Virus record (IMG/VR): IMGVR_UViG_3300032242_001916
Coordinates: 30,101-94,100 of that record
DNA: 64,000 nucleotides
Reading direction: 5' to 3' (one strand)
Origin: a virus
A model generated the notes under the pieces. It searched no databases. It worked only from the letters and a program-made list of their open reading frames with translations, and was not told the origin of the DNA. The position numbers and the translations under genes are program-made. Shown piece by piece: positions 1-64,000 of the stretch; the stretch's first letter is position 1; every line of letters starts with the position of its first letter.

Positions 1-319
1 ACGCGAAGTCTACACATTCCTGAGCGGTAGCGTCATCTTCCAACTGATTGAACGCCCAAGCAGACCACATAAGAAGGGTGGCGCTACGAGCGACTGACTT
101 CTTACCCATAACGGCAAGGCGGTCAGACAGTCTTCCAGTAACCTGAGTAATCCACTGTTCACCCTGACCAGCAATAACGCTAGCAATACGAGGTACAGCA
201 ACGACAATACCAAGACCGAGGACCTCAATAATGAGTTCCGCAGTTACTAGGTCTGCGTTAGTAGCGGTAGGGTTCACAACAGGTGCTGCTCCCTCTGTCT
301 TTAAAGATGTGTTAGCCAC
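1..319 (-). CDS. Partial leftward gene of unknown function, runs off left edge
   Basis: This is the only leftward gene I can support. It starts at a GTG (317-319 on the complement) with a strong AAAGGAG ribosome-binding site seven bases upstream (327-333). About 106 codons stay open to the window edge. The product begins MANTSLKTEG, has a hydrophobic stretch around residues 30-55 (LIIEVLGLGIVVAV) and then a mixed helical region ending near QLEDDATAQECVDF. I do not recognise the family. The ATG-initiated leftward frame at 10-228 is a different frame and is probably a shadow. Seen: start, RBS and long open frame. Inferred: it belongs to a second, leftward transcription unit of the phage. Confidence 0.7.
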   Translation of the reverse strand, partial: MANTSLKTEGAAPVVNPTATNADLVTAELIIEVLGLGIVVAVPRIASVIAGQGEQWITQVTGRLSDRLAVMGKKSVARSATLLMWSAWAFNQLEDDATAQECVDFA

Positions 320-340
320 GGCTAAACTCCTTTGTGACAA

Positions 341-364
341 CTACGCGCACAGTGTGTGAGCGTA
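341..364 (-). promoter_or_regulatory. Hairpin in leader of the leftward gene
   Basis: Read on the minus strand, TACGC and CACA pair with TGTG and GCGTA around a three-base loop, leaving one T and one C unpaired. It lies between the tRNA-like hairpin and the ribosome-binding site of the leftward gene, so it could affect mRNA stability or translation. The role is inference. Confidence 0.4.
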
Positions 365-399
365 TGGTGATACGGACTGGACTTGAACCAGCCCGTACC
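365..399 (-). other. tRNA T-arm/acceptor minihelix-like hairpin ending in ACCA
   Basis: Read on the minus strand, GGTACGG-GCTGG (399-388) pairs without a break with CCAGT-CCGTATC (380-369), giving 12 pairs including two G-T wobbles. The loop is TTCAAGT, an exact match to the tRNA T-loop consensus TTCRANY, closed by the canonical G-C pair. The 3' side is followed directly by ACCA, like a tRNA discriminator base plus CCA. I cannot fold a convincing D-arm and anticodon arm upstream, so this is not called a tRNA. It could be a tRNA mimic, a decayed tRNA, or the 3' tRNA end carried in an attachment site. Confidence 0.6.
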
Positions 400-741
400 G
401 AGAGAGAGGTTATTGTGTGTTCTGGTGTAATGTAGAGACGGAACAGTTGTTCGGTCATACCCCCTGCCCAGTTATTTTTGGACAGCAAAAAGGGCAGACT
501 ATTCCTAGCCTACCCAGAACAAGTTTTTCAACTTCGTAGTTGATAATAATTATTTATTACCCCCCCACCGTTAAATAACAATTTTTTATCATATTGGCCA
601 GGTGAGACAAGTTACCAGGACCTTTTGGGCTGTACAGTGGCCCAATCTATGATCATAGAATGCACGGAGCACATTTTGCGGGTAGCTCAAATTTTTCAGG
701 GTTTAGGCGTTTTTAGGCAGTGGCTACTTTAAGATAGGTGT
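400..741. promoter_or_regulatory. Divergent intergenic region between leftward and rightward units
   Basis: There is no supported gene in about 340 bases. It separates the only leftward gene from the rightward genome, so both promoters should lie here, but I see no unambiguous -35/-10 pair. Visible elements are a run of seven C (560-566) next to very AT-rich sequence (535-600), and a hairpin with TTGGGC (625-630) pairing with GCCCAA (640-645). A short GAAC-AACT-GTTC hairpin lies at about 441-452 on the minus strand. Confidence 0.45.
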
Positions 742-984
742 ATGAATCCTGAAAACCCACAGTTTCGGAAACCAACTGAAGCAGAAACCATCGCAAAGAT
801 GTATTTGGATGTAAATGGTGGGAATTGCCCTGAAGGACATGATCCACATGACTTATCTAAGCAACCTGAGGGCGGTTGTAATAAGTGTGTTGGTATGAAC
901 CAACTTCACCATCTTGCGGGTAACCATAGCGATTCTGTGTATTTAGATACATGTCCAGAGTGCAGAAAAGAGTTGTACAAGTAA
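742..984 (+). CDS. Small Cys/His-rich protein, MNPENPQF family (first copy)
   Basis: 80 residues. It begins MNPENPQF, the same eight residues that open the product at 1257-1643, but the rest differs. It has Cys/His groups CPEGHDPHD, GCNKC and CPEC, suggesting one or two bound zinc ions. It is the first gene of the rightward block. Its stop overlaps the next start in TAATG, so the two are translationally coupled. The function is unknown. Similar short metal-binding proteins are common in actinophage genomes, so a phage accessory role is inferred only from context. Confidence 0.7.
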   Translation: MNPENPQFRKPTEAETIAKMYLDVNGGNCPEGHDPHDLSKQPEGGCNKCVGMNQLHHLAGNHSDSVYLDTCPECRKELYK

Positions 985-1199
985 TGTCAAAGATACTAGA
1001 TAAAGGCAATGGCGGGTTTCGGCCATTCAAGCGTTCAGATAAAGAAGCCGTAGAAGGCAGCATGGCGGATGGCTCTCATCCTTCATGTAAGAACTGCTCC
1101 CCATGCCCGGATTGCAAGGGGCAGTCCAACTACAGGACAGATCCGTGTGAGACGTGTAACAGCACTCATTTCATACCTAATAGAGACTTCTACGGATAA
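984..1199 (+). CDS. Small CxxC-rich protein of unknown function
   Basis: 71 residues from the ATG that overlaps the preceding stop (TAATG at 982-986). A longer frame reaches back to 951, but the overlap start is more natural. Three CxxC pairs lie in the C-terminal half (CKNC, CPDC, CETC), the pattern of a zinc-ribbon or small rubredoxin-like knuckle protein. No family is recognised. It is coupled to the Cys/His-rich gene upstream. Confidence 0.65.
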   Translation: MSKILDKGNGGFRPFKRSDKEAVEGSMADGSHPSCKNCSPCPDCKGQSNYRTDPCETCNSTHFIPNRDFYG

Positions 1200-1256
1200 T
1201 CCCTGGTGTGACTCTACAATACCCAGCCGCGATGGCGTTAAGGTTGTAAAAAAGAT

Positions 1257-1643
1257 ATGAACCCTGAAAATCCTCAATTTGATGAAGTGTCTGCTCGCAG
1301 AGTAAAAAAAGAGCATGACAACGGTGAGCATGAGTTTCATGGCCCCGCATTCCTAAATGCCCCCAAAGAGCATCAGGACGCTATGATGGCTAAAATTAAC
1401 AGCTGCCCACACTGCAAGGCAGAGAATGAGGAAAACGCCTCAGAGGGCTCTACAGAGGCTCCTATGGCCACTGTGACTAAATTACCCACTCCATCCTTTG
1501 GTAAACAACTATTTAACACTGTTAAAGGGTTAAACCTTGCAGTTATGCACGGCATAGGTGATCACGAGTACAAAGATGGTAAAAACAGAGAAGCAGGGTT
1601 TAATAAAGATTGTCCCGTTTGTAACGGAACATTTTGGGAATAG
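1257..1643 (+). CDS. Cys/His-rich protein, MNPENPQF family (second copy)
   Basis: 128 residues. It shares the MNPENPQF N-terminus with the product of 742-984 although the codons differ, so the peptide is conserved at protein level. After it come EHEFHGPAFLNAPKEHQ, a CPHC pair near residue 50, an acidic Ser/Thr linker, and a C-terminal part with GDHEYKDGKN and CPVC. It looks like two small metal-binding lobes joined by a linker. The function is unknown. Confidence 0.7.
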   Translation: MNPENPQFDEVSARRVKKEHDNGEHEFHGPAFLNAPKEHQDAMMAKINSCPHCKAENEENASEGSTEAPMATVTKLPTPSFGKQLFNTVKGLNLAVMHGIGDHEYKDGKNREAGFNKDCPVCNGTFWE

Positions 1644-1708
1644 TTTAAACAGTCCGTTGACTAGTTTTTAGTAATAATAAAGTAAGTCCAATTAGATAAG
1701 GAAAAGTA

Positions 1709-2017
1709 ATGGCGGCACAAAACCCATTCAGTTTTGATGAAGATGATGATTTTAACAGCTTCACTCCTAGCAGTTCTCCGGAAGATAGAGGCGAGCATAA
1801 AGGTCGTAAAGTTCGCGCACGTGTAGCAGACTTTGTTGGGGGTGGCAGCGCCTACTCAGGTGACAAGCCAGCTAAAGAACCAAAGCCAGCTAAAGCGCCT
1901 CTGCGTGACCGTATTGCAGGTAAGATTGCGTCTAAGCCCAAAGATTCAGGCGAGGCTGCTAAACCGCCTCATGATCATGACTTTGACTGCGCTAACAACC
2001 CCTTCTGCGATAAGTAA
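1709..2017 (+). CDS. Low-complexity acidic/basic protein of unknown function
   Basis: 102 residues. The N-terminus is acidic (FSFDEDDDFNSF), the middle is rich in Lys, Pro and Ala (PAKEPKPAKAP), and the C-terminus is HDHDFDCANNPFCDK, a possible small metal site. It is preceded by a GGAAAAG ribosome site and closely followed by the next gene. The composition suggests a mostly disordered protein. No family is recognised. Confidence 0.65.
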   Translation: MAAQNPFSFDEDDDFNSFTPSSSPEDRGEHKGRKVRARVADFVGGGSAYSGDKPAKEPKPAKAPLRDRIAGKIASKPKDSGEAAKPPHDHDFDCANNPFCDK

Positions 2018-2028
2018 GGATTTAAATA

Positions 2029-2400
2029 ATGGCTAACATGAGAACAAAAGCAAGAGTTATAAAGAGCAAGGTAAAAAAGGCTGTAAAAGGTTTAGAGCCT
2101 ATTAATACACTTAGTACAGATGATTCAGGCAATACTAAATCTTCATGGACTCTTCGTAAGAATATTCCAAATGATGACCAACCAGGTACAGGTCCAGGTA
2201 AAAGAGGCGTAACTAACTGGGAAACTCATATGAATGAAAAGCAATATGACCCTAATAGTTCGTTTGGCGGTAAGCAACCCAAATCAGAGGGTCGCCGTGT
2301 TGCCCCCGAGAGCAATCTTTCAAGGCACGATGCTAATATGGCTAACGCAGCTCGAAGTCGTAGTGACCATTTTAATGTTGGTCAGTCAGAAGGTAAGTAA
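2029..2400 (+). CDS. Hypothetical basic protein
   Basis: 123 residues, basic and polar throughout, starting MANMRTKARVIKSKVKKAVK. The C-terminal half is rich in Ser, Arg and Asn (ESNLSRHDANMANAARSRSD). No motif is recognised. It sits between other hydrophilic proteins in the first rightward block, 11 bases after its neighbour and 2 bases before the next gene. A DNA- or head-associated role would fit the charge but is not shown. Confidence 0.6.
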   Translation: MANMRTKARVIKSKVKKAVKGLEPINTLSTDDSGNTKSSWTLRKNIPNDDQPGTGPGKRGVTNWETHMNEKQYDPNSSFGGKQPKSEGRRVAPESNLSRHDANMANAARSRSDHFNVGQSEGK

Positions 2401-2402
2401 CC

Positions 2403-3200
2403 ATGGCAAAAAAAGCAAATAAATTTGTACCTAAGTATGTACCGTACGAATTGCAGCTAGAAAAGCATCCTGAAAAAGTAGATAGCTCTGGACTTACAAA
2501 TAAAAATATAGCTCCTCGCCTTTCTGGAGAAGCTAGAGACTTTGACCCTACACAGGGCTCTAATGATGTAAACAACGCAGTAGATGAAAAAGGTAACGCT
2601 GTTCCTGATATCCTTAAAAAAGGTCTTGCTCGTGGTTTAGAGGTTAGGGCTAGTAAAAAAGCTGCTGCCGCGGCAGCAGCTGAAAAAGAAGGTGTTCCAG
2701 TTACTGAAGAAGAAGGAAAAATAGCTGCAGAAGCTTTTGCTCCTAAAGATAGCCCCAAAGTAATTGACAAGATGGTAACAAGGCGTAAAAGTGAAAAGCC
2801 TCGTCCATTTGTTGGTTCTAAAGACAAAGAAGACTTTGTCACTCGTTCAAGAGACCTAAACCCAGACGCTTCTGAGGGAGGTCGCGTAGTTAATACTGCG
2901 TACGAACAGGGAGATATTGACGCTAGCGCTGCTACTACAGCTTTTGTAGACTACCCGGATACATTTGAAGAACTTCGCCGCTCAGCAACTAACCCAGGCG
3001 CTGGTCGTACTATTGGAGATATTCAAGAAGATTATAAAACACATGGAGATACCTTTGAAACTTCAGGTGCTGACGTAGCCAAAGCGCGTCATATGAATCC
3101 TCGCGCTGGTAATCCAACTGATGTTCCAAACCGTGCAAATGCTAGCAATCGCACAATTAGCATTGCTACTCCAAACAACCCTACAGAATCGACAATGTAA
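2403..3200 (+). CDS. Hydrophilic protein with Ala/Lys helix, unknown function
   Basis: 265 residues. A Lys/Ala-rich helical stretch near residues 85-100 (ASKKAAAAAAAEKEG) is flanked by polar, probably flexible segments. The C-terminus ends TIATPNNPTESTM-like. Its stop overlaps the start of the next gene (TAATGG). No enzyme motif is seen. A leftward frame over 2372-2842 is only the antisense of this gene. It may be a virion-associated or host-interacting protein, but that is a guess. Confidence 0.6.
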   Translation: MAKKANKFVPKYVPYELQLEKHPEKVDSSGLTNKNIAPRLSGEARDFDPTQGSNDVNNAVDEKGNAVPDILKKGLARGLEVRASKKAAAAAAAEKEGVPVTEEEGKIAAEAFAPKDSPKVIDKMVTRRKSEKPRPFVGSKDKEDFVTRSRDLNPDASEGGRVVNTAYEQGDIDASAATTAFVDYPDTFEELRRSATNPGAGRTIGDIQEDYKTHGDTFETSGADVAKARHMNPRAGNPTDVPNRANASNRTISIATPNNPTESTM

Positions 3201-3478
3201 TGGAACTTAATAGAGTAACTGCATTAACCACTATCATAATCGGTATATGTATTTTTGCTGCAGCTGCTTGGGGTATACACCTAATAAGAAGCGAAGAAAA
3301 AAAAGAAAAAGAAGAATTAGCACGTATTGCAGCAAAACCGCCTGTTAAGACGGCAGTAGCTAAAAAAGCAGTGCCAGTAGCTAAAAAAGCAGTTAAGAAA
3401 GCTCCAGTTAAGAAATCAGCGGTTAAAGTTGCTGAAAAGAAAGCTGCTGCTAAGCGTAGTCCTAAAAAAGAAAAATAA
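3200..3478 (+). CDS. Single-span membrane protein with Lys/Ala/Val repeats
   Basis: 92 residues. One transmembrane helix lies near residues 8-30 (ALTTIIIGICIFAAAAW), followed by a highly basic tail made of repeats of the form VAKKAVxxAKKA. The tail resembles histone H1-like or polyanion-binding tails, so it could bind DNA or the inner membrane surface. The start overlaps the previous stop. The role is unknown. Confidence 0.6.
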   Translation: MELNRVTALTTIIIGICIFAAAAWGIHLIRSEEKKEKEELARIAAKPPVKTAVAKKAVPVAKKAVKKAPVKKSAVKVAEKKAAAKRSPKKEK

Positions 3479-3485
3479 ATAAATT

Positions 3486-3650
3486 ATGAATTTCTTAAAA
3501 CAAATGGGTCTTAAGAATACAATTAATGATTTAAAACCTAACGACTGGCATTCAGACGATAGAACCTCTTTACTAACTGCAAACCCTGAGCACGATAGTA
3601 TGAGCCGTTCAAGCCATTTTACAGATGGCATGAATAAATCTCGTAGCTAA
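3486..3650 (+). CDS. Small hypothetical protein (54 aa)
   Basis: The start ATG is at 3486, seven bases after the previous stop. The product is 54 residues beginning MNFLKQMGLKNTIND and ending TDGMNKSRS. It is hydrophilic, with no Cys. Coding is supported by its placement in a tight tandem and by codon use like its neighbours. The C-terminal SSHFTDGMNKSRS resembles the C-terminal SRSDHFNVGQSEGK of the product of 2029-2400, but this is weak. The function is unknown. Confidence 0.5.
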   Translation: MNFLKQMGLKNTINDLKPNDWHSDDRTSLLTANPEHDSMSRSSHFTDGMNKSRS

Positions 3651-3746
3651 AGTATACTTATAGAATTCCCTGGGCTTAGTCATTAGGGATCCGAGCAAGC
3701 GCGAAGACGTTGCCCAAAGCGCCCTCCCAAACTTTATAGGAAGATC
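3651..3746. promoter_or_regulatory. Short intergenic region with possible promoter and folded leader
   Basis: A TATACT box (3653-3658) could serve as a -10 element, but the -35 position holds only ATGAAT. Downstream, GCAAGCG and CGTTGC around 3695-3715 can pair and TGGGC can pair with GCCCA, so the leader of the hydrolase gene may be structured. This is a weak call. Confidence 0.3.
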
Positions 3747-4208
3747 ATGCCAAAGCCAGGGGATTATGGGTGCGTAAGCACTAATGGGCGTATAGGCAGG
3801 ATAATTCGCCTATTTTTAAGAAGTAAAGTTAACCACGTCTTTATTTACATAGGTGGGGGCAAAATCATAGAAGCTAGGCCTTCTGGCGCAGCTGTATCCG
3901 ATATTCACTACTCAAGCATAACTTGGAGTACTGAAAAACTTACCCAACGCCAAAGAACTAAGATATCTGTTTCTGCAGCCCTTCTTGTAGGCACTCCGTA
4001 CGGCTTTTTAGATATTTTCTTTTTGTGGTTAAAAACTTTGGGAGTTACCCTACCTTATGTATCCAACTGGGTACTAAGAGATGATAGGATGATTTGTTCC
4101 CAACTAGTGGCACACTGCTATGCAAAAGCAGGTATAACACTAGTTGACAAGCCAGAGAATGAAGTAACCCCTAAGGATCTATACGAAAGGGCAAGAGATG
4201 CCATTTAA
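3747..4208 (+). CDS. Permuted NlpC/P60 (YiiX/papain-like) hydrolase
   Basis: 153 residues. The layout matches circularly permuted NlpC/P60-type papain-fold proteins, in which the His part comes first and the Cys part later. H30 lies in VNHVFIYIGGGKIIEA, and C117 lies in MICSQLVAHCY at the start of a helix. Such enzymes hydrolyse peptide or amide bonds in peptidoglycan or related substrates. GRIIRLFLR and FLDIFFLWLK are hydrophobic, but there is no clear signal peptide. With the transglycosylase-like and M23 genes just downstream, a cell-wall role is likely though not proven. Confidence 0.7.
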   Translation: MPKPGDYGCVSTNGRIGRIIRLFLRSKVNHVFIYIGGGKIIEARPSGAAVSDIHYSSITWSTEKLTQRQRTKISVSAALLVGTPYGFLDIFFLWLKTLGVTLPYVSNWVLRDDRMICSQLVAHCYAKAGITLVDKPENEVTPKDLYERARDAI

Positions 4209-4329
4209 GTCACAAGCACAGCGTAAGTGGATGTATGCCCATGATCCTAAGATGGCAAGGCAGTGGCAAGAACATACACCAAAAGATGCAAAATTACCGG
4301 AAAAGGTAAAGAAAACAAAGAAAAAATGA
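4198..4329 (+). CDS. Small phage protein of the MPFKSQAQRKWMYA type
   Basis: 43 residues, MPFKSQAQRKWMYAHDPKMA at the N-terminus and a Lys-rich tail. I recognise this as a widespread small phage protein with the pattern (F)KSxAQRxWMYAxxPxMAxxW. Its function is unknown. It starts inside the end of the hydrolase gene (11-base overlap) and its own end overlaps the next tiny frame in ATGA. Confidence 0.75.
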   Translation: MPFKSQAQRKWMYAHDPKMARQWQEHTPKDAKLPEKVKKTKKK

Positions 4330-4391
4330 GCATATTAATAATGTGGGCACTTTTGTGCCTTTGGGCTTTTATGTCCTATCGCGGCAAATAA
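4326..4391 (+). CDS. Possible 21-residue membrane peptide
   Basis: ATG overlaps the previous stop in ATGA. The product MSILIMWALLCLWAFMSYRG plus one Lys is a single hydrophobic helix with a basic end. Coupling and composition suggest a real membrane peptide, perhaps a lysis accessory, since a hydrolase lies upstream and a secreted transglycosylase-like protein follows. It is too short for statistical support. Confidence 0.35.
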   Translation: MSILIMWALLCLWAFMSYRGK

Positions 4392-4419
4392 TAGCCAAAT
4401 TTGTGTTACCCTAGAGGTA

Positions 4420-4905
4420 ATGCAATTCAAGATCAAAGCATTGGTCCCCGCTGCTGCGCTTCTTGCAGGTTTAATACTTGCACCGCTACCAGCAGCCCAG
4501 GCCCAATCTGAGAACGCGATACAAGCAGGGATACCCGCCAAAAATAGTAGATGCATTAATCATGCGTCTCGTTCTTCCGCAAGAGTGCCATTTGCATCTC
4601 CCGCTTTTAACAAGCGGTATGCATCTTGCCGAATGCAGGAGAAATATAAATGGGGATCAAAAGAGTACGGTTGTTTAGTAACCATGTGGAGCCGCGAAAG
4701 CGGTTGGCGTGTGGATGCTCACAATCGCTCTTCAGGTGCCCATGGTATACCCCAATCCCTTCCCGGGAACAAAATGGCAAGTGCCGGACCTAACTGGTAT
4801 ACAAACCCGTTTACGCAAGTAGACTGGGGATTAAAGTATATTAAGAGTCGGTATGGCACTCCATGTAACGCCTGGGGATTTTGGCAAAGTCACCATTGGT
4901 ACTAA
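4420..4905 (+). CDS. Secreted lytic-transglycosylase-like protein
   Basis: 161 residues. There is a clear signal peptide (basic MQFKIK, hydrophobic core 8-23, cleavage after A26-Q27-A28). The mature part has the lysozyme-like signature MWSRESGW with E93 as the likely catalytic acid, followed by HNRSSGAHGIPQ and WGLKYIKSRYGTPCNAW, as in actinobacterial SLT/Rpf-like secreted proteins. It would cut glycan strands of peptidoglycan outside the membrane. Four Cys (45, 70, 85 and about 150) could form disulfides. A strong terminator follows, ending this unit. Confidence 0.75.
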   Translation: MQFKIKALVPAAALLAGLILAPLPAAQAQSENAIQAGIPAKNSRCINHASRSSARVPFASPAFNKRYASCRMQEKYKWGSKEYGCLVTMWSRESGWRVDAHNRSSGAHGIPQSLPGNKMASAGPNWYTNPFTQVDWGLKYIKSRYGTPCNAWGFWQSHHWY

Positions 4906-4912
4906 TATAAAG

Positions 4913-4944
4913 CACAGGGTCTGGACAACTCTCCAGACCCTGTG
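4913..4944 (+). terminator. Perfect 13-bp hairpin terminator
   Basis: CACAGGGTCTGGA (4913-4925) pairs exactly with 4932-4944 around a six-base loop, eight bases after the transglycosylase-like gene. The downstream stretch TTACTATCT is only moderately T-rich. It most likely ends transcription before the lipoprotein/tRNA unit. Confidence 0.8.
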
Positions 4945-4956
4945 TTACTATCTAGT

Positions 4957-4972
4957 GTTGTTACGTAACAAC
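4957..4972. promoter_or_regulatory. 16-bp perfect palindrome, possible operator
   Basis: GTTGTTACGTAACAAC is an exact inverted repeat with no spacer, 20 bases before the start codon region of the lipoprotein gene and just after a terminator. It is the sort of site bound by a dimeric repressor. TACAAT at 4976-4981 could be a -10 box, so the palindrome would overlap the promoter. The regulator is unknown. Confidence 0.5.
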
Positions 4973-4991
4973 CAATACAATAAGGAATAAC

Positions 4992-5405
4992 ATGAAAAAG
5001 ATTATTATAGTTGCTGCAGCTGCTATTTTACTAGGGATTGGTCTAGCATCTTGTGGCTCTTCCAACACAAACAATGATGCGACAAGTGTTTCTACTCCAG
5101 CACCTATTGATACCTATGTACCGCCTACACCTAAAGAGCAATTTTTATCTGATATTAATTCACTCAACGATCCAATAATTGCTCAGACCGCAGACTCTGA
5201 ACTTTGGTCTCTTGCAACTAGCACTTGTGATGCTTTAAACCAGGGCAATTCGGTAACTGATTTGATTACATATTTAGCTAACAGTGGGGCTATGACTAAC
5301 GATAACGCAACTTCAATTGGGGAAATAATTGGAGCTGCGGTTAAAGACGTATGCCCATCCCATATGCAGGAAGTTCAAGACTACATTAATGCAAACGCTA
5401 GTTAG
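4992..5405 (+). CDS. DUF732-like secreted lipoprotein
   Basis: 137 residues. A lipoprotein signal peptide with lipobox LASC places the lipid-modified Cys at position 21. A Ser/Thr/Pro linker follows, then a helical domain: FLSDINSL, a Cys in STCDALNQG, and VKDVCPSHMQE. This resembles the DUF732 family of actinobacterial exported proteins. It sits alone between a terminator/palindrome and a tRNA, so it may be expressed separately. Phage-borne lipoproteins often alter the host surface or block superinfection. That role is inferred here. Confidence 0.7.
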   Translation: MKKIIIVAAAAILLGIGLASCGSSNTNNDATSVSTPAPIDTYVPPTPKEQFLSDINSLNDPIIAQTADSELWSLATSTCDALNQGNSVTDLITYLANSGAMTNDNATSIGEIIGAAVKDVCPSHMQEVQDYINANAS

Positions 5406-5413
5406 GTAAGAAT

Positions 5414-5485
5414 TCCCCCTTAGCTCAACGGCAGAGCACAGAGCTGTTAACTCTGGGGTTGGTGGTTCGAATCCATCAGGGGGAG
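5414..5485 (+). tRNA. trnN: tRNA-Asn (anticodon GTT)
   Basis: It folds as a full cloverleaf. Acceptor TCCCCCT (5414-5420) pairs with AGGGGGA (5478-5484), with discriminator G at 5485. The D-arm is GCTC/GAGC. Anticodon stem CAGAG/CTCTG encloses loop CTGTTAA, with anticodon GTT at 5446-5448. T-arm GGTGG/CCATC encloses TTCGAAT. The 3' CCA is not encoded. It would read AAC/AAT codons, which are frequent in the phage structural genes. It is the only complete tRNA I find in the window. Confidence 0.95.
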
Positions 5486-5557
5486 CGATAAACGTTTTAT
5501 AGATACAAATGTTTATTAATAAGAGAGAATAAAAACACAAACTCATAGGAGAAAAAA

Positions 5558-5968
5558 ATGGCATTGCCAATTAAAAATGGACACATTGGAACACCTTACG
5601 GTAAACCAGGTGCTATATGGATGGCAGGACACCACCAAGGCGTAGACTTCCCTACCCCTGTTGGAACACCTGTACTCGCGGCAGCAGATGGAACTGTTAT
5701 TGGCGTTGGACAGTGTTGGGGACCTAACTTTGGTAACCATCAGGTCATTGTTAAGCATGTAGTTGAAAAGCGTGCTTTTTACACAATTTACGCACATTGT
5801 TCGTCTGACTTTGTAAAAGTCGGAGACGAAGTAAAGAAGGGCCAAAAGATTGCTCTATCTGGTGCTGAAGGTCACGTAACTGGGCCGCACCTACACTTTG
5901 AAGCCCACACCGTATCTCATTGGGATACTAAGACCGATGTAAACCCACAACCATTGCTCGACGCATAA
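5558..5968 (+). CDS. M23 (LytM-type) endopeptidase, likely endolysin
   Basis: 136 residues that are essentially one M23 domain. The zinc ligands and catalytic residues are visible: H26 and D30 in HQGVD, H80 in YAHCSSD, and H111 and H113 in GPHLHFE. These enzymes cut peptide cross-bridges of peptidoglycan. No signal peptide is present, so release would need a holin, or the protein could be virion-borne. A good AGGAG site precedes ATG 5558. A second M23 domain is inside the tape-measure protein at 32570-35695. Confidence 0.85.
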   Translation: MALPIKNGHIGTPYGKPGAIWMAGHHQGVDFPTPVGTPVLAAADGTVIGVGQCWGPNFGNHQVIVKHVVEKRAFYTIYAHCSSDFVKVGDEVKKGQKIALSGAEGHVTGPHLHFEAHTVSHWDTKTDVNPQPLLDA

Positions 5969-6007
5969 CTTAATAAACTTCACCCTGCGAGGGCAGGAGA
6001 GATAGCG

Positions 6008-6154
6008 ATGATCGTTATTAAAGAAGTGGTCACCAAAGAGCGCTGTGACTCCTGCCCCGCACGTGGTACTTTTAGAATTACCCTAAAAACAGGGAAACTA
6101 TACTTTTGTACGCATCACTTTAACGAACACAAAGATGCCTTAAATAAACTATAA
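6008..6154 (+). CDS. Small Cys/His protein resembling DUF7455
   Basis: 48 residues with the pattern RCDSCPARGTFRITLKTGK and YFCTHHFNEHKDAL, that is CxxC followed by CxHHxxxH. This matches my memory of short actinobacterial proteins annotated as DUF7455 (CDxCxAxA...LLFCxHHxxxH). It probably binds one zinc. Its role is unknown. It supports an actinobacterial host range. An AGGAGA site lies upstream of ATG 6008. Confidence 0.65.
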   Translation: MIVIKEVVTKERCDSCPARGTFRITLKTGKLYFCTHHFNEHKDALNKL

Positions 6155-6195
6155 TTAAACCAGATTTATTATCTCATCCATAGGAAGATAGCTAT

Positions 6196-7002
6196 ATGTT
6201 AATGAACAATAACCAAAATGGGTCATTTAAACCGGGCGGATACTACGGAAGAAAAATGCGTAGAAACGCAGGCCGCGGTAGTTATGACTACACAGGTAAC
6301 TGGAATCCTTTTAAAGCTGCTAGTAAAGCGCTTGGTATGTTTAATACCGCAGATATGCAATTAAGAAATAATCTTCGAGTAGGGCTTATGAAGGGCATGG
6401 TTTCTGCTGAAGCAGCAAAAATGAAAACTGCGGCACAAGGCGAAGCCAGCGTAGATTTCTGGGAAAACTTAAATAAAGCACACTCAGGTATACAAGAAAA
6501 CGATCCAAGAATGGGCCCTATCACATCTGCTACACCGGGTGGAAAAGTTACCACATCTGGTCAGGCAAACATTATTGCAGCAGAAGAAAAGAATAAAAGA
6601 CTTAAAGACAAAGCTAAAGATCGTGCTGATGAGCCAAAGCCTGGTACTTCACAATCTGGCACTGGTACTCCGCCACCTGACACTAGTAAAAGAAAAGATT
6701 CTACAGTGGCTCAGGATCTTGGTACTACCGATGAAGACGGCGTTTATTCTGTAACCGTAAAAACTCCCGCACCACAAGCCGGTGGTGGAACTCCAAGACC
6801 TGTAAGAAACTTTCCTACTTTTACTCCTACAGAAGCTGAAGCTCCTAAAACTGATACCGAAGGTAAAGTAGGTAAAGCTGGCGGGGATGCACCACTAGGA
6901 CCAATGGTACCTATGGGACCGATAGATCCGTTGCACGAAGAAGACGACAAAGTAGTTAATAAAAAAAATAAAGCAGCTGCTCGTCCAGATGACGAAGCCT
7001 AG
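6196..7002 (+). CDS. Hypothetical protein with disordered C-terminal half
   Basis: 268 residues. The first 120 residues look folded and helical (NPFKAASKALGMFNTADMQ, FWENLNKAHSGIQEND). The rest is a Pro/Gly/Thr/Lys linker (GTGTPPPDTSKRKD, QAGGGTPRPVRNFP). ATG 6202 is an alternative start. No family is recognised. It lies next to another long unrecognised gene of similar style (7027-8475), and the pair may act together, possibly as minor virion or injected proteins. Confidence 0.6.
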   Translation: MLMNNNQNGSFKPGGYYGRKMRRNAGRGSYDYTGNWNPFKAASKALGMFNTADMQLRNNLRVGLMKGMVSAEAAKMKTAAQGEASVDFWENLNKAHSGIQENDPRMGPITSATPGGKVTTSGQANIIAAEEKNKRLKDKAKDRADEPKPGTSQSGTGTPPPDTSKRKDSTVAQDLGTTDEDGVYSVTVKTPAPQAGGGTPRPVRNFPTFTPTEAEAPKTDTEGKVGKAGGDAPLGPMVPMGPIDPLHEEDDKVVNKKNKAAARPDDEA

Positions 7003-7026
7003 TATTAATAAACGATAAGGTAAAAC

Positions 7027-8475
7027 ATGTCAAACGTTGAAGATAATTTTAGTGATGTAAGTGCGGCTCCGTCCGCTCCAGCACCTAAAGCTCCAGCACG
7101 TAGTGCTGTAATGAAGGCCGCAGATGCGATGGAACCTTACATGGACGCAACAGCGGCAAATATTTCTGAAATTGACCGAAAACAAGATGAGGCTTTAGCT
7201 GAAAATAATAGAAGAATGCGAGATCTTAAGCTCCACGAGGGTGCTTATACCGCTGCGGATATTCCGTCTCCTCGCGGTGGTCGTGCAGGATTCCCAGCTT
7301 CTACTCCAATAAGTGGTGGAGAAATGTCCCGCCGTCTTGAAAGAGAGTCTAAAGGTGACACTGAAGCCTGGAAAGGTGGGGCTTCCCGTGTTGATGAGCA
7401 TTTAGATGAGCCCGAGCGTAGAGCTCTAGAAGCTCGCAATAAAGACTTGGCCGAAACCCACAGAAAAGGTGTAAACCTTCGGGTTGGTAAAGCAAGAATG
7501 AATGCAGTACGAGATTCATTTTTACGCCATGAAGCAGATCATGCAAAGGCAAATGCTAGCGGAGGAACAAATATTGCAGCTTGTGGAAATAGCGACTGTG
7601 CAGATAGACGCGCTCAACTAAAGGGTGTTGGAGCAGAGTATACATTGCCTAACTTTATGGAGCATCATGGTGGTGAAGGAACTCTTATTGGTGAAGCTGC
7701 ACAAAATGCGGAAGATGCTGAGCGTGCTCATCCAAGAAACGAAGAGCCTGCCCCAATTAGCCCAGAGCATTGGCACAATGACCGAAACTGCCAGTACTGG
7801 ACTCGACTATACCAACTTGCAGATATGACTTCTGATGATAAAGTAACTGTTTCTCCCCACGAAGTTAAATCTTTTATTTCTCAAGCTTCTGGAAGAACTA
7901 CAAGAGTTGGAGCTAGCAAGGGCGGTGTCGGAGGACGCGTTGTTGGAGTTAAAAAAGAGTCTCTTGCAGCAGATCAACCATGGTTCTGGAATGCAGGCCA
8001 TACTTCTACCGTAGAGGCGTCTAAAGGTCCTTGGGGACTAATGAGACAGGCACTTAATAAAATTCGCCTACATGATAAAGAGCATGCAGACGTAGATGCA
8101 TCAACTCTTAAGTACAGAACTCCTGAAGCTAAAGCTGCAAGAAAAGCGGAAATTACAGGCGCAAGAGACCATGCAATTAAGATTGCAGATCAAGTTAAGT
8201 CTGCTATTCAAGCACATGCACTTGCGCTTCGTGCATCAAAGAAAAGTGGCGCAGCAGATAGCGCTGCGGCAGTTTCGGCAACTGGGGCAGTACTCCGCGA
8301 ATCTATAGGTAAGGGTGAAACTCGTGCTAAGGGAAGCGCTTCTGGCACAATAGCAGATGATTTAGCCGCTAATGGTGATCAGACTGCTAAGGATTCTGGA
8401 ACAATTACTGATGCTGGAAGACTTGTACCAAAAGCTCGAGTAGGCCTTAAAAAAGATAGCCCAACCGCGGAATAA
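7027..8475 (+). CDS. Large hypothetical protein, possibly virion-associated
   Basis: 482 residues, mostly helical and charged, with Ala-rich ends. Visible landmarks are a CGNSDC pair near residue 185, a conserved-looking block EHWHNDRNCQYWTRLYQLAD near 245-265, and Gly-rich VGASKGGVGGRVVGVKKE. The long Ala/Lys/Ser tail resembles internal or scaffold-like phage proteins. I do not recognise a family and see no catalytic motif. Confidence 0.6.
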   Translation: MSNVEDNFSDVSAAPSAPAPKAPARSAVMKAADAMEPYMDATAANISEIDRKQDEALAENNRRMRDLKLHEGAYTAADIPSPRGGRAGFPASTPISGGEMSRRLERESKGDTEAWKGGASRVDEHLDEPERRALEARNKDLAETHRKGVNLRVGKARMNAVRDSFLRHEADHAKANASGGTNIAACGNSDCADRRAQLKGVGAEYTLPNFMEHHGGEGTLIGEAAQNAEDAERAHPRNEEPAPISPEHWHNDRNCQYWTRLYQLADMTSDDKVTVSPHEVKSFISQASGRTTRVGASKGGVGGRVVGVKKESLAADQPWFWNAGHTSTVEASKGPWGLMRQALNKIRLHDKEHADVDASTLKYRTPEAKAARKAEITGARDHAIKIADQVKSAIQAHALALRASKKSGAADSAAAVSATGAVLRESIGKGETRAKGSASGTIADDLAANGDQTAKDSGTITDAGRLVPKARVGLKKDSPTAE

Positions 8476-8478
8476 ATT

Positions 8479-8685
8479 ATGAGTAGAAGTTTTAAAGACT
8501 TCCAAAACGCTAAAACTGACCGTTATCCTAAGAGAAAAAAGAATCTTAGGCACAACGGCAGAGAAGCCTATAATTTCTTTTCTGAGATTGATGAAGAAGA
8601 CTACACGCCTAAAAGTGAAGAAAACTCTAGTATTTTTACCTATCGTAGCGTAGGTAGAGGTGTTCAAGGAGAATCAAGTAACTAA
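8479..8685 (+). CDS. Small basic hypothetical protein
   Basis: 68 residues, starting MSRSFKDFQNAKTDRYPKRK, with an acidic middle (SEIDEEDY) and polar tail. It starts three bases after the preceding gene, and its stop overlaps the next start (TAATG). No motif is recognised. Confidence 0.6.
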   Translation: MSRSFKDFQNAKTDRYPKRKKNLRHNGREAYNFFSEIDEEDYTPKSEENSSIFTYRSVGRGVQGESSN

Positions 8686-8978
8686 TGCCTAGAAGTAAAG
8701 CCCAATTTAAGCGGGGGAGCTCTATACTTCCTAAACTTACACAACCAGTAGCATTTAAGAATAAGTTCCCTACGCACTGCGATACCTGTGGAACTAAGCA
8801 GGGTATTGGTCAAGTAATGATGTCCGCAGATCCTGGGGACAAAAAATGGACTGCAGAATGCGATCAGTGTGCTACTATAAAAGAAGCTGCTCAAGAGCAG
8901 TCTGATAAAGAATGGAATAGCGTACCAGCTATGCGCATTCCAGAAGATTATGATGGAGATTATCATGGCCGCCGGTAA
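8685..8978 (+). CDS. Zinc-ribbon-like small protein
   Basis: 97 residues. HCDTCGTKQG and AECDQCATIKEAA give a four-Cys zinc-ribbon-like pair spaced about 27 residues apart. The start overlaps the previous stop. The end overlaps the start of the HNH gene by 14 bases. The function is unknown. Position next to an HNH gene could hint at a DNA-related role. Confidence 0.65.
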   Translation: MPRSKAQFKRGSSILPKLTQPVAFKNKFPTHCDTCGTKQGIGQVMMSADPGDKKWTAECDQCATIKEAAQEQSDKEWNSVPAMRIPEDYDGDYHGRR

Positions 8979-9279
8979 GAATGAAGATCATAAAGGCGCT
9001 AAGTCTTATACTTTAGGCCCATATAAAGGCAGTGATGCTAATGGTGGGCGTGCTATCTATGTTAAGAAATATAAAGGCAAAGATGGCAAATGGCATACAA
9101 CTTCTGAAAATAAAGCTCGTAAAGACTATGAAGATAAGAACGGCAAAGTCGGTAAGGGTAAAGAAGTTGACCATAAGGATAATAATAAGAAAAATGACTC
9201 GAAGAGCAATCTTCGTGTAATATCAAAGAGTGATAACGTCGCTAAAGAAAACAAGCGCCGTGCTACTAAGAAAAAGTAA
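8965..9279 (+). CDS. HNH endonuclease-like protein
   Basis: 104 residues from ATG 8965, chosen because GGAG sits at the right distance (8955-8958). A frame extends back to 8950 but lacks a better site. The C-terminal part carries VDHKDNNKKNDSKSNLRV, which fits the HNH core (DH, then N near the middle, then NLR). HNH proteins nick or cut DNA. Beside virion genes they can be free-standing homing nucleases or part of packaging. Very Lys-rich ends. Confidence 0.7.
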   Translation: MAAGKNEDHKGAKSYTLGPYKGSDANGGRAIYVKKYKGKDGKWHTTSENKARKDYEDKNGKVGKGKEVDHKDNNKKNDSKSNLRVISKSDNVAKENKRRATKKK

Positions 9280-9289
9280 AGGAATATAA

Positions 9290-9493
9290 ATGCATAAAAT
9301 TCTAACCTGGTTAGCAACTAACCCGCTTGCTACCGCAGTAAAAATTGGTGCTGGTGCAGCACTAAGTTGGGTTCTAGAAAATATTGGGTCTTTCAATTTT
9401 GCCCCAGCTACCTCAGCGGTAGTTATTGCAGCTACAACAGTGGCTATTAATGCTCTTAATCCAGCTGATAAGCGCTATGGTGTAGGGAAGTAA
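9290..9493 (+). CDS. Small membrane protein, holin candidate
   Basis: 67 residues with two hydrophobic segments, about 10-28 (PLATAVKIGAGAALSWVL) and 38-55 (ATSAVVIAATTVAINAL), and a polar C-terminus. This length and topology fit small phage holins, but nothing beyond hydrophobicity supports it. Other candidates in the window are 42859-43179 and 48465-48743. Confidence 0.45.
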   Translation: MHKILTWLATNPLATAVKIGAGAALSWVLENIGSFNFAPATSAVVIAATTVAINALNPADKRYGVGK

Positions 9494-9497
9494 TATA

Positions 9498-9809
9498 ATG
9501 GGTGAATCTGCAGCATGGCAGCGTAAAGAGGGTAAAAACCCTAAAGGTGGTCTAAACGCCAAAGGTCGTGCTTCAGCAAAAGCTGAAGGTCATAATCTTA
9601 AAGCACCAGTAAAATCTGGAGATAATCCACGTCGTGCGTCTTTCTTAGCACGTATGGGTGGAATGCCAGGACCAGAATACGATAAAGATGGTAAGCCAAC
9701 CCGCTTGTTACTTTCATTGCAGGCTTGGGGCGCTTCAAGCAAAGCTGACGCTAAAAAGAAAGCAGCAGCTATTTCTAAGCGCAATGAGTCAAAAAAGAAG
9801 ACAAAATAA
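9498..9809 (+). CDS. DUF6321-like phage protein
   Basis: 103 residues with AWQRKEGKNPKGGLNAKGRA near the start and RRASFLARMGGMPGP in the middle. I recognise this as the phage family I know as DUF6321, whose function is unknown. It is strongly basic at the C-terminus. It is coupled to the next gene by a TAATG overlap. Confidence 0.7.
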   Translation: MGESAAWQRKEGKNPKGGLNAKGRASAKAEGHNLKAPVKSGDNPRRASFLARMGGMPGPEYDKDGKPTRLLLSLQAWGASSKADAKKKAAAISKRNESKKKTK

Positions 9810-10009
9810 TGGCTGAAAAGAAAAAGCCAGCAAAGGCTAAATCTAAAGTTAATGAAGCTGGTAATTACACCAAGCCGGCATTACGTGCGTCTTTGTTTAA
9901 AAAAATTAAGGCTGGCACAAAAGGCGGAGATGCAGGCCAATGGTCAGCACGTAAAGCACAGCTTCTTGCATCTGAATACAAGAAAGCTGGCGGAGGATAC
10001 AAAGACTAA
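9809..10009 (+). CDS. DUF5872-like protein, N-terminal half as a separate gene
   Basis: 66 residues containing YTKPALRASLFKKIKAG and GQWSARKAQLLASEYKKAGG. This corresponds to the first half of proteins I know as DUF5872, widespread in phages and some bacteria. Here the second half is encoded by the next gene, overlapping in TAATG. Whether the two chains associate is not known. The family function is not known. Confidence 0.7.
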   Translation: MAEKKKPAKAKSKVNEAGNYTKPALRASLFKKIKAGTKGGDAGQWSARKAQLLASEYKKAGGGYKD

Positions 10010-10251
10010 TGGCTAAGGCAAAACCTCAAAAGTCTCTAGATAAATGGACTAAAGAAAAATGGCGTACTTCAGATGGTAGCCCGTCTGAGGGTAAAAAACG
10101 CTATTTACCAGATAAAGCTTGGGACTCGCTTAGCGCTAAAGAAAAAGCTGCTACTAACAAAGCTAAAGCTGCTGGGGATAAAAAAGGTAAGCAATACGTA
10201 GATCAGCCTAAAAAGATTGCTAAGAAGACCGCAAAGTACAGGAGTAAGTAA
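10009..10251 (+). CDS. DUF5872-like protein, C-terminal half as a separate gene
   Basis: 80 residues: SLDKWTKEKWRTSDGSPSEG and KRYLPDKAWDSLSAKEKAAT, matching the second half of DUF5872-type proteins, followed by a Lys-rich tail. It overlaps both neighbours in TAATG. The split relative to the usual single-chain form is the odd feature. Confidence 0.7.
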   Translation: MAKAKPQKSLDKWTKEKWRTSDGSPSEGKKRYLPDKAWDSLSAKEKAATNKAKAAGDKKGKQYVDQPKKIAKKTAKYRSK

Positions 10252-10685
10252 TGAGTAAATTACCTGAAGAGTTAAAAGAACTTTTGGCTGATGTTACTGT
10301 CTTTTACTTCCGTACCCACGGTTATCATTGGAATGTTGAGGGCGAAGATTTTGCCGCTTACCATGAATTATTTGAAAATATCTACGAAGATGTGTATAGT
10401 AGTATAGATCCAATTGCGGAAAATATTCGTAAGTTAGACGAGTACGCTCCGTTCAAATTAGATACACTAATAAAGTTGGCCTCGCTAGAAGATAGCAAGG
10501 TTCCGACCAAACCGGTGGCAATGGCAAAAGATTTGCTTAGTGCCAACGGTGAGGTAATCGAAAAACTAAAATCGGTTTTTCATACCGCTAATGATGCTGA
10601 CGAGCAAGGAATTGCTAACTTCATCGCGGAGAGAATTGACATGCATCAGAAATGGGCATGGCAACTCAAGGCTAGCACAAAATAA
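10251..10685 (+). CDS. dps: Dps-type ferritin
   Basis: 144 residues, one Dps/ferritin-like four-helix domain. The dinuclear iron site of Dps is complete: H26 in HWNV, H38 and E42 in HELFENIYE, and D53 and E57 in DPIAENIRKLDE. Dps proteins form 12-mers that oxidise and store iron and shield DNA from hydroxyl radicals. It overlaps the upstream DUF5872-like gene in TAATG. It could protect phage DNA during infection or travel in the virion. The family is well supported; the phage role is inferred. Confidence 0.9.
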   Translation: MSKLPEELKELLADVTVFYFRTHGYHWNVEGEDFAAYHELFENIYEDVYSSIDPIAENIRKLDEYAPFKLDTLIKLASLEDSKVPTKPVAMAKDLLSANGEVIEKLKSVFHTANDADEQGIANFIAERIDMHQKWAWQLKASTK

Positions 10686-10712
10686 CCCTCTAGAGAAAAA
10701 GGTAATGATCAA

Positions 10713-11720
10713 ATGTCATTAAATCTTGACGCCGGTGCATTCGTTGTATCCGGAAATATTGCAAGTCCTTCTGCAGGTACAACTGTACTTATCCAGAATA
10801 CGCCTTGTGAACTAGATGTTGCAGGTTTCCAGTTGTACGCAGGTACCGTTGGCACAACCCCATCATCATTCAACATTAAGGTAACTCCTCCAACTGTAGC
10901 TCCAGTCTACGCACGTACCTACAATTACAACTACGCAACTGCTAAGAATGTAGCAGTTTCAAACATTGCAACTGATGGTACAACCCTAACCTTCACAACT
11001 GCTGCAGCACACAGCTTGAACACCGGCGATGTAATTTCCGTAACTGGTTCAACTCTTCCTGCTTGGAACCTGAAGGATGCTGTTGTTGCATCTGCAACTC
11101 CTGGTACAACCACTTTCACAGTTAAGTACCCAGAAGCTACCGCAACTTCAATCCACGCAACTGGTGTTCTATCAGTACCTTACGCTAACATGTCAAACAA
11201 TGGTTCAGGTGTTGGTACTTTCCAGACTTCTACCAATCATGGCTTGAAGACTGGCGATAAGGTAACTATCACTGGTATTTCAACCGCTACTGGCTACAAC
11301 ATCACAAACCAGGCTGTAACTGTAACTGGTGGAAACACCTTCACAGCTGCTGTATCAGGAACCCTAACCGGTGGTTCAGGTACCGGTGCAGTAGTCGTGA
11401 CCGTTGTGGCAAGCTCAATTAGCCCAATTGTTGTTACAAAGGGTAAGGTTGTAGACGCTGTTCAGCTAGTAACCGACGTTACCGATTACAATGTATCTCC
11501 TGATTTTACTCAGGGTACTGCGTACTACGGATACGTTTCTGACCAGGTTCTTCCGATCAACGCTAAGGGTGTAACCTTTGGTGCTGCTACCGCTCTTGGT
11601 AACGCAGATGCTCGTATTGCTGGCAAGATTCCTACAGGTTCAAAGATTGAACTTGAGATTCTTGTTGCAGGTAGTTCACTTGCTAACCTTGCTTACGGTG
11701 TAGAGTTCAAGAAGAAGTAA
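10713..11720 (+). CDS. Beta-rich virion protein with two E1_FCCH-like modules
   Basis: 335 residues, nearly all beta-prone Thr/Val/Ala/Gly. Two central modules carry the HSLNTGDVISVTGS and HGLKTGDKVTITGI signatures (about residues 85-150 and 155-225) that recur in other virion genes here. Outer parts (1-70 and 235-335) probably form one domain split by the modules. Codons favour AAC, TTC, AAG and GGT as in the capsid gene, and a strong terminator follows, so I infer high expression. It is likely a head decoration or abundant surface protein, but that is not proven. Confidence 0.65.
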   Translation: MSLNLDAGAFVVSGNIASPSAGTTVLIQNTPCELDVAGFQLYAGTVGTTPSSFNIKVTPPTVAPVYARTYNYNYATAKNVAVSNIATDGTTLTFTTAAAHSLNTGDVISVTGSTLPAWNLKDAVVASATPGTTTFTVKYPEATATSIHATGVLSVPYANMSNNGSGVGTFQTSTNHGLKTGDKVTITGISTATGYNITNQAVTVTGGNTFTAAVSGTLTGGSGTGAVVVTVVASSISPIVVTKGKVVDAVQLVTDVTDYNVSPDFTQGTAYYGYVSDQVLPINAKGVTFGAATALGNADARIAGKIPTGSKIELEILVAGSSLANLAYGVEFKKK

Positions 11721-11736
11721 TCTAAATTAACCCACA

Positions 11737-11780
11737 GGAACCCTACCTAGGCTGCTATAATCGGCTTAGGTAGGGTTTCC
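11737..11780 (+). terminator. Long hairpin terminator
   Basis: GGAACCCTACCTAGGC (11737-11752) pairs with 11763-11780 (GGC-TTAGGTAGGG-TTTCC) with a bulged T and a G-T wobble. The loop contains TATAAT, probably by chance. It lies just after the beta-rich virion gene, so it ends or attenuates that transcript. Confidence 0.75.
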
Positions 11781-11806
11781 TACTTATAAACAAAAAGGTA
11801 GAAATT

Positions 11807-12115
11807 ATGAAATGCAATAATTGTGATGCACAGGCTACTTACTTCTTTGCATCTTTTGGTGCAGCTACTCAGTACTTTTGTGAACCATGTGTTCCTTGGT
11901 CTTTGCAGGATCGTTTGAGTGCCGGAGAGCTTTCAAAAATTGAGGATATTACAGCTCCTTTTGAGCCTGCTCCATTAGAAGAGCCTGTTGTTGAAGAGGC
12001 CCCAGTTGAGCCTGCCCCAACACAAACAAAGTCAAAGAAGACAAAAACCGCAGTAGTAGAAGACGTATTACCTGATACGGCGGATACGGTCGATTCAAAT
12101 GTCCCGAATAACTAG
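11807..12115 (+). CDS. CxxC protein with acidic Pro-rich tail
   Basis: 102 residues. The N-terminus is a small zinc-knuckle fold: MKCNNCDAQATYFF, then YFCEPCVPWSLQDR. The rest is an acidic Glu/Pro/Val/Thr linker. It is a type of short actinophage protein I have seen near structural genes. The function is unknown. It overlaps the next gene by 17 bases. Confidence 0.65.
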   Translation: MKCNNCDAQATYFFASFGAATQYFCEPCVPWSLQDRLSAGELSKIEDITAPFEPAPLEEPVVEEAPVEPAPTQTKSKKTKTAVVEDVLPDTADTVDSNVPNN

Positions 12116-12389
12116 GATTCAAACAAAACAAGGACACCCGGTACCTAGAACGGCATTGCCTCCTAGAGGACCATTTCCATCAGAACTATACACTTCTCAA
12201 CCTGTAGTTGAAACTTACGTGGGTATTAGTGGAAATGGTAGCCCAGAGGTGCCTGCAGAGGGCACGGCGCAAAATAACTTTACCCCGTACAAATGGTACC
12301 GGTGCAAGTTATGCTCCGACTTAGTACGTCAAGATGCTCTTGCAGATCATATCTGTGCAGAAGAGGAAGATGAAATAGATGAATTCTGA
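12099..12389 (+). CDS. Small C2HC zinc-finger-like protein
   Basis: 96 residues. A Pro-rich N-terminal half is followed by YRCKLCSDLVRQDALADHIC, that is CxxC-x12-HxxC, a classical finger spacing, and then an acidic end. It probably binds one zinc. It overlaps genes on both sides. The role is unknown. Confidence 0.65.
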   Translation: MSRITRIQTKQGHPVPRTALPPRGPFPSELYTSQPVVETYVGISGNGSPEVPAEGTAQNNFTPYKWYRCKLCSDLVRQDALADHICAEEEDEIDEF

Positions 12390-12564
12390 AATTGAAGAAG
12401 TACCAGAGCATTTGCACTTTACTGCTGATAATCATGTACATGAAAAAATGTGGACAGCTCAAATGACTGGCACTCATTTTTTGAAGCATGAGTACGTAGA
12501 GACTGACGATTACTTAGCAGAAGATCTAGAACGCATAGATTTTACGCTTACTGACACTTTTTAA
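12379..12564 (+). CDS. Small acidic His-containing protein
   Basis: 61 residues, MNSEIEEVPEHLHFTADNHV at the start, with several His and a strongly acidic C-terminus (DDYLAEDLERIDF). It overlaps the preceding gene by 11 bases. No family is recognised. Confidence 0.55.
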   Translation: MNSEIEEVPEHLHFTADNHVHEKMWTAQMTGTHFLKHEYVETDDYLAEDLERIDFTLTDTF

Positions 12565-12573
12565 GGATAGGTT

Positions 12574-13401
12574 ATGGCTGCTGACGACAATATGGATGAT
12601 ATCTATACTCATATAGGCACACCAGACAGAGAAGCTTACGACCAAGTATTTCCTCGTAATACTACGATGAAAAATCTTAATAGGCCTCAAAACTTACCCC
12701 GTGGATACGGTATGACGTCGCATCTTGCTAGTCAGGTAGGGACTTATGGATTCCAGCTTCCTCCTGTTGGCAGTCGTGCTCAAATGCTGCAAAACGTAGA
12801 TTTTATTGAACATGTAGCACACCACGATTTTTACTACGATGACTCAAAAGGCAATACCACCGGTACAAGTTTTGAAAATCAATCACAAAGAGCTATTGAG
12901 CCTTATATAGGTGAAAAATACATTTACGGTGATACTGGCGAGGAAGTAAACCTTGCACCAGTATACTTTGGTCCTTCAAACATGAATACCGAAATTCCCA
13001 CAAGAACCAAGAACCCTATGCGCCCCCGTACAGTGGCCGCGGCTTTTGATCCTAAAAGACACATAATTACCATCATATTTAGAGATGGAACTATGTATAA
13101 TTATTATGAGTGCGATCGAGTTGACTGGAATGGCTTTGTTAGAGAGTCAACTAAGGGAGACTACATTGCTAGAGTATTGGATGCTAAGCCAAGAGGCATT
13201 GCTGACTCCTCCTCGGTAGACCCTCAGATTAGATTAGCAGCGGTAACTGCAGCAAGACTGCAGCAGTTTGATCGTTCACGCAAGGGCGGCAACTTTAAAC
13301 CAGCAGCTCCTAAACGGCCCTACACGCCTCGTGGAACGGCTAAGACAAATAACTTGTATACTAGTGGTAGAAAAGGCGGCTACCAAGGAAAGACTTTTTA
13401 A
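12574..13401 (+). CDS. Protein with KTSC-like domain
   Basis: 275 residues. Residues about 150-205 (VAAAFDPKRHIITIIFRDG, MYNYYECDRVDWNGF, STKGDYIARVLD) match the KTSC fold: beta strands with a GTMYNYY core, then a short helix and a KGDY turn. The N-terminal half is rich in Tyr/Asn/Gly without a known motif, and the C-terminus is basic and Gly/Lys-rich. KTSC domains occur alone or fused in phage proteins, and some bind nucleic acid. It lies just before the packaging genes. Confidence 0.65.
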   Translation: MAADDNMDDIYTHIGTPDREAYDQVFPRNTTMKNLNRPQNLPRGYGMTSHLASQVGTYGFQLPPVGSRAQMLQNVDFIEHVAHHDFYYDDSKGNTTGTSFENQSQRAIEPYIGEKYIYGDTGEEVNLAPVYFGPSNMNTEIPTRTKNPMRPRTVAAAFDPKRHIITIIFRDGTMYNYYECDRVDWNGFVRESTKGDYIARVLDAKPRGIADSSSVDPQIRLAAVTAARLQQFDRSRKGGNFKPAAPKRPYTPRGTAKTNNLYTSGRKGGYQGKTF

Positions 13402-13404
13402 AAT

Positions 13405-13719
13405 ATGGCAACAGAACCTAAAGAATTTAAAAATATATATTGGCACCCTTTAAAATATGCGGTAAAGCCAAAAGAACTGTTTGAACGAGCAGAAACTCAA
13501 GAAATTGATCCACCTTTTAGAGGTGGCAAGGGATGGGCAATAAGACTCCCTTTTACTCGTCAAGCTCTTGTAATAGGCAAATGGACGGCGTCCTACTCTG
13601 AAAGCGAAGCATTAACTTACGCTATTAGAGGGAGATATGTCTCAGAAGATGAGTTAGACTGGGATATAGTTCGTTATGGAACCAGTGAGGCGGAAAATGA
13701 TACGGCGCAACAAGTCTGA
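13405..13719 (+). CDS. Hypothetical protein upstream of terminase
   Basis: 104 residues: IYWHPLKYAVKPKELFERAE, a GGKGWAIRLPF turn and YSESEALTYAIRGRYVSEDE. No family is recognised. It overlaps the next gene by 23 bases and lies two genes before terL, a position often taken by a small terminase or its helper, but I see no helix-turn-helix. Confidence 0.6.
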   Translation: MATEPKEFKNIYWHPLKYAVKPKELFERAETQEIDPPFRGGKGWAIRLPFTRQALVIGKWTASYSESEALTYAIRGRYVSEDELDWDIVRYGTSEAENDTAQQV

Positions 13720-13939
13720 AAAAGAACAGACAAAACTAGAGAAGCGCATAGCTTCTATGGATACAGACCAACTTACTCGTTGGCTTGATCAAGCCCTATT
13801 TACTATTGGACGTAACGTATCTGATTGGGCATCTAGTCGTGAACCTGCGTATATTAATGAAGCACACTCAGGAGCTGAAGTACTACACCTAGCTGTAGCT
13901 GAGCTTAAGCGCCGTGCAGATGCAACAAGGAACTTATAA
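13697..13939 (+). CDS. Small protein just upstream of terL
   Basis: 80 residues from ATG 13697 (MIRRNKSEKEQTKLEKRIAS); an in-frame start at 13676 is less likely because of the deeper overlap. The product is helical and basic at the N-terminus with SMDTDQLTRWLDQALFTIGRN and EVLHLAVAELKRRAD. Location and size allow a small terminase subunit or packaging helper, but no DNA-binding motif is recognisable. Confidence 0.6.
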   Translation: MIRRNKSEKEQTKLEKRIASMDTDQLTRWLDQALFTIGRNVSDWASSREPAYINEAHSGAEVLHLAVAELKRRADATRNL

Positions 13940-13940
13940 C

Positions 13941-15530
13941 ATGGCAAGTGAAGAAGAAGAATTATTTGAAGAATTATTCTTTGAAGACCCTGCAGCTTAT
14001 ATTGAAATTTCTGAAGGAGAAGAAGAGCAGGAAGATGGGCTCGATGAGCTCTCTAGAGAATTTGTAAGACAGCTTATTGATAAAATCATGGAGTTTATGA
14101 CTGTCCTTGTTGGACACGAACTCCATCCTTATCAGAAGCCACTAGCTAGAAGAATTATTGAATCCATTATTATTAATGATGGTGAAGAAATTACCGCTCT
14201 TGCGGCACGTCAGTCTGGTAAATCAGAGACGATTGCTAATACGGTAGCCACATTAATGGTTATTCTTCCACGACTAGCTAAGATATACCCTGAGCTTCTT
14301 GGAAAATTTGGAGATGGATTGTGGGTTGGAATGTTTGCCCCAATTCAGTCCCAGGCTGAAACTTTGTTCTCAAGAGTAGTCAGCCGCCTCACTAGTGAGA
14401 CGGCACTTGAGATCCTCAACGACGCGGAGATAGACGACGCGCTTGGCAAAAATGCGGGTGTAGTCAAAAACATCAAGCTAAAGAACTCTGGTTCTATAGC
14501 CATGATGATGACGGCAAACCCTAGAGCAAAGATCGAATCGAAATCCTTTCACCTTATGATTATTGACGAATGTCAGGAAGCAGATGATTTTGTTGTTGCC
14601 AAATCTATTAGCCCAATGGGTGCTTACTATAACGCTACAATGGTTAAAACGGGAACCCCAACCACATCAAAAAATAACTTCTACCGAGCCATACAGCTAA
14701 ACAAGAGGCGCCAAACAGGGCGCAACTCTAAACAAAACCACTACCAGTGGGACTGGCGAGATGTTGCTAAAGTAAACCCAAACTACGATAAGTTCATTAA
14801 AAAAGAAATGTTACGTATTGGTGAGGACTCTGATGAGTTCCAAATGTCTTATTTTTGCAAATGGTTGCTAGAACGAGGCATGTTTGTTACATCCAATGTT
14901 ATGGATGATTTAGGGGATACCTCACAGGAATTAGTCAAGAGCTGGCATCAATCCCCGGTAATTGTAGGTATTGACCCTGCCCGTAAAATGGACTCTACGA
15001 TTGTTACTGTAGTCTGGGTAGACTGGGATAGGCCAGATGAGTTTAATTATTATGATCATAGAGTACTTAACTGGTTAGAGATTCAAGGTGATGACTGGGA
15101 AGAGCAGTACTACCAGATTGTTAACTTTTTAAGTGCTTATGATGTTTTGGCTATTGGTATTGATGCTAACGGTGTTGGAGATGCTGTAGCACAGCGACTT
15201 AAAGTACTTATGCCTAGAGCACAGGTAGTTCCTCTAACTAGTAGCCCAACTGAACAATCTAAGCGATTTAAGCATTTACAAGCTCTTATTCAGCGCAGGA
15301 TGATTGCTTGGCCCGCCCACGCTAAAACTCGTCGTTTACGTATTTGGAAACGTTTCTACCAACAAATGGTTGATGCTGAAGTACAATATAAAGGACCAAA
15401 CTTTTTGGTCGCAGCTCCAGATGAAGCACATGCACATGATGACTTTGTGGATTCTTTAGCTATTGCCTGCTCTATGACCCAAGAACTAGTTATGCCAAGC
15501 GTAGAAGTTAGTTCAAATCCTTTTTTCTAA
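13941..15530 (+). CDS. terL: Terminase large subunit
   Basis: 529 residues from ATG 13941, preceded by AAGGAAC; a frame back to 13914 adds nine residues without a better site. The ATPase has Walker A ARQSGKS at 89-95 and Walker B LMIIDECQE. The C-terminal RNase H-like nuclease shows VGIDPARKMDSTIVTV, AIGIDANGVGD and AHDDFVDSLA, carrying the acidic metal ligands. It pumps DNA into the prohead and cuts the concatemer. The N-terminus is unusually acidic (EEEELFEELFFED). Confidence 0.95.
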   Translation: MASEEEELFEELFFEDPAAYIEISEGEEEQEDGLDELSREFVRQLIDKIMEFMTVLVGHELHPYQKPLARRIIESIIINDGEEITALAARQSGKSETIANTVATLMVILPRLAKIYPELLGKFGDGLWVGMFAPIQSQAETLFSRVVSRLTSETALEILNDAEIDDALGKNAGVVKNIKLKNSGSIAMMMTANPRAKIESKSFHLMIIDECQEADDFVVAKSISPMGAYYNATMVKTGTPTTSKNNFYRAIQLNKRRQTGRNSKQNHYQWDWRDVAKVNPNYDKFIKKEMLRIGEDSDEFQMSYFCKWLLERGMFVTSNVMDDLGDTSQELVKSWHQSPVIVGIDPARKMDSTIVTVVWVDWDRPDEFNYYDHRVLNWLEIQGDDWEEQYYQIVNFLSAYDVLAIGIDANGVGDAVAQRLKVLMPRAQVVPLTSSPTEQSKRFKHLQALIQRRMIAWPAHAKTRRLRIWKRFYQQMVDAEVQYKGPNFLVAAPDEAHAHDDFVDSLAIACSMTQELVMPSVEVSSNPFF

Positions 15531-15613
15531 TTCTTTAAGTTTAGGGCGACATTTAACCAAATTCGTAGGAAACTCAATATGAGGATCCTCAACTTCCTTT
15601 AGGAGAAAAAATT

Positions 15614-16018
15614 ATGGCAAGCACCCTTGGTCCGGCACCTCAGTTCCCTGAGCGTACTCCGGTTTCCTACGAGCGTAAGTTCAGCCCTGCAGCAGCAGGT
15701 CAGCGTGGCCCACTTCGTTTTGAAGAAGGCATCGCAACTGACACTGACGTCCCTCGTGAATTCGAAAATGGCGCGTCACAAGGCTACATTACGCCTCCAG
15801 GCCGTCCAAACCATAACCAGAATGTATTCGAGAAGCCGGCTGATGAGACCATGGCAGAAAGAGCACACGTTGGCTCAGCTGCTTGGGTTGAAGCACCAAC
15901 CTTCTTGGGCAACTTCTCAGAAGGCGCTTTCAGCAATGCTGCAGAGCAGAGCTTTGAAGAAGACATTCGTTCAGGCGGTCACTACACCCGCGTGAACCCA
16001 GCTACGGTTATAGACTAA
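15614..16018 (+). CDS. Probable head-associated protein
   Basis: 134 residues, extended and polar, with ERKFSPAAAGQRGPLRFEEG and PPGRPNHNQNVFEKPADE. It has no known motif. Codon choice (AAC, TTC, AAG, CGT) resembles the capsid gene, a good AGGAG site precedes it, and a long hairpin follows, so high expression is inferred. Placement between terL and portal suggests a minor capsid or decoration protein. Confidence 0.6.
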   Translation: MASTLGPAPQFPERTPVSYERKFSPAAAGQRGPLRFEEGIATDTDVPREFENGASQGYITPPGRPNHNQNVFEKPADETMAERAHVGSAAWVEAPTFLGNFSEGAFSNAAEQSFEEDIRSGGHYTRVNPATVID

Positions 16019-16028
16019 TATGTAAATA

Positions 16029-16073
16029 GTAACTCCCCTGCTCCATACCCCTTCTCTGGAGCAGGGTAGTTAC
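16029..16073 (+). terminator. Long stem-loop after the head-associated gene
   Basis: CCCTGCTCCA (16036-16045) pairs exactly with TGGAGCAGGG (16057-16066). The stem extends outward through GTAACT/AGTTAC with one unpaired base on each side. There is no T tract, so it may protect or process mRNA rather than fully terminate. Confidence 0.65.
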
Positions 16074-16088
16074 TCTACTAGAGTAAAC

Positions 16089-16346
16089 ATGTATCCTGCT
16101 AACCCAATGCTGTATAACTCAATCTCACGTATTCAACGTGCGATGCATCACGCAACTCGTGGAAATAACTTTGCTGCGGCAAAGGGAATCCAACAGCAGT
16201 ATGCTAGTGAGGGTGGGCAATTTGTTGAGTCAAAGAACGATGTTGACCCACGATTTAGAGATACAATAAAAGAAGAAGAAGACGCTAAAAAGCGTAAAGA
16301 AAAAGAAAAGAAGAAGCCAGGCAAATCTGGCGTAGTCTTATTATAG
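16089..16346 (+). CDS. Small basic protein before portal
   Basis: 85 residues: MYPANPMLYNSISRIQRAMH, then QQQYASEGGQF, ending in a Lys/Glu helix (EEEDAKKRKEKEKKKPGKSG). No family is recognised. It is located in the head operon between the head-associated protein and the portal. Confidence 0.6.
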   Translation: MYPANPMLYNSISRIQRAMHHATRGNNFAAAKGIQQQYASEGGQFVESKNDVDPRFRDTIKEEEDAKKRKEKEKKKPGKSGVVLL

Positions 16347-16384
16347 AGGGCAATTATGATCATTAATATGGAAGGACGTGAAGC

Positions 16385-18079
16385 ATGAGCATTGACTTTT
16401 CGCCACCGTCCTATAGAGCGGCGTCGTCCGACTTAACTATTTCCATTTCCCCATTAGGTCTTGTAGAACTTGCTGACGAAGAGTTTGAAGTTCATGGTCC
16501 AAGACTTAACCGTTATTCTTTAAACTGGGCTATGTACCTAGGCCACCACTGGAGCTACCGACGTGAGATCGGTGAAGCCCAGATGGTTTACAACTACTTC
16601 AGAGCTTTTACTGATTACATCATCAACTTCAGCTTTAGCCGCGGTGTTTCATTCCGTAGCCCTAAAGAGACTGAAGCTATTGTTCCGGACATTCTTAAAA
16701 GAGTCTGGGAAGTAGATAACGACAAACACGCTGTTCTTTGGGAAATTGGTCAGCAGGGTGGCGTGTCAGGCGACTGTTTTATCAAGGTAGCTTACGAAGA
16801 GCCTTGGGAAGATAGCGCTGGTGGTTATCACCCAGGTCGTGTAAGAATTCTTCCACTTAACTCTTCTTTTTGTTTTCCAGAATTTCACCCGCATGATCGT
16901 AACCGATTGATGCGATTTAAACTTAAGTACCGTTTCTGGGGTACTTCCGTTGAGGGCACTCGTCAGGTATACACCTACACTGAAATCCTCACTGATGACA
17001 TGATTGAGGAGTATATTAATGACGAACTTATTGACTCGCGCCCGAATCCGCTTGGCGTTATTCCTATGGTCCATATCCCAAATGTTCTAGTTTCTGGATC
17101 ACCTTGGGGCCTATCTGACTGCCACGACATTATTGTTCTTAACCGTAACTATAATGAAGTAGCTACCGATGTTGCTGACATCATTAATTACCACGCTGCT
17201 CCTGTTACCGTTATTACTGGGGCTAAAGCATCTAACCTTGAAAAGGGCCCTAAAAAGGTCTGGGGTGGACTTCCTAAGGATGCACAGGTCTTTAACCTAG
17301 ATGGCGGCGGTTCTGGTCTACAAGGCGCTATAGAGTACTTAAAGGTCGTTAAAACGGCTATGCACGAAATGACGGGTGTTCCTGAAACTGCTTTGGGTCA
17401 GGTACAAGCTATTTCTAATACTTCTGGTGTTGCCCTTTCTATTCAGTACCAGCCTTTGATGAACCGTTACCAGCAGAAGATTGTGCAGTACGGTAGAGGC
17501 GTTGAAATGGTTAACAGCCTTGTCCTTCGCACTATTGCTTTTAAAGAACCAGAGATGTTCGTATGGAATCCTAACTTCAATGGTCCTATTAAGCCTGAGC
17601 AGTACCCACAGTTAGACCCGGCGGATCCTTTAACTTACCAAACTTTTATACACTTCCCACCACCACTTCCACTAGATAAGCTAATTGTTCTTAGCGAAAT
17701 GCAGCAGAAGATGGCTATGGGCTTGGAGAGCCGTGAAGGCGCTCTTCGTGCGCTTGGTGAAGAATTCCCGAATGAAAAGCTTGAAGAAATTAGAACAGAG
17801 CTTATTGAAGACGCTAAGTCTGATGGTGCTCTAAATCTTCTTAAGAGTCAAATTAACTCTGCAATCATGTCACTTACTGGTCTTTTGCCAGAAGGTGGTG
17901 GAGAAATGGCTCCAGGTCCTGATGGTCAACCACAGGCTCCTTCATCCGTTACTCCTGTTGATCCTAACGCATTCCAGTTCGATCAGATGAATGCAGTTAA
18001 GTTGCAGACAGATCTAGTTACAAAGGCGTATGGAACTAAAATTCCTCAGCGTAGAGGGCCCGACGACGACAGTAATTAG
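16385..18079 (+). CDS. Portal protein
   Basis: 564 residues, within the usual portal size. It has a typical portal layout: YNYFRAFTDYIINFSFSRGV, GGVSGDCFIKVAYEEPW, VIPMVHIPNVLVSGSPWGLS, then the long helix MNRYQQKIVQYGRGVEMVNS and a Pro/Gly-rich C-terminal tail. The portal forms the 12-mer DNA channel at one capsid vertex and docks TerL and then the neck. The order terL, portal, scaffold and capsid confirms the call. A good GGAAGGA site precedes ATG 16385. Confidence 0.9.
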   Translation: MSIDFSPPSYRAASSDLTISISPLGLVELADEEFEVHGPRLNRYSLNWAMYLGHHWSYRREIGEAQMVYNYFRAFTDYIINFSFSRGVSFRSPKETEAIVPDILKRVWEVDNDKHAVLWEIGQQGGVSGDCFIKVAYEEPWEDSAGGYHPGRVRILPLNSSFCFPEFHPHDRNRLMRFKLKYRFWGTSVEGTRQVYTYTEILTDDMIEEYINDELIDSRPNPLGVIPMVHIPNVLVSGSPWGLSDCHDIIVLNRNYNEVATDVADIINYHAAPVTVITGAKASNLEKGPKKVWGGLPKDAQVFNLDGGGSGLQGAIEYLKVVKTAMHEMTGVPETALGQVQAISNTSGVALSIQYQPLMNRYQQKIVQYGRGVEMVNSLVLRTIAFKEPEMFVWNPNFNGPIKPEQYPQLDPADPLTYQTFIHFPPPLPLDKLIVLSEMQQKMAMGLESREGALRALGEEFPNEKLEEIRTELIEDAKSDGALNLLKSQINSAIMSLTGLLPEGGGEMAPGPDGQPQAPSSVTPVDPNAFQFDQMNAVKLQTDLVTKAYGTKIPQRRGPDDDSN

Positions 18080-18101
18080 TTAAACTAGGTTTAGCATGAC
18101 A

Positions 18102-18129
18102 TTGAATAAAACATATGTTGTGCTATATA
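18102..18129 (+). promoter_or_regulatory. Candidate sigma70-like promoter before scaffold
   Basis: TTGAAT (18102-18107), a 16-base spacer and TATATA (18124-18129) lie in the 123-base gap between portal and scaffold. It would drive the scaffold and capsid genes. The boxes match consensus imperfectly and no start site is known. Confidence 0.35.
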
Positions 18130-18202
18130 CATAATCAAACCGCAGGTCAATCGTGTTATTAATTTGGAAAACGACCTAATTCACACAAAGGAACAAATAA
18201 AT

Positions 18203-18961
18203 ATGTCTACATCCGACGTTGAAGTTGCAGATCAGTTTACTGAAGCAACTCAAGAAAATGTTGATCATTCTTTAGTACCGGTCTCAGAAGAGCCCGTGTC
18301 TAAGGCGTACTCAGAAGACGATCTTCGTAAAGTACGTGAGCAAGAAAAATCTAAGCTTTATCCTCAGATCGAATCACTGAAGGAAGAGTTAAACCTTCTA
18401 AAGCAGGACCGTGAGTCTCGTCTTGAAGAAGAGGCACGCTTAAGGGCAGAAGCTGAAGCTGAGGCCAAGCGTCGTGCAGAAGAAGAAATGGATGTTCGCG
18501 AACTACTTACAGCCAAAGAAGCCGAATGGCAGACCCGGTTAGAAGCAGAAAAGCAGGAACGTGAAAAAGCGTTTGCATTGCTAGAGCGTGAGCGCCATTT
18601 TAGTGAGATTCAAACTTACCGTAATGCTCGTCTTGAAGAAGAGCGGGAAAACATTATTCCTGAACTAGTTGACCTTATCTCAGGTAATACCGCCGAAGAA
18701 ATTGAGCAGAGTATTGCGGGACTAAAGGATCGTTCATCGCGTATCCTTGAATCAGCCCAGCAGGCAATGTCGTCTGCTAGGCGTGAAATGACTGGGAGCC
18801 GTGTCACGGTTCCCGCGTCTGGACCCCTGGACACCAATTCGGAGCAGCAAACGTTCACGGCAGAGCAAATCGCCGCCATGTCAGTGAGTGAGTACGCCAA
18901 ATACCGTGGGAAGCTCTTAGGTCAAGCAGCTTCTGATCGCGGCAAGGGTCTATTCAGCTAG
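18203..18961 (+). CDS. Capsid scaffolding protein
   Basis: 252 residues from ATG 18203 with an AAGGAAC site; a TTG start at 18164 is open but unlikely. Residues about 45-145 form a long charged coiled coil (EEEARLRAEAEAEAKRRAEEE). After it come a helical region and a conserved-looking C-terminal end, FTAEQIAAMSVSEYAKYRGK, typical of scaffold C-termini that touch the capsid protein. It sits right before the capsid gene. Scaffolds guide prohead assembly and then leave. Confidence 0.8.
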   Translation: MSTSDVEVADQFTEATQENVDHSLVPVSEEPVSKAYSEDDLRKVREQEKSKLYPQIESLKEELNLLKQDRESRLEEEARLRAEAEAEAKRRAEEEMDVRELLTAKEAEWQTRLEAEKQEREKAFALLERERHFSEIQTYRNARLEEERENIIPELVDLISGNTAEEIEQSIAGLKDRSSRILESAQQAMSSARREMTGSRVTVPASGPLDTNSEQQTFTAEQIAAMSVSEYAKYRGKLLGQAASDRGKGLFS

Positions 18962-19007
18962 AAATAGCTTCTATCCACACCTAATATCTCTTTAAGGAGT
19001 AAATTAC

Positions 19008-20102
19008 ATGGCAGCGTCCATTACAGGAACTGGCAATCTCGCCGCTTCCCCAACAGCGTATTCTGGTGCTAACAGCCAGCTAACGCAATCAATTCAGACC
19101 ATCTGGTCAAAAGAAATCCTATTCCAGTCAATGCCTATTCTACGCTTTGAGCAGTTCGCTGTTAAGAAGACTGAACTTGGTGTTGCTCCTGGTCTTCAGA
19201 TCAACTTCATGCGTTACAACAACCTCGGCAGTGCATCAGCGCTTGTTGAAGGTGTTCGCATGTCAACCAACGCGCTTACCGCACAGCAGTTCTCAATCAC
19301 TGTTGCTGAGCACGGTTACGCAATTGCTGTTTCAGAACTTCTTCTGAACGCATCTTTCGACGATGTTATGGCTTCGGCTTCTCGCCTTCTTGGCCGTAAC
19401 ATGGCTCTGTACCTTGATGGTCAGGCTCGCGATACCCTTATGGCAGCTTCTTCTGTAATCTACGGTGAAGATGTTCTTAAGACTCCAGCCGGTGCATCAC
19501 GTACGGATAACAACATCAACAACTGGTACCAGGCTGGCTACGTTGCAACGCAGCGTTCAGAACTTGCTGGCACCAACTACTTGACTCCTCACACGATCAA
19601 GGACGCTGTTGAGACCCTTGCAACCAAGAACATTCCTAGACTAGGTGAAACCTACGTTGCATTCGTTCATCCACACCAGAGCCGTCGTCTACGCGACAAT
19701 CCTGAATTCATCGAAGTAACGAAGTATGCTGCTCCAGGTAACTTCATGCTTGGTGAAATCGGCCGTCTATACGACACTGTGTTCATTGAGACCACCCAGG
19801 TACAGAAGGTACCTAATGGTGCTGGTTCAGGTTACTCTGCTGATTCATCAGTCAACAACGTTGTTTACCCAACTGGTGGAGGTTACACCACCCCAGTAAC
19901 AAAGCAGGGTAATGGCTCTGCAGACCGCTACTCAGCGATCTTCATTGGTGACAACGCTTTCGGTCACGCTATCTCATTGCCAGTTGAACTGCGCGATGGT
20001 GGTATCCTAGACTTTGGTCGTGAGCATGCACTTGCATGGTACTCAATCTACGGCTTGGGTCTAATCACCGATCAGTCTGTAGTTATCGCAGAAACCAACT
20101 AA
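19008..20102 (+). CDS. Major capsid protein (N4-gp56 / HK97-fold type)
   Basis: 364 residues. It resembles N4-gp56 family capsid proteins: IQTIWSKEILFQSMPILRFE near the N-terminus, GLQINFMRYNNLG, the block AEHGYAIAVSELLLNASFDD, and VAFVHPHQSRRLRDN. A strong TAAGGAG site and a distinct codon choice rich in AAC, TTC and AAG indicate high expression. It is framed by a scaffold gene and a UUCG hairpin terminator. No prohead protease gene is near, as is usual for this capsid type. Confidence 0.9.
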   Translation: MAASITGTGNLAASPTAYSGANSQLTQSIQTIWSKEILFQSMPILRFEQFAVKKTELGVAPGLQINFMRYNNLGSASALVEGVRMSTNALTAQQFSITVAEHGYAIAVSELLLNASFDDVMASASRLLGRNMALYLDGQARDTLMAASSVIYGEDVLKTPAGASRTDNNINNWYQAGYVATQRSELAGTNYLTPHTIKDAVETLATKNIPRLGETYVAFVHPHQSRRLRDNPEFIEVTKYAAPGNFMLGEIGRLYDTVFIETTQVQKVPNGAGSGYSADSSVNNVVYPTGGGYTTPVTKQGNGSADRYSAIFIGDNAFGHAISLPVELRDGGILDFGREHALAWYSIYGLGLITDQSVVIAETN

Positions 20103-20111
20103 TCAAGTCCC

Positions 20112-20139
20112 TTGAGGGGGGCCTTCGGGCCCCTCTCAA
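20112..20139 (+). terminator. Hairpin with UUCG tetraloop after capsid gene
   Basis: TTGAGGGGGGCC pairs with GGCCCCTCTCAA (one G-T pair) around a TTCG tetraloop, which is very stable in RNA. It lies ten bases after the capsid stop codon. The tail is AATCTC, so it is as likely a stabiliser or attenuator as a full terminator. Confidence 0.75.
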
Positions 20140-20183
20140 ATCTCTACAACAAATATCGAGCTATTCATTAGGAGAATACAATT

Positions 20184-20555
20184 ATGGCCACAAAGGCTAA
20201 GCCGACCGATGTTACTGGTCGCCAGCGCGAAGCGCTGATCAAAGAACAGGCCGCAGAACAGACTCGTCGTTCAGATGAAATGACAATGGCTTCTGCAGCT
20301 GAAGCAGCCCGCTTAGAAACAGAGATCCTAGATCTTTCGGAAAAAGCAGACAATCCAACCGTAATCGATGAGGTTGAAGACCTCGGTGTAGGTCTTGCAG
20401 ATGACACGACAGTTATTCGTGTTGCTGATGACCTAGACATGGTTACAATCGGCTCTGGAAACCACTACAGTTTTAAAGCCGGACAGAAGTACAAGGTTCC
20501 AACAAACGTAGCCCGTCATTTGACAGAAAAAGGTTACGTTTACGACCGCCTCTAG
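20184..20555 (+). CDS. Head-associated protein with helical N-terminus
   Basis: 123 residues. The N-terminal half is Ala/Glu/Arg helix (EQAAEQTRRSDEMTMASAAE), and the C-terminal half is a small beta domain with YSFKAGQKYKVPTNVARHLT. The latter pattern is common in short phage proteins encoded just after the capsid gene. It lies between two hairpin terminators and so forms its own short unit. A head-completion or minor capsid role is inferred. Confidence 0.65.
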   Translation: MATKAKPTDVTGRQREALIKEQAAEQTRRSDEMTMASAAEAARLETEILDLSEKADNPTVIDEVEDLGVGLADDTTVIRVADDLDMVTIGSGNHYSFKAGQKYKVPTNVARHLTEKGYVYDRL

Positions 20556-20574
20556 ATCTGGCTTTTGTTAGACT

Positions 20575-20618
20575 GCTCGCGCCTATGACCGCCCTCCCAT
20601 AGGCGCGAGCTTTTTATA
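20575..20618 (+). terminator. Strong rho-independent terminator
   Basis: GCTCGCGCCTATG (20575-20587) pairs perfectly with 20598-20610 and is followed by TTTTTATA. This is the best intrinsic terminator in the window. It separates the head genes from the adaptor/tail genes. Confidence 0.9.
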
Positions 20619-20678
20619 TAGAAATTTTTTCTTGTTAAGTGGATAATGGATTTAACAACTACCTTTAAGGATAAGTAA

Positions 20679-22103
20679 GTGGCAAATATTACCTCCTTGT
20701 CTAACAGCCTAAGAACAGAGTTAGGCGATCTAGGTAAAGTTTTCTTACAAACTTTTGTATCTGACGGTGTTACCACAAGATACCAGCTTGATTACTACAC
20801 TATTGCCGGAGCTACCTTAATTGTTAAGGCCGGAAACACAGATATCTCCAGTACAGTTACTGTTGAGGAACATACAGGGCTTTTAATTCTAGCCACAGCC
20901 CCCGCTGCCAACACAAACATTGTAGTATCTGGCACTTTTTACCGTTACTTTACAGACGCTGAAATTCAAAACTACGTAAATATGGCGTTTATGCAGCATG
21001 CAAACACCGAAACTAATGCCTACGGATCTAAAATTGCTATGTCTAACCTTCCAGCGGTCGAGGAATACCCCGTAGTGCTCCTAGCATCCACGCTGGCGCT
21101 TTATACACTCGCTACTGATGCCTCGTATGACATTGACATCCACACGCCTGACGGTGTCTCTATACCCCGTTCTGAGCGTTACAGACAGCTCATGGACATG
21201 GTACAGGCCCGTAAAGAGCAGTATCGCGAGTTGTGTAACATGCTCAACATTGGTCTGCACCGTATTGAGGTTGCTACCCTTCGCCGTAACTCTAACCGTA
21301 CAAACCGCTATGTACCTGTATACAAGCCTCAAGAACTTGATGACAGCAGCACTCCAAAGCGTCTACACGTGCCTTTAGCTAGTTACATGGATCAATCTAC
21401 AGATACTGTGCCTACTTACGATATTAACCTATACCGCGGAGATTCATTTGAAGTTGATTTGGACTTCCCATTCAGTTTGGCAGATTACGCTTTCTTGTCT
21501 CAGATTCGAGCATACTCAGGTGCCTCGCTGGTTCTTGCTACGTTTAACGTAACTATTACGGACATTGTTAATGGCACTGCGGTTCTATCTCTAACTTCAG
21601 ATCAAACTTCGCAGCTTCCTAGCCGTGCTCTTTGGGATGTTCAGATTATCAAGAAATCTACTAGAAGCCTTAATACCAATGCAGCTTTAGCGGTAAAGCC
21701 GGGCTATAAAGGCACAGTTGCTAAAACCGGGTACGTAACTTACACAACGGCATCAGCCCATGGATTTGTAACTGGTGAAACAGTAACTATTTCAAACGTA
21801 GCCGTGCTAGACAGTTCAGGCGCAAAGAGCCTAAAAAATGCCTACAATGGCGATTTTGTTATTACAGTCTTTGATACAACAAGTTTTTACGTTACTAACA
21901 CTTACACAGCTACCCCAGCAGATACTGATGGCTACAACATTACAGACCCAGATACAGGTATTGTTTTATCCACAGTAAGTGCTGCTACTGCAACTTACAC
22001 GGATCCAACCTACACAAAGACTTATTTACATGGCGCTGTAATTGTTCAGGATCAGATTTCAAATTACAACAACGATCCATATGCTCCAGGATGGCAGGGA
22101 TGA
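20679..22103 (+). CDS. Head-tail adaptor fused to beta modules
   Basis: 474 residues from a GTG start with AAGGATAAG upstream. Residues about 1-215 look like a connector: MANITSLSNSLRTELGDLG, YFTDAEIQNYVNMAFMQHAN and repeated helices as in gp6-type adaptors. Residues about 230-330 form a BppU-like beta domain (YRGDSFEVDLDFPFSLADYA). Residues about 345-420 are an E1_FCCH-like module (HGFVTGETVTISNV, DTTSFYV). The fusion of an adaptor with surface-type domains is unusual; each part is a moderate match. Confidence 0.65.
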   Translation: MANITSLSNSLRTELGDLGKVFLQTFVSDGVTTRYQLDYYTIAGATLIVKAGNTDISSTVTVEEHTGLLILATAPAANTNIVVSGTFYRYFTDAEIQNYVNMAFMQHANTETNAYGSKIAMSNLPAVEEYPVVLLASTLALYTLATDASYDIDIHTPDGVSIPRSERYRQLMDMVQARKEQYRELCNMLNIGLHRIEVATLRRNSNRTNRYVPVYKPQELDDSSTPKRLHVPLASYMDQSTDTVPTYDINLYRGDSFEVDLDFPFSLADYAFLSQIRAYSGASLVLATFNVTITDIVNGTAVLSLTSDQTSQLPSRALWDVQIIKKSTRSLNTNAALAVKPGYKGTVAKTGYVTYTTASAHGFVTGETVTISNVAVLDSSGAKSLKNAYNGDFVITVFDTTSFYVTNTYTATPADTDGYNITDPDTGIVLSTVSAATATYTDPTYTKTYLHGAVIVQDQISNYNNDPYAPGWQG

Positions 22104-22423
22104 CAGACATAATTCAAATTAACCCCGGTAATCCTGAAGTAGTTGTTGTTGGTTCAGGCCAAGGTGGGGCTGTAGGTCCAGCCGGTCCAACTGGTCCAGC
22201 TGGTAAGGATGGTAAAGATGGCGTTTCTGGAGGTTTCTTTACTTATACACAGAGCGCTCCTGCAACAGTTTGGACAATTAATCATAATCTTGGGTATAGA
22301 CCTCAAGTTACCGTAGTTGACTCAGCAAACAATGTGGTAGAAGGAGACCGCGTCTATACAGACGCTAACAACCTAGTTTTAACCTTTTCTGCTCCTTTTT
22401 CTGGTGTAGCGTATTTATCTTAA
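22100..22423 (+). CDS. Tail fibre protein with collagen-like segment
   Basis: 107 residues from ATG 22100, which overlaps the previous stop (ATGA); ATG 22091 is an alternative. Residues 25-45 have Gly-X-Y triplets (GPAGPTGPAGKDGKDG), which form trimers. The end is a phage fibre-tip-like beta domain (VWTINHNLGYRPQVTVVD, LTFSAPFSGVAYLS). It is probably a trimeric short fibre or fibre adaptor on the virion surface. Confidence 0.75.
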   Translation: MTDIIQINPGNPEVVVVGSGQGGAVGPAGPTGPAGKDGKDGVSGGFFTYTQSAPATVWTINHNLGYRPQVTVVDSANNVVEGDRVYTDANNLVLTFSAPFSGVAYLS

Positions 22424-22435
22424 GGAGATATAATA

Positions 22436-23797
22436 ATGTCGCGTAAATTTTTAACTAATCTTGATTTGAATGCAAATCAGCTATTAAATGCTGTTATTCA
22501 AAACGTTAGTTCGGACCCTACTACTGGCACGTACCCAGTTGGTCAGATAATCTATAACACTACTAGCAATGTTCTTAAATATAATACTAGCTCTACACTT
22601 AATGCCCCTAGTTGGCAGACAATTAGTAATGGCGCTGGGTCTTTTACTCTCGGGAATACTTCTATTGCTTTAGGCTCAACTGTTACGTCAGTTAATAACT
22701 TAAGCATTACAGGTACCGGCTCATGGACTGCTACCAATATTGCTGTAGCCAACGGCGGTACCGGTACTTCTACTGGCTCAATTACTGGCACTGGCGCTCT
22801 TACTTTTACCGCAGGATCAGGTAACCTTAACATTAACCTTGTTCCTACGGGAACCGGCTCTGTAGATGTTGCAAGTAAAAAGATTACAAACCTTGCTGAT
22901 CCGGGCGCTGCTCAGGATGCCGCTACTAAAGCCTATGTTGATACTGTTGCTACTGGCATGAATGCTCATGATGCTGTGGCTTATGCCACTACTGGCGCCC
23001 TTGGTACAACCGGCAACCTTGTTGGCGGAACTATTACAACTACTCAAACTACTCCGTTTCTTACTTTAACTATTGCTACTTCTTCTAACTGGACCTCAAT
23101 TACTATTGACGGACAATCACTAACTGTTGGTGACCGAGTACTTATTAAAGATCAAGCAACTGCTACACAGAACGGCCTCTACACGGTAACTTCCGTAGGT
23201 GCGGTTGGAAATACAACTTCATTTGTATTTACTCGATCTGCAGACGCGGATCAGATTCCGGAACTTGGTGCAGGCGATTTTTGCTTTGTTCTTGCTGGAA
23301 CAACTAACGGCAAGTTTACCTACATTCAGACAGCAACAGTTGTAACTCTTGGAACTAGCCCAATTAACTATACGGTGCTATCTAACGGTAACCTGACTTC
23401 TCTTGTTAGCCCATCTCAAGGCGGAACTGGTTCAAACTTAACTGCTACAACAGGTACTTTCCTTGTAGGTAACGGAACGGTATTTACTAATCGTGCTTTA
23501 GCATTTACTGATCTTGTTACTACTTCAAGCGGAACTATTTCTTTGTCCACCGGACTAAGTAATGCAACTATTGTAGTTGCTCAAAGAATTACAGCAAAAA
23601 TTACGGGCGATGGTACTACTAAGACGTTTACAGTTACTCACACACTAAACACAGCTACTTCGTTTGCTACTGCTCAAGTGTTTGATTCTACAGGTCTTCA
23701 AGTAGAATGCGACGTAACTCATACATCCACAAGCACAAAATTTGATTTTGTTACAGCCCCAAGTTCAGGCACTATTTATTACGTTACAATTGTTTAA
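22436..23797 (+). CDS. Tail fibre protein
   Basis: 453 residues, Thr/Ser/Gly/Asn-rich throughout. Recognisable fibre elements are FLTNLDLNANQLLNAV at the start, SKKITNLADPGAAQDAATKA and YVDTVATGMNAHDAV in the middle, and the repeated phrase GGTGT/GGTGS. The C-terminal domain (KITGDGTTKTFTVTHTLNT) resembles that of the preceding fibre protein. It should be a trimeric, elongated receptor-binding or adaptor fibre. Confidence 0.8.
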   Translation: MSRKFLTNLDLNANQLLNAVIQNVSSDPTTGTYPVGQIIYNTTSNVLKYNTSSTLNAPSWQTISNGAGSFTLGNTSIALGSTVTSVNNLSITGTGSWTATNIAVANGGTGTSTGSITGTGALTFTAGSGNLNINLVPTGTGSVDVASKKITNLADPGAAQDAATKAYVDTVATGMNAHDAVAYATTGALGTTGNLVGGTITTTQTTPFLTLTIATSSNWTSITIDGQSLTVGDRVLIKDQATATQNGLYTVTSVGAVGNTTSFVFTRSADADQIPELGAGDFCFVLAGTTNGKFTYIQTATVVTLGTSPINYTVLSNGNLTSLVSPSQGGTGSNLTATTGTFLVGNGTVFTNRALAFTDLVTTSSGTISLSTGLSNATIVVAQRITAKITGDGTTKTFTVTHTLNTATSFATAQVFDSTGLQVECDVTHTSTSTKFDFVTAPSSGTIYYVTIV

Positions 23798-23810
23798 TAA
23801 GGAATATTAA

Positions 23811-25037
23811 ATGTCAAGAGTATTTAACACAGACGTAAATTATAATGGAAACCTTGCAATTAACTCAGGTTCAACGTCTGTTGTACCATTAATAATAAAA
23901 CCAACGGGTACTATTACTTATAGTAGCTTATCTGTATCTCACTCTGGCGGTACTCCAGGAACAGATATTATTAGTGGTTTTAGTAGTGTATCTGGTCTAT
24001 ACGTAGGTCAATATTTTACTAGTACTACCCCATTTGTACAAGGCGGAATATATACTGTTGGCTATGGAGCAGGGTCACAAATTAAATCAATTGATAGTAC
24101 TAATCTTGCTATTTCTGTTGCTGGTTCAGGTCCGTTTACTCCGACAGGTTCATATAGTGGAGGTACTCTTGTATTTTCAGGTACTCCTCAAAACTTACAA
24201 GAATGGCGGGAATCAAACAGCACAGCAGTCGCATCAGTTAGCAATACTGGGGTACTTACTGCATCAAGTTTTGTAGGAAATGGTGCATCACTAACAAGCT
24301 TGAATGGCGCAAACATATCGTCAATACCTACATCAGCATTATCTTCTGTAACTGGTACTGGCACAGTTGTTGTTACTGATGTAAACCCAACACTTACGGG
24401 CATAACATTAGTCAGCCCTATATCTGTTACATCAAACGTAGGTTTTACGGCTTTTAGTGCTGCTAGCAGTTTAACTATTCATAACTCAACTTTTACTGGT
24501 ACTGCTAGCTATTCAAGCGGTACAACTACTGGCACTGCTGTTAAGACGGTTAACTTAGGCACTGGTGCTATTTCAGGTACTGGCACAGCTGGTACTTCAC
24601 CCAACATGACTATTAACATTGGCACTGGTAACAACACTTCGACAACAGGCGGAACTGCTGTCAACATTATGACTGGTACAATTTCTGGTGGTGCAACAGG
24701 TGCGGTTACAATTGGTAGCACGTCTGCTGGCACAACGGTAACTGTTGTTAACCCTACAAATGCGCCAAGCGTTCAGTCTGGAACAACTTATTCACTACCA
24801 GCAACTGCGCCAACACCGCATTTGGTTCTAACTAGCTCATCACAAGTCACTTTGACGTTGCCAACATCCGTTGCAGGTAAAGAAATTCGCATTTTGAACC
24901 AAGGCGCTGGCGGTGTTATTTCTGCCTCATCAAACGTTTACCCAAAAACTTCTAGAACACTGGGAACTGCAATCATTACCGGTGCTGGTTCAGCATTACT
25001 TGTTGGCGATGGAACTAACTGGCAGGTAATGAGTTAA
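23811..25037 (+). CDS. Tail fibre protein
   Basis: 408 residues, Thr/Ser/Gly-rich. The start MSRVFNTDVNYNGNLAINSG mirrors that of the preceding fibre. The middle has LQEWRESNSTAVASVSNTGV and ASSFVGNGASLTSLNGANIS, which are typical repeats of long fibre shafts. The C-terminus (LPTSVAGKEIRILNQGAGG) forms a small beta tip. It is coupled in TAATG to a small Cys protein. Confidence 0.8.
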   Translation: MSRVFNTDVNYNGNLAINSGSTSVVPLIIKPTGTITYSSLSVSHSGGTPGTDIISGFSSVSGLYVGQYFTSTTPFVQGGIYTVGYGAGSQIKSIDSTNLAISVAGSGPFTPTGSYSGGTLVFSGTPQNLQEWRESNSTAVASVSNTGVLTASSFVGNGASLTSLNGANISSIPTSALSSVTGTGTVVVTDVNPTLTGITLVSPISVTSNVGFTAFSAASSLTIHNSTFTGTASYSSGTTTGTAVKTVNLGTGAISGTGTAGTSPNMTINIGTGNNTSTTGGTAVNIMTGTISGGATGAVTIGSTSAGTTVTVVNPTNAPSVQSGTTYSLPATAPTPHLVLTSSSQVTLTLPTSVAGKEIRILNQGAGGVISASSNVYPKTSRTLGTAIITGAGSALLVGDGTNWQVMS

Positions 25038-25150
25038 TGAACCCAAATTGTAGATCAGGCTGCAAAACCCAGGATCATGAGTCCTACGGGGATTGCTTAC
25101 AAGACGCAGCTATTAGCATAGATAGAACAAGTCTCCAGGTTAAAGGCTGA
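25037..25150 (+). CDS. Small Cys protein of actinophage tail region (37 aa)
   Basis: ATG overlaps the fibre stop (TAATG at 25035-25039). The product starts MNPNCRSGCKTQDHESYGDC and is 37 residues. The CxxxC-x2-DHxSYxxC pattern is one I know from short proteins or N-termini in actinophage tail-fibre operons. The function is unknown. Confidence 0.6.
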   Translation: MNPNCRSGCKTQDHESYGDCLQDAAISIDRTSLQVKG

Positions 25151-25200
25151 CCCAAAAACTAAAAACCCTTACTATTTAAGAGAGAAGAAAGGCCCATTTA

Positions 25201-25602
25201 ATGGCTACATATTACAAGATTCTAGGTCAAGCAAAGAGCACTACTGCCCTTGCGTCAAAGCTGTACTACGCTGATCCCGCTGCTTCTACAGGGGTTCCAG
25301 CTGCTACTTCTGTACAGGCTATTGTTTCTACAATTACTGTTTGTAACATAACTTCAAGCACTCAAACTTACAACATTAATATTTACAAATCCGACTCAAT
25401 TGTTGCAGCTCCAGACACTTTTACATCTGTAGCCCCAGATAATGCAATTATTTACAATGGGTTTATCAATGCTAATGAGACTATTACTTTAACTTTAGGT
25501 ATAACTCTTGATACTTATGATAGAATTTCAGTTAATGCTTCTGGTGCCGCCTCTGGTCAATACGTTAATTTCTTTGCATTTGGTTCGGAGATTCGTCAAT
25601 GA
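25201..25602 (+). CDS. Small beta-rich tail protein
   Basis: 133 residues: MATYYKILGQAKSTTALASK, then TVCNITSSTQTYNINIYKSD and ITLTLGITLDTYDRISVNAS. This all-beta sandwich type occurs in actinophage tail-fibre clusters. The role is probably structural, perhaps a fibre tip or adaptor. Its stop overlaps the next start (ATGA). Confidence 0.7.
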   Translation: MATYYKILGQAKSTTALASKLYYADPAASTGVPAATSVQAIVSTITVCNITSSTQTYNINIYKSDSIVAAPDTFTSVAPDNAIIYNGFINANETITLTLGITLDTYDRISVNASGAASGQYVNFFAFGSEIRQ

Positions 25603-26594
25603 CCGTAAGAGCAAATGGTGAAAGTACTAAAGGCGTAGGAATTTGGCACTCATATAGCCCGATAGTTAGTGGGGGCTACATCTCAGGCGGTAATCCGTTA
25701 TACACTTACTCTGGGGTTACCGCAAGAATTAATTTGGATGATAATAATGGCACTAAAGGAATTACAGCAACTTATTTGTACCAGGCAAGTAGTGTCACTA
25801 TTACTACAGGAATGGGCGTACAAATTACAGGAATGTCAAATAATCAGTTTACTGGAACGTATTTGGTTGGAGACACTGGGACTGCATACTCAAATTACAG
25901 GTTTTTTACAGTAAACCTTCAAACAACGGCTATAGATATTAAGCCTGGTACAGTAACTTCAGGTGCATTAAAAACCATTGTTTTACCCGCCTATCAACCT
26001 CTTTTAAGCTCTTTGGGTGTTGGCACTCTAATATCTGGAACAGGCGTAACTTCCGGAACAAAGATTACTGATGTTTCTTTGGATCGTTCAACCATAACTG
26101 TTGATACTAATATCACTGCAGGCGTAGATGTGCCCTTTACGTTTTATCCTCCTGAACCCACGGGAGGAACTGTTAGTGCGTATAACTCTGGCCTTTGGGA
26201 TATAGGAAATGGCAATTGTGTAGGCAAGTATTCTATTATTGGAGACACTGTAAACTTTAGTGGATCTTTAAAAATAGGAAGTACAACGGTTGTAGGGGAT
26301 AACTATCTAACTATTAGTTTACCTGTTCCATCTGCACAAGGAGACATTAATTCACGGTATCCAACTTTAGGTTCTGGTCGTACAGATCTTAGTAATTTTA
26401 AGGGTAATTCCTTTCCTTACTCTTCGCCAATGATATGTGCACAAATGAGCTCTACTACGTTTGAACCACAAATTTTGTATGTTTCATCAACTGGATCCAA
26501 TTACCCAATTGCCCGTGCAGGTTTGTATAGCGGAAATTACACCAGAACCACAAACGATCTTATTCTTTTCAGCGGTACATACGAAGCTCTTTAG
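25599..26594 (+). CDS. Probable receptor-binding or fibre protein
   Basis: 331 residues, all-beta composition. The central part has MGVQITGMSNNQFTGTYLVG, related in pattern to the E1_FCCH-like modules. The C-terminal half (SGLWDIGNGNCVGKYSIIGD and GLYSGNYTRTTNDLILFSGT) resembles phage surface domains that bind cell-surface ligands. It is the last of the fibre cluster, overlapping its neighbour by four bases. Confidence 0.65.
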   Translation: MTVRANGESTKGVGIWHSYSPIVSGGYISGGNPLYTYSGVTARINLDDNNGTKGITATYLYQASSVTITTGMGVQITGMSNNQFTGTYLVGDTGTAYSNYRFFTVNLQTTAIDIKPGTVTSGALKTIVLPAYQPLLSSLGVGTLISGTGVTSGTKITDVSLDRSTITVDTNITAGVDVPFTFYPPEPTGGTVSAYNSGLWDIGNGNCVGKYSIIGDTVNFSGSLKIGSTTVVGDNYLTISLPVPSAQGDINSRYPTLGSGRTDLSNFKGNSFPYSSPMICAQMSSTTFEPQILYVSSTGSNYPIARAGLYSGNYTRTTNDLILFSGTYEAL

Positions 26595-26617
26595 TATTTA
26601 ACGGTTGGGAGACCACA

Positions 26618-27127
26618 GTGATTCCTAATGAACCAGGCGGTAGATTTGGTATTACCTACGAAAGAAAGGCCATTCTTTCCGGCATTACTGCCGATTTACG
26701 TCGTCCGACGGGCCAATATGTAAATTGGTGGCGTTGGGACTCTGTTCATACGTCTGTTGATAATGTTTACGATGTAGGTTCTATAACTAGCGGTAGAACT
26801 TGGAAAACTCCTATTGTAATTCCTTGCGTTAATGCAGTTATTTACCAGGGCGTTACACTTCAAGATGAACGCGGTTTTTACAACACTGACGTTTTAAGAA
26901 TGACCATAAATATGGAGGATGTTGAAAGACTTCTGCCTACAATGCCTGACTCTCCCGATAGTTTTCTACGGGATCGGATTGTTTACAGAAATGAAGTGTT
27001 TAGACCAACCCACTTCTACCCACGTGGTTTAATTACGGATAAATACACATTGTTTACGTTGGACGCTTCTCAGATTAACCCTGAAGAAATGGTCAATGAC
27101 AGGCAATTTACAGCATATTCAAACTAA
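26618..27127 (+). CDS. Probable head-closure/neck protein
   Basis: 169 residues from a GTG start with GGGAG upstream. It is not Thr/Ser-rich like the fibres and has a compact folded look: YERKAILSGITADLRRPTGQ, YVNWWRWDSVHTSVDNVYDV, then NTDVLRMTINMEDVERLLP. Position before neck and tail-completion genes suggests a stopper or neck role. I do not recognise a family. Confidence 0.5.
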   Translation: MIPNEPGGRFGITYERKAILSGITADLRRPTGQYVNWWRWDSVHTSVDNVYDVGSITSGRTWKTPIVIPCVNAVIYQGVTLQDERGFYNTDVLRMTINMEDVERLLPTMPDSPDSFLRDRIVYRNEVFRPTHFYPRGLITDKYTLFTLDASQINPEEMVNDRQFTAYSN

Positions 27128-27137
27128 GAGAGCTATT

Positions 27138-27338
27138 ATGAACCCTAAATCTGCCCAAATTGACGGAGAAAAGCACGTAGCTTACAAGGCTAAAGATGGA
27201 GATATCCACGTCAATCATCCAGGTAAAAAATCTGGAAAATACAAGGATATAAACCTAACTAAAGAAACTCGTGGTAAAGTAAAGAATACCCAACAGGGTA
27301 TAAAAGCTGCCAAAAATTGGCATAAAAAGAACGGATAA
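27138..27338 (+). CDS. Small basic protein
   Basis: 66 residues from ATG 27138; an upstream in-frame start at 27096 would overlap the neighbour. The N-terminus MNPKSAQIDGEKHVAYKAKD is polar and the rest is Lys-rich (GKKSGKYKDINLTKETRGKV). No family is recognised. The MNP start recalls the MNPENPQF proteins but does not extend further. Confidence 0.55.
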   Translation: MNPKSAQIDGEKHVAYKAKDGDIHVNHPGKKSGKYKDINLTKETRGKVKNTQQGIKAAKNWHKKNG

Positions 27339-27341
27339 AAT

Positions 27342-27557
27342 ATGTGTGCAACATGTGGCTGTGGACAGCCTAAAAATAAGCATGGAGAAAAAACAGTAGC
27401 AACAGCTAACAAAAAATTTGCTAAAAAAGAAGGTGAAAAAACAATGTGTAAAAAGTGCAAAAAAGCTAAGTGTGTGTGCAAGAACGCAAAATGCACTAAT
27501 TGCGGTAAAACTAACTGCTCTTGCAAGACTAAAAAAGCCCCTGCAAAAAAGAAATAG
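27342..27557 (+). CDS. Metallothionein-like Cys/Lys-rich protein
   Basis: 71 residues with 11 Cys and about 20 Lys. Motifs are MCATCGCGQPKNKHGEK at the start and a CxxC / CxC series (CKKCKKAKCVCKNAKCTNC, then CSC) near the end. The CxC and CxxC density is like metallothioneins, which chelate zinc or copper. Similar MCATCGCG proteins occur in some phages. It could buffer metal during infection or bind nucleic acid. The role is inference. Confidence 0.65.
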   Translation: MCATCGCGQPKNKHGEKTVATANKKFAKKEGEKTMCKKCKKAKCVCKNAKCTNCGKTNCSCKTKKAPAKKK

Positions 27558-27656
27558 TTAATCAAGATATTTGTAGTCTTTAGCAGTATATTCATAGAGA
27601 CGCCGGATTTATCCGGAAACTGCTGAAGTACTGCCCTCAAGAAGAGGAAATTTGCG
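27558..27656. other. Short intergenic stretch with CCGGAT palindrome
   Basis: CCGGAT-TT-ATCCGG (about 27603-27616) forms a small hairpin, flanked by GCAGTA and TACTGC repeats in opposite orientation. It may be a weak attenuator or a processing site. No gene is seen. Confidence 0.35.
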
Positions 27657-27812
27657 ATGATATACACAGGTAAGCGCCTTGCAGAGATGCAATCAAACGC
27701 TGATCGTAGAGAGTTTGTAAAAGGATTAACAGACTCTGACAAAGTTCATTTAAGCGCCTTAGCAGCCGGGTTTATATCCACAAGGTTACTGCTAAAGGCG
27801 TTTAAAAAATGA
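27657..27812 (+). CDS. Small protein upstream of neck gene (51 aa)
   Basis: ATG 27657 follows a GAGG site. 51 residues: MIYTGKRLAEMQSNADRREF, then a helical hydrophobic end LSALAAGFISTRLLLKAF. Its stop overlaps the next start in ATGA. No family is recognised. The coupling with the neck gene suggests a structural or assembly role. Confidence 0.55.
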   Translation: MIYTGKRLAEMQSNADRREFVKGLTDSDKVHLSALAAGFISTRLLLKAFKK

Positions 27813-28141
27813 ATGATTCATCCAGTTTTGTAGCAGTATCAAGTGTAGCCGGTAAACTTTCGGCTAGAAAATTAACAGCTAAACTTCGTAAAAGCGCATA
27901 TAAAAATGGTTGGCCTACCGGTATATCCCGCCAACTAAAAGTAACTTACACGGGTAATGGTAATTTTACTGTAGATTTTCCTGAAAGCGTTCTTGAAGAT
28001 ATCTTAGATCTTGAGTACGGCACTCAAAATACTCCCCCAAACCCGGTTATTCGTAATTCTATGAATAATCTCAATGATCATAGTCACATTGCGGAGCTTG
28101 ATATGGCTCTAGGTGCTTTTTTAAACGGGGTGATTAAGTAA
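27809..28141 (+). CDS. Neck/head-completion protein, HK97 gp10-like
   Basis: 110 residues. The end LEDILDLEYGTQNTPPNPVI and the helix NDHSHIAELDMALG match the pattern of HK97-gp10-type proteins (an E-x-G-T/S sequence followed by P-x-P and a helix), which complete the head-tail joint. It overlaps both neighbours and precedes the tail terminator. Confidence 0.6.
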   Translation: MNDSSSFVAVSSVAGKLSARKLTAKLRKSAYKNGWPTGISRQLKVTYTGNGNFTVDFPESVLEDILDLEYGTQNTPPNPVIRNSMNNLNDHSHIAELDMALGAFLNGVIK

Positions 28142-28737
28142 TGCCGTTTCTATTAAATGAAGATAAAGCTTTAAAAACCTTACTACAAGGCGTTACTGTA
28201 AGCGATGCCAAAAGCTCTGCACGCCCTGTTGGCGTATGGTTTGGTCAACCTGATGTTGAAATCCGCGACCAGTCTTACCCATACGTAACTATAGACTTAA
28301 TTGATATTTCTGAAGATCCTACTCGAGCTCATCGAAGTGTAGTAACCCTTCCTTATACCCCTGAAGGCTCAAATTCTTCTGTTAAATACCAAACAGAATT
28401 CCCTATACCTGTTAGTATTGACTATCAGGTAACTTCGTATGCAAGGCAACCTATTCATGATCGTCAGATCATTTCTAGCATGCTATATACGAAACTTCCG
28501 TTTAGATTCGGAACCTTAGAAATTCCAGAAGACAACACTTTACGAAGAGTTGAACTTCTTGGATATGCAAAAAGAGACAGAACCGAACAAGGTAAACGCC
28601 TATTCGTTAATATGTTTACTATACGCGTTAGTGCAGAAATTCTTACTTCTGCACTAGTTGCTTTAGATAAAAATGTTTCTGCTGTCAATATCGGAACAAC
28701 TACCTTCTACAATACTAATGTCACACCACCCAGCTAA
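28141..28737 (+). CDS. Probable tail terminator/completion protein
   Basis: 198 residues. MPFLLNEDKALKTLLQGVTV, then VWFGQPDVEIRDQSYPYVTI and PIPVSIDYQVTSYARQPIHD. The alpha/beta pattern with a central Y-P-x-V-x-I and D-x-V strand is what I expect of tail terminators that cap the tube. It lies directly before the sheath gene, as expected. Confidence 0.65.
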   Translation: MPFLLNEDKALKTLLQGVTVSDAKSSARPVGVWFGQPDVEIRDQSYPYVTIDLIDISEDPTRAHRSVVTLPYTPEGSNSSVKYQTEFPIPVSIDYQVTSYARQPIHDRQIISSMLYTKLPFRFGTLEIPEDNTLRRVELLGYAKRDRTEQGKRLFVNMFTIRVSAEILTSALVALDKNVSAVNIGTTTFYNTNVTPPS

Positions 28738-28786
28738 TACACGGACCCACTAGATTATAAAAACCTAACTATTAAGGAGTTAAAAG

Positions 28787-30910
28787 ATGGCTGCATTCGG
28801 TCGTCCCGGCGTATATGTACAGGAAACTGCTGTACCTCAAAATATCGCCATTCAAGACAGATCAGACGCTATTGCGGGCTTTATTGGTGCTCTTCCTAAG
28901 GGCCCAACAGTTCCAACGTTTGTAAATTCATGGTCTAACTTTGTCAAGCTTTATGGCAATCTAGACTACTCATTCCCAACAAGTGTTGCGGTTTACCAAT
29001 TTTTTACAAATGGTGGCCGCGATGCATACATTGACCGAGCTGTAAATTCAACCTCTGCTGCGGCAAGTATTCCTTTAACAAGCTCTGACGCTGCAACAGC
29101 TTTGACAGTTACTGCAAAGAGCGTAGGTTCTTGGGGTAATCAAATTTCGGTTGAAGCAATTGCTTATGGAAACCCAGTTAATAACCGTTTTTCCATTGTA
29201 GTATATGGTCAGCCATACACTACCGGTGCCGGCTTACGCTCAAACGTTTTGGAGCAATTCAATGATCTTAGTGCAACAAGCACCGATAGTCGCTATGCTG
29301 TAACATTAATTAATAACACCTCAGCATATATTACTGTAGCTGCTTCGGGTACAGGTCTTCCGGCTCCTGACGCTATTGTGCATAGTTTAGCTGGCGGTAC
29401 TGACGTAGCTATTGCAACTACCGACATTGTTTCTGCATTAACTGGGTTTGATAATATCAACACACCTTTGTTGCTTAACGCCCCTGATCTTGCTTACGTA
29501 GGCTCTACTTCAGTGCAGGGTAACTTTACACGTTCAAACGTAATTTCTGCAGTTGGTAGCATCCTTAAATACGCAGAATACCGCGGTGATGCATTTGCTA
29601 TAGTTGATACTCCAAATCTAGCTTCGGCATTTGATGCAATTAACTTTGCTACAGACGCTTCTTACTCAGCAGCTACTGCTGGAGCATCCACAATTAGTTC
29701 AAATATTTCTTCGGTTACCCCAGGTACTCAAGGATCTACCACAGCTGCTGGATACGTAACTTACACAACTACCTCGGCACATAGCTTTGTCCCGACTCAA
29801 CCAGTAACTATTACAAATGTAACTCGTGAACCTGCTCTAAATGCTAGTGCTACACTAGCCGTATTACCATCTACTCCTTCTACAGGACAGGTAAAATACG
29901 TTACTGCTGCTTCACATGGCTTTAAAACTGGTGATTTAGTAACAATCAGTGGTATTACAGGAACTGTTGGAACTACGTACAACTTTAGCACTGCTAAAGC
30001 AGTTACAGTTATTGATTCAACTTCGTTCTATGTAACCAGCGCTGTAACCGGCAGCCTAGCGTCAAACGCAGATACTTCAGCTGCTAAAGCAGTTAGCACT
30101 GGTTACAGTGGTACTTACACCATCTATTCAACTCCTACAAACTCACAGTTTGTAATTGCTAATGCTGAAACTGGTACCGCTACACTAACAGGTGCCTCTG
30201 CATCAGTTCCTACAAGCACCGGCTCTACTCCATGGACTGGTGTTTCTGCAACAGGTGCTAATGCAGCCATGTATTACCCGTGGTTGGTTGTTCCTGATAC
30301 ACGAGGTACTCCTGGCAATACAATTACTATACCTACTGGTGGAGCTATTATAGGTAAATTCCAGGCAACAGATGCTTCTCGTGGAGTATTTAAGACTCCG
30401 GCAGGTTACCAGACCAGTATTGCTGGTGCTGTTAGCCTTGGTGCATCACTATCTAATAGTGATCTTGATGCTCTTAATTCTTCAACAGTGCCTGTAAATG
30501 CGCTTCGTACATATCCAGGAGCAGGAATTGTTGTAATGGGTGGACGCACAATGTCTACTTTGGCAGCAAACCGCTACATTAACACACGACGTTCGTTAAT
30601 TTACTTAAAGAAGGAACTAAGACTGCGTACTTCATATGCAATCTTTGAGAACAATGATGCCTACTTATGGAATTCAATTACTAATGCATTGAACTCATTC
30701 TTAGGAAATTATTGGGCACAAGGAGGACTTCGTGGAAATTCTCCATTTAAAGCCTTCTACGTAAAGTGCGATTCAACTACTACTACAGATACTGACGTAG
30801 TAAACGGTCGTGTAAACGTACAAGTAGGTGTGGCTCTGGAATACCCTGCAGAGTTCATCGTCATCAACATTGGTCAGTTCACCGGCGGCACGTCTGTGAC
30901 TCAGGGTTAA
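28787..30910 (+). CDS. Contractile tail sheath protein
   Basis: 707 residues, longer than the usual 380-660. The N-terminus FGRPGVYVQETAVPQNIAIQ and DAIAGFIGALPKGPT, and the C-terminus RRSLIYLKKELRLRTSYAIF, EYPAEFIVINIGQFTGGTS, match myovirus sheaths. Two E1_FCCH-like modules are inserted at about residues 320-470 (HSFVPTQPVTITNV and HGFKTGDLVTISGI), probably displayed on the outer face. The sheath contracts to drive the tube through the envelope. A strong AAGGAG site precedes it. Confidence 0.92.
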   Translation: MAAFGRPGVYVQETAVPQNIAIQDRSDAIAGFIGALPKGPTVPTFVNSWSNFVKLYGNLDYSFPTSVAVYQFFTNGGRDAYIDRAVNSTSAAASIPLTSSDAATALTVTAKSVGSWGNQISVEAIAYGNPVNNRFSIVVYGQPYTTGAGLRSNVLEQFNDLSATSTDSRYAVTLINNTSAYITVAASGTGLPAPDAIVHSLAGGTDVAIATTDIVSALTGFDNINTPLLLNAPDLAYVGSTSVQGNFTRSNVISAVGSILKYAEYRGDAFAIVDTPNLASAFDAINFATDASYSAATAGASTISSNISSVTPGTQGSTTAAGYVTYTTTSAHSFVPTQPVTITNVTREPALNASATLAVLPSTPSTGQVKYVTAASHGFKTGDLVTISGITGTVGTTYNFSTAKAVTVIDSTSFYVTSAVTGSLASNADTSAAKAVSTGYSGTYTIYSTPTNSQFVIANAETGTATLTGASASVPTSTGSTPWTGVSATGANAAMYYPWLVVPDTRGTPGNTITIPTGGAIIGKFQATDASRGVFKTPAGYQTSIAGAVSLGASLSNSDLDALNSSTVPVNALRTYPGAGIVVMGGRTMSTLAANRYINTRRSLIYLKKELRLRTSYAIFENNDAYLWNSITNALNSFLGNYWAQGGLRGNSPFKAFYVKCDSTTTTDTDVVNGRVNVQVGVALEYPAEFIVINIGQFTGGTSVTQG

Positions 30911-30928
30911 TTAAGGAGAATATAAAAA

Positions 30929-31552
30929 ATGGCTGATTCAGTACTTATTAACCCTAAGAGCCAACTGATTACGGATCCAATTCGTAATTTTAGGTTCTTG
31001 GTTCAATTCTCGCCGTATAACACTACAGGCGCAGGAAAAGTTACGCATTCCCCACAACTTGGATTCATGAACGTTTCCGGTTTTGGTATGACAACAGAGC
31101 CAATCCAGTACCGTGAAGGTGGTTATAACACCACTGTTCACCAGTTGCCAGGTCAAACAAGCTTTGAACCTATCAACTTTTCAAGAGGTCAAACTCTTGG
31201 TGGTAGCCAAAATCGTGACTGGATGAGACAATTATTTGCAATTACACAGGGAACTTCAAACCAACCCGTTGGTGACGATTTCCGGTGCACAATTGACGTT
31301 TCAGTTCTAAGCCATCCAAACCCTGGCACTACAAGTAGCCAAACTGGTGGATCCGTAGCTAATGCTCTAGATCTTCACACTTCAATGAGATTCCGCATTT
31401 ACAATGCGTGGATTGCTAACCTTTCATATGGAGACCTGTCCGCATCTGCGGCTACAGGCCTTATGATTGAAGGTATGACCATTGTTCATGAAGGTTTTGA
31501 CGTAATCTTTGCTAATGATTTCTCAGCAACTGCGGGTCAATTTAGCTACTAA
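30929..31552 (+). CDS. Tail tube protein (T4 gp19-like)
   Basis: 207 residues. DPIRNFRFLVQFSPYN, LGFMNVSGFGMTTEPIQYRE and GQTSFEPINFSRGQTLGGSQ are the hallmark strands of the gp19/Hcp tube fold. The tube subunits stack in hexameric rings inside the sheath and carry the DNA. It follows the sheath directly with an AAGGAGAA site, as in most myoviruses. Confidence 0.92.
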   Translation: MADSVLINPKSQLITDPIRNFRFLVQFSPYNTTGAGKVTHSPQLGFMNVSGFGMTTEPIQYREGGYNTTVHQLPGQTSFEPINFSRGQTLGGSQNRDWMRQLFAITQGTSNQPVGDDFRCTIDVSVLSHPNPGTTSSQTGGSVANALDLHTSMRFRIYNAWIANLSYGDLSASAATGLMIEGMTIVHEGFDVIFANDFSATAGQFSY

Positions 31553-31574
31553 AAACTAATATAAGGAAAATAAA

Positions 31575-32414
31575 ATGACAAACGAAACGATTAGTGCAGC
31601 AGAAAACCCTGCACTTGCCACACAGCTAGTACAAGCCGCCCTATCAATGTCTATGGCTGATGAGGGGGATCAGGTTGTTGAGCAAAAAGTTGCTGTTACA
31701 ACTGCCCCCTCTTCGCCAGGACATGTAGAGCTACTGGGAGGAATCTACAACTCTTTTACTGGAGAAGTAATCCGCACAGCAGAAATCCGTGAGCTAACGG
31801 GTGTTGATGAAGAGGCCTTGTCACGTATTAATGATTATGGTCGTACTCTTCTTGCCATATTAAGCCGTGGTACTGTCAAGATTGGTGAAGAAAAAGCAAC
31901 TCAGGAAGTTCTTGATAAGTTGCTCGCGGGAGATCGAGAATACTTAATTTTCCAGATTAGACTTGCTACTTTTGGCCCTGATCTTGAGCTTTCTGGTCCA
32001 TGCCCAAGCTGCCAAGTTGTTCAGACTTTCAATATAAATCTTTCTGAAGATGTAAAAATTGATAGTTTAGATGATCCTAGTGAGCGCAGTATTACTGTTG
32101 ATTGCAAAGTAGGCAAAGTAACTGTAGAGCTTCCTACAGGAGCAGTACAGCGCAAGTTAATCACTTCAACAGATAAAACAGCTGCAGAACTAGATAGCCT
32201 TTTGTTAAAAGATTGTGTGATCTTTATTAATGACAACCCAATTTTAGATCCAAGTTTAATTAAGAATTTAAGTATGGCCGATCGTCGTAAAATTCTTAAA
32301 GAATTAGGCGAAAAGAACCCAGGCCCAGACTTAAGCAGTATCAAGAAATCTTGTTCTGCTTGCGGGTCGGAGGTCCCGACACCGCTTACATTAGCGGATC
32401 TATTTCGGGTTTGA
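31575..32414 (+). CDS. Tail assembly chaperone / T4 gp26-like protein (frame 0)
   Basis: 279 residues. Core LAGDREYLIFQIRLATFGPD and two CxxC pairs (CPSC near 140 and CSAC near 260) match the gp26-like group of tail/baseplate-assembly proteins encoded between tube and tape measure in myoviruses. Such genes usually have a second, frameshifted product. Here the reading frame ends at TGA 32412-32414, and a second frame continues to 32577. The protein would bind the tape measure and help tail assembly. Confidence 0.75.
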   Translation: MTNETISAAENPALATQLVQAALSMSMADEGDQVVEQKVAVTTAPSSPGHVELLGGIYNSFTGEVIRTAEIRELTGVDEEALSRINDYGRTLLAILSRGTVKIGEEKATQEVLDKLLAGDREYLIFQIRLATFGPDLELSGPCPSCQVVQTFNINLSEDVKIDSLDDPSERSITVDCKVGKVTVELPTGAVQRKLITSTDKTAAELDSLLLKDCVIFINDNPILDPSLIKNLSMADRRKILKELGEKNPGPDLSSIKKSCSACGSEVPTPLTLADLFRV

Positions 32415-32577
32415 TAATAAAGAAATTTATAAATACTTATTGGATTCATATGAACTTATAAGTAGGGCCTTTGTAGGCTGGTCTCTTAAAGAGATTAGAG
32501 AGCTTAGCCACAGGGAACGTGAAAACTGGTTGCAAAGGGCAACCTTAAAACTAGGACTAGGAGACATAAATGGCTGA
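32395..32577 (+). CDS. Frameshifted extension of the tail assembly chaperone
   Basis: The +1 frame relative to the upstream gene is open from 32395 to TGA 32575-32577, giving after the overlap FDNKEIYKYLLDSYELISRA, then GWSLKEIRELSHRERENWLQ and GLGDING. It has no ATG/GTG start or ribosome site, yet looks coding. Expression would need a +1 (or -2) shift at TTT-CGG-GTT-TGA (32403-32414): tRNA-Phe can slip from TTT to TTC at 32404-32406, or shifting can occur at the stop. Extended chaperones made this way are known in many tailed phages. Its end overlaps the tape-measure start. Confidence 0.6.
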   Translation, partial: RIYFGFDNKEIYKYLLDSYELISRAFVGWSLKEIRELSHRERENWLQRATLKLGLGDING

Positions 32578-35500
32578 TCCAACAGCAGGCCTTACTCCTC
32601 CTATGTCAGGATCTACAGGTTCGATTTCTCCCGTTAGTTCCGGAACTGCCGGTTCTAGCGGGAGTAAATCCCTGTATGTTAGAACCCTTGAACAGGGCTA
32701 CAACGTTATTGCAAAAACGTCTGCTATGTACGATCGTATTTTACGAACTACTAAAGAGATAAATAAAGAAAACGGTAAGCGCGGCGGAGTTGGTGGCGGC
32801 AGCACCAATATGTTTGCTAATTCAGGTGTTAATCAGCAAGCTGATGCAATGATGAATAAGCTCAACGAAATGATCCCAGCTTCTGGTATGAGTGCCGGAG
32901 GAAGAGCGGCTGTTGGGGCTGGTCAAACCGCTTTAGCCGCAGCTGGATTTATGTATTCTACACTTCCCAATGTACAAGATGCCGTATCTCAAAGAATTTC
33001 TGCACAAAGTGTTGCATCTTTGACAGGGCAAAGTGCACAAAGCGTAATAAATAGTAGTAATGCCCTTATAAAAGGTGGTATGACAGGTAACTACTCAGCG
33101 CAGTTGGCGGCACACTCTCTTGCAAGTGTAGGTGTTTATGGCACGGGTTACACTAATATTATGAGTCAAGTAGGCGGTCTTAGCGCTTTAACTGGTATGC
33201 AAAATGAGCAGGTAGCTGGAGCATACGGTGGCATTAACAGTATGAACTTTATGAGACTTGGAGTTCGTGCTCGTGATCGCCAGGGTAATATACGAGGCCC
33301 TAGTGATATCTCTAATGAACTTTACCAAAGATTAGTAGGTAAAAGAAAACTTACAATACAACAAGCAGGCAACACAATTCTTGCCCCACACTCTAGTGGT
33401 CAAATGGCAATTCAAGCAGCTGCGGGTGGAGATCAAGCATTAGCTGCAAGCTTGACAGAACAACTGTATTTTCAGGCACGCAATGGTGGAAAAAAGTTAC
33501 CACTAGGGGACCCTGAAAAAATTATGGGCAAAAAAGTTCTTAATCTTTCTGCAGACGACCCATTGCGTAAAATGTTTACTTACAATAAGCGTCAGTCTGA
33601 ATACTTACAGGCTGTGGGTGGGTCGGAAGTAGGCGGCTACGGTACTGCTTTAGATGCCAGCGGTAAGGTTGCTGAAGGAATGGCCGGACTAGCTAAAGTA
33701 ATGCCCGACGTTGTTGGTGGTATGGCTAGACTTGCAGGTCTTTTACAAACTCTTCCTGGAGCCGGTAATACAGGACTAGGATTAGCAAGTTTAGCTAGCG
33801 GAGTGGGCGGCTCTGGAACTAATATGCTTCAAATGGGTATGGAAGCCCGTGCAATAACCATGCTTGGGCGAGGAGGTGGCGGTACTCCTGGGGCAGTTGG
33901 CGGAAGAGGTATGGCAGGGTCTACTGGTGCACGCGTTCTTGGTCGGGGTCTTGGAGGACTAGCAGCTATACAAGCTACAAATATGGCAGTCCCATTTTTA
34001 CGTCAGCAAGGGCAAAAACACCTTCATATTAAGCCAGGTAGTGCTGTAGATAAAACGGGTACAATTCTTGGTACCGCAGGTGGATATGCTGCTGGTGGGG
34101 CAATGATTGGATCTGTAATACCCGGAATTGGAACAGCAGCTGGAGCAGTAGTTGGAGGTCTAGCTGGATTAGCCGTTGGTTTTATGAATTCTAATAACTC
34201 ACCTGTTGGTGGAGATGGAATTACAGGCCCGCTTAGTTGGGCGCAAACGTTATTAAAACAGATGTCTATTACCCCTAAAAATTCTGGAATTGACAATGCT
34301 ATAGCTAACTGGGAAGCACATGAAGGCGGCCATTGGGGAAATTCTGCAAGATATAACCCACTAAATACTTCTCAAAGAATGCTTCCATCCGACACAAACA
34401 TGAACTCAGATGGAGTTAAAGTGTACTCCAGTTGGTCTGAGGGACTTCAAGCCACTGTTAAAACTCTTCATTCTAAAGGGCATCATTATGAAAGAATTAT
34501 TGATGCAATGAGTAGTGGTAAACCTGATGACCTTTACCAAGCGGTTGTAGATTCAAAGTGGGGAACTACATCTCTTATGGGCCACGTAAAAAGTAAGGGG
34601 TCTCACAAAAAAACTGGAAAACCTCACGTAAATAATGGCGTGTACAACCCTCCAGCTAATGGTCCAAAAACCGCACACTTTGGTCAAAAACCACGGGTAA
34701 AAGGAAAGTATTGGACACAGTACGGGTATCATACTGGTCAAGATTACGGAGTTCCAGTAGGAACTTCTGTTAAAGCTTATAAAGCAGGAAAAGTTATACA
34801 TGCAGGCGATGGTGGCAGTAGAGCAGACCTTGGATCAGCTTGGGGTAAGGCAATCCTTGTAGATCATGGTACTCATAGAAGCCTTTATGCCCACCTGTCT
34901 CATGTTGGAGTAAGAGCAGGAGACAAAGTAAGGCCTGGTCAGCAAATTGCTTTGTCAGGTAATACTGGGTCTGCTTCGCAAGGTCCACACTTACACTTTG
35001 AAATTAGAAAAGGTGGAAAGCCTGTAGACCCAATTCCTTATCTTGGAGGCGGTAGTAGTGGTAGTTTAACTCCTCCATCTTCAACTCCAAATCCAACTCC
35101 AGGATCCTCTCCAGCCCCATCAACAGGGACTACTTCTACAAACAACTTTACTACTTGGGGAACAGGCGTTGCCCCAGGAACTCATGGAGGAACTCATGGA
35201 GGAACTCATGGAGGAACTCACAAAGCATCTGTACCTCCGTCTTCAGCTGGGCCTGCAGCTGGAGTTGTAAACACACCTAGTAGTTCAGTAGTAGTTACTA
35301 ATACAAAGCCTAGAATGCTTACTACTAGCGCAGGTCTGACTAATGCGGCTGCAGCAGCAACTCAGCTTTCTGTAAGTAATCTTGGGGTTTCATCTGGGTA
35401 TGGATCTGTAAATACTGCTTTAGGTGGAAGCTCTATTTTTAGCGCTAACTACGAGCAAGCGGATTATAGTGGATTTGGTGGAGATGCTAATCCACCTAGT

Positions 35501-35695
35501 GTTGGAAGTTTTGATCCAGTAGGAACCTCTTTACGGACAAGAAGTAGTGGTGGCAGTCATGGGGATCACGGCATAACAATTAACATGAATATTAGCATTG
35601 CTAATGCAGATACAGCTAATGCGGTTAATATGGCTAAAGAAATTAAGACAATTCTTGAACGTGAATTAAGAGATAGCAAGATTAGGAATTATTAA
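32570..35695 (+). CDS. Tape measure protein with lysozyme-like and M23 domains
   Basis: 1041 residues. The N-terminal 480 residues are Ala/Gly/Ser-rich helical segments. Residues about 490-545 are hydrophobic Gly/Ala (GGAMIGSVIPGIGTAAGAVV), as in tape measures. About 570-665 is a lysozyme-like unit (NWEAHEGGHWGNSARYNPLN). About 700-825 is an M23 domain (YHTGQDYGVPVG, YAHLSHV, GPHLHFEIRK). Then come a THGG repeat and a C-terminal ITINMNISIANA segment. It fixes tail length and, on injection, cuts peptidoglycan. The ATG 32570 overlaps the chaperone extension's end. Confidence 0.88.
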   Translation: MADPTAGLTPPMSGSTGSISPVSSGTAGSSGSKSLYVRTLEQGYNVIAKTSAMYDRILRTTKEINKENGKRGGVGGGSTNMFANSGVNQQADAMMNKLNEMIPASGMSAGGRAAVGAGQTALAAAGFMYSTLPNVQDAVSQRISAQSVASLTGQSAQSVINSSNALIKGGMTGNYSAQLAAHSLASVGVYGTGYTNIMSQVGGLSALTGMQNEQVAGAYGGINSMNFMRLGVRARDRQGNIRGPSDISNELYQRLVGKRKLTIQQAGNTILAPHSSGQMAIQAAAGGDQALAASLTEQLYFQARNGGKKLPLGDPEKIMGKKVLNLSADDPLRKMFTYNKRQSEYLQAVGGSEVGGYGTALDASGKVAEGMAGLAKVMPDVVGGMARLAGLLQTLPGAGNTGLGLASLASGVGGSGTNMLQMGMEARAITMLGRGGGGTPGAVGGRGMAGSTGARVLGRGLGGLAAIQATNMAVPFLRQQGQKHLHIKPGSAVDKTGTILGTAGGYAAGGAMIGSVIPGIGTAAGAVVGGLAGLAVGFMNSNNSPVGGDGITGPLSWAQTLLKQMSITPKNSGIDNAIANWEAHEGGHWGNSARYNPLNTSQRMLPSDTNMNSDGVKVYSSWSEGLQATVKTLHSKGHHYERIIDAMSSGKPDDLYQAVVDSKWGTTSLMGHVKSKGSHKKTGKPHVNNGVYNPPANGPKTAHFGQKPRVKGKYWTQYGYHTGQDYGVPVGTSVKAYKAGKVIHAGDGGSRADLGSAWGKAILVDHGTHRSLYAHLSHVGVRAGDKVRPGQQIALSGNTGSASQGPHLHFEIRKGGKPVDPIPYLGGGSSGSLTPPSSTPNPTPGSSPAPSTGTTSTNNFTTWGTGVAPGTHGGTHGGTHGGTHKASVPPSSAGPAAGVVNTPSSSVVVTNTKPRMLTTSAGLTNAAAAATQLSVSNLGVSSGYGSVNTALGGSSIFSANYEQADYSGFGGDANPPSVGSFDPVGTSLRTRSSGGSHGDHGITINMNISIANADTANAVNMAKEIKTILERELRDSKIRNY
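35177..35220 (+). repeat. Tandem 12-bp repeat in tape measure gene
   Basis: The unit GGAACTCATGGA is present three times exactly plus a partial fourth copy (35177-35220), coding for THGG repeats. It is a likely slippage-prone site, so copy number may vary between strains. Confidence 0.85.
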
Positions 35696-35697
35696 AA

Positions 35698-37248
35698 ATG
35701 TTAAAAGATATCGCAACGTTAGAACCTAAAGGAAATATAGAAGGCGGTCTTAATGAGGATGTTGCCACGCCATTACAAGGTTCTATAATTCCTGATAATT
35801 TATCTCATGGTTGGTACAGCGTAAAAATTGGAACTAAATGGTTTGCATTTCAAGTACTGCTTAAATCTCCGGAAACTTCAAGAGACCTTGTATTTGATGA
35901 TTTTGCTTTTAAAGCTCCTAATGTTCCTTGGGGTAATTCAATTAATGACCCTAAACTGTCTTCTACGTACAGCGCTAAAAGCCTAGTAGCTTTATTTCAA
36001 AAACTTGTTGCCCCTGAAAAAATACCTGTCAATATCACAGTTATAAGTAAATCTTACAAACCTGGGGATACAAAAGCAGGCGGTACGTTTGTTTCACTTC
36101 CTTTGACTACTATTAAACCAGATGGAACAGCTTTAAAACCAACAGATGGTTCAGGTAACCCTCTAGGTCCTAGCATTATAGAAGGTACGGATGCGCATCC
36201 ATTAACTCATAGCTATAAAATTGCCTACGACAAAGAACGAGGAGGTAGTGGTGGGCGTTGGGTTTACGATAAATTTGGTGGTTTTGGAGGAGCAGATATA
36301 AATAAAGGTAAACCTATACTTCTCCAAGATGACCCAAGTAGTTTTGGTCTGTGGAACCCGCCTCCTCACAAAGTAATGTCGGGATCTGTACCAACTCAGT
36401 TATATGATTTAACCTCAGGAACTCCGGACGTAGTTCTTAACCCTACAGTTGGAGTTAAATTAATCGAGGACTTACGATCAGGTAATAAAGCCTATACAAA
36501 AGGATTTATATATTCAGATTTAGACCAGGCACATGATTCTGATGGTAATCCAAAAGTTAGAGGTAACCTATGGGGTTTTAGATTTTTATACAACCCTTCA
36601 TCATTGTCAATTGCTAACGCTGTAAACCCAGCTATTGACTTTGGTAATACTGCTGATGTAGGCAACATGCTTATTGGTAGTGAAACCATGTCCTTTAGCA
36701 TATATTTAAATAGAATGATGGATGTTCATGTTTTAAAAAACATATCGGTAGGTAGTGCTGGACCGGGTAAAGCAAATTTAGCAGATCAGAACACTTTTGC
36801 GCATCAATACGGCGGCCGTACACTTACCGCTATTGATGCTGAGCAATTAAGATACCGTGGAACTGAGTATGATTTAGAATTCTTGTATAGAGTTATTAAC
36901 GGAGATCCTGAAAAAGGCCCTGCAATGCGGTATGCAACTTCAGATACCGGATTTTTAGTGGGCTCAGCAGTATGGGTACGTTTTAATGATAATGTAAGAT
37001 ATAAAGGAATTATTAATAATATTAGTGTTGTGCATGCAATGTTTAGTTTAGATATGGTACCGATTGTTTCAGAAGTATCTATTTCATTAATGAGAATTCC
37101 TACGCCTTACTATGGAACTGATGCTCAAATTTCAAAGAAACTTAATAAGAAGTACAAAACTACGCCAAATCAAAAAGGTAGCCGGGGACAACAAATACTT
37201 CCATATGTCCAGTATCTAAGAGGTACTGTACCTTCTACTACTAAATAA
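35698..37248 (+). CDS. Baseplate or tail-hub protein
   Basis: 516 residues. N-terminal DNLSHGWYSVKIGTKWFAFQ and a beta-rich middle are followed by a well-folded C-terminal third: GFRFLYNPSSLSIANAVNPA, GNMLIGSETMSFSIYLNRM, AVWVRFNDNVRYKGIINNIS and VSEVSISLMRIP. These resemble hub/LysM-associated proteins lying between the tape measure and gp53-type genes in contractile-tail phages. Exact family not identified. Confidence 0.6.
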   Translation: MLKDIATLEPKGNIEGGLNEDVATPLQGSIIPDNLSHGWYSVKIGTKWFAFQVLLKSPETSRDLVFDDFAFKAPNVPWGNSINDPKLSSTYSAKSLVALFQKLVAPEKIPVNITVISKSYKPGDTKAGGTFVSLPLTTIKPDGTALKPTDGSGNPLGPSIIEGTDAHPLTHSYKIAYDKERGGSGGRWVYDKFGGFGGADINKGKPILLQDDPSSFGLWNPPPHKVMSGSVPTQLYDLTSGTPDVVLNPTVGVKLIEDLRSGNKAYTKGFIYSDLDQAHDSDGNPKVRGNLWGFRFLYNPSSLSIANAVNPAIDFGNTADVGNMLIGSETMSFSIYLNRMMDVHVLKNISVGSAGPGKANLADQNTFAHQYGGRTLTAIDAEQLRYRGTEYDLEFLYRVINGDPEKGPAMRYATSDTGFLVGSAVWVRFNDNVRYKGIINNISVVHAMFSLDMVPIVSEVSISLMRIPTPYYGTDAQISKKLNKKYKTTPNQKGSRGQQILPYVQYLRGTVPSTTK

Positions 37249-37257
37249 GGAATTTAA

Positions 37258-37530
37258 ATGATTTCTAAATTTTCAAGATATATTAATGGTGATTTTGGAC
37301 AAGTTATAGGCAAAACCGGTGTATTTAATACACATGTATACAGAAACTTTTCAGTAGACCCAAGAATAGAGTACATTTGGTATACTTTTAAAGCTGGCGA
37401 TAGAGTTGATACTCTAGCCAGTCAGTATCTTGGAGACTCTCGTGCATGGTATCGTATTATGGATATAAACCCTGAGGTATTAGATCCATTTTCTCTTAAG
37501 CCTGGGGACTATATAAGGATTCCTCAATGA
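37258..37530 (+). CDS. LysM-like baseplate protein (gp53/gpX type)
   Basis: 90 residues. The C-terminal 45 form a LysM-like fold: FKAGDRVDTLASQYLGDSRA followed by YRIMDINPEVLDPFSLKPGD and YIRIPQ. Proteins of this kind join hub and baseplate wedge in contractile tails. Its stop overlaps the next gene's ATG (ATGA). Confidence 0.8.
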   Translation: MISKFSRYINGDFGQVIGKTGVFNTHVYRNFSVDPRIEYIWYTFKAGDRVDTLASQYLGDSRAWYRIMDINPEVLDPFSLKPGDYIRIPQ

Positions 37531-38342
37531 CAGGTCTTTTACAAAAAGATATTTTTTATACGGCTAGTTTTCCAAAAACTCCTGATTTACTTATGCTATT
37601 AATTAGCGCGGAGTTGCAACAGTCCGAGGGAGCCCATGATTATTTAATTCTTAATTATAAAGGAGCTATTGATAATCATATTACTGGATTTTTAGAAGTA
37701 GAAGACCCTGTAGTTTTTACATGGGGTGATGGGCAAAACCACCGCGAATTTATTGGTTTTATACATACTATTGAAAAAATTACTACTCCCGCAAATGTGT
37801 ACACTAAAATTAAATGTATAAACAACTCTGCAATTTTTAAAAGATCAAATAAAAAAATATATAATAATTTAACTTCAAACCAAATTGTTGAAGAAATTTG
37901 TGCTGAGCACGATTTTTCAACAAAGACTAGTTACCATCCATATACCCATGGAAATTTAGTACAATCTGGTAATAGTGATTGGCAGTTTTTAAATCAATTA
38001 TCTAAATACACGGGGTACGCTTTACGAGCATCTAACATGGAATTAATATTTAAAGATAAAGATCAAATAATAAATGAAAATTTTATGAGTATGCCTGTAT
38101 TTACTCATTTTTCAAAAAGCTCTAGTGGGTTAGTTTCAAATCAAACACTAATTTCATTTACTGCTCTAGATTCTGCAATTACCCCAGAATTTGAAAATAC
38201 GGGAGATCCGGGCGTTACTGTGTATGGAGATTCTGGCGAGCAATACATATTTGATTCAAATCAGTCTTTAGATAATGGTGCTTCTAATTTTAAATCTGCT
38301 AATACCCCTCCTAATTGGAATACATCCTACGAGGTTAACTAA
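37527..38342 (+). CDS. Tail hub protein (gpD/gp27-like), first part
   Basis: 271 residues. The N-terminus YTASFPKTPDLLMLLISAEL and the segment SGNSDWQFLNQLSKYTGYAL plus MELIFKDKDQ are the hallmarks of the gpD/gp27 hub family (S-D-W-x-F-L and a conserved Tyr-Ala). It binds the spike and tube. It ends at about half the expected length, and the next overlapping gene (38342-38932) seems to carry the remainder. AT-rich codon use differs from the head genes. Confidence 0.7.
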   Translation: MTGLLQKDIFYTASFPKTPDLLMLLISAELQQSEGAHDYLILNYKGAIDNHITGFLEVEDPVVFTWGDGQNHREFIGFIHTIEKITTPANVYTKIKCINNSAIFKRSNKKIYNNLTSNQIVEEICAEHDFSTKTSYHPYTHGNLVQSGNSDWQFLNQLSKYTGYALRASNMELIFKDKDQIINENFMSMPVFTHFSKSSSGLVSNQTLISFTALDSAITPEFENTGDPGVTVYGDSGEQYIFDSNQSLDNGASNFKSANTPPNWNTSYEVN

Positions 38343-38932
38343 TGTCATATATTAATAATTTACATATATCTCATGAGGTTGTTGAAGGCGCAGAAAGAGC
38401 TAAGACACTTAGCAAAGCATTTAGCAGCGATAATAGGTATGCTTACAAAGCAGATGCAATTTTAATTGGGTATGCTCCATTAGAGCCTTTTATGCCAGTG
38501 TATTTAGAAGGGCTTCAAGATGGAATGTCGGGGGTATGGGTGGCAATAACGGTAAATCACGTGTTTAATGTGGGCATTCCTTATAGCCTGCAGGTACATT
38601 TAGGTACAAATAAAACCTTACTGTCTTTGGCTAAACCAGCTAATGCTGTACATGTTACCGTTGTAAATCAAACTGTTCAGCCTGAAATTACTCCTGAATC
38701 AGAAACTTTAATGCATTTTTCTCAAAAAAAGACCGGTGGTTATTATTACGAATACTCCGACCTTTTACCAATACCTATAGAAAATAATCATTTTAAAGGA
38801 TCTACGTATGACCCTGTTGCAGATTATTTAACTCAATCTTCTACAGAGCCTTTTACTACACCTTCTATTTATAATCTTTATACTCCTAGTGTAAACTTAG
38901 TTAAAGAAGCTAAATGGAGTAGGAAAAGTTAA
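38342..38932 (+). CDS. Tail hub protein, probable second part
   Basis: 196 residues. LHISHEVVEGAERAKTLSKA and ADAILIGYAPLEPFMPVYLE, then GMSGVWVAITVNHVFNVGIPYSL, look like the OB/beta part that follows the hub domain in gpD. It is TAATG-coupled to both the first part and the spike. The assignment to a split hub is inferred from position and pattern. Confidence 0.55.
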   Translation: MSYINNLHISHEVVEGAERAKTLSKAFSSDNRYAYKADAILIGYAPLEPFMPVYLEGLQDGMSGVWVAITVNHVFNVGIPYSLQVHLGTNKTLLSLAKPANAVHVTVVNQTVQPEITPESETLMHFSQKKTGGYYYEYSDLLPIPIENNHFKGSTYDPVADYLTQSSTEPFTTPSIYNLYTPSVNLVKEAKWSRKS

Positions 38933-39678
38933 TGGGATATAGCGAGTACTCATCTTATGGAATTGACCCAATAGGTAAAACAAGATTTTATGGGGTATAC
39001 AGCGGTATTGTTACCAATAAAACAGACCCTGAAAATAAAAAACGTTTATCTGTGATAGTTCCTCAGATTACTGGCGGGGATCAGTTAGTTCTTGTAAAAC
39101 CCTCGGCTCCATCAGATACCTTATCTAGCATTCATTTGCCTGCTATTGGAGCTAATGTATGGATAATCTTTGAATCGGGAGACCCTAATTATCCAGTATG
39201 GATGAGCTCTAATTCTACAACTCCAAGTTATTATGGATCTTTTTATGACACAACAACTCAAACATTATCTGCGGCTAATACGCCTACAGTTATTACGTTA
39301 AACACAACTGCGGAAAATAATGAAATTACGATAGATTCAACATATAAGTCAAGAATTAAGTTTAATTATGCTGGAACATATAATGTTCAGTTTTCTGCAC
39401 AGGTTTCAAATAATGGCACTTCTACGTCTAATTTTTGGTTACGCAAAAACGGCGTAGATGTTACATGGTCAAACGGAGAAGTAACTACTTCTAATCAAAA
39501 TCATCATGTTCTTCCTTCGTGGAACTATGTATTAACGCTAGCCGCTAATGATTACCTTGAGTTTGTATGGATGAGCAATGATCATGCTAACACTTTAGAG
39601 GCTCAAGAGGCTACTCCTTCTCCCGCATCTCCCGGAGTTGCATCGATGATTGTTACTGCCCAACTAATAAAAAGTTAG
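38932..39678 (+). CDS. Baseplate spike protein (gpV/gp5 N-terminus) with C1q/TNF-like C-terminus
   Basis: 248 residues. Residues about 20-100 are an OB-fold spike base (FYGVYSGIVTNKTDPENKKR, SIHLPAIGANVWIIFESGDP, YPVWMS). In place of a beta-helix needle, residues about 110-248 resemble a jelly-roll/C1q-TNF-like trimer domain (YAGTYNVQFSAQVSNNG, FWLRKNGVDVTWSN, LAANDYLEFVWMSND). The spike pierces or binds the host surface. The combination is unusual, and a receptor-binding or sealing role is inferred. Confidence 0.7.
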   Translation: MGYSEYSSYGIDPIGKTRFYGVYSGIVTNKTDPENKKRLSVIVPQITGGDQLVLVKPSAPSDTLSSIHLPAIGANVWIIFESGDPNYPVWMSSNSTTPSYYGSFYDTTTQTLSAANTPTVITLNTTAENNEITIDSTYKSRIKFNYAGTYNVQFSAQVSNNGTSTSNFWLRKNGVDVTWSNGEVTTSNQNHHVLPSWNYVLTLAANDYLEFVWMSNDHANTLEAQEATPSPASPGVASMIVTAQLIKS

Positions 39679-39702
39679 TTAATTATGCTACATAACCTAG
39701 AA

Positions 39703-39730
39703 TTTACCCTAATTTATAAGGAAGTATAAT
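39703..39730 (+). promoter_or_regulatory. Candidate promoter for baseplate wedge genes
   Basis: TTTACC (39703-39708), 16-base spacer and TATAAT (39725-39730) lie in the gap before the gp25-like gene. The -10 box is perfect, the -35 box partial. It could add transcription of the late wedge and fibre genes. Confidence 0.45.
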
Positions 39731-39762
39731 GATAAGATGTATATACAGATTGGAGATAAGTC

Positions 39763-40155
39763 ATGAAAGCAGTTGTTTTTCCCTTTCAGCTAGATAGCTT
39801 TGGGCGGATAGTATCTACTAAAGATTCTAATAAAATCTATATGGATAGGCTATTAACTGTTTTATCTACTATGGTTTACGATCGTCCAATAAAAAATAAT
39901 TATGGAACTAACCTTGCTCGCGCTATGTACGAAACTTATAATAGATCTGAAGTAGCTATACGAGAGGCTATAGAAAGAGCTATTGGTATTTTTCTTCCAG
40001 AAATTGAACTAGAAAGCTTTTCTATCACAGAGCCTAATGATCAAGGCATTTCAAATGTAGACTTATCAGTTATCTTACCGGATAGTACTATACAATCTAT
40101 TAGTATTAATACCGGTTACTTCTCCTCTAACGGTATATTATTAGGAAATGTATAA
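39763..40155 (+). CDS. Baseplate wedge protein (gp25-like)
   Basis: 130 residues. FGRIVSTKDSNKIYMDRLLT, RPIKNNYGTNLARAMYETYN and VAIREAIERAIGIFLPEIEL match the gp25/W family, with the conserved PxxxxYG core that nucleates sheath assembly on the baseplate. It overlaps the next gene (TAATG). Confidence 0.85.
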   Translation: MKAVVFPFQLDSFGRIVSTKDSNKIYMDRLLTVLSTMVYDRPIKNNYGTNLARAMYETYNRSEVAIREAIERAIGIFLPEIELESFSITEPNDQGISNVDLSVILPDSTIQSISINTGYFSSNGILLGNV

Positions 40156-41948
40156 TGAAACCTCCCACACAAATAGACTATACTTCACGTGATTATGATG
40201 CTTTAAGAAATGATTTAATACGCATAATTCAGGCAAGAATTCCGGAATGGAATGGCTTAGATGATTCTGATTTTTCTACAGCCATTGTAGATGCTTTTGC
40301 ATACCTTGGCGATATTATGTCCTACTACATTGATAGAGTGGCTAACGAATCACAGCTGCAAACAACTACAAAAAAAGATAACTTAATAAATTATGCAGAT
40401 CTTTTTGGATATAAACCTTCAGGTCCTACCCCATCTATAGCTAATATACTTTTTTCAAATAATACTTCTAATGCTGTAACCCTGCCTGCAGGAACACAGG
40501 CATATATTTCAATCATTTTAAATGATGGCACAAGTACTAAAGCTTATTTTGAAACACTTTCTTCTATAACAGTAGCTGCTAACGGCACAGCTATTGCTAC
40601 CGCTAGAGAAGGTAAAACTTCAAATACAGATGCTGCAAATAGTACTGGTATAGATCCAACTACTAAACAAGTTCTGCCAAAAGTAATTGGAACTTCAAAT
40701 GGATACGCTTACCAAGAGTTTACTATTTCAAATGAAACTAATGTCGTAGATTATTCTATAGATGTATACTCTGGACAAAGCAGCTCATTTAATAAATGGA
40801 CCTACTTTGATAATTTAATGGATGCTACCCCATTTACTACTGCTTACAGTACAAAAATGAATGGTGATGGAACTACAGCTATTATCTTTGGCGATGGTAT
40901 TAATGGTACTGTTCCAACTGCTGGAGATGATATTAGCGTTATTTACAAAGTTAGTGTAGGAGTAGCTGGAAACATTTCAAGCACTTCCTCTACAAACTAC
41001 CCAAATTTAGTAGTATCTTTTATTCCTGGAATTGGAAAAATTGCTACGGGAATTGCAGCAAAATTTGATACTACTGCTACTGGGGGCACTGACGGGGAAA
41101 GTTTTTCAACTTTACGGTCAAACATTGTAAGTGCAGTAAGTGCAAGAAACCGAGCAGTAACTCTTGCAGATCATAAAGCTTTAGCATCTATTGTTCCGGG
41201 TGTAGGTCGAGTCTCTGTAATTTCCGACGTACCAACTTCTGTAACTATGTACATGCAGCCTTACTACGACGGAACTTTAACTCCAGGGGTAACCTTGCAG
41301 ACTGCAAATGCATCTATTAGTGCCATTTCCGGAACTTCGGGAACTGTAACTGTAACCACTAGTACAGCTCATGGGTTTGTATCAGGAACTACAATAACTA
41401 TTACTGGGTGTGGCGCATACAATGGGACTTTCCCAAATATTATAGTTACCGATTCTACTCATTTTACTTACAGTAGCTCAATTACAGCTAGCGTTACTCC
41501 TTCAGCTGCTATTGCAGCAAATACCCTTTCAGTATCAAATAGTGCGTGGACTTATATAAAAAGAGATCTTTATAGATTCTTAATTAAGAGAATGTTAGTA
41601 AGTTCATCTCTAACTATTAACCCTCCTAACTATGCTTTATTAAATCTAGCTATGACGGTAACTATCAACAACTCATACAAAACCTCAGACGTAAAAGCTA
41701 AAATTGCTAACGTTTTGCTAAATACCGATAATGGAGTATTTTCATATGGGGGATTTGGGTTTGGGGATACAGTTGCACAATCCATTATTCAATCAGCAGT
41801 CATGTCAGTTCCTGGCGTTAACTATGTAAATATTACTATTTTAGCTAGAACAGGTTCTACAGGGGCTTCAGATGTATATTTAGATTTAAACGAAATACCA
41901 GTGCTTTATCCAGCTAACTTAACTTTAAATATGGTAGGCGGAATCTAA
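40155..41948 (+). CDS. Baseplate J-like wedge protein with inserted beta module
   Basis: 597 residues. DYTSRDYDALRNDLIRIIQA, DFSTAIVDAFAYLGDIMSYY and ATGGTDGESFSTLRSNIVSA are strong gpJ/T4 gp6 wedge signatures, with the C-terminal half (VPGVNYVNITILAR) present too. An E1_FCCH-like module (TAHGFVSGTTITITGCGAYN) is inserted near residues 390-455. The wedge ring connects hub and fibres. The insertion probably projects from the baseplate. Confidence 0.9.
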   Translation: MKPPTQIDYTSRDYDALRNDLIRIIQARIPEWNGLDDSDFSTAIVDAFAYLGDIMSYYIDRVANESQLQTTTKKDNLINYADLFGYKPSGPTPSIANILFSNNTSNAVTLPAGTQAYISIILNDGTSTKAYFETLSSITVAANGTAIATAREGKTSNTDAANSTGIDPTTKQVLPKVIGTSNGYAYQEFTISNETNVVDYSIDVYSGQSSSFNKWTYFDNLMDATPFTTAYSTKMNGDGTTAIIFGDGINGTVPTAGDDISVIYKVSVGVAGNISSTSSTNYPNLVVSFIPGIGKIATGIAAKFDTTATGGTDGESFSTLRSNIVSAVSARNRAVTLADHKALASIVPGVGRVSVISDVPTSVTMYMQPYYDGTLTPGVTLQTANASISAISGTSGTVTVTTSTAHGFVSGTTITITGCGAYNGTFPNIIVTDSTHFTYSSSITASVTPSAAIAANTLSVSNSAWTYIKRDLYRFLIKRMLVSSSLTINPPNYALLNLAMTVTINNSYKTSDVKAKIANVLLNTDNGVFSYGGFGFGDTVAQSIIQSAVMSVPGVNYVNITILARTGSTGASDVYLDLNEIPVLYPANLTLNMVGGI

Positions 41949-42032
41949 TAGCCTTAGGTTTAAAAAGATTTATTGCAAAACATAAGACAATATAGTAGGG
42001 GGGAATTAACTAAAATCTTTTGGAGATAAAAG

Positions 42033-42857
42033 ATGGCAAATTTTCCATCCTCAGTATATCCGTTAAATACTAGAACGGATTTAATAGATACCGTTGTTGC
42101 TAACGACGTTAACACCCTTCAAGCTGAAATAAATGCTCTTGAAACTACTTTAGGCGTTGGAGGTTCTGGAAGTTCTTTACTTTACTCAAATTGGTCGTCT
42201 GGAACATTTACTCAAAGTGGCACAGTTTGGGCTAGCTTAAATGCGAGAATTGGTAATATAGAGCTTGGGCTAACCTCAACTATAAATACTCTCACCACTC
42301 TTCAAACTACCTTAGTTGGCTCTGGTAATTCAGTTTCTACCCTACTTTCGTCAACCTGGACTGGCACTTTTTCTCAAGGAAGTAGCTGGACAAGTTTACA
42401 GGCCCGCTTAATTAACATGGAACGCGGTGTTGCAACAAATGCTAGCGATCTTACCGCATATAAAACTCTAATTGGTAATGGACCATTTCAGCTATTAGAC
42501 GCAGATCTAACAGCAATTGCAGCTTTAAATGGAACGGTTGGTAACTTACGAACAAATGGTTCTGGTACTTGGTCGGTTGATTCTACTTCATACTTAAGTG
42601 TTTCTGCTGCTGCGGCAACCTATCAACCAAAAGATAATGATTTAACTGCTATTGGGGCTTTAACCGGAACATACGGATTTTTGAAAAAAACTGCAACTGA
42701 TACGTGGACTTTGGATACTGCTTCGTATCAACCATTAGATGCAGATCTAACGGCAATTGCTGGTCTTTCGGGAACACAGGGACAATTAACAACTGATGGC
42801 GCTGGCACTTGGTATGTAGAAGCTAGTATTAGTCCTCTTTTACTGGTAGGAATGTAA
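42033..42857 (+). CDS. Baseplate-attached tail fibre protein
   Basis: 274 residues. N-terminal VVANDVNTLQAEINALETTL is a coiled coil typical of fibre shafts. The middle has repeated hydrophobic units (LLSSTWTGTFSQGSSWTSLQ), and the C-terminal third shows three LDADLTAIAxLxG repeats that build a fibre shaft. An AGGAG-like site (TTTTGGAGATAAA) precedes ATG 42033. Confidence 0.8.
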   Translation: MANFPSSVYPLNTRTDLIDTVVANDVNTLQAEINALETTLGVGGSGSSLLYSNWSSGTFTQSGTVWASLNARIGNIELGLTSTINTLTTLQTTLVGSGNSVSTLLSSTWTGTFSQGSSWTSLQARLINMERGVATNASDLTAYKTLIGNGPFQLLDADLTAIAALNGTVGNLRTNGSGTWSVDSTSYLSVSAAAATYQPKDNDLTAIGALTGTYGFLKKTATDTWTLDTASYQPLDADLTAIAGLSGTQGQLTTDGAGTWYVEASISPLLLVGM

Positions 42858-42858
42858 A

Positions 42859-43179
42859 ATGGCTACTTGGAATTGGCTGTATATAGCCGCATTTTTTCAA
42901 ATTTTAGCTTTTATTATTGCTTTTACTCTCGCTGTGCACAACTTTTTTAAAAAGACTAATATTTCAGAAGCATTAGAAAGTGCAAGTATGGACAGGGTAG
43001 AAGAACGGTTAGAAAGAATTGAAAAGCAGTTTGGCCCAAATGGTGGCGGGTTGCGACAGGCAGTGAACGAACTAACGGTTAAACTTGGTAGAATAGAAGA
43101 GCGGCAAATAGACATTAGCGGAAAAGTTGCCCAGCTTGATGGTAAATTTGAACAACACATAGTTGAAAATAATAATTAA
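42859..43179 (+). CDS. Membrane/coiled-coil protein, DUF2746-like holin candidate
   Basis: 106 residues. One transmembrane helix (residues about 5-28, LYIAAFFQILAFIIAFTLAV) is followed by a helical coiled coil (ASMDRVEERLERIEKQFGPN, RQAVNELTVKLGRIEERQ). This matches actinophage DUF2746 proteins, candidate holins or membrane-anchored lysis proteins. It lies between fibre genes, as lysis genes sometimes do. Confidence 0.6.
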   Translation: MATWNWLYIAAFFQILAFIIAFTLAVHNFFKKTNISEALESASMDRVEERLERIEKQFGPNGGGLRQAVNELTVKLGRIEERQIDISGKVAQLDGKFEQHIVENNN

Positions 43180-43200
43180 TATTTAGGATCGGTGTAAAAA

Positions 43201-46200
43201 ATGGCCTTATATGGTAAGTACCGCTATGGTCTACCTCTTTATGGCGCTTTTGATAGTAGCGCAGTTAACAACATCTCCTACAATGCGTCGTTAACCGCAA
43301 TACAGAATGATTATGGAATCATTGAATTAATGTGGGGAACTGTAACTATTGATAGTACAGATACCGCAATTACTGACTGGAAAATTATCAGAACTGTGGG
43401 CGGTGCCCCTGACTACCCAAATACATTTACACCAGTAGTTGTATATGGAACTACTTCAGTAACCTCTAATGGAGGTAGTTCATATTCTTTAAGATACACT
43501 GATTATCAAAGTAATATTATAACTTCAAACACTTATACTTTTTTTGAAAATTACTTTCCTTCTGGAACGCAAGTAACTTATTCTCTTTGGGTATTCAATG
43601 GATTGCGTTGGATATTTGCAGGCCTTGCTGATCAAATTATTACGGGCGTAACTGAAACTACCGATAAAGTTTTGCGAATGCTACCTGCAGCTTGGACAAA
43701 CTCAGTTGGTGGCACTGGCGATATAACCGGCTATCCAAGCAGATATGATGATTCAACAAATACAGTTTTTAAAATTAACTCTGTTACTCCTAATTCTCCA
43801 AGTCGGGGGTACGTAACCTACACCACAACAACTTCAATGCCCATAAAATACTATGGACAGTATGCTTTGATTTCTGGAATAAGCATAGACGGATATAACG
43901 GTAACTATAATATAATTTTTAAAGACTCTAATACATTTTTTGCTGTAAATAATACGACTAATATTTCAGGTTTAGATCTTAGCGGTGCAACCGTAAGCGT
44001 TGCAGAAGAGACTTCTCTTTGGAAGTTTCTTAGTGGGTTTACTTTCTATTACGATAGATTGCGTACCGAAGTAAGTCTTATTGACACTATTAGTGACTAT
44101 AGACATACCCCATACAATATGCTTCCACTAGCAATCCAAACTCAAGGTTTTAATTACCGACAAGATTTAGGAACAAGTTACCTACGATCTATGCATAGAG
44201 TTGGCCATAGAATTAACTCTTTAAAAGGTACTGAAATTGGTCTAAAAATGTATGTGGGGTCTTTATTAAGCTCTTATTCAAGAAGATACCAATCTACAAA
44301 TTTATTTCTAAACTATAACGATTCTTCTTTTGAAGAATCTATAGGTAACTGGGATATAAATGACGGTAATACTTTTAGCGCAAAAAAATATGCAAACGCA
44401 GTTACTGACTTAGGTGTTGGTTATTCTACGTTATCTTCTCCTCTAAGGGATGGCCTTACTTTAGGAAAGATCATAAAGACAGCAGGCTATGGACTAATTA
44501 CTTCTGCCGGAACTTCTGACATTGTTTTAACTTCTTATAAAATTCCTGAATACACAATTTCTACTGTAACCCCCAACTCTCCATCAACGGGGTATGTAAC
44601 TTATGCCACGTCAACACCGACTAAATACAGAGATGATAATAGTGTGTATATCTCTGGCGTATCTCCGTCAGGGTATTCAGGTAGTTTTAACGTAACAATG
44701 TTGGACTCAAGCAGTTTTTATGTAAGAAACACTACTACTGCAACTCCAACTCTTTCTAGCGCAAAAATTAGGTCGTCTGTTTCAATACCTACAATTACAA
44801 GGACTATCCCAATAACAGGTGGAAGATCCTACATATTAACAGGCTACATACAAAAACTAACTGGAAACACTGGAGCTGCTAACGTAGCCGCTCAGATTAA
44901 TTGGTATGATAATCAGGGATACCCTATAAACACAAATACTGCCTATTCTACCGCAGTAACTATTGGTACGTCTTGGACTCTATTTACTTCTTCTTCAAGT
45001 TCTCCAAACTATATAGCACCGTCCAATGCCGCGTATGCTTCAGTAAATATTAAAATTACCAGCCCGGCAAATACGGATAAGTTTATTATTGACATGCTTA
45101 GCTTTACAGAAATGTCTGAAAGTACTCTCAACAGCATTGAATATATACCAATTGAAACAATGTTTGAAGAAGCAAATTCAACTGTTTTAGAAATAGATGG
45201 ATTTAGAACAAACCTTATTACTAACCCCGGTTTTAGTGAAGGTGTAGGTAGCTGGAGTACTCTTAATGGTTCGCTAATACAAGATTTTACTACTAGTACC
45301 TATGGAAATAGCTGCGCTAAATTTACTCCTACAAGCTCTGGAGCAGCTGTATCTTCAAACTGGATAGAAGTAACTCCTGGAGAATATTACACTTTCAGTG
45401 TTTATGTAAAATCTTCTTTAGCAAATAAAAGTGCAAAAATTGCTATTGAATTTAGTATTCCATCTGATACAGATCTTGATTCAGCTATTACAACCAGTGC
45501 AAATGGACCTTATTACAACCCAACAATAAATAAGACGTACTCTTCTTTAACTCCAATAAGTAATACCCAATTTACTAGGGTTAGTGTTAAAGCCAAAGCA
45601 CCAGGTTTTTCACCTATTATCGGTGTTCCAAAAGCAATAGTATCTATAGAACCTGATGGATATACTGCAGGTCAAAGTTGGTTTATAGATAGCGTTTTAT
45701 TTGAAAAGAACGCGCTATTATTGCCTTACTTCCAAGGAGACGGCGGACCTACCCCTACAGGAACTAATCTTTATACAGCTATTCATACTCCTGCTAATGA
45801 TTGTATTTGGGAAGTTAGGCCACGTGCTAACTTTGTTTATAATCCGTCTTTTGAAAATGGAATCACTAGTTTTTACACACCTAGTTTTACAGGAACAAGC
45901 GGCTCAGCAACACTAACCTCAATAACTACTGAAACTGTAGGGGGTTTAACTTTTGCTCCTAAACCTAGTACAGGCACAAGTTACTTTGGAAAAATTGCTA
46001 CAAATTCAACTACTACATCTTCAACAATACTAACTTCATTTAGGTATCCATACATGACTACGTCTAGTGGTATTCCTAATAGCCCTGCAGGTGGAGAATC
46101 TTTTGCTGCATCAGCTTATGTAACTTCAGCAGTAGCTGGAACGTACACCATTACATTTACAGATGTAACTAGTGGCATAACTTACTCAAATTCATTTACG

Positions 46201-48456
46201 GTAAGTACCCCAAGTATAGATTGGTACAGAATTCATGTTATTGGGTATGTAGGAAAACCTATTACAAGTAACCCTAGAGGTTTTATCAGTATCAAGTTTA
46301 CCCCAACTTCATCTCCGGCCGCAGTAGCTTGGTATGTAGATGCAGTACAAGGTGAATATGGTTCAGCTCCAACTTCATTTATTATTCCTGGAGATGCTAA
46401 TACAACCACAATTACTAATCTTTCAGAAACACTGCTTGGTGCAGGACTACTTACTAGCAATATTTCCTCTGTTGCACTTAATTCTCCAACTACAGACTAC
46501 GTAACTTACACAACAGCAACTCCACATAATATTTCTCCTGGAGATACTGTAACTGTTAGTGGAGTAACTGTTCCTGCAGTTCAGACTATTAGCGCAATTA
46601 TTAAAAACTCTACGCCGACAGTTTCTACAGACTTTGCTAATGGCCTTAACTCAATAACTACTTCGACGTTTAATACAACTGCTTTAACTGCGGCATCTAC
46701 AAATGCATCTTTATCTATAAACTCCTATACTCCTACAAGCACTGGATTTTATGCTATGGCAGACCAAACTTTAGGGTCTTTCCCAGCTACAACTACCTCT
46801 GTACAAGTATTCTCAAATGCATCAAGTGCAGGGGAAGCAGTTATTACTGCTAATACATCTGCAAATGCAAGTACTGCAAGTCCTTTCTTAAGTGTAGTTG
46901 CGGGTCGAGTTTACTACGCAGAAGTTAGAGGTATAGCACCCACATCTGGTAGATCAGTAACTTTAAATATAAAGTGGCTAGATGCTTCAGGATCTGTACT
47001 CAGCACTACTTCAGGAACAGCAGTTACTACTTCAGCTCTTATTACAAAATCTGCAACTAGTTCCTCGGGGAATAGCATTGTTGTAACAAGTTCGACATCT
47101 TTAGTAGCAGGTACTTCAACTAACCCGGGATCAATGATTCAAGGACCTAGTTCCAATTATCTTCCAGGCGGTAACGCAATTACTGCTATTTCAGGTGGTG
47201 GATCTTCCTATACCTTAACTATGCAATATCCAGTAACTACAAACTCAAGTACAACACAAAACATTGCTTTTGTTAATCCTATTAAAGTTACGGCACAAGG
47301 TACAGCTCCTACAGGCGCCGTAAATGCATACTTATCTATAAGTTTAAATGCGGCAGGTAACAATAACTTACACATTAATTACCCTAAATTTTTAGATCTT
47401 ACAACCACAAATATTACAGTAGGTAGTACAGCTAATTACAGTGTTGGCCAGTCAGTTGTTCTATCTGGTATAACAACCCCAACAGGATACAATTTAACCT
47501 CTACAATTACAGGCATCAATTCTGGAACTAACACCTTTACTATTGATAACAATAATGCAGCGGGATCTGTAACTGGAACTCCTAGAGTTACTATCCCAAA
47601 TAACTTTCTTGGAACTTTTGTTGCTTCAGTTCAAAATATAAGCCCGTACAAATTTGCAGTACCAGTTTCTGTTAACTATACAACCCCAACTGTAACTGGT
47701 GGAACAGTTTCTATTACTAATACCACTTCTGGTAAAAATACCTATAGCACTTCCGCTCAAATGTCGGGGTTGGGTAGAAGTCATTATTGGCCATCGGGGT
47801 ATGGCGGTAAGTTATCTAGGTTGTTTAAAACAATAGGTGATTACTTGCCAATGAACTCAAGTTACAAATTCCAAATTGGTGAGCAAAAACGACCTAATTT
47901 AGAAATAACACCTTCTATAATTTCTGCTAGTTCATTTGAAAATAATTTAACTAATTGGAAGCCAACTACATCTAATAGCGTTCTTTCTAGAACCTTAGCA
48001 AAAGGGTCTTTGTATTCAGAATATGCAGCGCTTAGTGGAAGTTGGGCTACCGTAACTAATACGGCTAGTAGTGAAGCAACTTTTGGTTTATATCAAACAA
48101 ATATTGCTTGCACTCCATTAACTCAATACGACCTAACAGCTGCGGTAAAATTCCCGGCAACGTCTGATCTAGGCACAGTTACTATGACAATAAATTGGTA
48201 CGATTCATTTGGAAATGATGCGTTTCAATACAATAGTGATGGATCTAAAGTTAGTTCATCAAATACCTTTACTATTACAAGTTCTGCAAAGACAACTATT
48301 AACCAGTGGTATCTCATAAGAAACACCGCGGATTTGATTATTATCTCTCCTCCAACATCTTACTCTTGTCGAGTGACTATTACAAATACTCCAAGTACTA
48401 CTAGAACAGGCACTAACACATTCCTAGTTGACAGCGTTACTTTAAAAGAAGTATAG
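43201..48456 (+). CDS. Giant baseplate/fibre fusion: gpI-like N-terminus plus surface modules
   Basis: 1751 residues. About residues 1-360 look like a baseplate gpI-type protein (FLSGFTFYYDRLRTEVSLID, YNMLPLAIQTQGFNYRQDLG). Then come alternating E1_FCCH-like modules (PNSPSRGYVTYTT, PNSPSTGYVTYAT, NSPTTDYVTYTT) and carbohydrate-binding-like domains of CBM4/9 type (NLITNPGFSEGVGSWSTLNG, NPSFENGITSFYTP, SSFENNLTNWKPTTSNSV). The C-terminal domain ends in NTFLVDSVTLKEV. It probably anchors to the baseplate and displays several sugar-binding modules. The function is inferred from the domain patterns. Confidence 0.7.
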   Translation: MALYGKYRYGLPLYGAFDSSAVNNISYNASLTAIQNDYGIIELMWGTVTIDSTDTAITDWKIIRTVGGAPDYPNTFTPVVVYGTTSVTSNGGSSYSLRYTDYQSNIITSNTYTFFENYFPSGTQVTYSLWVFNGLRWIFAGLADQIITGVTETTDKVLRMLPAAWTNSVGGTGDITGYPSRYDDSTNTVFKINSVTPNSPSRGYVTYTTTTSMPIKYYGQYALISGISIDGYNGNYNIIFKDSNTFFAVNNTTNISGLDLSGATVSVAEETSLWKFLSGFTFYYDRLRTEVSLIDTISDYRHTPYNMLPLAIQTQGFNYRQDLGTSYLRSMHRVGHRINSLKGTEIGLKMYVGSLLSSYSRRYQSTNLFLNYNDSSFEESIGNWDINDGNTFSAKKYANAVTDLGVGYSTLSSPLRDGLTLGKIIKTAGYGLITSAGTSDIVLTSYKIPEYTISTVTPNSPSTGYVTYATSTPTKYRDDNSVYISGVSPSGYSGSFNVTMLDSSSFYVRNTTTATPTLSSAKIRSSVSIPTITRTIPITGGRSYILTGYIQKLTGNTGAANVAAQINWYDNQGYPINTNTAYSTAVTIGTSWTLFTSSSSSPNYIAPSNAAYASVNIKITSPANTDKFIIDMLSFTEMSESTLNSIEYIPIETMFEEANSTVLEIDGFRTNLITNPGFSEGVGSWSTLNGSLIQDFTTSTYGNSCAKFTPTSSGAAVSSNWIEVTPGEYYTFSVYVKSSLANKSAKIAIEFSIPSDTDLDSAITTSANGPYYNPTINKTYSSLTPISNTQFTRVSVKAKAPGFSPIIGVPKAIVSIEPDGYTAGQSWFIDSVLFEKNALLLPYFQGDGGPTPTGTNLYTAIHTPANDCIWEVRPRANFVYNPSFENGITSFYTPSFTGTSGSATLTSITTETVGGLTFAPKPSTGTSYFGKIATNSTTTSSTILTSFRYPYMTTSSGIPNSPAGGESFAASAYVTSAVAGTYTITFTDVTSGITYSNSFTVSTPSIDWYRIHVIGYVGKPITSNPRGFISIKFTPTSSPAAVAWYVDAVQGEYGSAPTSFIIPGDANTTTITNLSETLLGAGLLTSNISSVALNSPTTDYVTYTTATPHNISPGDTVTVSGVTVPAVQTISAIIKNSTPTVSTDFANGLNSITTSTFNTTALTAASTNASLSINSYTPTSTGFYAMADQTLGSFPATTTSVQVFSNASSAGEAVITANTSANASTASPFLSVVAGRVYYAEVRGIAPTSGRSVTLNIKWLDASGSVLSTTSGTAVTTSALITKSATSSSGNSIVVTSSTSLVAGTSTNPGSMIQGPSSNYLPGGNAITAISGGGSSYTLTMQYPVTTNSSTTQNIAFVNPIKVTAQGTAPTGAVNAYLSISLNAAGNNNLHINYPKFLDLTTTNITVGSTANYSVGQSVVLSGITTPTGYNLTSTITGINSGTNTFTIDNNNAAGSVTGTPRVTIPNNFLGTFVASVQNISPYKFAVPVSVNYTTPTVTGGTVSITNTTSGKNTYSTSAQMSGLGRSHYWPSGYGGKLSRLFKTIGDYLPMNSSYKFQIGEQKRPNLEITPSIISASSFENNLTNWKPTTSNSVLSRTLAKGSLYSEYAALSGSWATVTNTASSEATFGLYQTNIACTPLTQYDLTAAVKFPATSDLGTVTMTINWYDSFGNDAFQYNSDGSKVSSSNTFTITSSAKTTINQWYLIRNTADLIIISPPTSYSCRVTITNTPSTTRTGTNTFLVDSVTLKEV

Positions 48457-48464
48457 TCAGTTCT

Positions 48465-48743
48465 ATGACAGAACTAGTAATAGTAGCTTTAGCTACGGCC
48501 TGCGTATTAACCGCAGTAGAAGAATTAATAATTACCTTAGGTAAATGGCGCGGCCTTTTGGCTTTAATAATGGGGTCTTTAGGATCGTATTTTACATTGC
48601 AGCACGGTTGGGGTTTAATAATATTTACCGCTTTAGCATCATCATTTACAGGCATGACCGCATCTTTGCTAGTTGCCGATTTGATTGAAAGCAGGAATCC
48701 TCGTACTCTTAGGGGATTGCCAAGGCGAATACCGCCACTATAA
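48465..48743 (+). CDS. Multi-span membrane protein, holin candidate
   Basis: 92 residues with three hydrophobic segments (2-22 LVIVALATACVLTAVEEL, 30-48 LLALIMGSLGSYFTLQHG, 50-70 LIIFTALASSFTGMTASLLV) and a basic tail. This is class I holin topology. It lies nine bases after the giant tail gene and just before replication genes. Competing candidates are noted elsewhere. Confidence 0.55.
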   Translation: MTELVIVALATACVLTAVEELIITLGKWRGLLALIMGSLGSYFTLQHGWGLIIFTALASSFTGMTASLLVADLIESRNPRTLRGLPRRIPPL

Positions 48744-48760
48744 AAATCTAGGGGGGCTAG

Positions 48761-49675
48761 ATGATTGATCCAATGCCGATGACTGATCCTCAGTTATCGC
48801 TGCGTGCTCGCGGTATATGGGGCATATTTATGAATGCTGGTCGGGCAATGACCGCTGCCGAAATATACCCATTAGTACCTGAGGGCCGAGATGCTGTTCG
48901 TAAAGCCCTGCGTGAATTGATTGCCTCAGGTTACATTTCTGAGGTTAGTTTTCGTAATCAAAATGGCCAGTGGGCATACCAGTTAGAGGTTACCCAGGCC
49001 TGGATTACCGGGGACGGATTTTCAGGCACCCTTTTATACGGTACAGCTAGTATAGCTAATAGCTCTAATCCATTAGTAGAACTTACTAACGTAAGTTCTC
49101 CTAATGTTTCGGGCGGGACGCCCGAGAAAGACTTACAGGAGGAATACGTAGAGATGAGTTGGCCAGGATTTGACGACGAGCCAGAAGTAAAACGCAAGAA
49201 GGCTCCAGAACCAGAATCAGGTGCGGTTGGTAACCTAGACCTAACCGATCGGAAAGAACGGCTAAAAGCCAAATACAAGAAGACTAGCTTTGAAGCAGTT
49301 CCCGCCAGTATGCGTCGGAACGAGCGTCCAGAGGACGAGTGGACTACAGAAGACTTGGTTGCTGAGTTCTACGAGTTAACCCGCAAGGTTGCTAGCGGTG
49401 TACCCAGCCAAGTCAATGGCAAAAGCCTAGCCTCTTGGATTAACCAGAAGGTTGGAGAGGGAATAGCCCGTAAATCAGTTCTAAAGGCCCTTAGAGCGTT
49501 TTTTAACGACCCTAGGCTAACCCGTGACCCGGGAGTAGGCTCGCCTCTCTGGAGGCGGTTTATAGCCTTCTATCCGACTGTCCACGGAATTTACTCGAAA
49601 GAGGCTGAGGTAGAGTATGCTGATGTTGACTTCTTAGCCCATCAAGCTAAAATGGCAAGGTTATTGGAGGATTAA
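48761..49675 (+). CDS. Winged-helix replication initiator-like protein
   Basis: 304 residues. Residues about 10-80 form a winged helix (SLRARGIWGIFMNAGRAMTA, DAVRKALRELIASGYIS), typical of replication organisers and of actinobacterial phage proteins paired with DnaC-like loaders. The C-terminal part has SLASWINQKVGEGIARKSVL, helical. It is TAATG-coupled to the loader gene. It is likely to bind the origin and recruit the loader, but the origin itself is not seen. Confidence 0.7.
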   Translation: MIDPMPMTDPQLSLRARGIWGIFMNAGRAMTAAEIYPLVPEGRDAVRKALRELIASGYISEVSFRNQNGQWAYQLEVTQAWITGDGFSGTLLYGTASIANSSNPLVELTNVSSPNVSGGTPEKDLQEEYVEMSWPGFDDEPEVKRKKAPEPESGAVGNLDLTDRKERLKAKYKKTSFEAVPASMRRNERPEDEWTTEDLVAEFYELTRKVASGVPSQVNGKSLASWINQKVGEGIARKSVLKALRAFFNDPRLTRDPGVGSPLWRRFIAFYPTVHGIYSKEAEVEYADVDFLAHQAKMARLLED

Positions 49676-50355
49676 TGTTTGAACTATCAGATCTAAGGCC
49701 ATCAGTTCGTAGCCAGATCAATGCAGCAAATTTACCCGAACGGTTTATTGGAATAACGCTTGATGACCTAAACGATTACGCCGATTCACCGATCGAGTTA
49801 ATTGAAAACTGGATAGACTTAGTGCTATCGGGAAAAGTTATAAAAGCTCGTGGGTCAACTCGTTGTGGACTTGGTTTACTACTTGTAGGCAAGCCAGGAC
49901 ACGGAAAAACCACACTTGCTAGTGTTGTTCTACAAGAAGTAGTACGCCGGTCCAAGCCCGAAGTTTGGGGAGAAACCGACGGTTTGTCTAAAAAACCTAT
50001 ACTATTTGTAGACTATCCAAAACTGTTGCGTATTCAGCAACGGTCTTGGAAGGATGAAGATGGACCAGAAGCCATCCTTATGGAGCAGGTTTATGGAGAT
50101 TCCAAATTGGACAACATCCAATTACTAGTATTAGATGATTTAGGTAAGGAGCATCGCACAGCCTCAGGCTGGGCCGAGAATACATTTGACGCAGTCTTAC
50201 GCTCTCGCTACAATGCTGGATTACCAACTATTGTTACAACAAATGTACCATTAAAGAATTGGGGAGAAGTTTATGGAGAAGCAATGGAAAGCTTTGCTCA
50301 TGAAGCCTTCTTACCAATTAATATCGTCTCAACAGAGGGAGATCGCAGGAAATGA
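49675..50355 (+). CDS. DnaC-like helicase loader ATPase
   Basis: 226 residues. Walker A GKPGHGKT (72-79), Walker B LLVLDDLG (about 148-155), and sensor TTNVPLKNW. This AAA+ domain resembles DnaC/IstB-type loaders that place DnaB on DNA. It overlaps genes on both sides. A helicase gene lies three genes downstream. Confident for family, moderate for partner. Confidence 0.85.
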   Translation: MFELSDLRPSVRSQINAANLPERFIGITLDDLNDYADSPIELIENWIDLVLSGKVIKARGSTRCGLGLLLVGKPGHGKTTLASVVLQEVVRRSKPEVWGETDGLSKKPILFVDYPKLLRIQQRSWKDEDGPEAILMEQVYGDSKLDNIQLLVLDDLGKEHRTASGWAENTFDAVLRSRYNAGLPTIVTTNVPLKNWGEVYGEAMESFAHEAFLPINIVSTEGDRRK

Positions 50356-50657
50356 AGGATAGCACAATGGCTAAGGCAGACTGGCGTACAGTCCAGTTCT
50401 TTTTGTCAGCTCGTGGAGTGTTTGAGGTAGAGATCGATTTAGAAAGCGACGAAGTTCGTTGTAATTGCCCCGGCTACGAGGCGCGAGGTGCTTGTAAGCA
50501 TTCTCGGTTTGTAGTATCTAAGGCTAAAGAAAATGATGGGGTTTACCCATTAAAGGTATCATCCCGTGCATCAGATGATGAAGCAAAAACCGCAAATAAC
50601 TCTACAGAGCTGTTTCGAGAGTTTGTAGTTAAGTATGGGAAAATAGAGGTCATCTAA
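50352..50657 (+). CDS. SWIM zinc-finger protein
   Basis: 101 residues. VRCNCPGYEARGACKHSRFV is a SWIM motif (CxC...CxH), a zinc site that binds DNA or proteins. ATG 50352 overlaps the loader stop; ATG 50367 is an alternative start. SWIM proteins in phages often work with helicases, and its place between the loader and the helicase suggests that. The function is unproven. Confidence 0.7.
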   Translation: MKDSTMAKADWRTVQFFLSARGVFEVEIDLESDEVRCNCPGYEARGACKHSRFVVSKAKENDGVYPLKVSSRASDDEAKTANNSTELFREFVVKYGKIEVI

Positions 50658-50660
50658 AAG

Positions 50661-51068
50661 ATGCAAGGAGGGGATCTAAGCAATGAAAAGCCTAAGCGGG
50701 TAGTAGTTACTGTTGATTGCCTGCTTGATAGGAAGCCAGTTATAAAAAAGTTCTTGGGCTTAATTCCGCATGCCTCTGAGGAGATTGAATACAATCGAGG
50801 AATGCTATCTAGGTTTTGGAATTATGCTTCAAGCAGCGGATACAGCCTAGAACTTGTTGGGTTTGGATATAGCCCCAGTGAAATGCAAGAGATGTTTGAT
50901 GATCTTGACAATCTGGGTACTAATCCTTTTAACTATGTAAAAGCATATAGAGTCGTTGCTGACTTAGTGGCAGAAATGCCATATCGCAATGAACTTGTAT
51001 GTGTGATAGACATACCTAGCCGTGCAATGCGCTATGGTAGTTGGTATTACGATCTTGGGAGGGTTTAA
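50661..51068 (+). CDS. Unknown protein between loader and helicase
   Basis: 135 residues. Strands RVVVTVDCLLDRKPVIKKFL near the start and LVCVIDIPSRAMRYGSWYY near the end, with helices between (SEMQEMFDDLDNLG), suggest an alpha/beta fold, but no family is recognised. Its start 50661 lacks an upstream ribosome site, while AAGGAGGGG sits inside at 50665-50673, followed by an out-of-frame ATG (50683) that gives only six codons. Its stop overlaps the helicase start. Confidence 0.6.
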   Translation: MQGGDLSNEKPKRVVVTVDCLLDRKPVIKKFLGLIPHASEEIEYNRGMLSRFWNYASSSGYSLELVGFGYSPSEMQEMFDDLDNLGTNPFNYVKAYRVVADLVAEMPYRNELVCVIDIPSRAMRYGSWYYDLGRV

Positions 51069-52291
51069 TGGCTGCTGATAACGAAGAGCGGTTAATCAGT
51101 CGCGCTGTTAGGACTAGGGATATTTCCGCAATCCTAGAGTATGGCTTAGAAGATAGCTGGTTCTATGTAGATGAGAATCGTGCTGTCTGGAAGTTCATTC
51201 TTAACCACTGGAAAAAGTACAGCGAAGTTCCTACGGCAATTACTGTTAAGGATAACTTTCCTACTTACCGGTTGCTGCAGGTTGATGACTCAATAGAGTA
51301 TTTGCTTGACCAGTTAGTTGAGTATCGCAGGCGTCAAAAAGCAATTGAGATTGTTCAAGATGCTGCAGAAGCTATCTCAGCTGGAGATCATCAAGCTGCT
51401 ATTGATTCCATGTCTAGCGGTATTGCAAAGATCTCTGATGATGGCGTTGGCTCATCAAACGATATTGATCTTACTAAAGCCCCCATGTCTCGTTACGATG
51501 AATACCTAGCGGTAAAGACCCGTCCTAACGGTTTGATTGGCATGGCTACTGGTTTTTCTTTGATCGATCAGGCAACCGCTGGTTTACAGCCTGGACAACT
51601 TGTGGTCATTATTGCTCCACCAAAGACTGGTAAATCTGTTGTTGCTTTGCAAACTGCAGTTAACTTGCATGAAGACGGTTTTGTGCCAATGTTCCAGTCT
51701 TTTGAGATGAGCAACCATGAGCAGCAAACTCGTCACGATGCTATGCGGGCTAAGATCTCACATGCTCGCTTGACCCGAGGTGCACTCAAGGTAGACGAAG
51801 AAGCCCGATATCAAAAAGCTTTAACTCGTATGGAACAAATGCACAACTTCTATTTGACCGACAGCGTCACAGCCCGAACTGTGTCAGGCCTTGCTGCTAA
51901 GGTAGAGAAACTACAGCCGGACATTGTATTTATTGACGGTGTTTATCTTATGACCGATGAGATAAGTGGGGAACGCAATAATGCGCTAGCCCTTACTAAT
52001 ATCACTCGTTCACTAAAACAGTTTGCACAGAAGATAAAGAAACCAGTTGTAGTAACAACTCAGGTTCTTGAGTGGAAGATGAAGAACAAGCGGGTTTCTG
52101 CGGGAGCCATTGGTTACTCATCATCATTCTTTCAGGATGCCGACGTGATCTTGGCGCTAGAGCGTCAGGATGAAATGGATGATTCATCTCGTATCTTCCG
52201 TATTGAAGCCAGCCGTAACTGCGGTAAGGTCGAAATGGAATTAATGTGGGATTGGGAAAATGGTAAATTTGAGGAGTATCCAAATCCATGA
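51068..52291 (+). CDS. DnaB-like replicative helicase
   Basis: 407 residues from ATG 51068 (TAATG, GGGAGG upstream), not the longer frame back to 51041. Walker A APPKTGKS (183-190), the VFIDG Walker B (about 293-297), VVVTTQVLEW and FFQDADVILAL fit RecA-fold DnaB/DnaC-type helicases. The N-terminal 130 residues form the helical domain. It unwinds the phage fork. It overlaps the WhiB gene by four bases. Confidence 0.88.
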   Translation: MAADNEERLISRAVRTRDISAILEYGLEDSWFYVDENRAVWKFILNHWKKYSEVPTAITVKDNFPTYRLLQVDDSIEYLLDQLVEYRRRQKAIEIVQDAAEAISAGDHQAAIDSMSSGIAKISDDGVGSSNDIDLTKAPMSRYDEYLAVKTRPNGLIGMATGFSLIDQATAGLQPGQLVVIIAPPKTGKSVVALQTAVNLHEDGFVPMFQSFEMSNHEQQTRHDAMRAKISHARLTRGALKVDEEARYQKALTRMEQMHNFYLTDSVTARTVSGLAAKVEKLQPDIVFIDGVYLMTDEISGERNNALALTNITRSLKQFAQKIKKPVVVTTQVLEWKMKNKRVSAGAIGYSSSFFQDADVILALERQDEMDDSSRIFRIEASRNCGKVEMELMWDWENGKFEEYPNP

Positions 52292-52524
52292 TATTTGATG
52301 GAACACAGTTATGCGCAAAAGTTGACCCGGAAGTATTCTTTCCAGAGTCATCTGATCGCGCTAGTGTTGAAGCAGCTAAAGCAATTTGTAATAAATGTCA
52401 TTTTATTGAGCCTTGTTTAAAATCGGTTATCTGGGAACCTAGTGTTGAAGGTATTTGGGGAGGAACTACTCCTCGCCAACGTGAAACTATGCGTAGTCGT
52501 TTAAGGAGGATGCAAAATGTTTAA
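52288..52524 (+). CDS. whiB: WhiB-family transcription factor
   Basis: 78 residues. Four Cys C9, C34, C37 and C43 (C-x24-CxxC-x5-C) to hold a 4Fe-4S cluster, and the beta-turn GIWGG, typical of WhiB. WhiB proteins bind the sigma factor and redirect transcription; phage-borne versions can shut host genes. Found only in Actinobacteria and their phages, so it supports the host assignment. Overlaps both neighbours. Confidence 0.92.
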   Translation: MIFDGTQLCAKVDPEVFFPESSDRASVEAAKAICNKCHFIEPCLKSVIWEPSVEGIWGGTTPRQRETMRSRLRRMQNV

Positions 52525-52705
52525 ATTTACTAGGGGTCATTGCTTAGATGATTGGCAGCGTAAACTTTGGGATGCTGCACAAGAAGAACTCAAAGAACGT
52601 GTGCTTGAGTTGCATTACGAATACCCAGACACAGGTGACTGTGCAGGGTGTGACCACATTTATCCATGCCCAACTATCAAAGCGTTAGACGGTGAGCAGG
52701 AATGA
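52517..52705 (+). CDS. Small CxxC protein (CAGCDHIYPCPT)
   Basis: 62 residues. The end carries CAGCDHIYPCPTIKAL, closely similar in pattern to CAVCHIPYPCKTIQLI in the protein at 63715-63888. It is probably a small metal-binding or adaptor protein. It overlaps the WhiB and primase genes by a few bases. Confidence 0.65.
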   Translation: MFKFTRGHCLDDWQRKLWDAAQEELKERVLELHYEYPDTGDCAGCDHIYPCPTIKALDGEQE

Positions 52706-53682
52706 TTCTTACAGATGAAAAGATAAAAGCAGTCTTAGCCAATCTTGATATTGAAATCGAGAATGAGCGCGGGGATGAAATACTGGCACTATGCCCAGGT
52801 CACGAACTGCGTACAGGTAAGATTGATCAGAATCCATCTTGGTCTATTAACACTGAGACTGGTGTGCACCATTGTTTTTCCTGCGGGTATAAAGGCAATC
52901 TTTTAACTCTTGTAGCAGAACAAAAAGAGTTCTACACTGATTGGAATCGACTAGACCTTGAAGGTGCTAAGTCCTGGTTACGCCAGCACTCAACTATTGA
53001 TCTTCCTATGCTTATAAAGCAGATGGAACAAGTAAAAGATTCCTACATCGTTATACCAAAGCCAGTTCCAATGAGTGAGGCTCGGTTAGCTTTGTACTCA
53101 AAGCACATTCCTGAAGATGCTCTTGACTCTCGTCTTCTTACTGAAGAGGCCTGCATGTACTATGGCATTCTTTGGGATACGGATAACAGCCGTTGGATTC
53201 TTCCAATACGTAGCTGGGGAGATAATTCCTTGATGGGATGGCAAGAAAAAGGATACCGGGAGCGGTATTTTAAGAACCGTCCTACAGGTATATCTAAGAG
53301 TAAAACCTTATTTAATAATTATGTACATAACTACGAGGATTGCATGATTATAGTAGAAAGCCCCTTAGATGCCGCACGCCTGCATTCTGCGGGAATAGAA
53401 GGTGGGGCTGCAACTTTTGGTACAAGCGTTAGCCCAGAGCAACTTCAGCTTATGCGCAAAACGGATAACTTAATATTTGCTTTTGACAATGATGACCCAG
53501 GTCGTACTGCAGCTCTACGTATGTTAGACTTAAGTCGTAAAACAGGGTTTGAGTGCAAGTTTTTTAACTACAGTGGTGTAGACCATAAAGATATTGGTGA
53601 AATGACCACTATTGCTATACGCAAGGGTATAGAAACTGCAAAGCATTGCGTACTAGGTAAGTCCGCAATTTTAGGAGTGTAA
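52702..53682 (+). CDS. DnaG-like primase (CHC2 and TOPRIM)
   Basis: 326 residues. The N-terminal zinc site C31-xx-H34 ... C58-xx-C61 (CPGH and CFSCG) is CHC2-like. A TOPRIM core follows: IIVESPLDAARLH, FAFDNDDPGRTAALRM and VDHKDIGEM. There is no helicase-binding C-terminal domain, so it is short. It makes primers for the phage DNA polymerase. Confidence 0.88.
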   Translation: MILTDEKIKAVLANLDIEIENERGDEILALCPGHELRTGKIDQNPSWSINTETGVHHCFSCGYKGNLLTLVAEQKEFYTDWNRLDLEGAKSWLRQHSTIDLPMLIKQMEQVKDSYIVIPKPVPMSEARLALYSKHIPEDALDSRLLTEEACMYYGILWDTDNSRWILPIRSWGDNSLMGWQEKGYRERYFKNRPTGISKSKTLFNNYVHNYEDCMIIVESPLDAARLHSAGIEGGAATFGTSVSPEQLQLMRKTDNLIFAFDNDDPGRTAALRMLDLSRKTGFECKFFNYSGVDHKDIGEMTTIAIRKGIETAKHCVLGKSAILGV

Positions 53683-54068
53683 TGTTTAAGATGAAAAATT
53701 TATGGGACTTTCACCCTAACGTTCGTAGTGGCAAAGACGGTTTAACATTAGGTGAACGCGCTGCAGATACTATTCGCAATGGGATGGGTTCTTGGCCATT
53801 TGTTTTTGCAGCAATTGCATTTTTAGCAATGTGGATACTTTCTAATGGTGCCGCAGGGTTTGACCCATTTCCGTTTATTTTACTTAACTTGATGCTGTCT
53901 TCTTTAGCTGCTTTGCAAGGCGCTATACTTTTAATTGCTGCTAAGCGTTCCGACCAAGTATCGAGTGAATTAGCACAGCATGATTTTCAAATCGATAAAG
54001 ACGCACTTCAATTACTTAAGGAGATGCGTCCTTTACTAGAACAGTTGTTAGAAGAAAAGAATAAGTAA
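53682..54068 (+). CDS. DUF1003-like membrane protein
   Basis: 128 residues. Two hydrophobic segments (FVFAAIAFLAMWILSNGAAG and LLNLMLSSLAALQGAILLIA) with the intervening FDPFPFILLNL, as in DUF1003 proteins of bacteria, then a helix with SDQVSSELAQHDFQ. The function of DUF1003 is unknown. In a replication operon it may anchor a complex at the membrane or counter a host defence, both guesses. It overlaps genes on both sides in TAATG. Confidence 0.75.
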   Translation: MFKMKNLWDFHPNVRSGKDGLTLGERAADTIRNGMGSWPFVFAAIAFLAMWILSNGAAGFDPFPFILLNLMLSSLAALQGAILLIAAKRSDQVSSELAQHDFQIDKDALQLLKEMRPLLEQLLEEKNK

Positions 54069-55642
54069 TGTCATTTAAGGGTAGCCTACTTCCCTACCAG
54101 GAAGAAGCAGTAGAGATGATGTGCAGCCGGGGTAAAGTCCTGGTTGCATATGACCTTGGCCTAGGTAAAACAGTTCTTACTATTGCAGCAATTGAATCAA
54201 TGCGCGACTCTGGCAAGATCAAAGGTCCCGGTCTTATTATTTGTCTGTCAAGTCTTAAGTACCAGTGGCAGAGTCAAATAGAAAAGTTTACTGAAGGCAC
54301 TGCAAAAACTATTGTTATTGAGGGAACTCCCAAGCAACGACTTGATCAGTACAAAGCTATAGCTAGTAAAAAGATAGACGTAGACTATGTCATATTTAAT
54401 TATGAACAGGTGGTTAACGACAAGGATTATGTTAACCAACTTCCAATGAACTTTATTGTCTGCGATGAGGCCACAGCTCTTAAAAGTTTTAAATCCAAGC
54501 GTTCTAAGATCATAAAAAAACTAAAGTCACCAATTAAGTTTGCTCTGACCGGTACTCCGGTTGAAAACGGAAAAGCCGAAGAACTGTTTAGCATTATGCA
54601 GTTTGTAGATGACAAAGTGTTGGGGTCATATCCAAGCTTTGAAGCCAAATATATTGTGCGTAATAGCATGGGATGGATAGAAAAATACAAAAACATAGAC
54701 ATGCTGTCTACTCAACTAAAGACTGCGTCAGTTCGTAAGCGTCAAAAAGATAAAGACGTAGCCCCATACCTACCGGAGACTATTATGGCTTCTCCAATAT
54801 TAGTTCCTTTTGACTCAGCAAGTAAGGCACTTTACTCCAGCATTGTTGATGAACTCTTGGTTGATTTAGAAGATGCTGCAAGGTACATGAGTATGGGCAT
54901 AAATCTTTTTGGCGACTACAGGCCAGACAATGGACCAATTGACGAAGTTCGTGGGGTTATCATGTCAAAGTTAACTGCATTACGTCTGCTTTGTGATCAC
55001 CCACTGTTATTACGTGCTAGCGGTAAAGCTTACAGTTCTTCTACCTTTGGTGAAGAAGGTTCTCGATATGCTGCAGAGCTATTAGAACAGGGTCGACTTG
55101 ACAGGGCAGTAAAATCTCCTAAGCTTGATGTTCTTAAGGAAACTGTTAAAAACTTTCTTGAGGAAGACAAAAACAATAAGCTTGTTATATTCAGTGGCTT
55201 TGTAGCCATGGTAGGTATAATTGCTGCAGATTTGAATGCTTTTGGTGTACAAAAGTATACCGGTAAGATGAATGCAAAGGAAAAGGAAATTGCTAAAATC
55301 GATTTTCAAACTAACCCTAATACCCGTATCCTCGTTAGTTCTGACGCTGGTGGGTATGGGGTGGATCTTCCTCAGGCTAATTTACTGGTCAATTATGACT
55401 TGCCTTGGAATGCAGGACTCGCTCTTCAAAGGAACGGGCGAATCCAGCGGGCATCTAGCACCTGGGAAAAAGTTGTAGTTCAAGACCTAATGATGCTAGG
55501 ATCCATAGAAGAACGTCAACATGCCATGCTACAGCAGAAAATGTCTGTCGCAAGTGCTATAGTTGATGGTGAGGGAATAACTGAAAAGGGTGGACTAGAC
55601 CTAAACTTGGGAACTCTACGTGGATTTTTGCAATCCATTTAG
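54068..55642 (+). CDS. SNF2-type DNA helicase/translocase
   Basis: 524 residues. SF2/SNF2 motifs: DLGLGKT (29-35), a DEAH-like FIVCDEATALKS, LTGTPVENGKAEELFSIM, and C-terminal SSDAGGYGVDLPQANLLVNY and LQRNGRIQRASS. Such proteins move along DNA. In phages they are thought to act in recombination or remodelling. It starts in TAATG overlap with the DUF1003 gene. Confidence 0.9.
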   Translation: MSFKGSLLPYQEEAVEMMCSRGKVLVAYDLGLGKTVLTIAAIESMRDSGKIKGPGLIICLSSLKYQWQSQIEKFTEGTAKTIVIEGTPKQRLDQYKAIASKKIDVDYVIFNYEQVVNDKDYVNQLPMNFIVCDEATALKSFKSKRSKIIKKLKSPIKFALTGTPVENGKAEELFSIMQFVDDKVLGSYPSFEAKYIVRNSMGWIEKYKNIDMLSTQLKTASVRKRQKDKDVAPYLPETIMASPILVPFDSASKALYSSIVDELLVDLEDAARYMSMGINLFGDYRPDNGPIDEVRGVIMSKLTALRLLCDHPLLLRASGKAYSSSTFGEEGSRYAAELLEQGRLDRAVKSPKLDVLKETVKNFLEEDKNNKLVIFSGFVAMVGIIAADLNAFGVQKYTGKMNAKEKEIAKIDFQTNPNTRILVSSDAGGYGVDLPQANLLVNYDLPWNAGLALQRNGRIQRASSTWEKVVVQDLMMLGSIEERQHAMLQQKMSVASAIVDGEGITEKGGLDLNLGTLRGFLQSI

Positions 55643-55684
55643 ATTAGTGTATAGTTCATAGAGGGCCACGACAGAGGAGATAAA

Positions 55685-55825
55685 GTGTCTTCAAATCACA
55701 CGCCTACACGCACTATCCGGGTTTCAGATGAACTCTGGAATGCAGCAAAAGAAAAAGCTGCAGAACTTGGTGTAACGGTTACTGATATAGTAATTAACGC
55801 ACTTGAAGAATTTATAGAAGAATAG
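55685..55825 (+). CDS. Ribbon-helix-helix DNA-binding protein (46 aa)
   Basis: GTG start with a GAGGAGA site upstream. 46 residues: TRTIRVSDELWNAAKEKAAE, then VTVTDIVINALEEFIEE. The beta strand TRTIRVS followed by two helices is an Arc/CopG-like fold. It probably binds DNA as a dimer and may control the local genes. It follows the SNF2 gene after a 42-base gap. Confidence 0.8.
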   Translation: MSSNHTPTRTIRVSDELWNAAKEKAAELGVTVTDIVINALEEFIEE

Positions 55826-55843
55826 GAACTACTAGGAGGACAA

Positions 55844-56299
55844 ATGCCAGAAGTAATAGGCAAACAAAACTTACCTACTATCGATGATTTCGAAGAAGGT
55901 GCCGGAGAAGTTACTGCTCTTTTTCGGGAATTTGTGTATTTAAAAAAGAACATAGATGATCTATCAAAGCGTCAAGATGTAATCAAAAAAAAGCTTTCTG
56001 AATTTGTAGACGCTTATGGCGATGAAGACGACAAAGGCCACAAGTGGTACGATATGGCTGAAGTTGATGGCTATGCAGGTATGCAGCGTCAACGCCGTGT
56101 ATCACAAAAAGTTGATCACAACATGTGTCTTAACCTTTTAACTGACAAGGGTCTTGAAGGACGTTGCTTTGAGATGAAGCCAGTTCTAAACCAAGAAGAG
56201 GTTATGAAGTGTCTATACGAGGGTTTGCTATCTGAAGACGATTTAGATATTATGTTCCCTAAGACAGTAACTACAGCCTTTCTCGTAACAAAAGCGTAG
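55844..56299 (+). CDS. Hypothetical protein with coiled-coil segment
   Basis: 151 residues. EVTALFREFVYLKKNIDDLS and RQDVIKKKLSEFVDAYG make a helical hairpin, and the rest is alpha/beta (GYAGMQRQRRVSQKVDHNMC, VMKCLYEGLLSEDDLDIMF). Such proteins are common near replication genes of actinophages, but I cannot name the family. An AGGAGG site precedes ATG 55844. Confidence 0.65.
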   Translation: MPEVIGKQNLPTIDDFEEGAGEVTALFREFVYLKKNIDDLSKRQDVIKKKLSEFVDAYGDEDDKGHKWYDMAEVDGYAGMQRQRRVSQKVDHNMCLNLLTDKGLEGRCFEMKPVLNQEEVMKCLYEGLLSEDDLDIMFPKTVTTAFLVTKA

Positions 56300-56301
56300 C
56301 C

Positions 56302-56397
56302 ATGAACGAGCACCATATTTGTGGTAAATGTAGTGCTGAATTTGACGAACTACTAGACCTTATAGCACACTTGAAAGAAGATACCTGTGGATGGTGA
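56302..56397 (+). CDS. Tiny C2HC zinc-finger protein (31 aa)
   Basis: ATG 56302. MNEHHICGKCSAEFDELLDL and IAHLKEDTCGW show C-xx-C-x12-H-x5-C, a canonical small finger. No ribosome site is clear, but coupling with the next gene is plausible, since the GTG start at 56387 overlaps its end. The function is unknown. Confidence 0.55.
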   Translation: MNEHHICGKCSAEFDELLDLIAHLKEDTCGW

Positions 56398-56863
56398 TAA
56401 GATTGACGAGATCTTTGGAACTCTCGATGAATATTACCCTGGCTCGAAGCGTAAGCGTCGTGCTGTAAACCCAGAGGTCGAAGAAAAGAAAAAACGTGCC
56501 GCTGAGAAAACTTCGTGGGATTATAAACCACAGGTTAAAACCTTAGCAAACGGAAAGACCATAGAACTATTCAGTGCGGGAATGTTTTCAGAAGCCTTAG
56601 GTAGGCCTCTAGTAACAGTCCGGCTCTGGGAACGTTTAGGATATATTCCGAGAGCACCGTATAGATTGCGCTCTGCACTCGTTGCTGGCAAGAAAAAGCC
56701 AGGATGGCGCATGTACAGTCGTGATATGATAGAAAGCGCAATAGAAAGTTTTCAGTCCAGGGGGCTCTTAGAATCCCCTAGGATTGAATGGGATCGTCAT
56801 AGAGACCTCTCAATAGAAATATTTGAGAACTGGAAGACAATCCATAGCCAAGAAACCGAATAA
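56387..56863 (+). CDS. MerR-like helix-turn-helix protein
   Basis: 158 residues from GTG 56387. Residues 70-130 show a MerR-type helix-turn-helix: FSAGMFSEALGRPLVTVRLW, ERLGYIPRAPYRLRS and WRMYSRDMIESAIESF. The basic N-terminus has GSKRKRRAVNPEVEEKKKRA. It probably binds DNA as a regulator or in genome processing. Confident for the fold, not for the target. Confidence 0.7.
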   Translation: MDGDKIDEIFGTLDEYYPGSKRKRRAVNPEVEEKKKRAAEKTSWDYKPQVKTLANGKTIELFSAGMFSEALGRPLVTVRLWERLGYIPRAPYRLRSALVAGKKKPGWRMYSRDMIESAIESFQSRGLLESPRIEWDRHRDLSIEIFENWKTIHSQETE

Positions 56864-56899
56864 CCAATCCGCCTTATGGCCTAAAAGAAAGTAATACCC

Positions 56900-57580
56900 A
56901 TGGTAAACCGCAATACAAATGTAGATTCATACCTCGATGATGAAGAGTTGGTAGTAAATGCCGAAGCTTTGTTTGAAACCGAGAATGAAGATGAAGTAGC
57001 AGAACGCTCTTCAGTAATTCAGGTTGGCTGGGCTGCAGCAAAGAAAGTGCAAGCCAAAGTCAGTAAGTCATACGCATCTGATTTTAAGTTTGATGAAGAT
57101 GTACAACTCATTAAGTTCCTTTCCCCAGAACCAATGAGTTTCTCACAGCACTGGGTACAGCGCACAGGCAAGAAGTCTTTCATCTGCCTAGGCACCTCTG
57201 ACTGCCCATTGTGTCGTGCAGGTAACAAGGCTGAGAGCAAGTTTGCTTTTAGTGTTGTAACCTTGTCCGACGAAACCCAGCAGGTACAGATGATGACTGT
57301 TGGTTTGCGTCTTTGTGGTCAGCTTGAAAAGCTAAATGGTGACCCTAAGACTGGTCCTCTTGATCGCCTATTCTGGGCAGTCAGCAAGTCCGGTCAGGGT
57401 ACTAAAACTAGCTACTCAATCATGCCAGTTAAAGAACGCGATCTCCCAGAAGATTGGGATTTAGATCTTGATGAAGTAACGCAGATTCTCTCCGAATTGA
57501 AGCCTCTTGGTCCTGACGCTTTGCGTATGCCTACCAAGGCAGAGCTCTCGGAAATCGCACGCGAACTTCCTGAAGACTAA
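56900..57580 (+). CDS. Putative single-stranded DNA-binding protein
   Basis: 226 residues. The middle has KFDEDVQLIKFLSPEPMSFS and ICLGTSDCPLCRAGNKAESK, a zinc site followed by strands, and the acidic end DWDLDLDEVTQILSEL resembles gp32-type acidic tails. Its location directly before the DNA polymerase fits an ssDNA-binding protein of T4-gp32 or gp2.5 type. The assignment rests on the pattern and context and needs a structural match. Confidence 0.6.
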   Translation: MVNRNTNVDSYLDDEELVVNAEALFETENEDEVAERSSVIQVGWAAAKKVQAKVSKSYASDFKFDEDVQLIKFLSPEPMSFSQHWVQRTGKKSFICLGTSDCPLCRAGNKAESKFAFSVVTLSDETQQVQMMTVGLRLCGQLEKLNGDPKTGPLDRLFWAVSKSGQGTKTSYSIMPVKERDLPEDWDLDLDEVTQILSELKPLGPDALRMPTKAELSEIARELPED

Positions 57581-57587
57581 TCCCTCT

Positions 57588-57632
57588 GATAGGGAGCTAG
57601 GTCTACTCCCCTCCTTGGCCTAGCTCCCTATC
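57588..57632 (+). terminator. Strong hairpin terminator before DNA polymerase
   Basis: GATAGGGAGCTAGG (57588-57601) pairs exactly with 57619-57632, followed by TCTTTTCT. The polymerase ribosome site lies just after. It may lower read-through from the upstream unit, giving the polymerase separate control. Confidence 0.8.
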
Positions 57633-57650
57633 TCTTTTCTGGAGATAACT

Positions 57651-59630
57651 ATGAACATTATTTTTACTTCCGACCAACTTCAAGAAGTGGTCGATGCCTA
57701 CTCTAAAGTAGATGAATTTGTATTTGACGTAGAAACGTCAGGCCCACACCGTGGAGATCCACGTCAGAATGCTGTCGTATGGATTGCACTAGCCACAGAG
57801 GGCCGTGTAGATGTAATTCCTATGGGGCACCCAAATGGTGACTACATTCGAACAGACTACCCATTGCTGCCATCCGCTAAGATCCGTCAGGCTAAGGGTC
57901 TTAATGTACGTCCTCAGGACTACAGCAAGGATGAAAAGAAAGCGACCAAAGTATTTACTGAGGCGCCTGAGCAACTAACTCCCGGGGAAGTCTTTAAGGC
58001 TCTGAAGCCGCTCTTTAGGAGTAATCAGACCAAGGTTGGGCATAACGTCAAGTTCGACTTGCAGAGTATATCCAAGTACATCGGTGGCCTACCTAGCCCA
58101 GAGTATGGTTGCACACTTATTGCATCTTTTATCTTAGATAATCAGAATCGCCTTAACGGTCTTGGTCTTGACGACTGCTTGAAGCGTGAGTTTGGCTACC
58201 AGATGGTCAAAGGCGTGGGTAAAGAAATTGAAGCCCATAGTTTTGACGACGTTGCTACCTACGCTGGACTAGACGCCGAATGGACTTGGAAGCTTTGGAA
58301 GAAGCTTTCTGCTCGTCTAGTAACCGACAAACTTTCAAAGCTTTTTGCTTTAGAGATGGATGTGCTTGAAGTCATTTGCAACATGGAACTACGTGGTGCG
58401 GATATTGATATGTCGGCCCTATCTACTCTTAAAGTAGCTCTTGAAAAGCAGCTAGAAGACTGCAAAGCAGACATCTATCTTGCTGCTGGTAAAGCCTTTA
58501 ACATCAATAGTGTTAAGGAAAAGCAGGTGCTCCTGTACACGCCTAAGAAACTAGGCGGTCGAGGACTTAAGCCAAAGGTTCCGACACCTAATGGTAAGAA
58601 GAAACTTGACGCAGGAGAAGAAACCTCCGTAGTTGATTTTTCAGTTGCTGAGCCAGCATTGCAAGCTTACGCTGGTAAAGATGATTTAGTTGATGGATTA
58701 ATCCGGTACTCGGACTTAAACAAGTTGCTTACTACCTACGTAATCCCATACTTGGGCGGGGACATTACCCGTACTTTGTTAGGTAAGAGCAAAATTGTGG
58801 CTAAGAAGAGTATCTTGCTTGATGGCAGGGTTCACACTGACTTTGTTCAGTACGGTACTGAGACGGGTCGTTTCTCTAGCCGTAACCCAAATTTACAAAA
58901 TGTCCCGGCCCCACATACCTCAAACGGTAAAGCTATTCGTAACCTGTTTATTGCTCCAGAGGGTCATAAGCTGATTGTAGCCGACTACAGTCAGATTGAG
59001 CCTAGGGTTATTGCATCCTTTTCTCAGGACCGAATCATGTGCAACTCGTACAAAGACGGCGGGGATATATACACCACAGTAGGTGATACTATGGGAGTAG
59101 ACCGCAAAGCGGGAAAGGTATTGGTTCTAGCAATGGCGTACGGCGTTGGCCCAGATAAGATCGCTGATCAAATTGGCTGTTCTTTGACGGAAGCTAAAAA
59201 TCTTCTTAATGGGTTTGCTGCAAAGTTCCCATCAATATCTCGTTACAAGCGTTCTGTGGTCTCTGAGAGTAGGAATCGTACTCCAATGCCCTACGCAACA
59301 ACCTTGTTGAAGCGTCGCCGTTATCTTCCTGACCTACGTTCTTCAGAAATTTGGAAGCGTTCTCGTGCAGAGCGTCAAGCTTTCAACACCGTAATACAGG
59401 GATCTGCTGCTGACCTTATTAAGGTTGCTATGGTTCGTGCTTATGAAATGATTCCAAAAGAGTCAAACCTAATTCTTACTGTGCACGATGAATTAGTAAC
59501 TGTTGCTCCAAACCATTTAGCAGAAGAAACTGCTGAGGCAATTCGGGCAGCAATGGAAGGCATCAACGTATTAAGTATTCCGTTAGTATCGGATCTAACA
59601 ATTGTAGAAAGGTGGGGAGACGCAAAGTGA
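57651..59630 (+). CDS. polA: Family A DNA polymerase with 3'-5' exonuclease
   Basis: 659 residues. Exonuclease motifs: FVFDVETSG (D26, E28), VGHNVKFDLQS and YAGLDAEWTW. Polymerase motif A LIVADYSQIEPRVIASFS (about 440-458), motif B RKAGKVLVLAMAYGVGP (about 485), and motif C LTVHDELVTVAP (about 609-620). It has no 5'-3' exonuclease domain, which is normal for phages. It copies the phage genome. Its stop overlaps the next GTG (GTGA). Confidence 0.93.
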   Translation: MNIIFTSDQLQEVVDAYSKVDEFVFDVETSGPHRGDPRQNAVVWIALATEGRVDVIPMGHPNGDYIRTDYPLLPSAKIRQAKGLNVRPQDYSKDEKKATKVFTEAPEQLTPGEVFKALKPLFRSNQTKVGHNVKFDLQSISKYIGGLPSPEYGCTLIASFILDNQNRLNGLGLDDCLKREFGYQMVKGVGKEIEAHSFDDVATYAGLDAEWTWKLWKKLSARLVTDKLSKLFALEMDVLEVICNMELRGADIDMSALSTLKVALEKQLEDCKADIYLAAGKAFNINSVKEKQVLLYTPKKLGGRGLKPKVPTPNGKKKLDAGEETSVVDFSVAEPALQAYAGKDDLVDGLIRYSDLNKLLTTYVIPYLGGDITRTLLGKSKIVAKKSILLDGRVHTDFVQYGTETGRFSSRNPNLQNVPAPHTSNGKAIRNLFIAPEGHKLIVADYSQIEPRVIASFSQDRIMCNSYKDGGDIYTTVGDTMGVDRKAGKVLVLAMAYGVGPDKIADQIGCSLTEAKNLLNGFAAKFPSISRYKRSVVSESRNRTPMPYATTLLKRRRYLPDLRSSEIWKRSRAERQAFNTVIQGSAADLIKVAMVRAYEMIPKESNLILTVHDELVTVAPNHLAEETAEAIRAAMEGINVLSIPLVSDLTIVERWGDAK

Positions 59631-60058
59631 GCATCTTCAAACGCAATAAAAAGAAACAGCGGGGGCTAAAAGTTATGACCCTTTCCCCAAGCGTATTAAT
59701 TCGCAAAGTCATCTATGATTCAGGATGTAAGAATCCAGAAGCAATAGCAGAGCAGCTAGGGCTTAATCGAGTATCAGATGATGTTATGGAAATGGAAGTT
59801 CAAGCAAGTGATGAGCGTATTGCTCGAATTATGAACATAATTCCAATCATTGAAGCTCATGCTACTATTTCCGCACAGGTAAGTGCCGCAGCTTATGCAG
59901 TAGGTACGCAAGAAGATGATGATGACGAAGTTGACCCAGCAATGCTAGATGCATTAGTATTGCTATTCAAGGCTGTTTCAGTATCTTCAGCAATATCATG
60001 TACGGCAGCTTTAATGGATCTTAATTTAATTTCAGGAGAGTATGAAAATGTCCAATAA
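59627..60058 (+). CDS. Hypothetical helical protein after polymerase
   Basis: 143 residues from GTG 59627, with GGGGAG upstream and overlap with the polymerase stop. ATG 59675 is an alternative start. MSIFKRNKKKQRGLKVMTLS is basic; the rest is helical (EAIAEQLGLNRVSDDVMEME, ARIMNIIPIIEAHATISAQV). No family is identified. It may assist the polymerase. Confidence 0.6.
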   Translation: MSIFKRNKKKQRGLKVMTLSPSVLIRKVIYDSGCKNPEAIAEQLGLNRVSDDVMEMEVQASDERIARIMNIIPIIEAHATISAQVSAAAYAVGTQEDDDDEVDPAMLDALVLLFKAVSVSSAISCTAALMDLNLISGEYENVQ

Positions 60059-60440
60059 TTGGTGGGCAGATAAGCTAAGCGGACAGCCTGCTCCCGCACC
60101 TCGTACATCTGCGCCTGTAGGACCAATTCCTAATGTACGTTATGTACCGGAAGGTAACGTAACTGCGACGCCGGTTAGTTACGATCCAAATCAGGATCAG
60201 CTTGTAACTAAGGCTCAGAGTGCTCGTTTAGATGACAAGTGCCCAGGTTGTTACTCCGGTAACTATTTTGCACCTACTGGTACTCAAATGAAGCGTTGCT
60301 ATGATTGTGGCTACCCTATTCTTCAAGCCGGTAGTGGTGCAGGTATGCCATCAGGTGGGGGACAAGCTGCAACACCTGCTCGTCAGGTATCTACCGCAAA
60401 CAACTTTAACCCAACAACTATCGTAGACAGGATTGGATAA
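60048..60440 (+). CDS. Zinc-ribbon protein of NWWADKL type
   Basis: 130 residues from ATG 60048 (AGGAG upstream at the right spacing; ATG 60042 is too close). MSNNWWADKLSGQPAPAPRT is a motif I know from actinophage proteins near RecA. CPGCYSGNYFA and CYDCGYPIL form a four-Cys zinc ribbon, and the rest is disordered. It is coupled by TAATG to the RecA-like gene. Possibly a recombination partner. Confidence 0.7.
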   Translation: MSNNWWADKLSGQPAPAPRTSAPVGPIPNVRYVPEGNVTATPVSYDPNQDQLVTKAQSARLDDKCPGCYSGNYFAPTGTQMKRCYDCGYPILQAGSGAGMPSGGGQAATPARQVSTANNFNPTTIVDRIG

Positions 60441-61492
60441 TGGCACTTACCGCTGAAGTATTAAAAGTAGCAGCACAGCTAAACAAAAAACATGGGGATG
60501 GAACTGTAATTATGGCTAATGAAGCCATACTTCCAAAGCGCATAACTAGCGGATCTCTAACTCTAGACGTTGTACTAGGCGGTGGCTGGCCTGTAAACCA
60601 GTGGACTGAAATCATTGGGGAGGCATCACACGGTAAGACTGCAATTGCATTAAAAACCGTAGCTGCCAATCAAGCAAAGGATCCAAATTTCACTACAGTA
60701 TGGGTTGCTGCAGAGCCTTTTGACGTTGAGTACGCACAAATGTGCGGGGTAGATACTAACCGAGTAATCTTAGTAGAGACCAACGTTATGGAAGAAGCAT
60801 ACGAAGCTGTCATCCAGTTCTGTGAGACCAAGGGCGTAGACCTAATAATTCTTGATTCACTACCAGCTTTAGTTCCAACAACTGAAGAAGAAAAGTCTAT
60901 GGATGAATCTACTGTTGGTCGAGGCGCATTGCTTACCAACAAGTTCTTCCGCAAAGTACTTCGTGCTACTAAGCGTTCGCTCACAGAAGAAGAACGTGGC
61001 ATTACCTGTATTATGATTAATCAGTTCCGTATGAAGATTGGCGTAATGCACGGAGATCCTCGTACTACTCCCGGTGGACTTGGCAAAGATTACGCTATGG
61101 CTATTCGATGCGAGGTTAAGCGTGGAGACTGGCTAGAGGTTGGTACAGGAGAGAGCAAGCGTCGTTCTGGTCAAACTATCAAAGTACGTACTATCAAAAA
61201 CAAGACCTTCCCACCTCAGCAGACCGCGTATGTAGACTTTTGGTTTGCTGAAGGCGGTCCTATTGACCGTGGAGACTACGATGCTGGTAAAGAGATTGTT
61301 GCTTTGTCAATCCTTAATGGTATAGTAGAACGTAAAGGTGCTTGGTTCTTCTACGGTGAGCGCAAGTGGCAAGGTGCACAAAGCCTTGTCGATTCAATCC
61401 GTGAAGAACTTGACTTAAAAGAAGAACTAAGTAAAGCTGTGATGGATACGCTAAAAGGCGTACCACCGCTTTCATTTTCAGAGGATGACTAA
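60440..61492 (+). CDS. recA: RecA-like recombinase
   Basis: 350 residues. Walker A GEASHGKT (60-67), the catalytic EPF/E turn VAAEPFDVEYAQ, LIILDSLPALVP as Walker B, and MINQFRMKIGVMHGDPRTTP for loop L2. This fits RecA/UvsX-type recombinases. It supports recombination-dependent replication and repair. It overlaps a zinc-ribbon gene upstream and a small Cys gene downstream. Confidence 0.88.
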   Translation: MALTAEVLKVAAQLNKKHGDGTVIMANEAILPKRITSGSLTLDVVLGGGWPVNQWTEIIGEASHGKTAIALKTVAANQAKDPNFTTVWVAAEPFDVEYAQMCGVDTNRVILVETNVMEEAYEAVIQFCETKGVDLIILDSLPALVPTTEEEKSMDESTVGRGALLTNKFFRKVLRATKRSLTEEERGITCIMINQFRMKIGVMHGDPRTTPGGLGKDYAMAIRCEVKRGDWLEVGTGESKRRSGQTIKVRTIKNKTFPPQQTAYVDFWFAEGGPIDRGDYDAGKEIVALSILNGIVERKGAWFFYGERKWQGAQSLVDSIREELDLKEELSKAVMDTLKGVPPLSFSEDD

Positions 61493-61701
61493 TGTTTTAC
61501 GATCTAGCTACAAAAGCCGCTAAGTACGACGTGCTTGAACAAATTGTAACCTTACTTCGTGGTTTGCATTCTCCTACTCAAGATGGTAAGAGTTGCATTG
61601 AATGTAGCCGGATTGCATGCTCAGTCACTTCTACTGGAATGGGTAGTATTCAATACCCTTGCGTAACTGCTATGACACTTGGAGCTTTTGATGAAGAGTG
61701 A
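61492..61701 (+). CDS. Small Cys protein
   Basis: 69 residues. SCIECSRIACSVTST and YPCVTAMTLG give four Cys that could bind zinc. It overlaps RecA (TAATG) and the next gene. The function is unknown; the end YPCVTAM resembles the PYPCKTIQ type seen at 63715. Confidence 0.6.
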   Translation: MFYDLATKAAKYDVLEQIVTLLRGLHSPTQDGKSCIECSRIACSVTSTGMGSIQYPCVTAMTLGAFDEE

Positions 61702-62062
61702 AGGACAGATACAGTCACAGAAGCATGAAAAGCGTTTAGAAAAGAAACTGGGTGGCAAACGCACTGCTGCATCAGGAGCCTTTTGGTCATTGAAAGGCGA
61801 TGTACGAACTGACGATCTATTGATAGAGCACAAATGGACGGGCAAGAAGCAGTTCACTATCAAGTCAGATGTATTAGAGAAGATAATAACAGAGGCCATT
61901 ATGGATGGGCGTATGCCAATCTTAGGTGTGCACCTAAATGGGAAAGACTACGTGTTACTAACTGAGGACGACTTTATTGAACTCCGAGAGTATAGGAAAG
62001 AACACGTATGCGATACGACGACGACCCCGAATGGACTTGGCGATACGACGCTAAGTGCGTAG
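61691..62062 (+). CDS. Hjc-like PD-(D/E)XK nuclease
   Basis: 123 residues from ATG 61691 with GGAG upstream. EKRLEKKLGGKRTAASGAFW, then GDVRTDDLLIEHKWTGKKQF, and the Lys/Glu region IKSDVLEKIITEAIMDGRMP. E-x-K in LLIEHK with D in GDVRTDD is a PD-(D/E)XK active site, as in archaeal-type Holliday resolvases and phage endonucleases. It probably resolves recombination junctions made by the neighbouring RecA. Confidence 0.75.
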   Translation: MKSEGQIQSQKHEKRLEKKLGGKRTAASGAFWSLKGDVRTDDLLIEHKWTGKKQFTIKSDVLEKIITEAIMDGRMPILGVHLNGKDYVLLTEDDFIELREYRKEHVCDTTTTPNGLGDTTLSA

Positions 62063-62313
62063 GGGAAGATACTGAGATCTTCTTCCCACCTAGGGATAAA
62101 GACCTCTACGGACCTATAGCAGAAAAAGCAAAAGCTATCTGTCTTGGCAAGGATGGAAGACCTCCCTGCCCGGTCAGAAAAGAGTGCTTGATCGACGCGA
62201 TAGAACGTGACGAACTCCATGGAATATGGGGCGGCTTGTCACATCGTGAAAGAAATGCTATGGTTCGTAAATATACAAACGCTGGAAAAACTTTGGAAGA
62301 ATGGTTGGAATAA
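62008..62313 (+). CDS. whiB: WhiB-family protein with widened Cys spacing
   Basis: 101 residues. Cys at 17, 45, 54 and 60: the middle pair is C-x8-C instead of the usual CxxC. GIWGGLSHRERNAM is the WhiB turn. It starts 54 bases inside the end of the nuclease gene. The altered spacing may change the Fe-S cluster. Two WhiB genes in one phage suggest a switch or division of roles. Confidence 0.88.
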   Translation: MRYDDDPEWTWRYDAKCVGEDTEIFFPPRDKDLYGPIAEKAKAICLGKDGRPPCPVRKECLIDAIERDELHGIWGGLSHRERNAMVRKYTNAGKTLEEWLE

Positions 62314-63207
62314 ATGTCACCTAAGCCGCAAAAGATCGAGAGCAAGAACTTAAAAGCATTCTTAGATGCTAATAAACGCAAGACACGTCTTACAGGACAA
62401 CTAGAGCGGTTCTTACTCGCTCAGGAGCCTGAGGATCGTCGCCAGGATGTACTGCATCCTAGTGATCTTGTTAAGTCAGAATGGTGTGCACTACATGCAT
62501 ACCACGCTCTTCGTGGAAACTATGTGGCAACGGCAGACAAGCCAACCCTACGCCTTCAGTCAATCTTTGACGAGGGCCATGCTATTCACCACAAGTGGCA
62601 AAGCTGGATTTACCGTATGGGTAATCTCTATGGTGTTTGGGAATGCAGCTACTGTAACGAAACCGTTATGGACACTTCCCCAAAGACTTGCACATTCTGT
62701 GGACATGAAAGCTTTCAGTATTTAGAAATTCCGTTAACTAGCGATGCCCATAAGATAGCAGGCAGTTCAGACGGTTGGATCAAAGGACTTGGTGAGGATT
62801 ACCTCATCGAGATTAAGTCAATTGGTGCGGGCACTCTTCGTTGGGAAGCCCCATCTATATTGGCGCAAGCGGGCGGAGACTTAGAGGTTGCCTGGAGGGC
62901 GATCAGGCAGCCTTTCCGCTCGCACTTGCTGCAAGGCCAGGTGTACCTACATCTATGTCACCTAATGGTAGAAGCCGGCCTTGCTGAATCAGCTCCAGAG
63001 TCTATTGTGTTTATCTATGAACTTAAATCAAACCAAGACTACAAAGAGTTTGAGGTCATGTATGACCCAGAGTACATTCTAGATATATTTGAAAATGCCG
63101 CCGATGTAGCATGGGCAGTTGACAACGACCGCCCACCTGCATGTAATATAGATCCAGTAAAGGGATGCAAGCGTTGCTCTACATTCCGGGAGGATACAAA
63201 TGTCTAA
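62314..63207 (+). CDS. Cas4-like Fe-S PD-(D/E)XK exonuclease
   Basis: 297 residues. Catalytic IAGSSDGWI and LIEIKSIG (about 152-170) and QVYLHL (about 209) fit a RecB/Cas4-type nuclease. C57 near the start and a C-terminal cluster ACNIDPVKGCKRC give four Cys for a possible 4Fe-4S. A separate zinc ribbon CSYCNETVMDTSPKTCTFCG is inserted near residue 110-130. It probably degrades DNA ends in recombination or replication, beside RecA and the resolvase. Confidence 0.8.
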   Translation: MSPKPQKIESKNLKAFLDANKRKTRLTGQLERFLLAQEPEDRRQDVLHPSDLVKSEWCALHAYHALRGNYVATADKPTLRLQSIFDEGHAIHHKWQSWIYRMGNLYGVWECSYCNETVMDTSPKTCTFCGHESFQYLEIPLTSDAHKIAGSSDGWIKGLGEDYLIEIKSIGAGTLRWEAPSILAQAGGDLEVAWRAIRQPFRSHLLQGQVYLHLCHLMVEAGLAESAPESIVFIYELKSNQDYKEFEVMYDPEYILDIFENAADVAWAVDNDRPPACNIDPVKGCKRCSTFREDTNV

Positions 63208-63442
63208 AGAACATATATGCCAACTTTGTTCAGCCAGCAAGAACCAACCAGAAGGCACTACACCCATTGAGTTAATTGATGGGATGTGTCGTTGGTGTAG
63301 CAATGCATGGAATTTAGGATACAACGCAGCGTTAGATGGCGAGCAGTTGGGAAAACCAATAGCGTATGTTTCACCCCTTGGCATTACTTTCTTAACTGAT
63401 GTTGAGTTAGGTGAAGAGTGTACAGAGTGTGAAGATGATTAA
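63200..63442 (+). CDS. Small CxxC protein
   Basis: 80 residues. ICQLCSASKNQPEG, MCRWCSNAW and ECTECEDD give three CxxC pairs, and GKPIAYVSPLGITFLTDVEL is beta. It overlaps both neighbours. The role is unknown. Confidence 0.65.
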   Translation: MSKEHICQLCSASKNQPEGTTPIELIDGMCRWCSNAWNLGYNAALDGEQLGKPIAYVSPLGITFLTDVELGEECTECEDD

Positions 63443-63722
63443 AGAATCAGATTGGAAACTTGACGAGTGCGACCCAAATTCTCACCTAGATGAAACTTTA
63501 ATCCGAGACTTTGTATTTGTTAGCAGGGACTTGATTCACGAAACTGATTGTGGAGATAAATGCACCTGTGAGGCTAAAGCTTTTACTAAACTGGCGGGGT
63601 TTCTATGGAAATGCTACAGCAACGGTGTTCTCCCAGAACACATTACAGACGCAGTGGTTAAATTAATGGACAAAAAACGTGTACAACTAAACACTATCTT
63701 GGAGGAAAAAATAAATGATTAA
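63435..63722 (+). CDS. Small Cys/His protein
   Basis: 95 residues from ATG 63435; an earlier start at 63411 would overlap deeply. LIHETDCGDKCTCEAKAFTK is a Cys cluster and the rest is helical (GFLWKCYSNGVLPEHITDAV). No family is recognised. Confidence 0.6.
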   Translation: MIKESDWKLDECDPNSHLDETLIRDFVFVSRDLIHETDCGDKCTCEAKAFTKLAGFLWKCYSNGVLPEHITDAVVKLMDKKRVQLNTILEEKIND

Positions 63723-63888
63723 GAAACACCCATACCGTGCTGCAGTAAAGCACATTCGTGAACTACACCACGCAGAGAAGCTCGGGACACATGCCCCAAT
63801 TACATGTGCAGTATGCCACATTCCCTACCCATGCAAAACTATCCAGTTAATTAACGATGACTTGTATGAGGATGGCGATAATGTTTAA
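63715..63888 (+). CDS. Small CxxC protein (CAVCHIPYPCKT)
   Basis: 57 residues. MIKKHPYRAAVKHIRELHHA is followed by CAVCHIPYPCKTIQLI, a near copy of the pattern in the protein at 52517-52705, so they form a small family. A GGAGGAAA site lies upstream. The function is unknown. Confidence 0.65.
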   Translation: MIKKHPYRAAVKHIRELHHAEKLGTHAPITCAVCHIPYPCKTIQLINDDLYEDGDNV

Positions 63889-63997
63889 AAAAATAATGTT
63901 TAAGTTTGTTCATAAATTTTGTAATTGGGCAATGAATGTAAAAGATGGCGAAGATGCCACATGGGTTGGCGTTTACCACATACAGGAATGGGAATAA
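63881..63997 (+). CDS. Small hypothetical protein (38 aa) at right edge
   Basis: ATG 63881 overlaps the preceding stop. MFKKIMFKFVHKFCNWAMNV then DGEDATWVGVYHIQEWE. Short and basic at the N-terminus. A further ATGA at 63997 suggests another gene starting at the window edge. Weak support. Confidence 0.45.
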   Translation: MFKKIMFKFVHKFCNWAMNVKDGEDATWVGVYHIQEWE

Positions 63998-64000
63998 TGA

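Follow-up and report, generated by a model that had tools for sequence, protein, structure and literature searches.

A predicted programmed +1 frameshift at UUU_C in a broad family of phage tail assembly chaperone genes related to T4 gp26 and gp51

Frameshifting in tail chaperone genes is among the most conserved recoding events of phages and nearly always proceeds in the −1 direction, with T4 as the stated exception, and a −2 frameshift is known in the tail genes of Mu. In the lambda G/GT arrangement the gene lies between those of the tail tube and the tape measure, ribosomes shift −1 on a conserved heptamer, and a downstream frame without its own start extends the short form into a low-abundance, C-terminally extended form. 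In chaperones of this type both products bind the tape measure and the tube, neither is present in the virion, and a fixed ratio of the two is required. Shifts of +1 are known from other settings. Influenza PA-X led to the proposal that UUU_C defines a class of +1 sites (PMC3498833), and Shine-Dalgarno (SD) sequences have precedent as stimulators of frameshifting, the known +1 stimulator in RF2 (prfB) lying at 3 nt (PMC5009743). In phage structural and tail genes, +1 shifts are described for Listeria PSA, which uses CCC in its capsid and tail-shaft genes, and for Halorubrum virus HSTV-2, noted only as very likely +1 (PMC5009743). In T4, a 5′ stem-loop of gene 60 was proposed to pull the mRNA forward (PMC5009743), and at the split ribosome binding site of gene 25 a hairpin between SD and start cuts a 27-nt spacing to 11 (PMC3014915). 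Beside what is already known, namely phage tail chaperone frameshifting, +1 slippage at UUU_C and the +1 shifts of HSTV-2 and PSA, a broad phage family combining a predicted +1 shift at UUU_C, an SD-hairpin architecture and a link to gp26/gp51 appears to be new; searches of a library of non-subscription papers turned up no description of UUU_C in the tail genes of phages.

The DNA analysed here (the window) is a stretch of 64,000 nt from a virus record of 94.1 kb, and its tail tube, chaperone and tape-measure genes and the elements of the frameshift site lie on the + strand. An ORF at 31575..32414 encodes the 279-aa short form of a protein of the T4 gp26/gp51 hub-assembly chaperone family (PF12322, E=1.1e-10, 42.1 bits over a cut-off of 24.5; phrog_150, E=5e-10). 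As in lambda, it sits between the tail tube gene, which lies directly upstream (gp19-like, 30929..31552; PF06841, E=7.5e-20), and the gene of a tape-measure protein with an M23 peptidase domain (32570..35695; PF01551, E=3.2e-26; phrog_10030, E=3.3e-24). The 0 frame ends GCG GAT CTA TTT CGG GTT TGA, with the TGA at 32412..32414, two codons past the putative slip codon TTT (32403-32405), which closes the motif LADLF; the slip site TTT_C occupies 32403..32406 and its UUC register 32404-32406. In the +1 frame a TAG at 32392-32394 is followed by an open stretch that begins at 32395 and runs to a stop at 32575-32577, so that it overlaps the tape-measure ATG at 32570. Entered at the slip site, it would add an extension of 56 aa plus stop (32407..32577; GFDNKEIYKYLLDSYELISRAFVGWSLKEIRELSHRERENWLQRATLKLGLGDING) and yield a 333-aa long form whose junction reads ...LADLF-GFDNKE.... 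A sequence-only reading of this DNA had already placed the end of the chaperone frame, the opening of the +1 frame and its run to the tape-measure start at these positions, and had described the second frame as devoid of a start or ribosome site; the only candidate ahead of its GW..RER core is a TTG at 32440, which lacks a Shine-Dalgarno sequence. Two further features of the neighbourhood are an E1_FCCH-like match (residues 366-417) in the middle region of the tail sheath protein (28787-30910, 707 aa) and a 12-bp tandem repeat (AGGAACTCATGG) in 3.8 perfect copies at 35176-35220, inside the tape-measure gene.

The layout of a 0-frame stop followed by a +1 extension is shared by 110 distinct relatives, which form 36 clusters at 70% protein identity and comprise freshwater phages, Streptomyces phages and prophages. 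They were gathered from viral contigs by two profile searches, with 80 loci apiece, and from genome contigs and phage records; the first set of relatives held 93 loci, 68 of them distinct. The slip codon is TTT in all 93 loci of the first set and in 110/110 distinct relatives, with C as the next base in 108 of them and T in the other 2; no p-value is attached to this conservation because related sequences are not independent. The alignment to relatives that the sequence-only reading had proposed therefore finds the site conserved, and the second frame, whose loss among relatives was to count against that reading, is retained. The next residue is Arg in 72 relatives, Gln in 23, Leu in 11 and Pro in 2, with a stop in the remaining 2, and the corresponding A-site codons (72 CGN, 23 CAR, 11 CTY, 2 CCN) display a preference for CGN. 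Arg after TTT is always encoded by CGN, against 1014 CGN and 362 AGR codons (26% of Arg) elsewhere in the genes; similarly, Leu after TTT is always CTY, against 2387 CTN and 750 TTR elsewhere. Of the 320 other in-frame TTT codons in these genes only 15 have C as the next base, and in the 25 loci above 62% GC the ratio of TTT to TTC is 5:178 in the rest of the gene, the slip site being TTT in 25/25. Judged from this codon usage, amino-acid constraint cannot explain the TTT_C patterns, and the sequence-only reading's suggestion of a TTT-C site, at which tRNA-Phe would re-pair with TTC, gains strong support. Across the larger ORFs of the window, TTT is followed by CGN at only 3 of 407 TTT codons, the slip site included, as if the combination were avoided.

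In the aligned extensions W, L and RER are invariant, and 52-63% of the differences between relatives are third-position changes when read in the +1 frame, which indicates that the extension is under coding constraint in that frame. The PF20546 (DUF6760) profile scored 13.6 bits on the window extension, below its cut-off. The fused protein was modelled with AlphaFold2 at a mean pLDDT of 84.2; its C-terminal segment is predicted, with low to moderate confidence (pLDDT about 50-75), to be helical at residues 282-299, 304-308 and 312-325. The alignment given to the model consisted of the fused window protein and unmodified 0-frame relatives, so that almost no alignment depth was available for folding the extension.

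The place of the shift is confined from both sides. Upstream, a +1-frame stop ends 8 or 14 nt 5′ of the TTT in most first-set relatives, and in two relatives (L063 and L090) the 0-frame stop immediately follows the TTT; the shift must therefore occur at the TTT. Downstream, the 0-frame stop lies 0-3 codons past the TTT and varies among relatives, TGA being commonest (32/68 in the first set). UUU, moving onto UUC (or UUU), is the sole codon of this interval able to re-pair one base forward. In every member tabulated as +1 the −1 frame is shut within 134 nt of the stop, and no −1 slippery heptamer was found. A P-site UUU_C is continued in the +1 frame, as in the UUU_C class, and a conserved second frame is reachable only by frameshifting, as in G/GT. 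Two products would very probably be made from one gene by programmed +1 frameshifting, with tRNA-Phe slipping from UUU to UUC. The site, the frame, the direction (by exclusion) and the deep conservation are established here at the level of sequence comparison.

The second frame might alternatively be a separate gene, translated from its own start codon or by re-initiation. This is how the counterpart is organized in two actinomycete contractile-injection-like loci (L096 and L097, genomes G002 and G003), where a DUF6760 gene placed immediately after the PF12322-like ORF begins with an ATG of its own; in L097 (1400-1660) this ATG overlaps the stop as ATGA. The annotators of the Streptomyces phages BRock, LuckySocke and GiJojo likewise called the extension a separate gene, and the window has its TTG at 32440. 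However, one relative (L038) has zero ATG, GTG or TTG codons in the +1 frame, others (L001, L056, L070, L076 and L080) have no start codon ahead of the conserved GW core, start positions in the extension vary among relatives, and a separate gene would leave unexplained why TTT is invariant and always followed by C or T. The relatives thus exclude a separate start as a general explanation, and it is considered very unlikely.

A −2 shift at the same codon arrives in the same frame as +1 and would insert one extra Phe (LADLFFGFDNK). Such a shift would require re-pairing on UNU (UGU, UAU, UCU), with a mismatch in the middle position, and would again leave the invariant C (or T) without explanation; in influenza no −2 peptide was observed (PMC3498833). 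A −2 event is still less probable, and of the two directions that the sequence-only reading had allowed, +1 or −2, the first is the one favoured by the invariant TTT_C. Tryptic junction peptides predicted for the window would distinguish the products: SCSACGSEVPTPLTLADLFGFDNK for +1, SCSACGSEVPTPLTLADLFFGFDNK for −2 and SCSACGSEVPTPLTLADLFR for the 0 frame.

An RF2-like +1 shift at the stop codon itself, on GTT_TGA, had also been entertained in that reading, and NTT_TGA does occur in the window and in two relatives (L001 and L002), TGA being the commonest stop. The codon before the stop nevertheless varies freely, TAA and TAG stops are also used, no SD lies at 3 nt, and the stop that adjoins TTT in L063 and L090 speaks against a shift at GTT_TGA, so that this option is excluded for the site and an RF2-like mechanism is extremely improbable; the RF2 arrangement of a shift codon adjacent to the stop with an SD 3 nt upstream was not found. 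An error of sequencing or assembly, or decay of the gene, which a one-base change of frame resembles and no tool result favours, is already refuted by the identical site in 110 distinct relatives, among them isolated and fully sequenced phages, and by the coding constraint in the +1 frame.

Upstream of the slip codon lie an internal SD-like GGAGGT (32369..32374), 28 nt 5′ of the slip codon (−34 to −29), and, between the two, a predicted hairpin CCGCT-TACATT-AGCGG (32382..32397); neither had figured in the sequence-only reading. The Glu codon of the SD-like element is GAG in 104/110 relatives against 47% elsewhere (68/71 against 35% among low-GC loci), and the codon before it has G in its third position in 88/110, the background being 20%, with a variable residue (Q, K, S, A, G, T or L). 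The duplex of the element with the anti-SD is within the best 3% in the genes, with an energy of −10.2 kcal/mol in the window. A stem of at least 4 pairs occurs between the element and UUU in 108/110 relatives, and its 3′ arm begins at −9 to −12 in 95/110, though sequence and register differ (CCGCT/AGCGG, CTGCCA/TGGCAG, CCCAC/GTGGG and GGTCCCCC/GGGGGACC, for example). The hairpin is more stable than synonymous recodings, with a z of about −3.0 in the window and a mean z of −2.6 in the 74 loci of GC ≤0.5 and −1.6 in the 36 loci of GC >0.5; it is also more stable than other windows of the same genes, with a mean z of −2.2. The hairpin is not clear in about a third of the 36 clusters, several GC-rich ones included. 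Fixed-column covariation in the mixed alignment is weak (65% paired, equalled by 38 of 500 shuffles) because the hairpin register changes between clades, and the case for the hairpin rests on the synonymous-recoding and within-gene controls. Together these counts and controls indicate selection on synonymous sites for both the SD-like element and the hairpin, and the two may stimulate slippage. An Rfam search found only a tRNA. In the window phage, the GGAGGT is also contained in a second predicted small hairpin (GUCGG/CCGAC, 32366-32380).

In the mechanism proposed for the +1 frameshift, most ribosomes would terminate at 32412-32414 and release the short chaperone, and a fraction with UUU in the P site and CGG in the A site would slip by +1, tRNA-Phe re-pairing with UUC, and read on to 32575-32577 to give the long form with its C-terminal helical domain. 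The internal GGAGGU may stimulate slippage by pairing with 16S rRNA; its distance of 28 nt from the P site, against 3 nt in RF2, is a point against this. The 3′ arm of the hairpin, 9-12 nt 5′ of UUU, would be near the expected exit of the mRNA from the ribosome, and closing of the hairpin could favour forward movement of the mRNA; alternatively, the hairpin may be looped out, bringing the SD helix nearer to the P site and again favouring forward movement. The short and long forms would then act jointly as chaperones of tape measure and hub, in the way of gpG/gpGT in lambda and perhaps of gp26/gp51 in T4.

Each known system shares part of this architecture. The likeness to lambda G/GT extends to gene position, the conserved slip site, the predicted pair of short and low-abundance long forms and the absence of an own start in the downstream frame, in contrast to the +1 direction at UUU_C, the PF12322 family and the GGAGGU and hairpin 5′ of the site. 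The UUU_C class of influenza A PA-X and related eukaryotic RNA viruses has the same P-site UUU_C and CGN in the A site (72/110 here); the present site differs in being read by a bacterial ribosome in a dsDNA phage, with no shared ancestry implied, in having mostly Leu rather than the UCC codon in the E site, and in the additional upstream SD and hairpin. RF2 shares +1 P-site slippage and an upstream Shine-Dalgarno sequence, but slips at CUU_UGA, requires the A-site stop and has its SD at 3 nt, compared with UUU_C, 28 nt and an intervening hairpin here. T4 gene 25 has an SD about 27 nt upstream with a hairpin in between (PMC3014915), and this SD-hairpin is located in the 3′ end of gene 26, itself a PF12322 homologue, and so at a position matching that of the element described here; there the SD serves initiation, whereas the window has no start codon at that position.

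The name chaperone, already used in the sequence-only reading, is supported by membership of the gp26/gp51 family. T4 gp26 and gp51 both match PF12322 (E 8.8e-64 and 3.9e-52) and are both listed as hub-assembly chaperones (PMC3004832). On the 282 positions of the phrog_150 profile gp26 reaches 235 and gp51 reaches 280, and T4 thus appears to carry a short and a long family member as two separate genes, with no frameshift. These paralogues (L098, 3803-5229) may be what T4 has in place of the frameshift pair. An arrangement with gene 51 following gene 26 co-directionally was rejected, the record showing the two genes to be divergent. When profiles were compared locally, the extension and gp51 gave no significant match; a global alignment brings the extension into register with the C-terminus of gp51 (probability 83.6%, pairwise E 9.4e-7), and HMM scores were above all 200 shuffles for 3 of 10 gp51 C-termini, together pointing to a weak similarity. 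The GXN1 slice in the HMM comparison was out of frame and is left out of account. The best viral matches in a fold search are T4-like baseplate hub assembly proteins, and the PDB fold search gave nothing significant, with the HK97 tail assembly chaperone 2ob9 second (probability 0.75, E 0.99). From homology and gene position, the most likely role is that of two chaperones working as a pair on the tape measure and hub, and this role is regarded as probable.

Elsewhere in the family the arrangement of the two frames varies. In Xanthomonas phage XacN1 (L197, 2180-2320) the corresponding place carries the U-run GCT TTT TTT ATT with a continuation in the −1 frame, likely a −1 frameshift. A 595-kb phage (L195) has an overlapping ATG, and a 484-kb megaphage (L196) again has TTT_C, as TTT_CTA, with +1 continuation. 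Among SP-15-type phages TTT_C is found in three of four (L008, L113 and L114), the fourth (L009) having TTT_TTT_A, with continuation in +1. A wider and tentative reading, judged somewhat short of an even chance, is that the SD and hairpin form a new bacterial +1 stimulator, the hairpin either closing as the mRNA exits and pulling it forward or itself looping out and so bringing the SD helix closer to the P site, and that PF12322 is the T4-type tail assembly chaperone, whose short and long forms would be obtained by varied routes: +1 frameshifting here, −1 in XacN1-like phages, re-initiation in the injection systems and certain megaphages, and a duplicated gene (gp26/gp51) in T4. Were this so, it would account for T4 seeming to have no conserved tail frameshift. 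The link would bring T4 gp26/gp51 into the tail-chaperone scheme, and the 110 natural variants that define the UUU_C signal offer a testable bacterial model for UUU_C slippage and its upstream stimulators. Current annotation of Streptomyces phages (L004, L005, L006 and L007) misses or splits the predicted frameshift product: public records call the extension a separate gene in BRock, LuckySocke and GiJojo and omit it in pSt2308.
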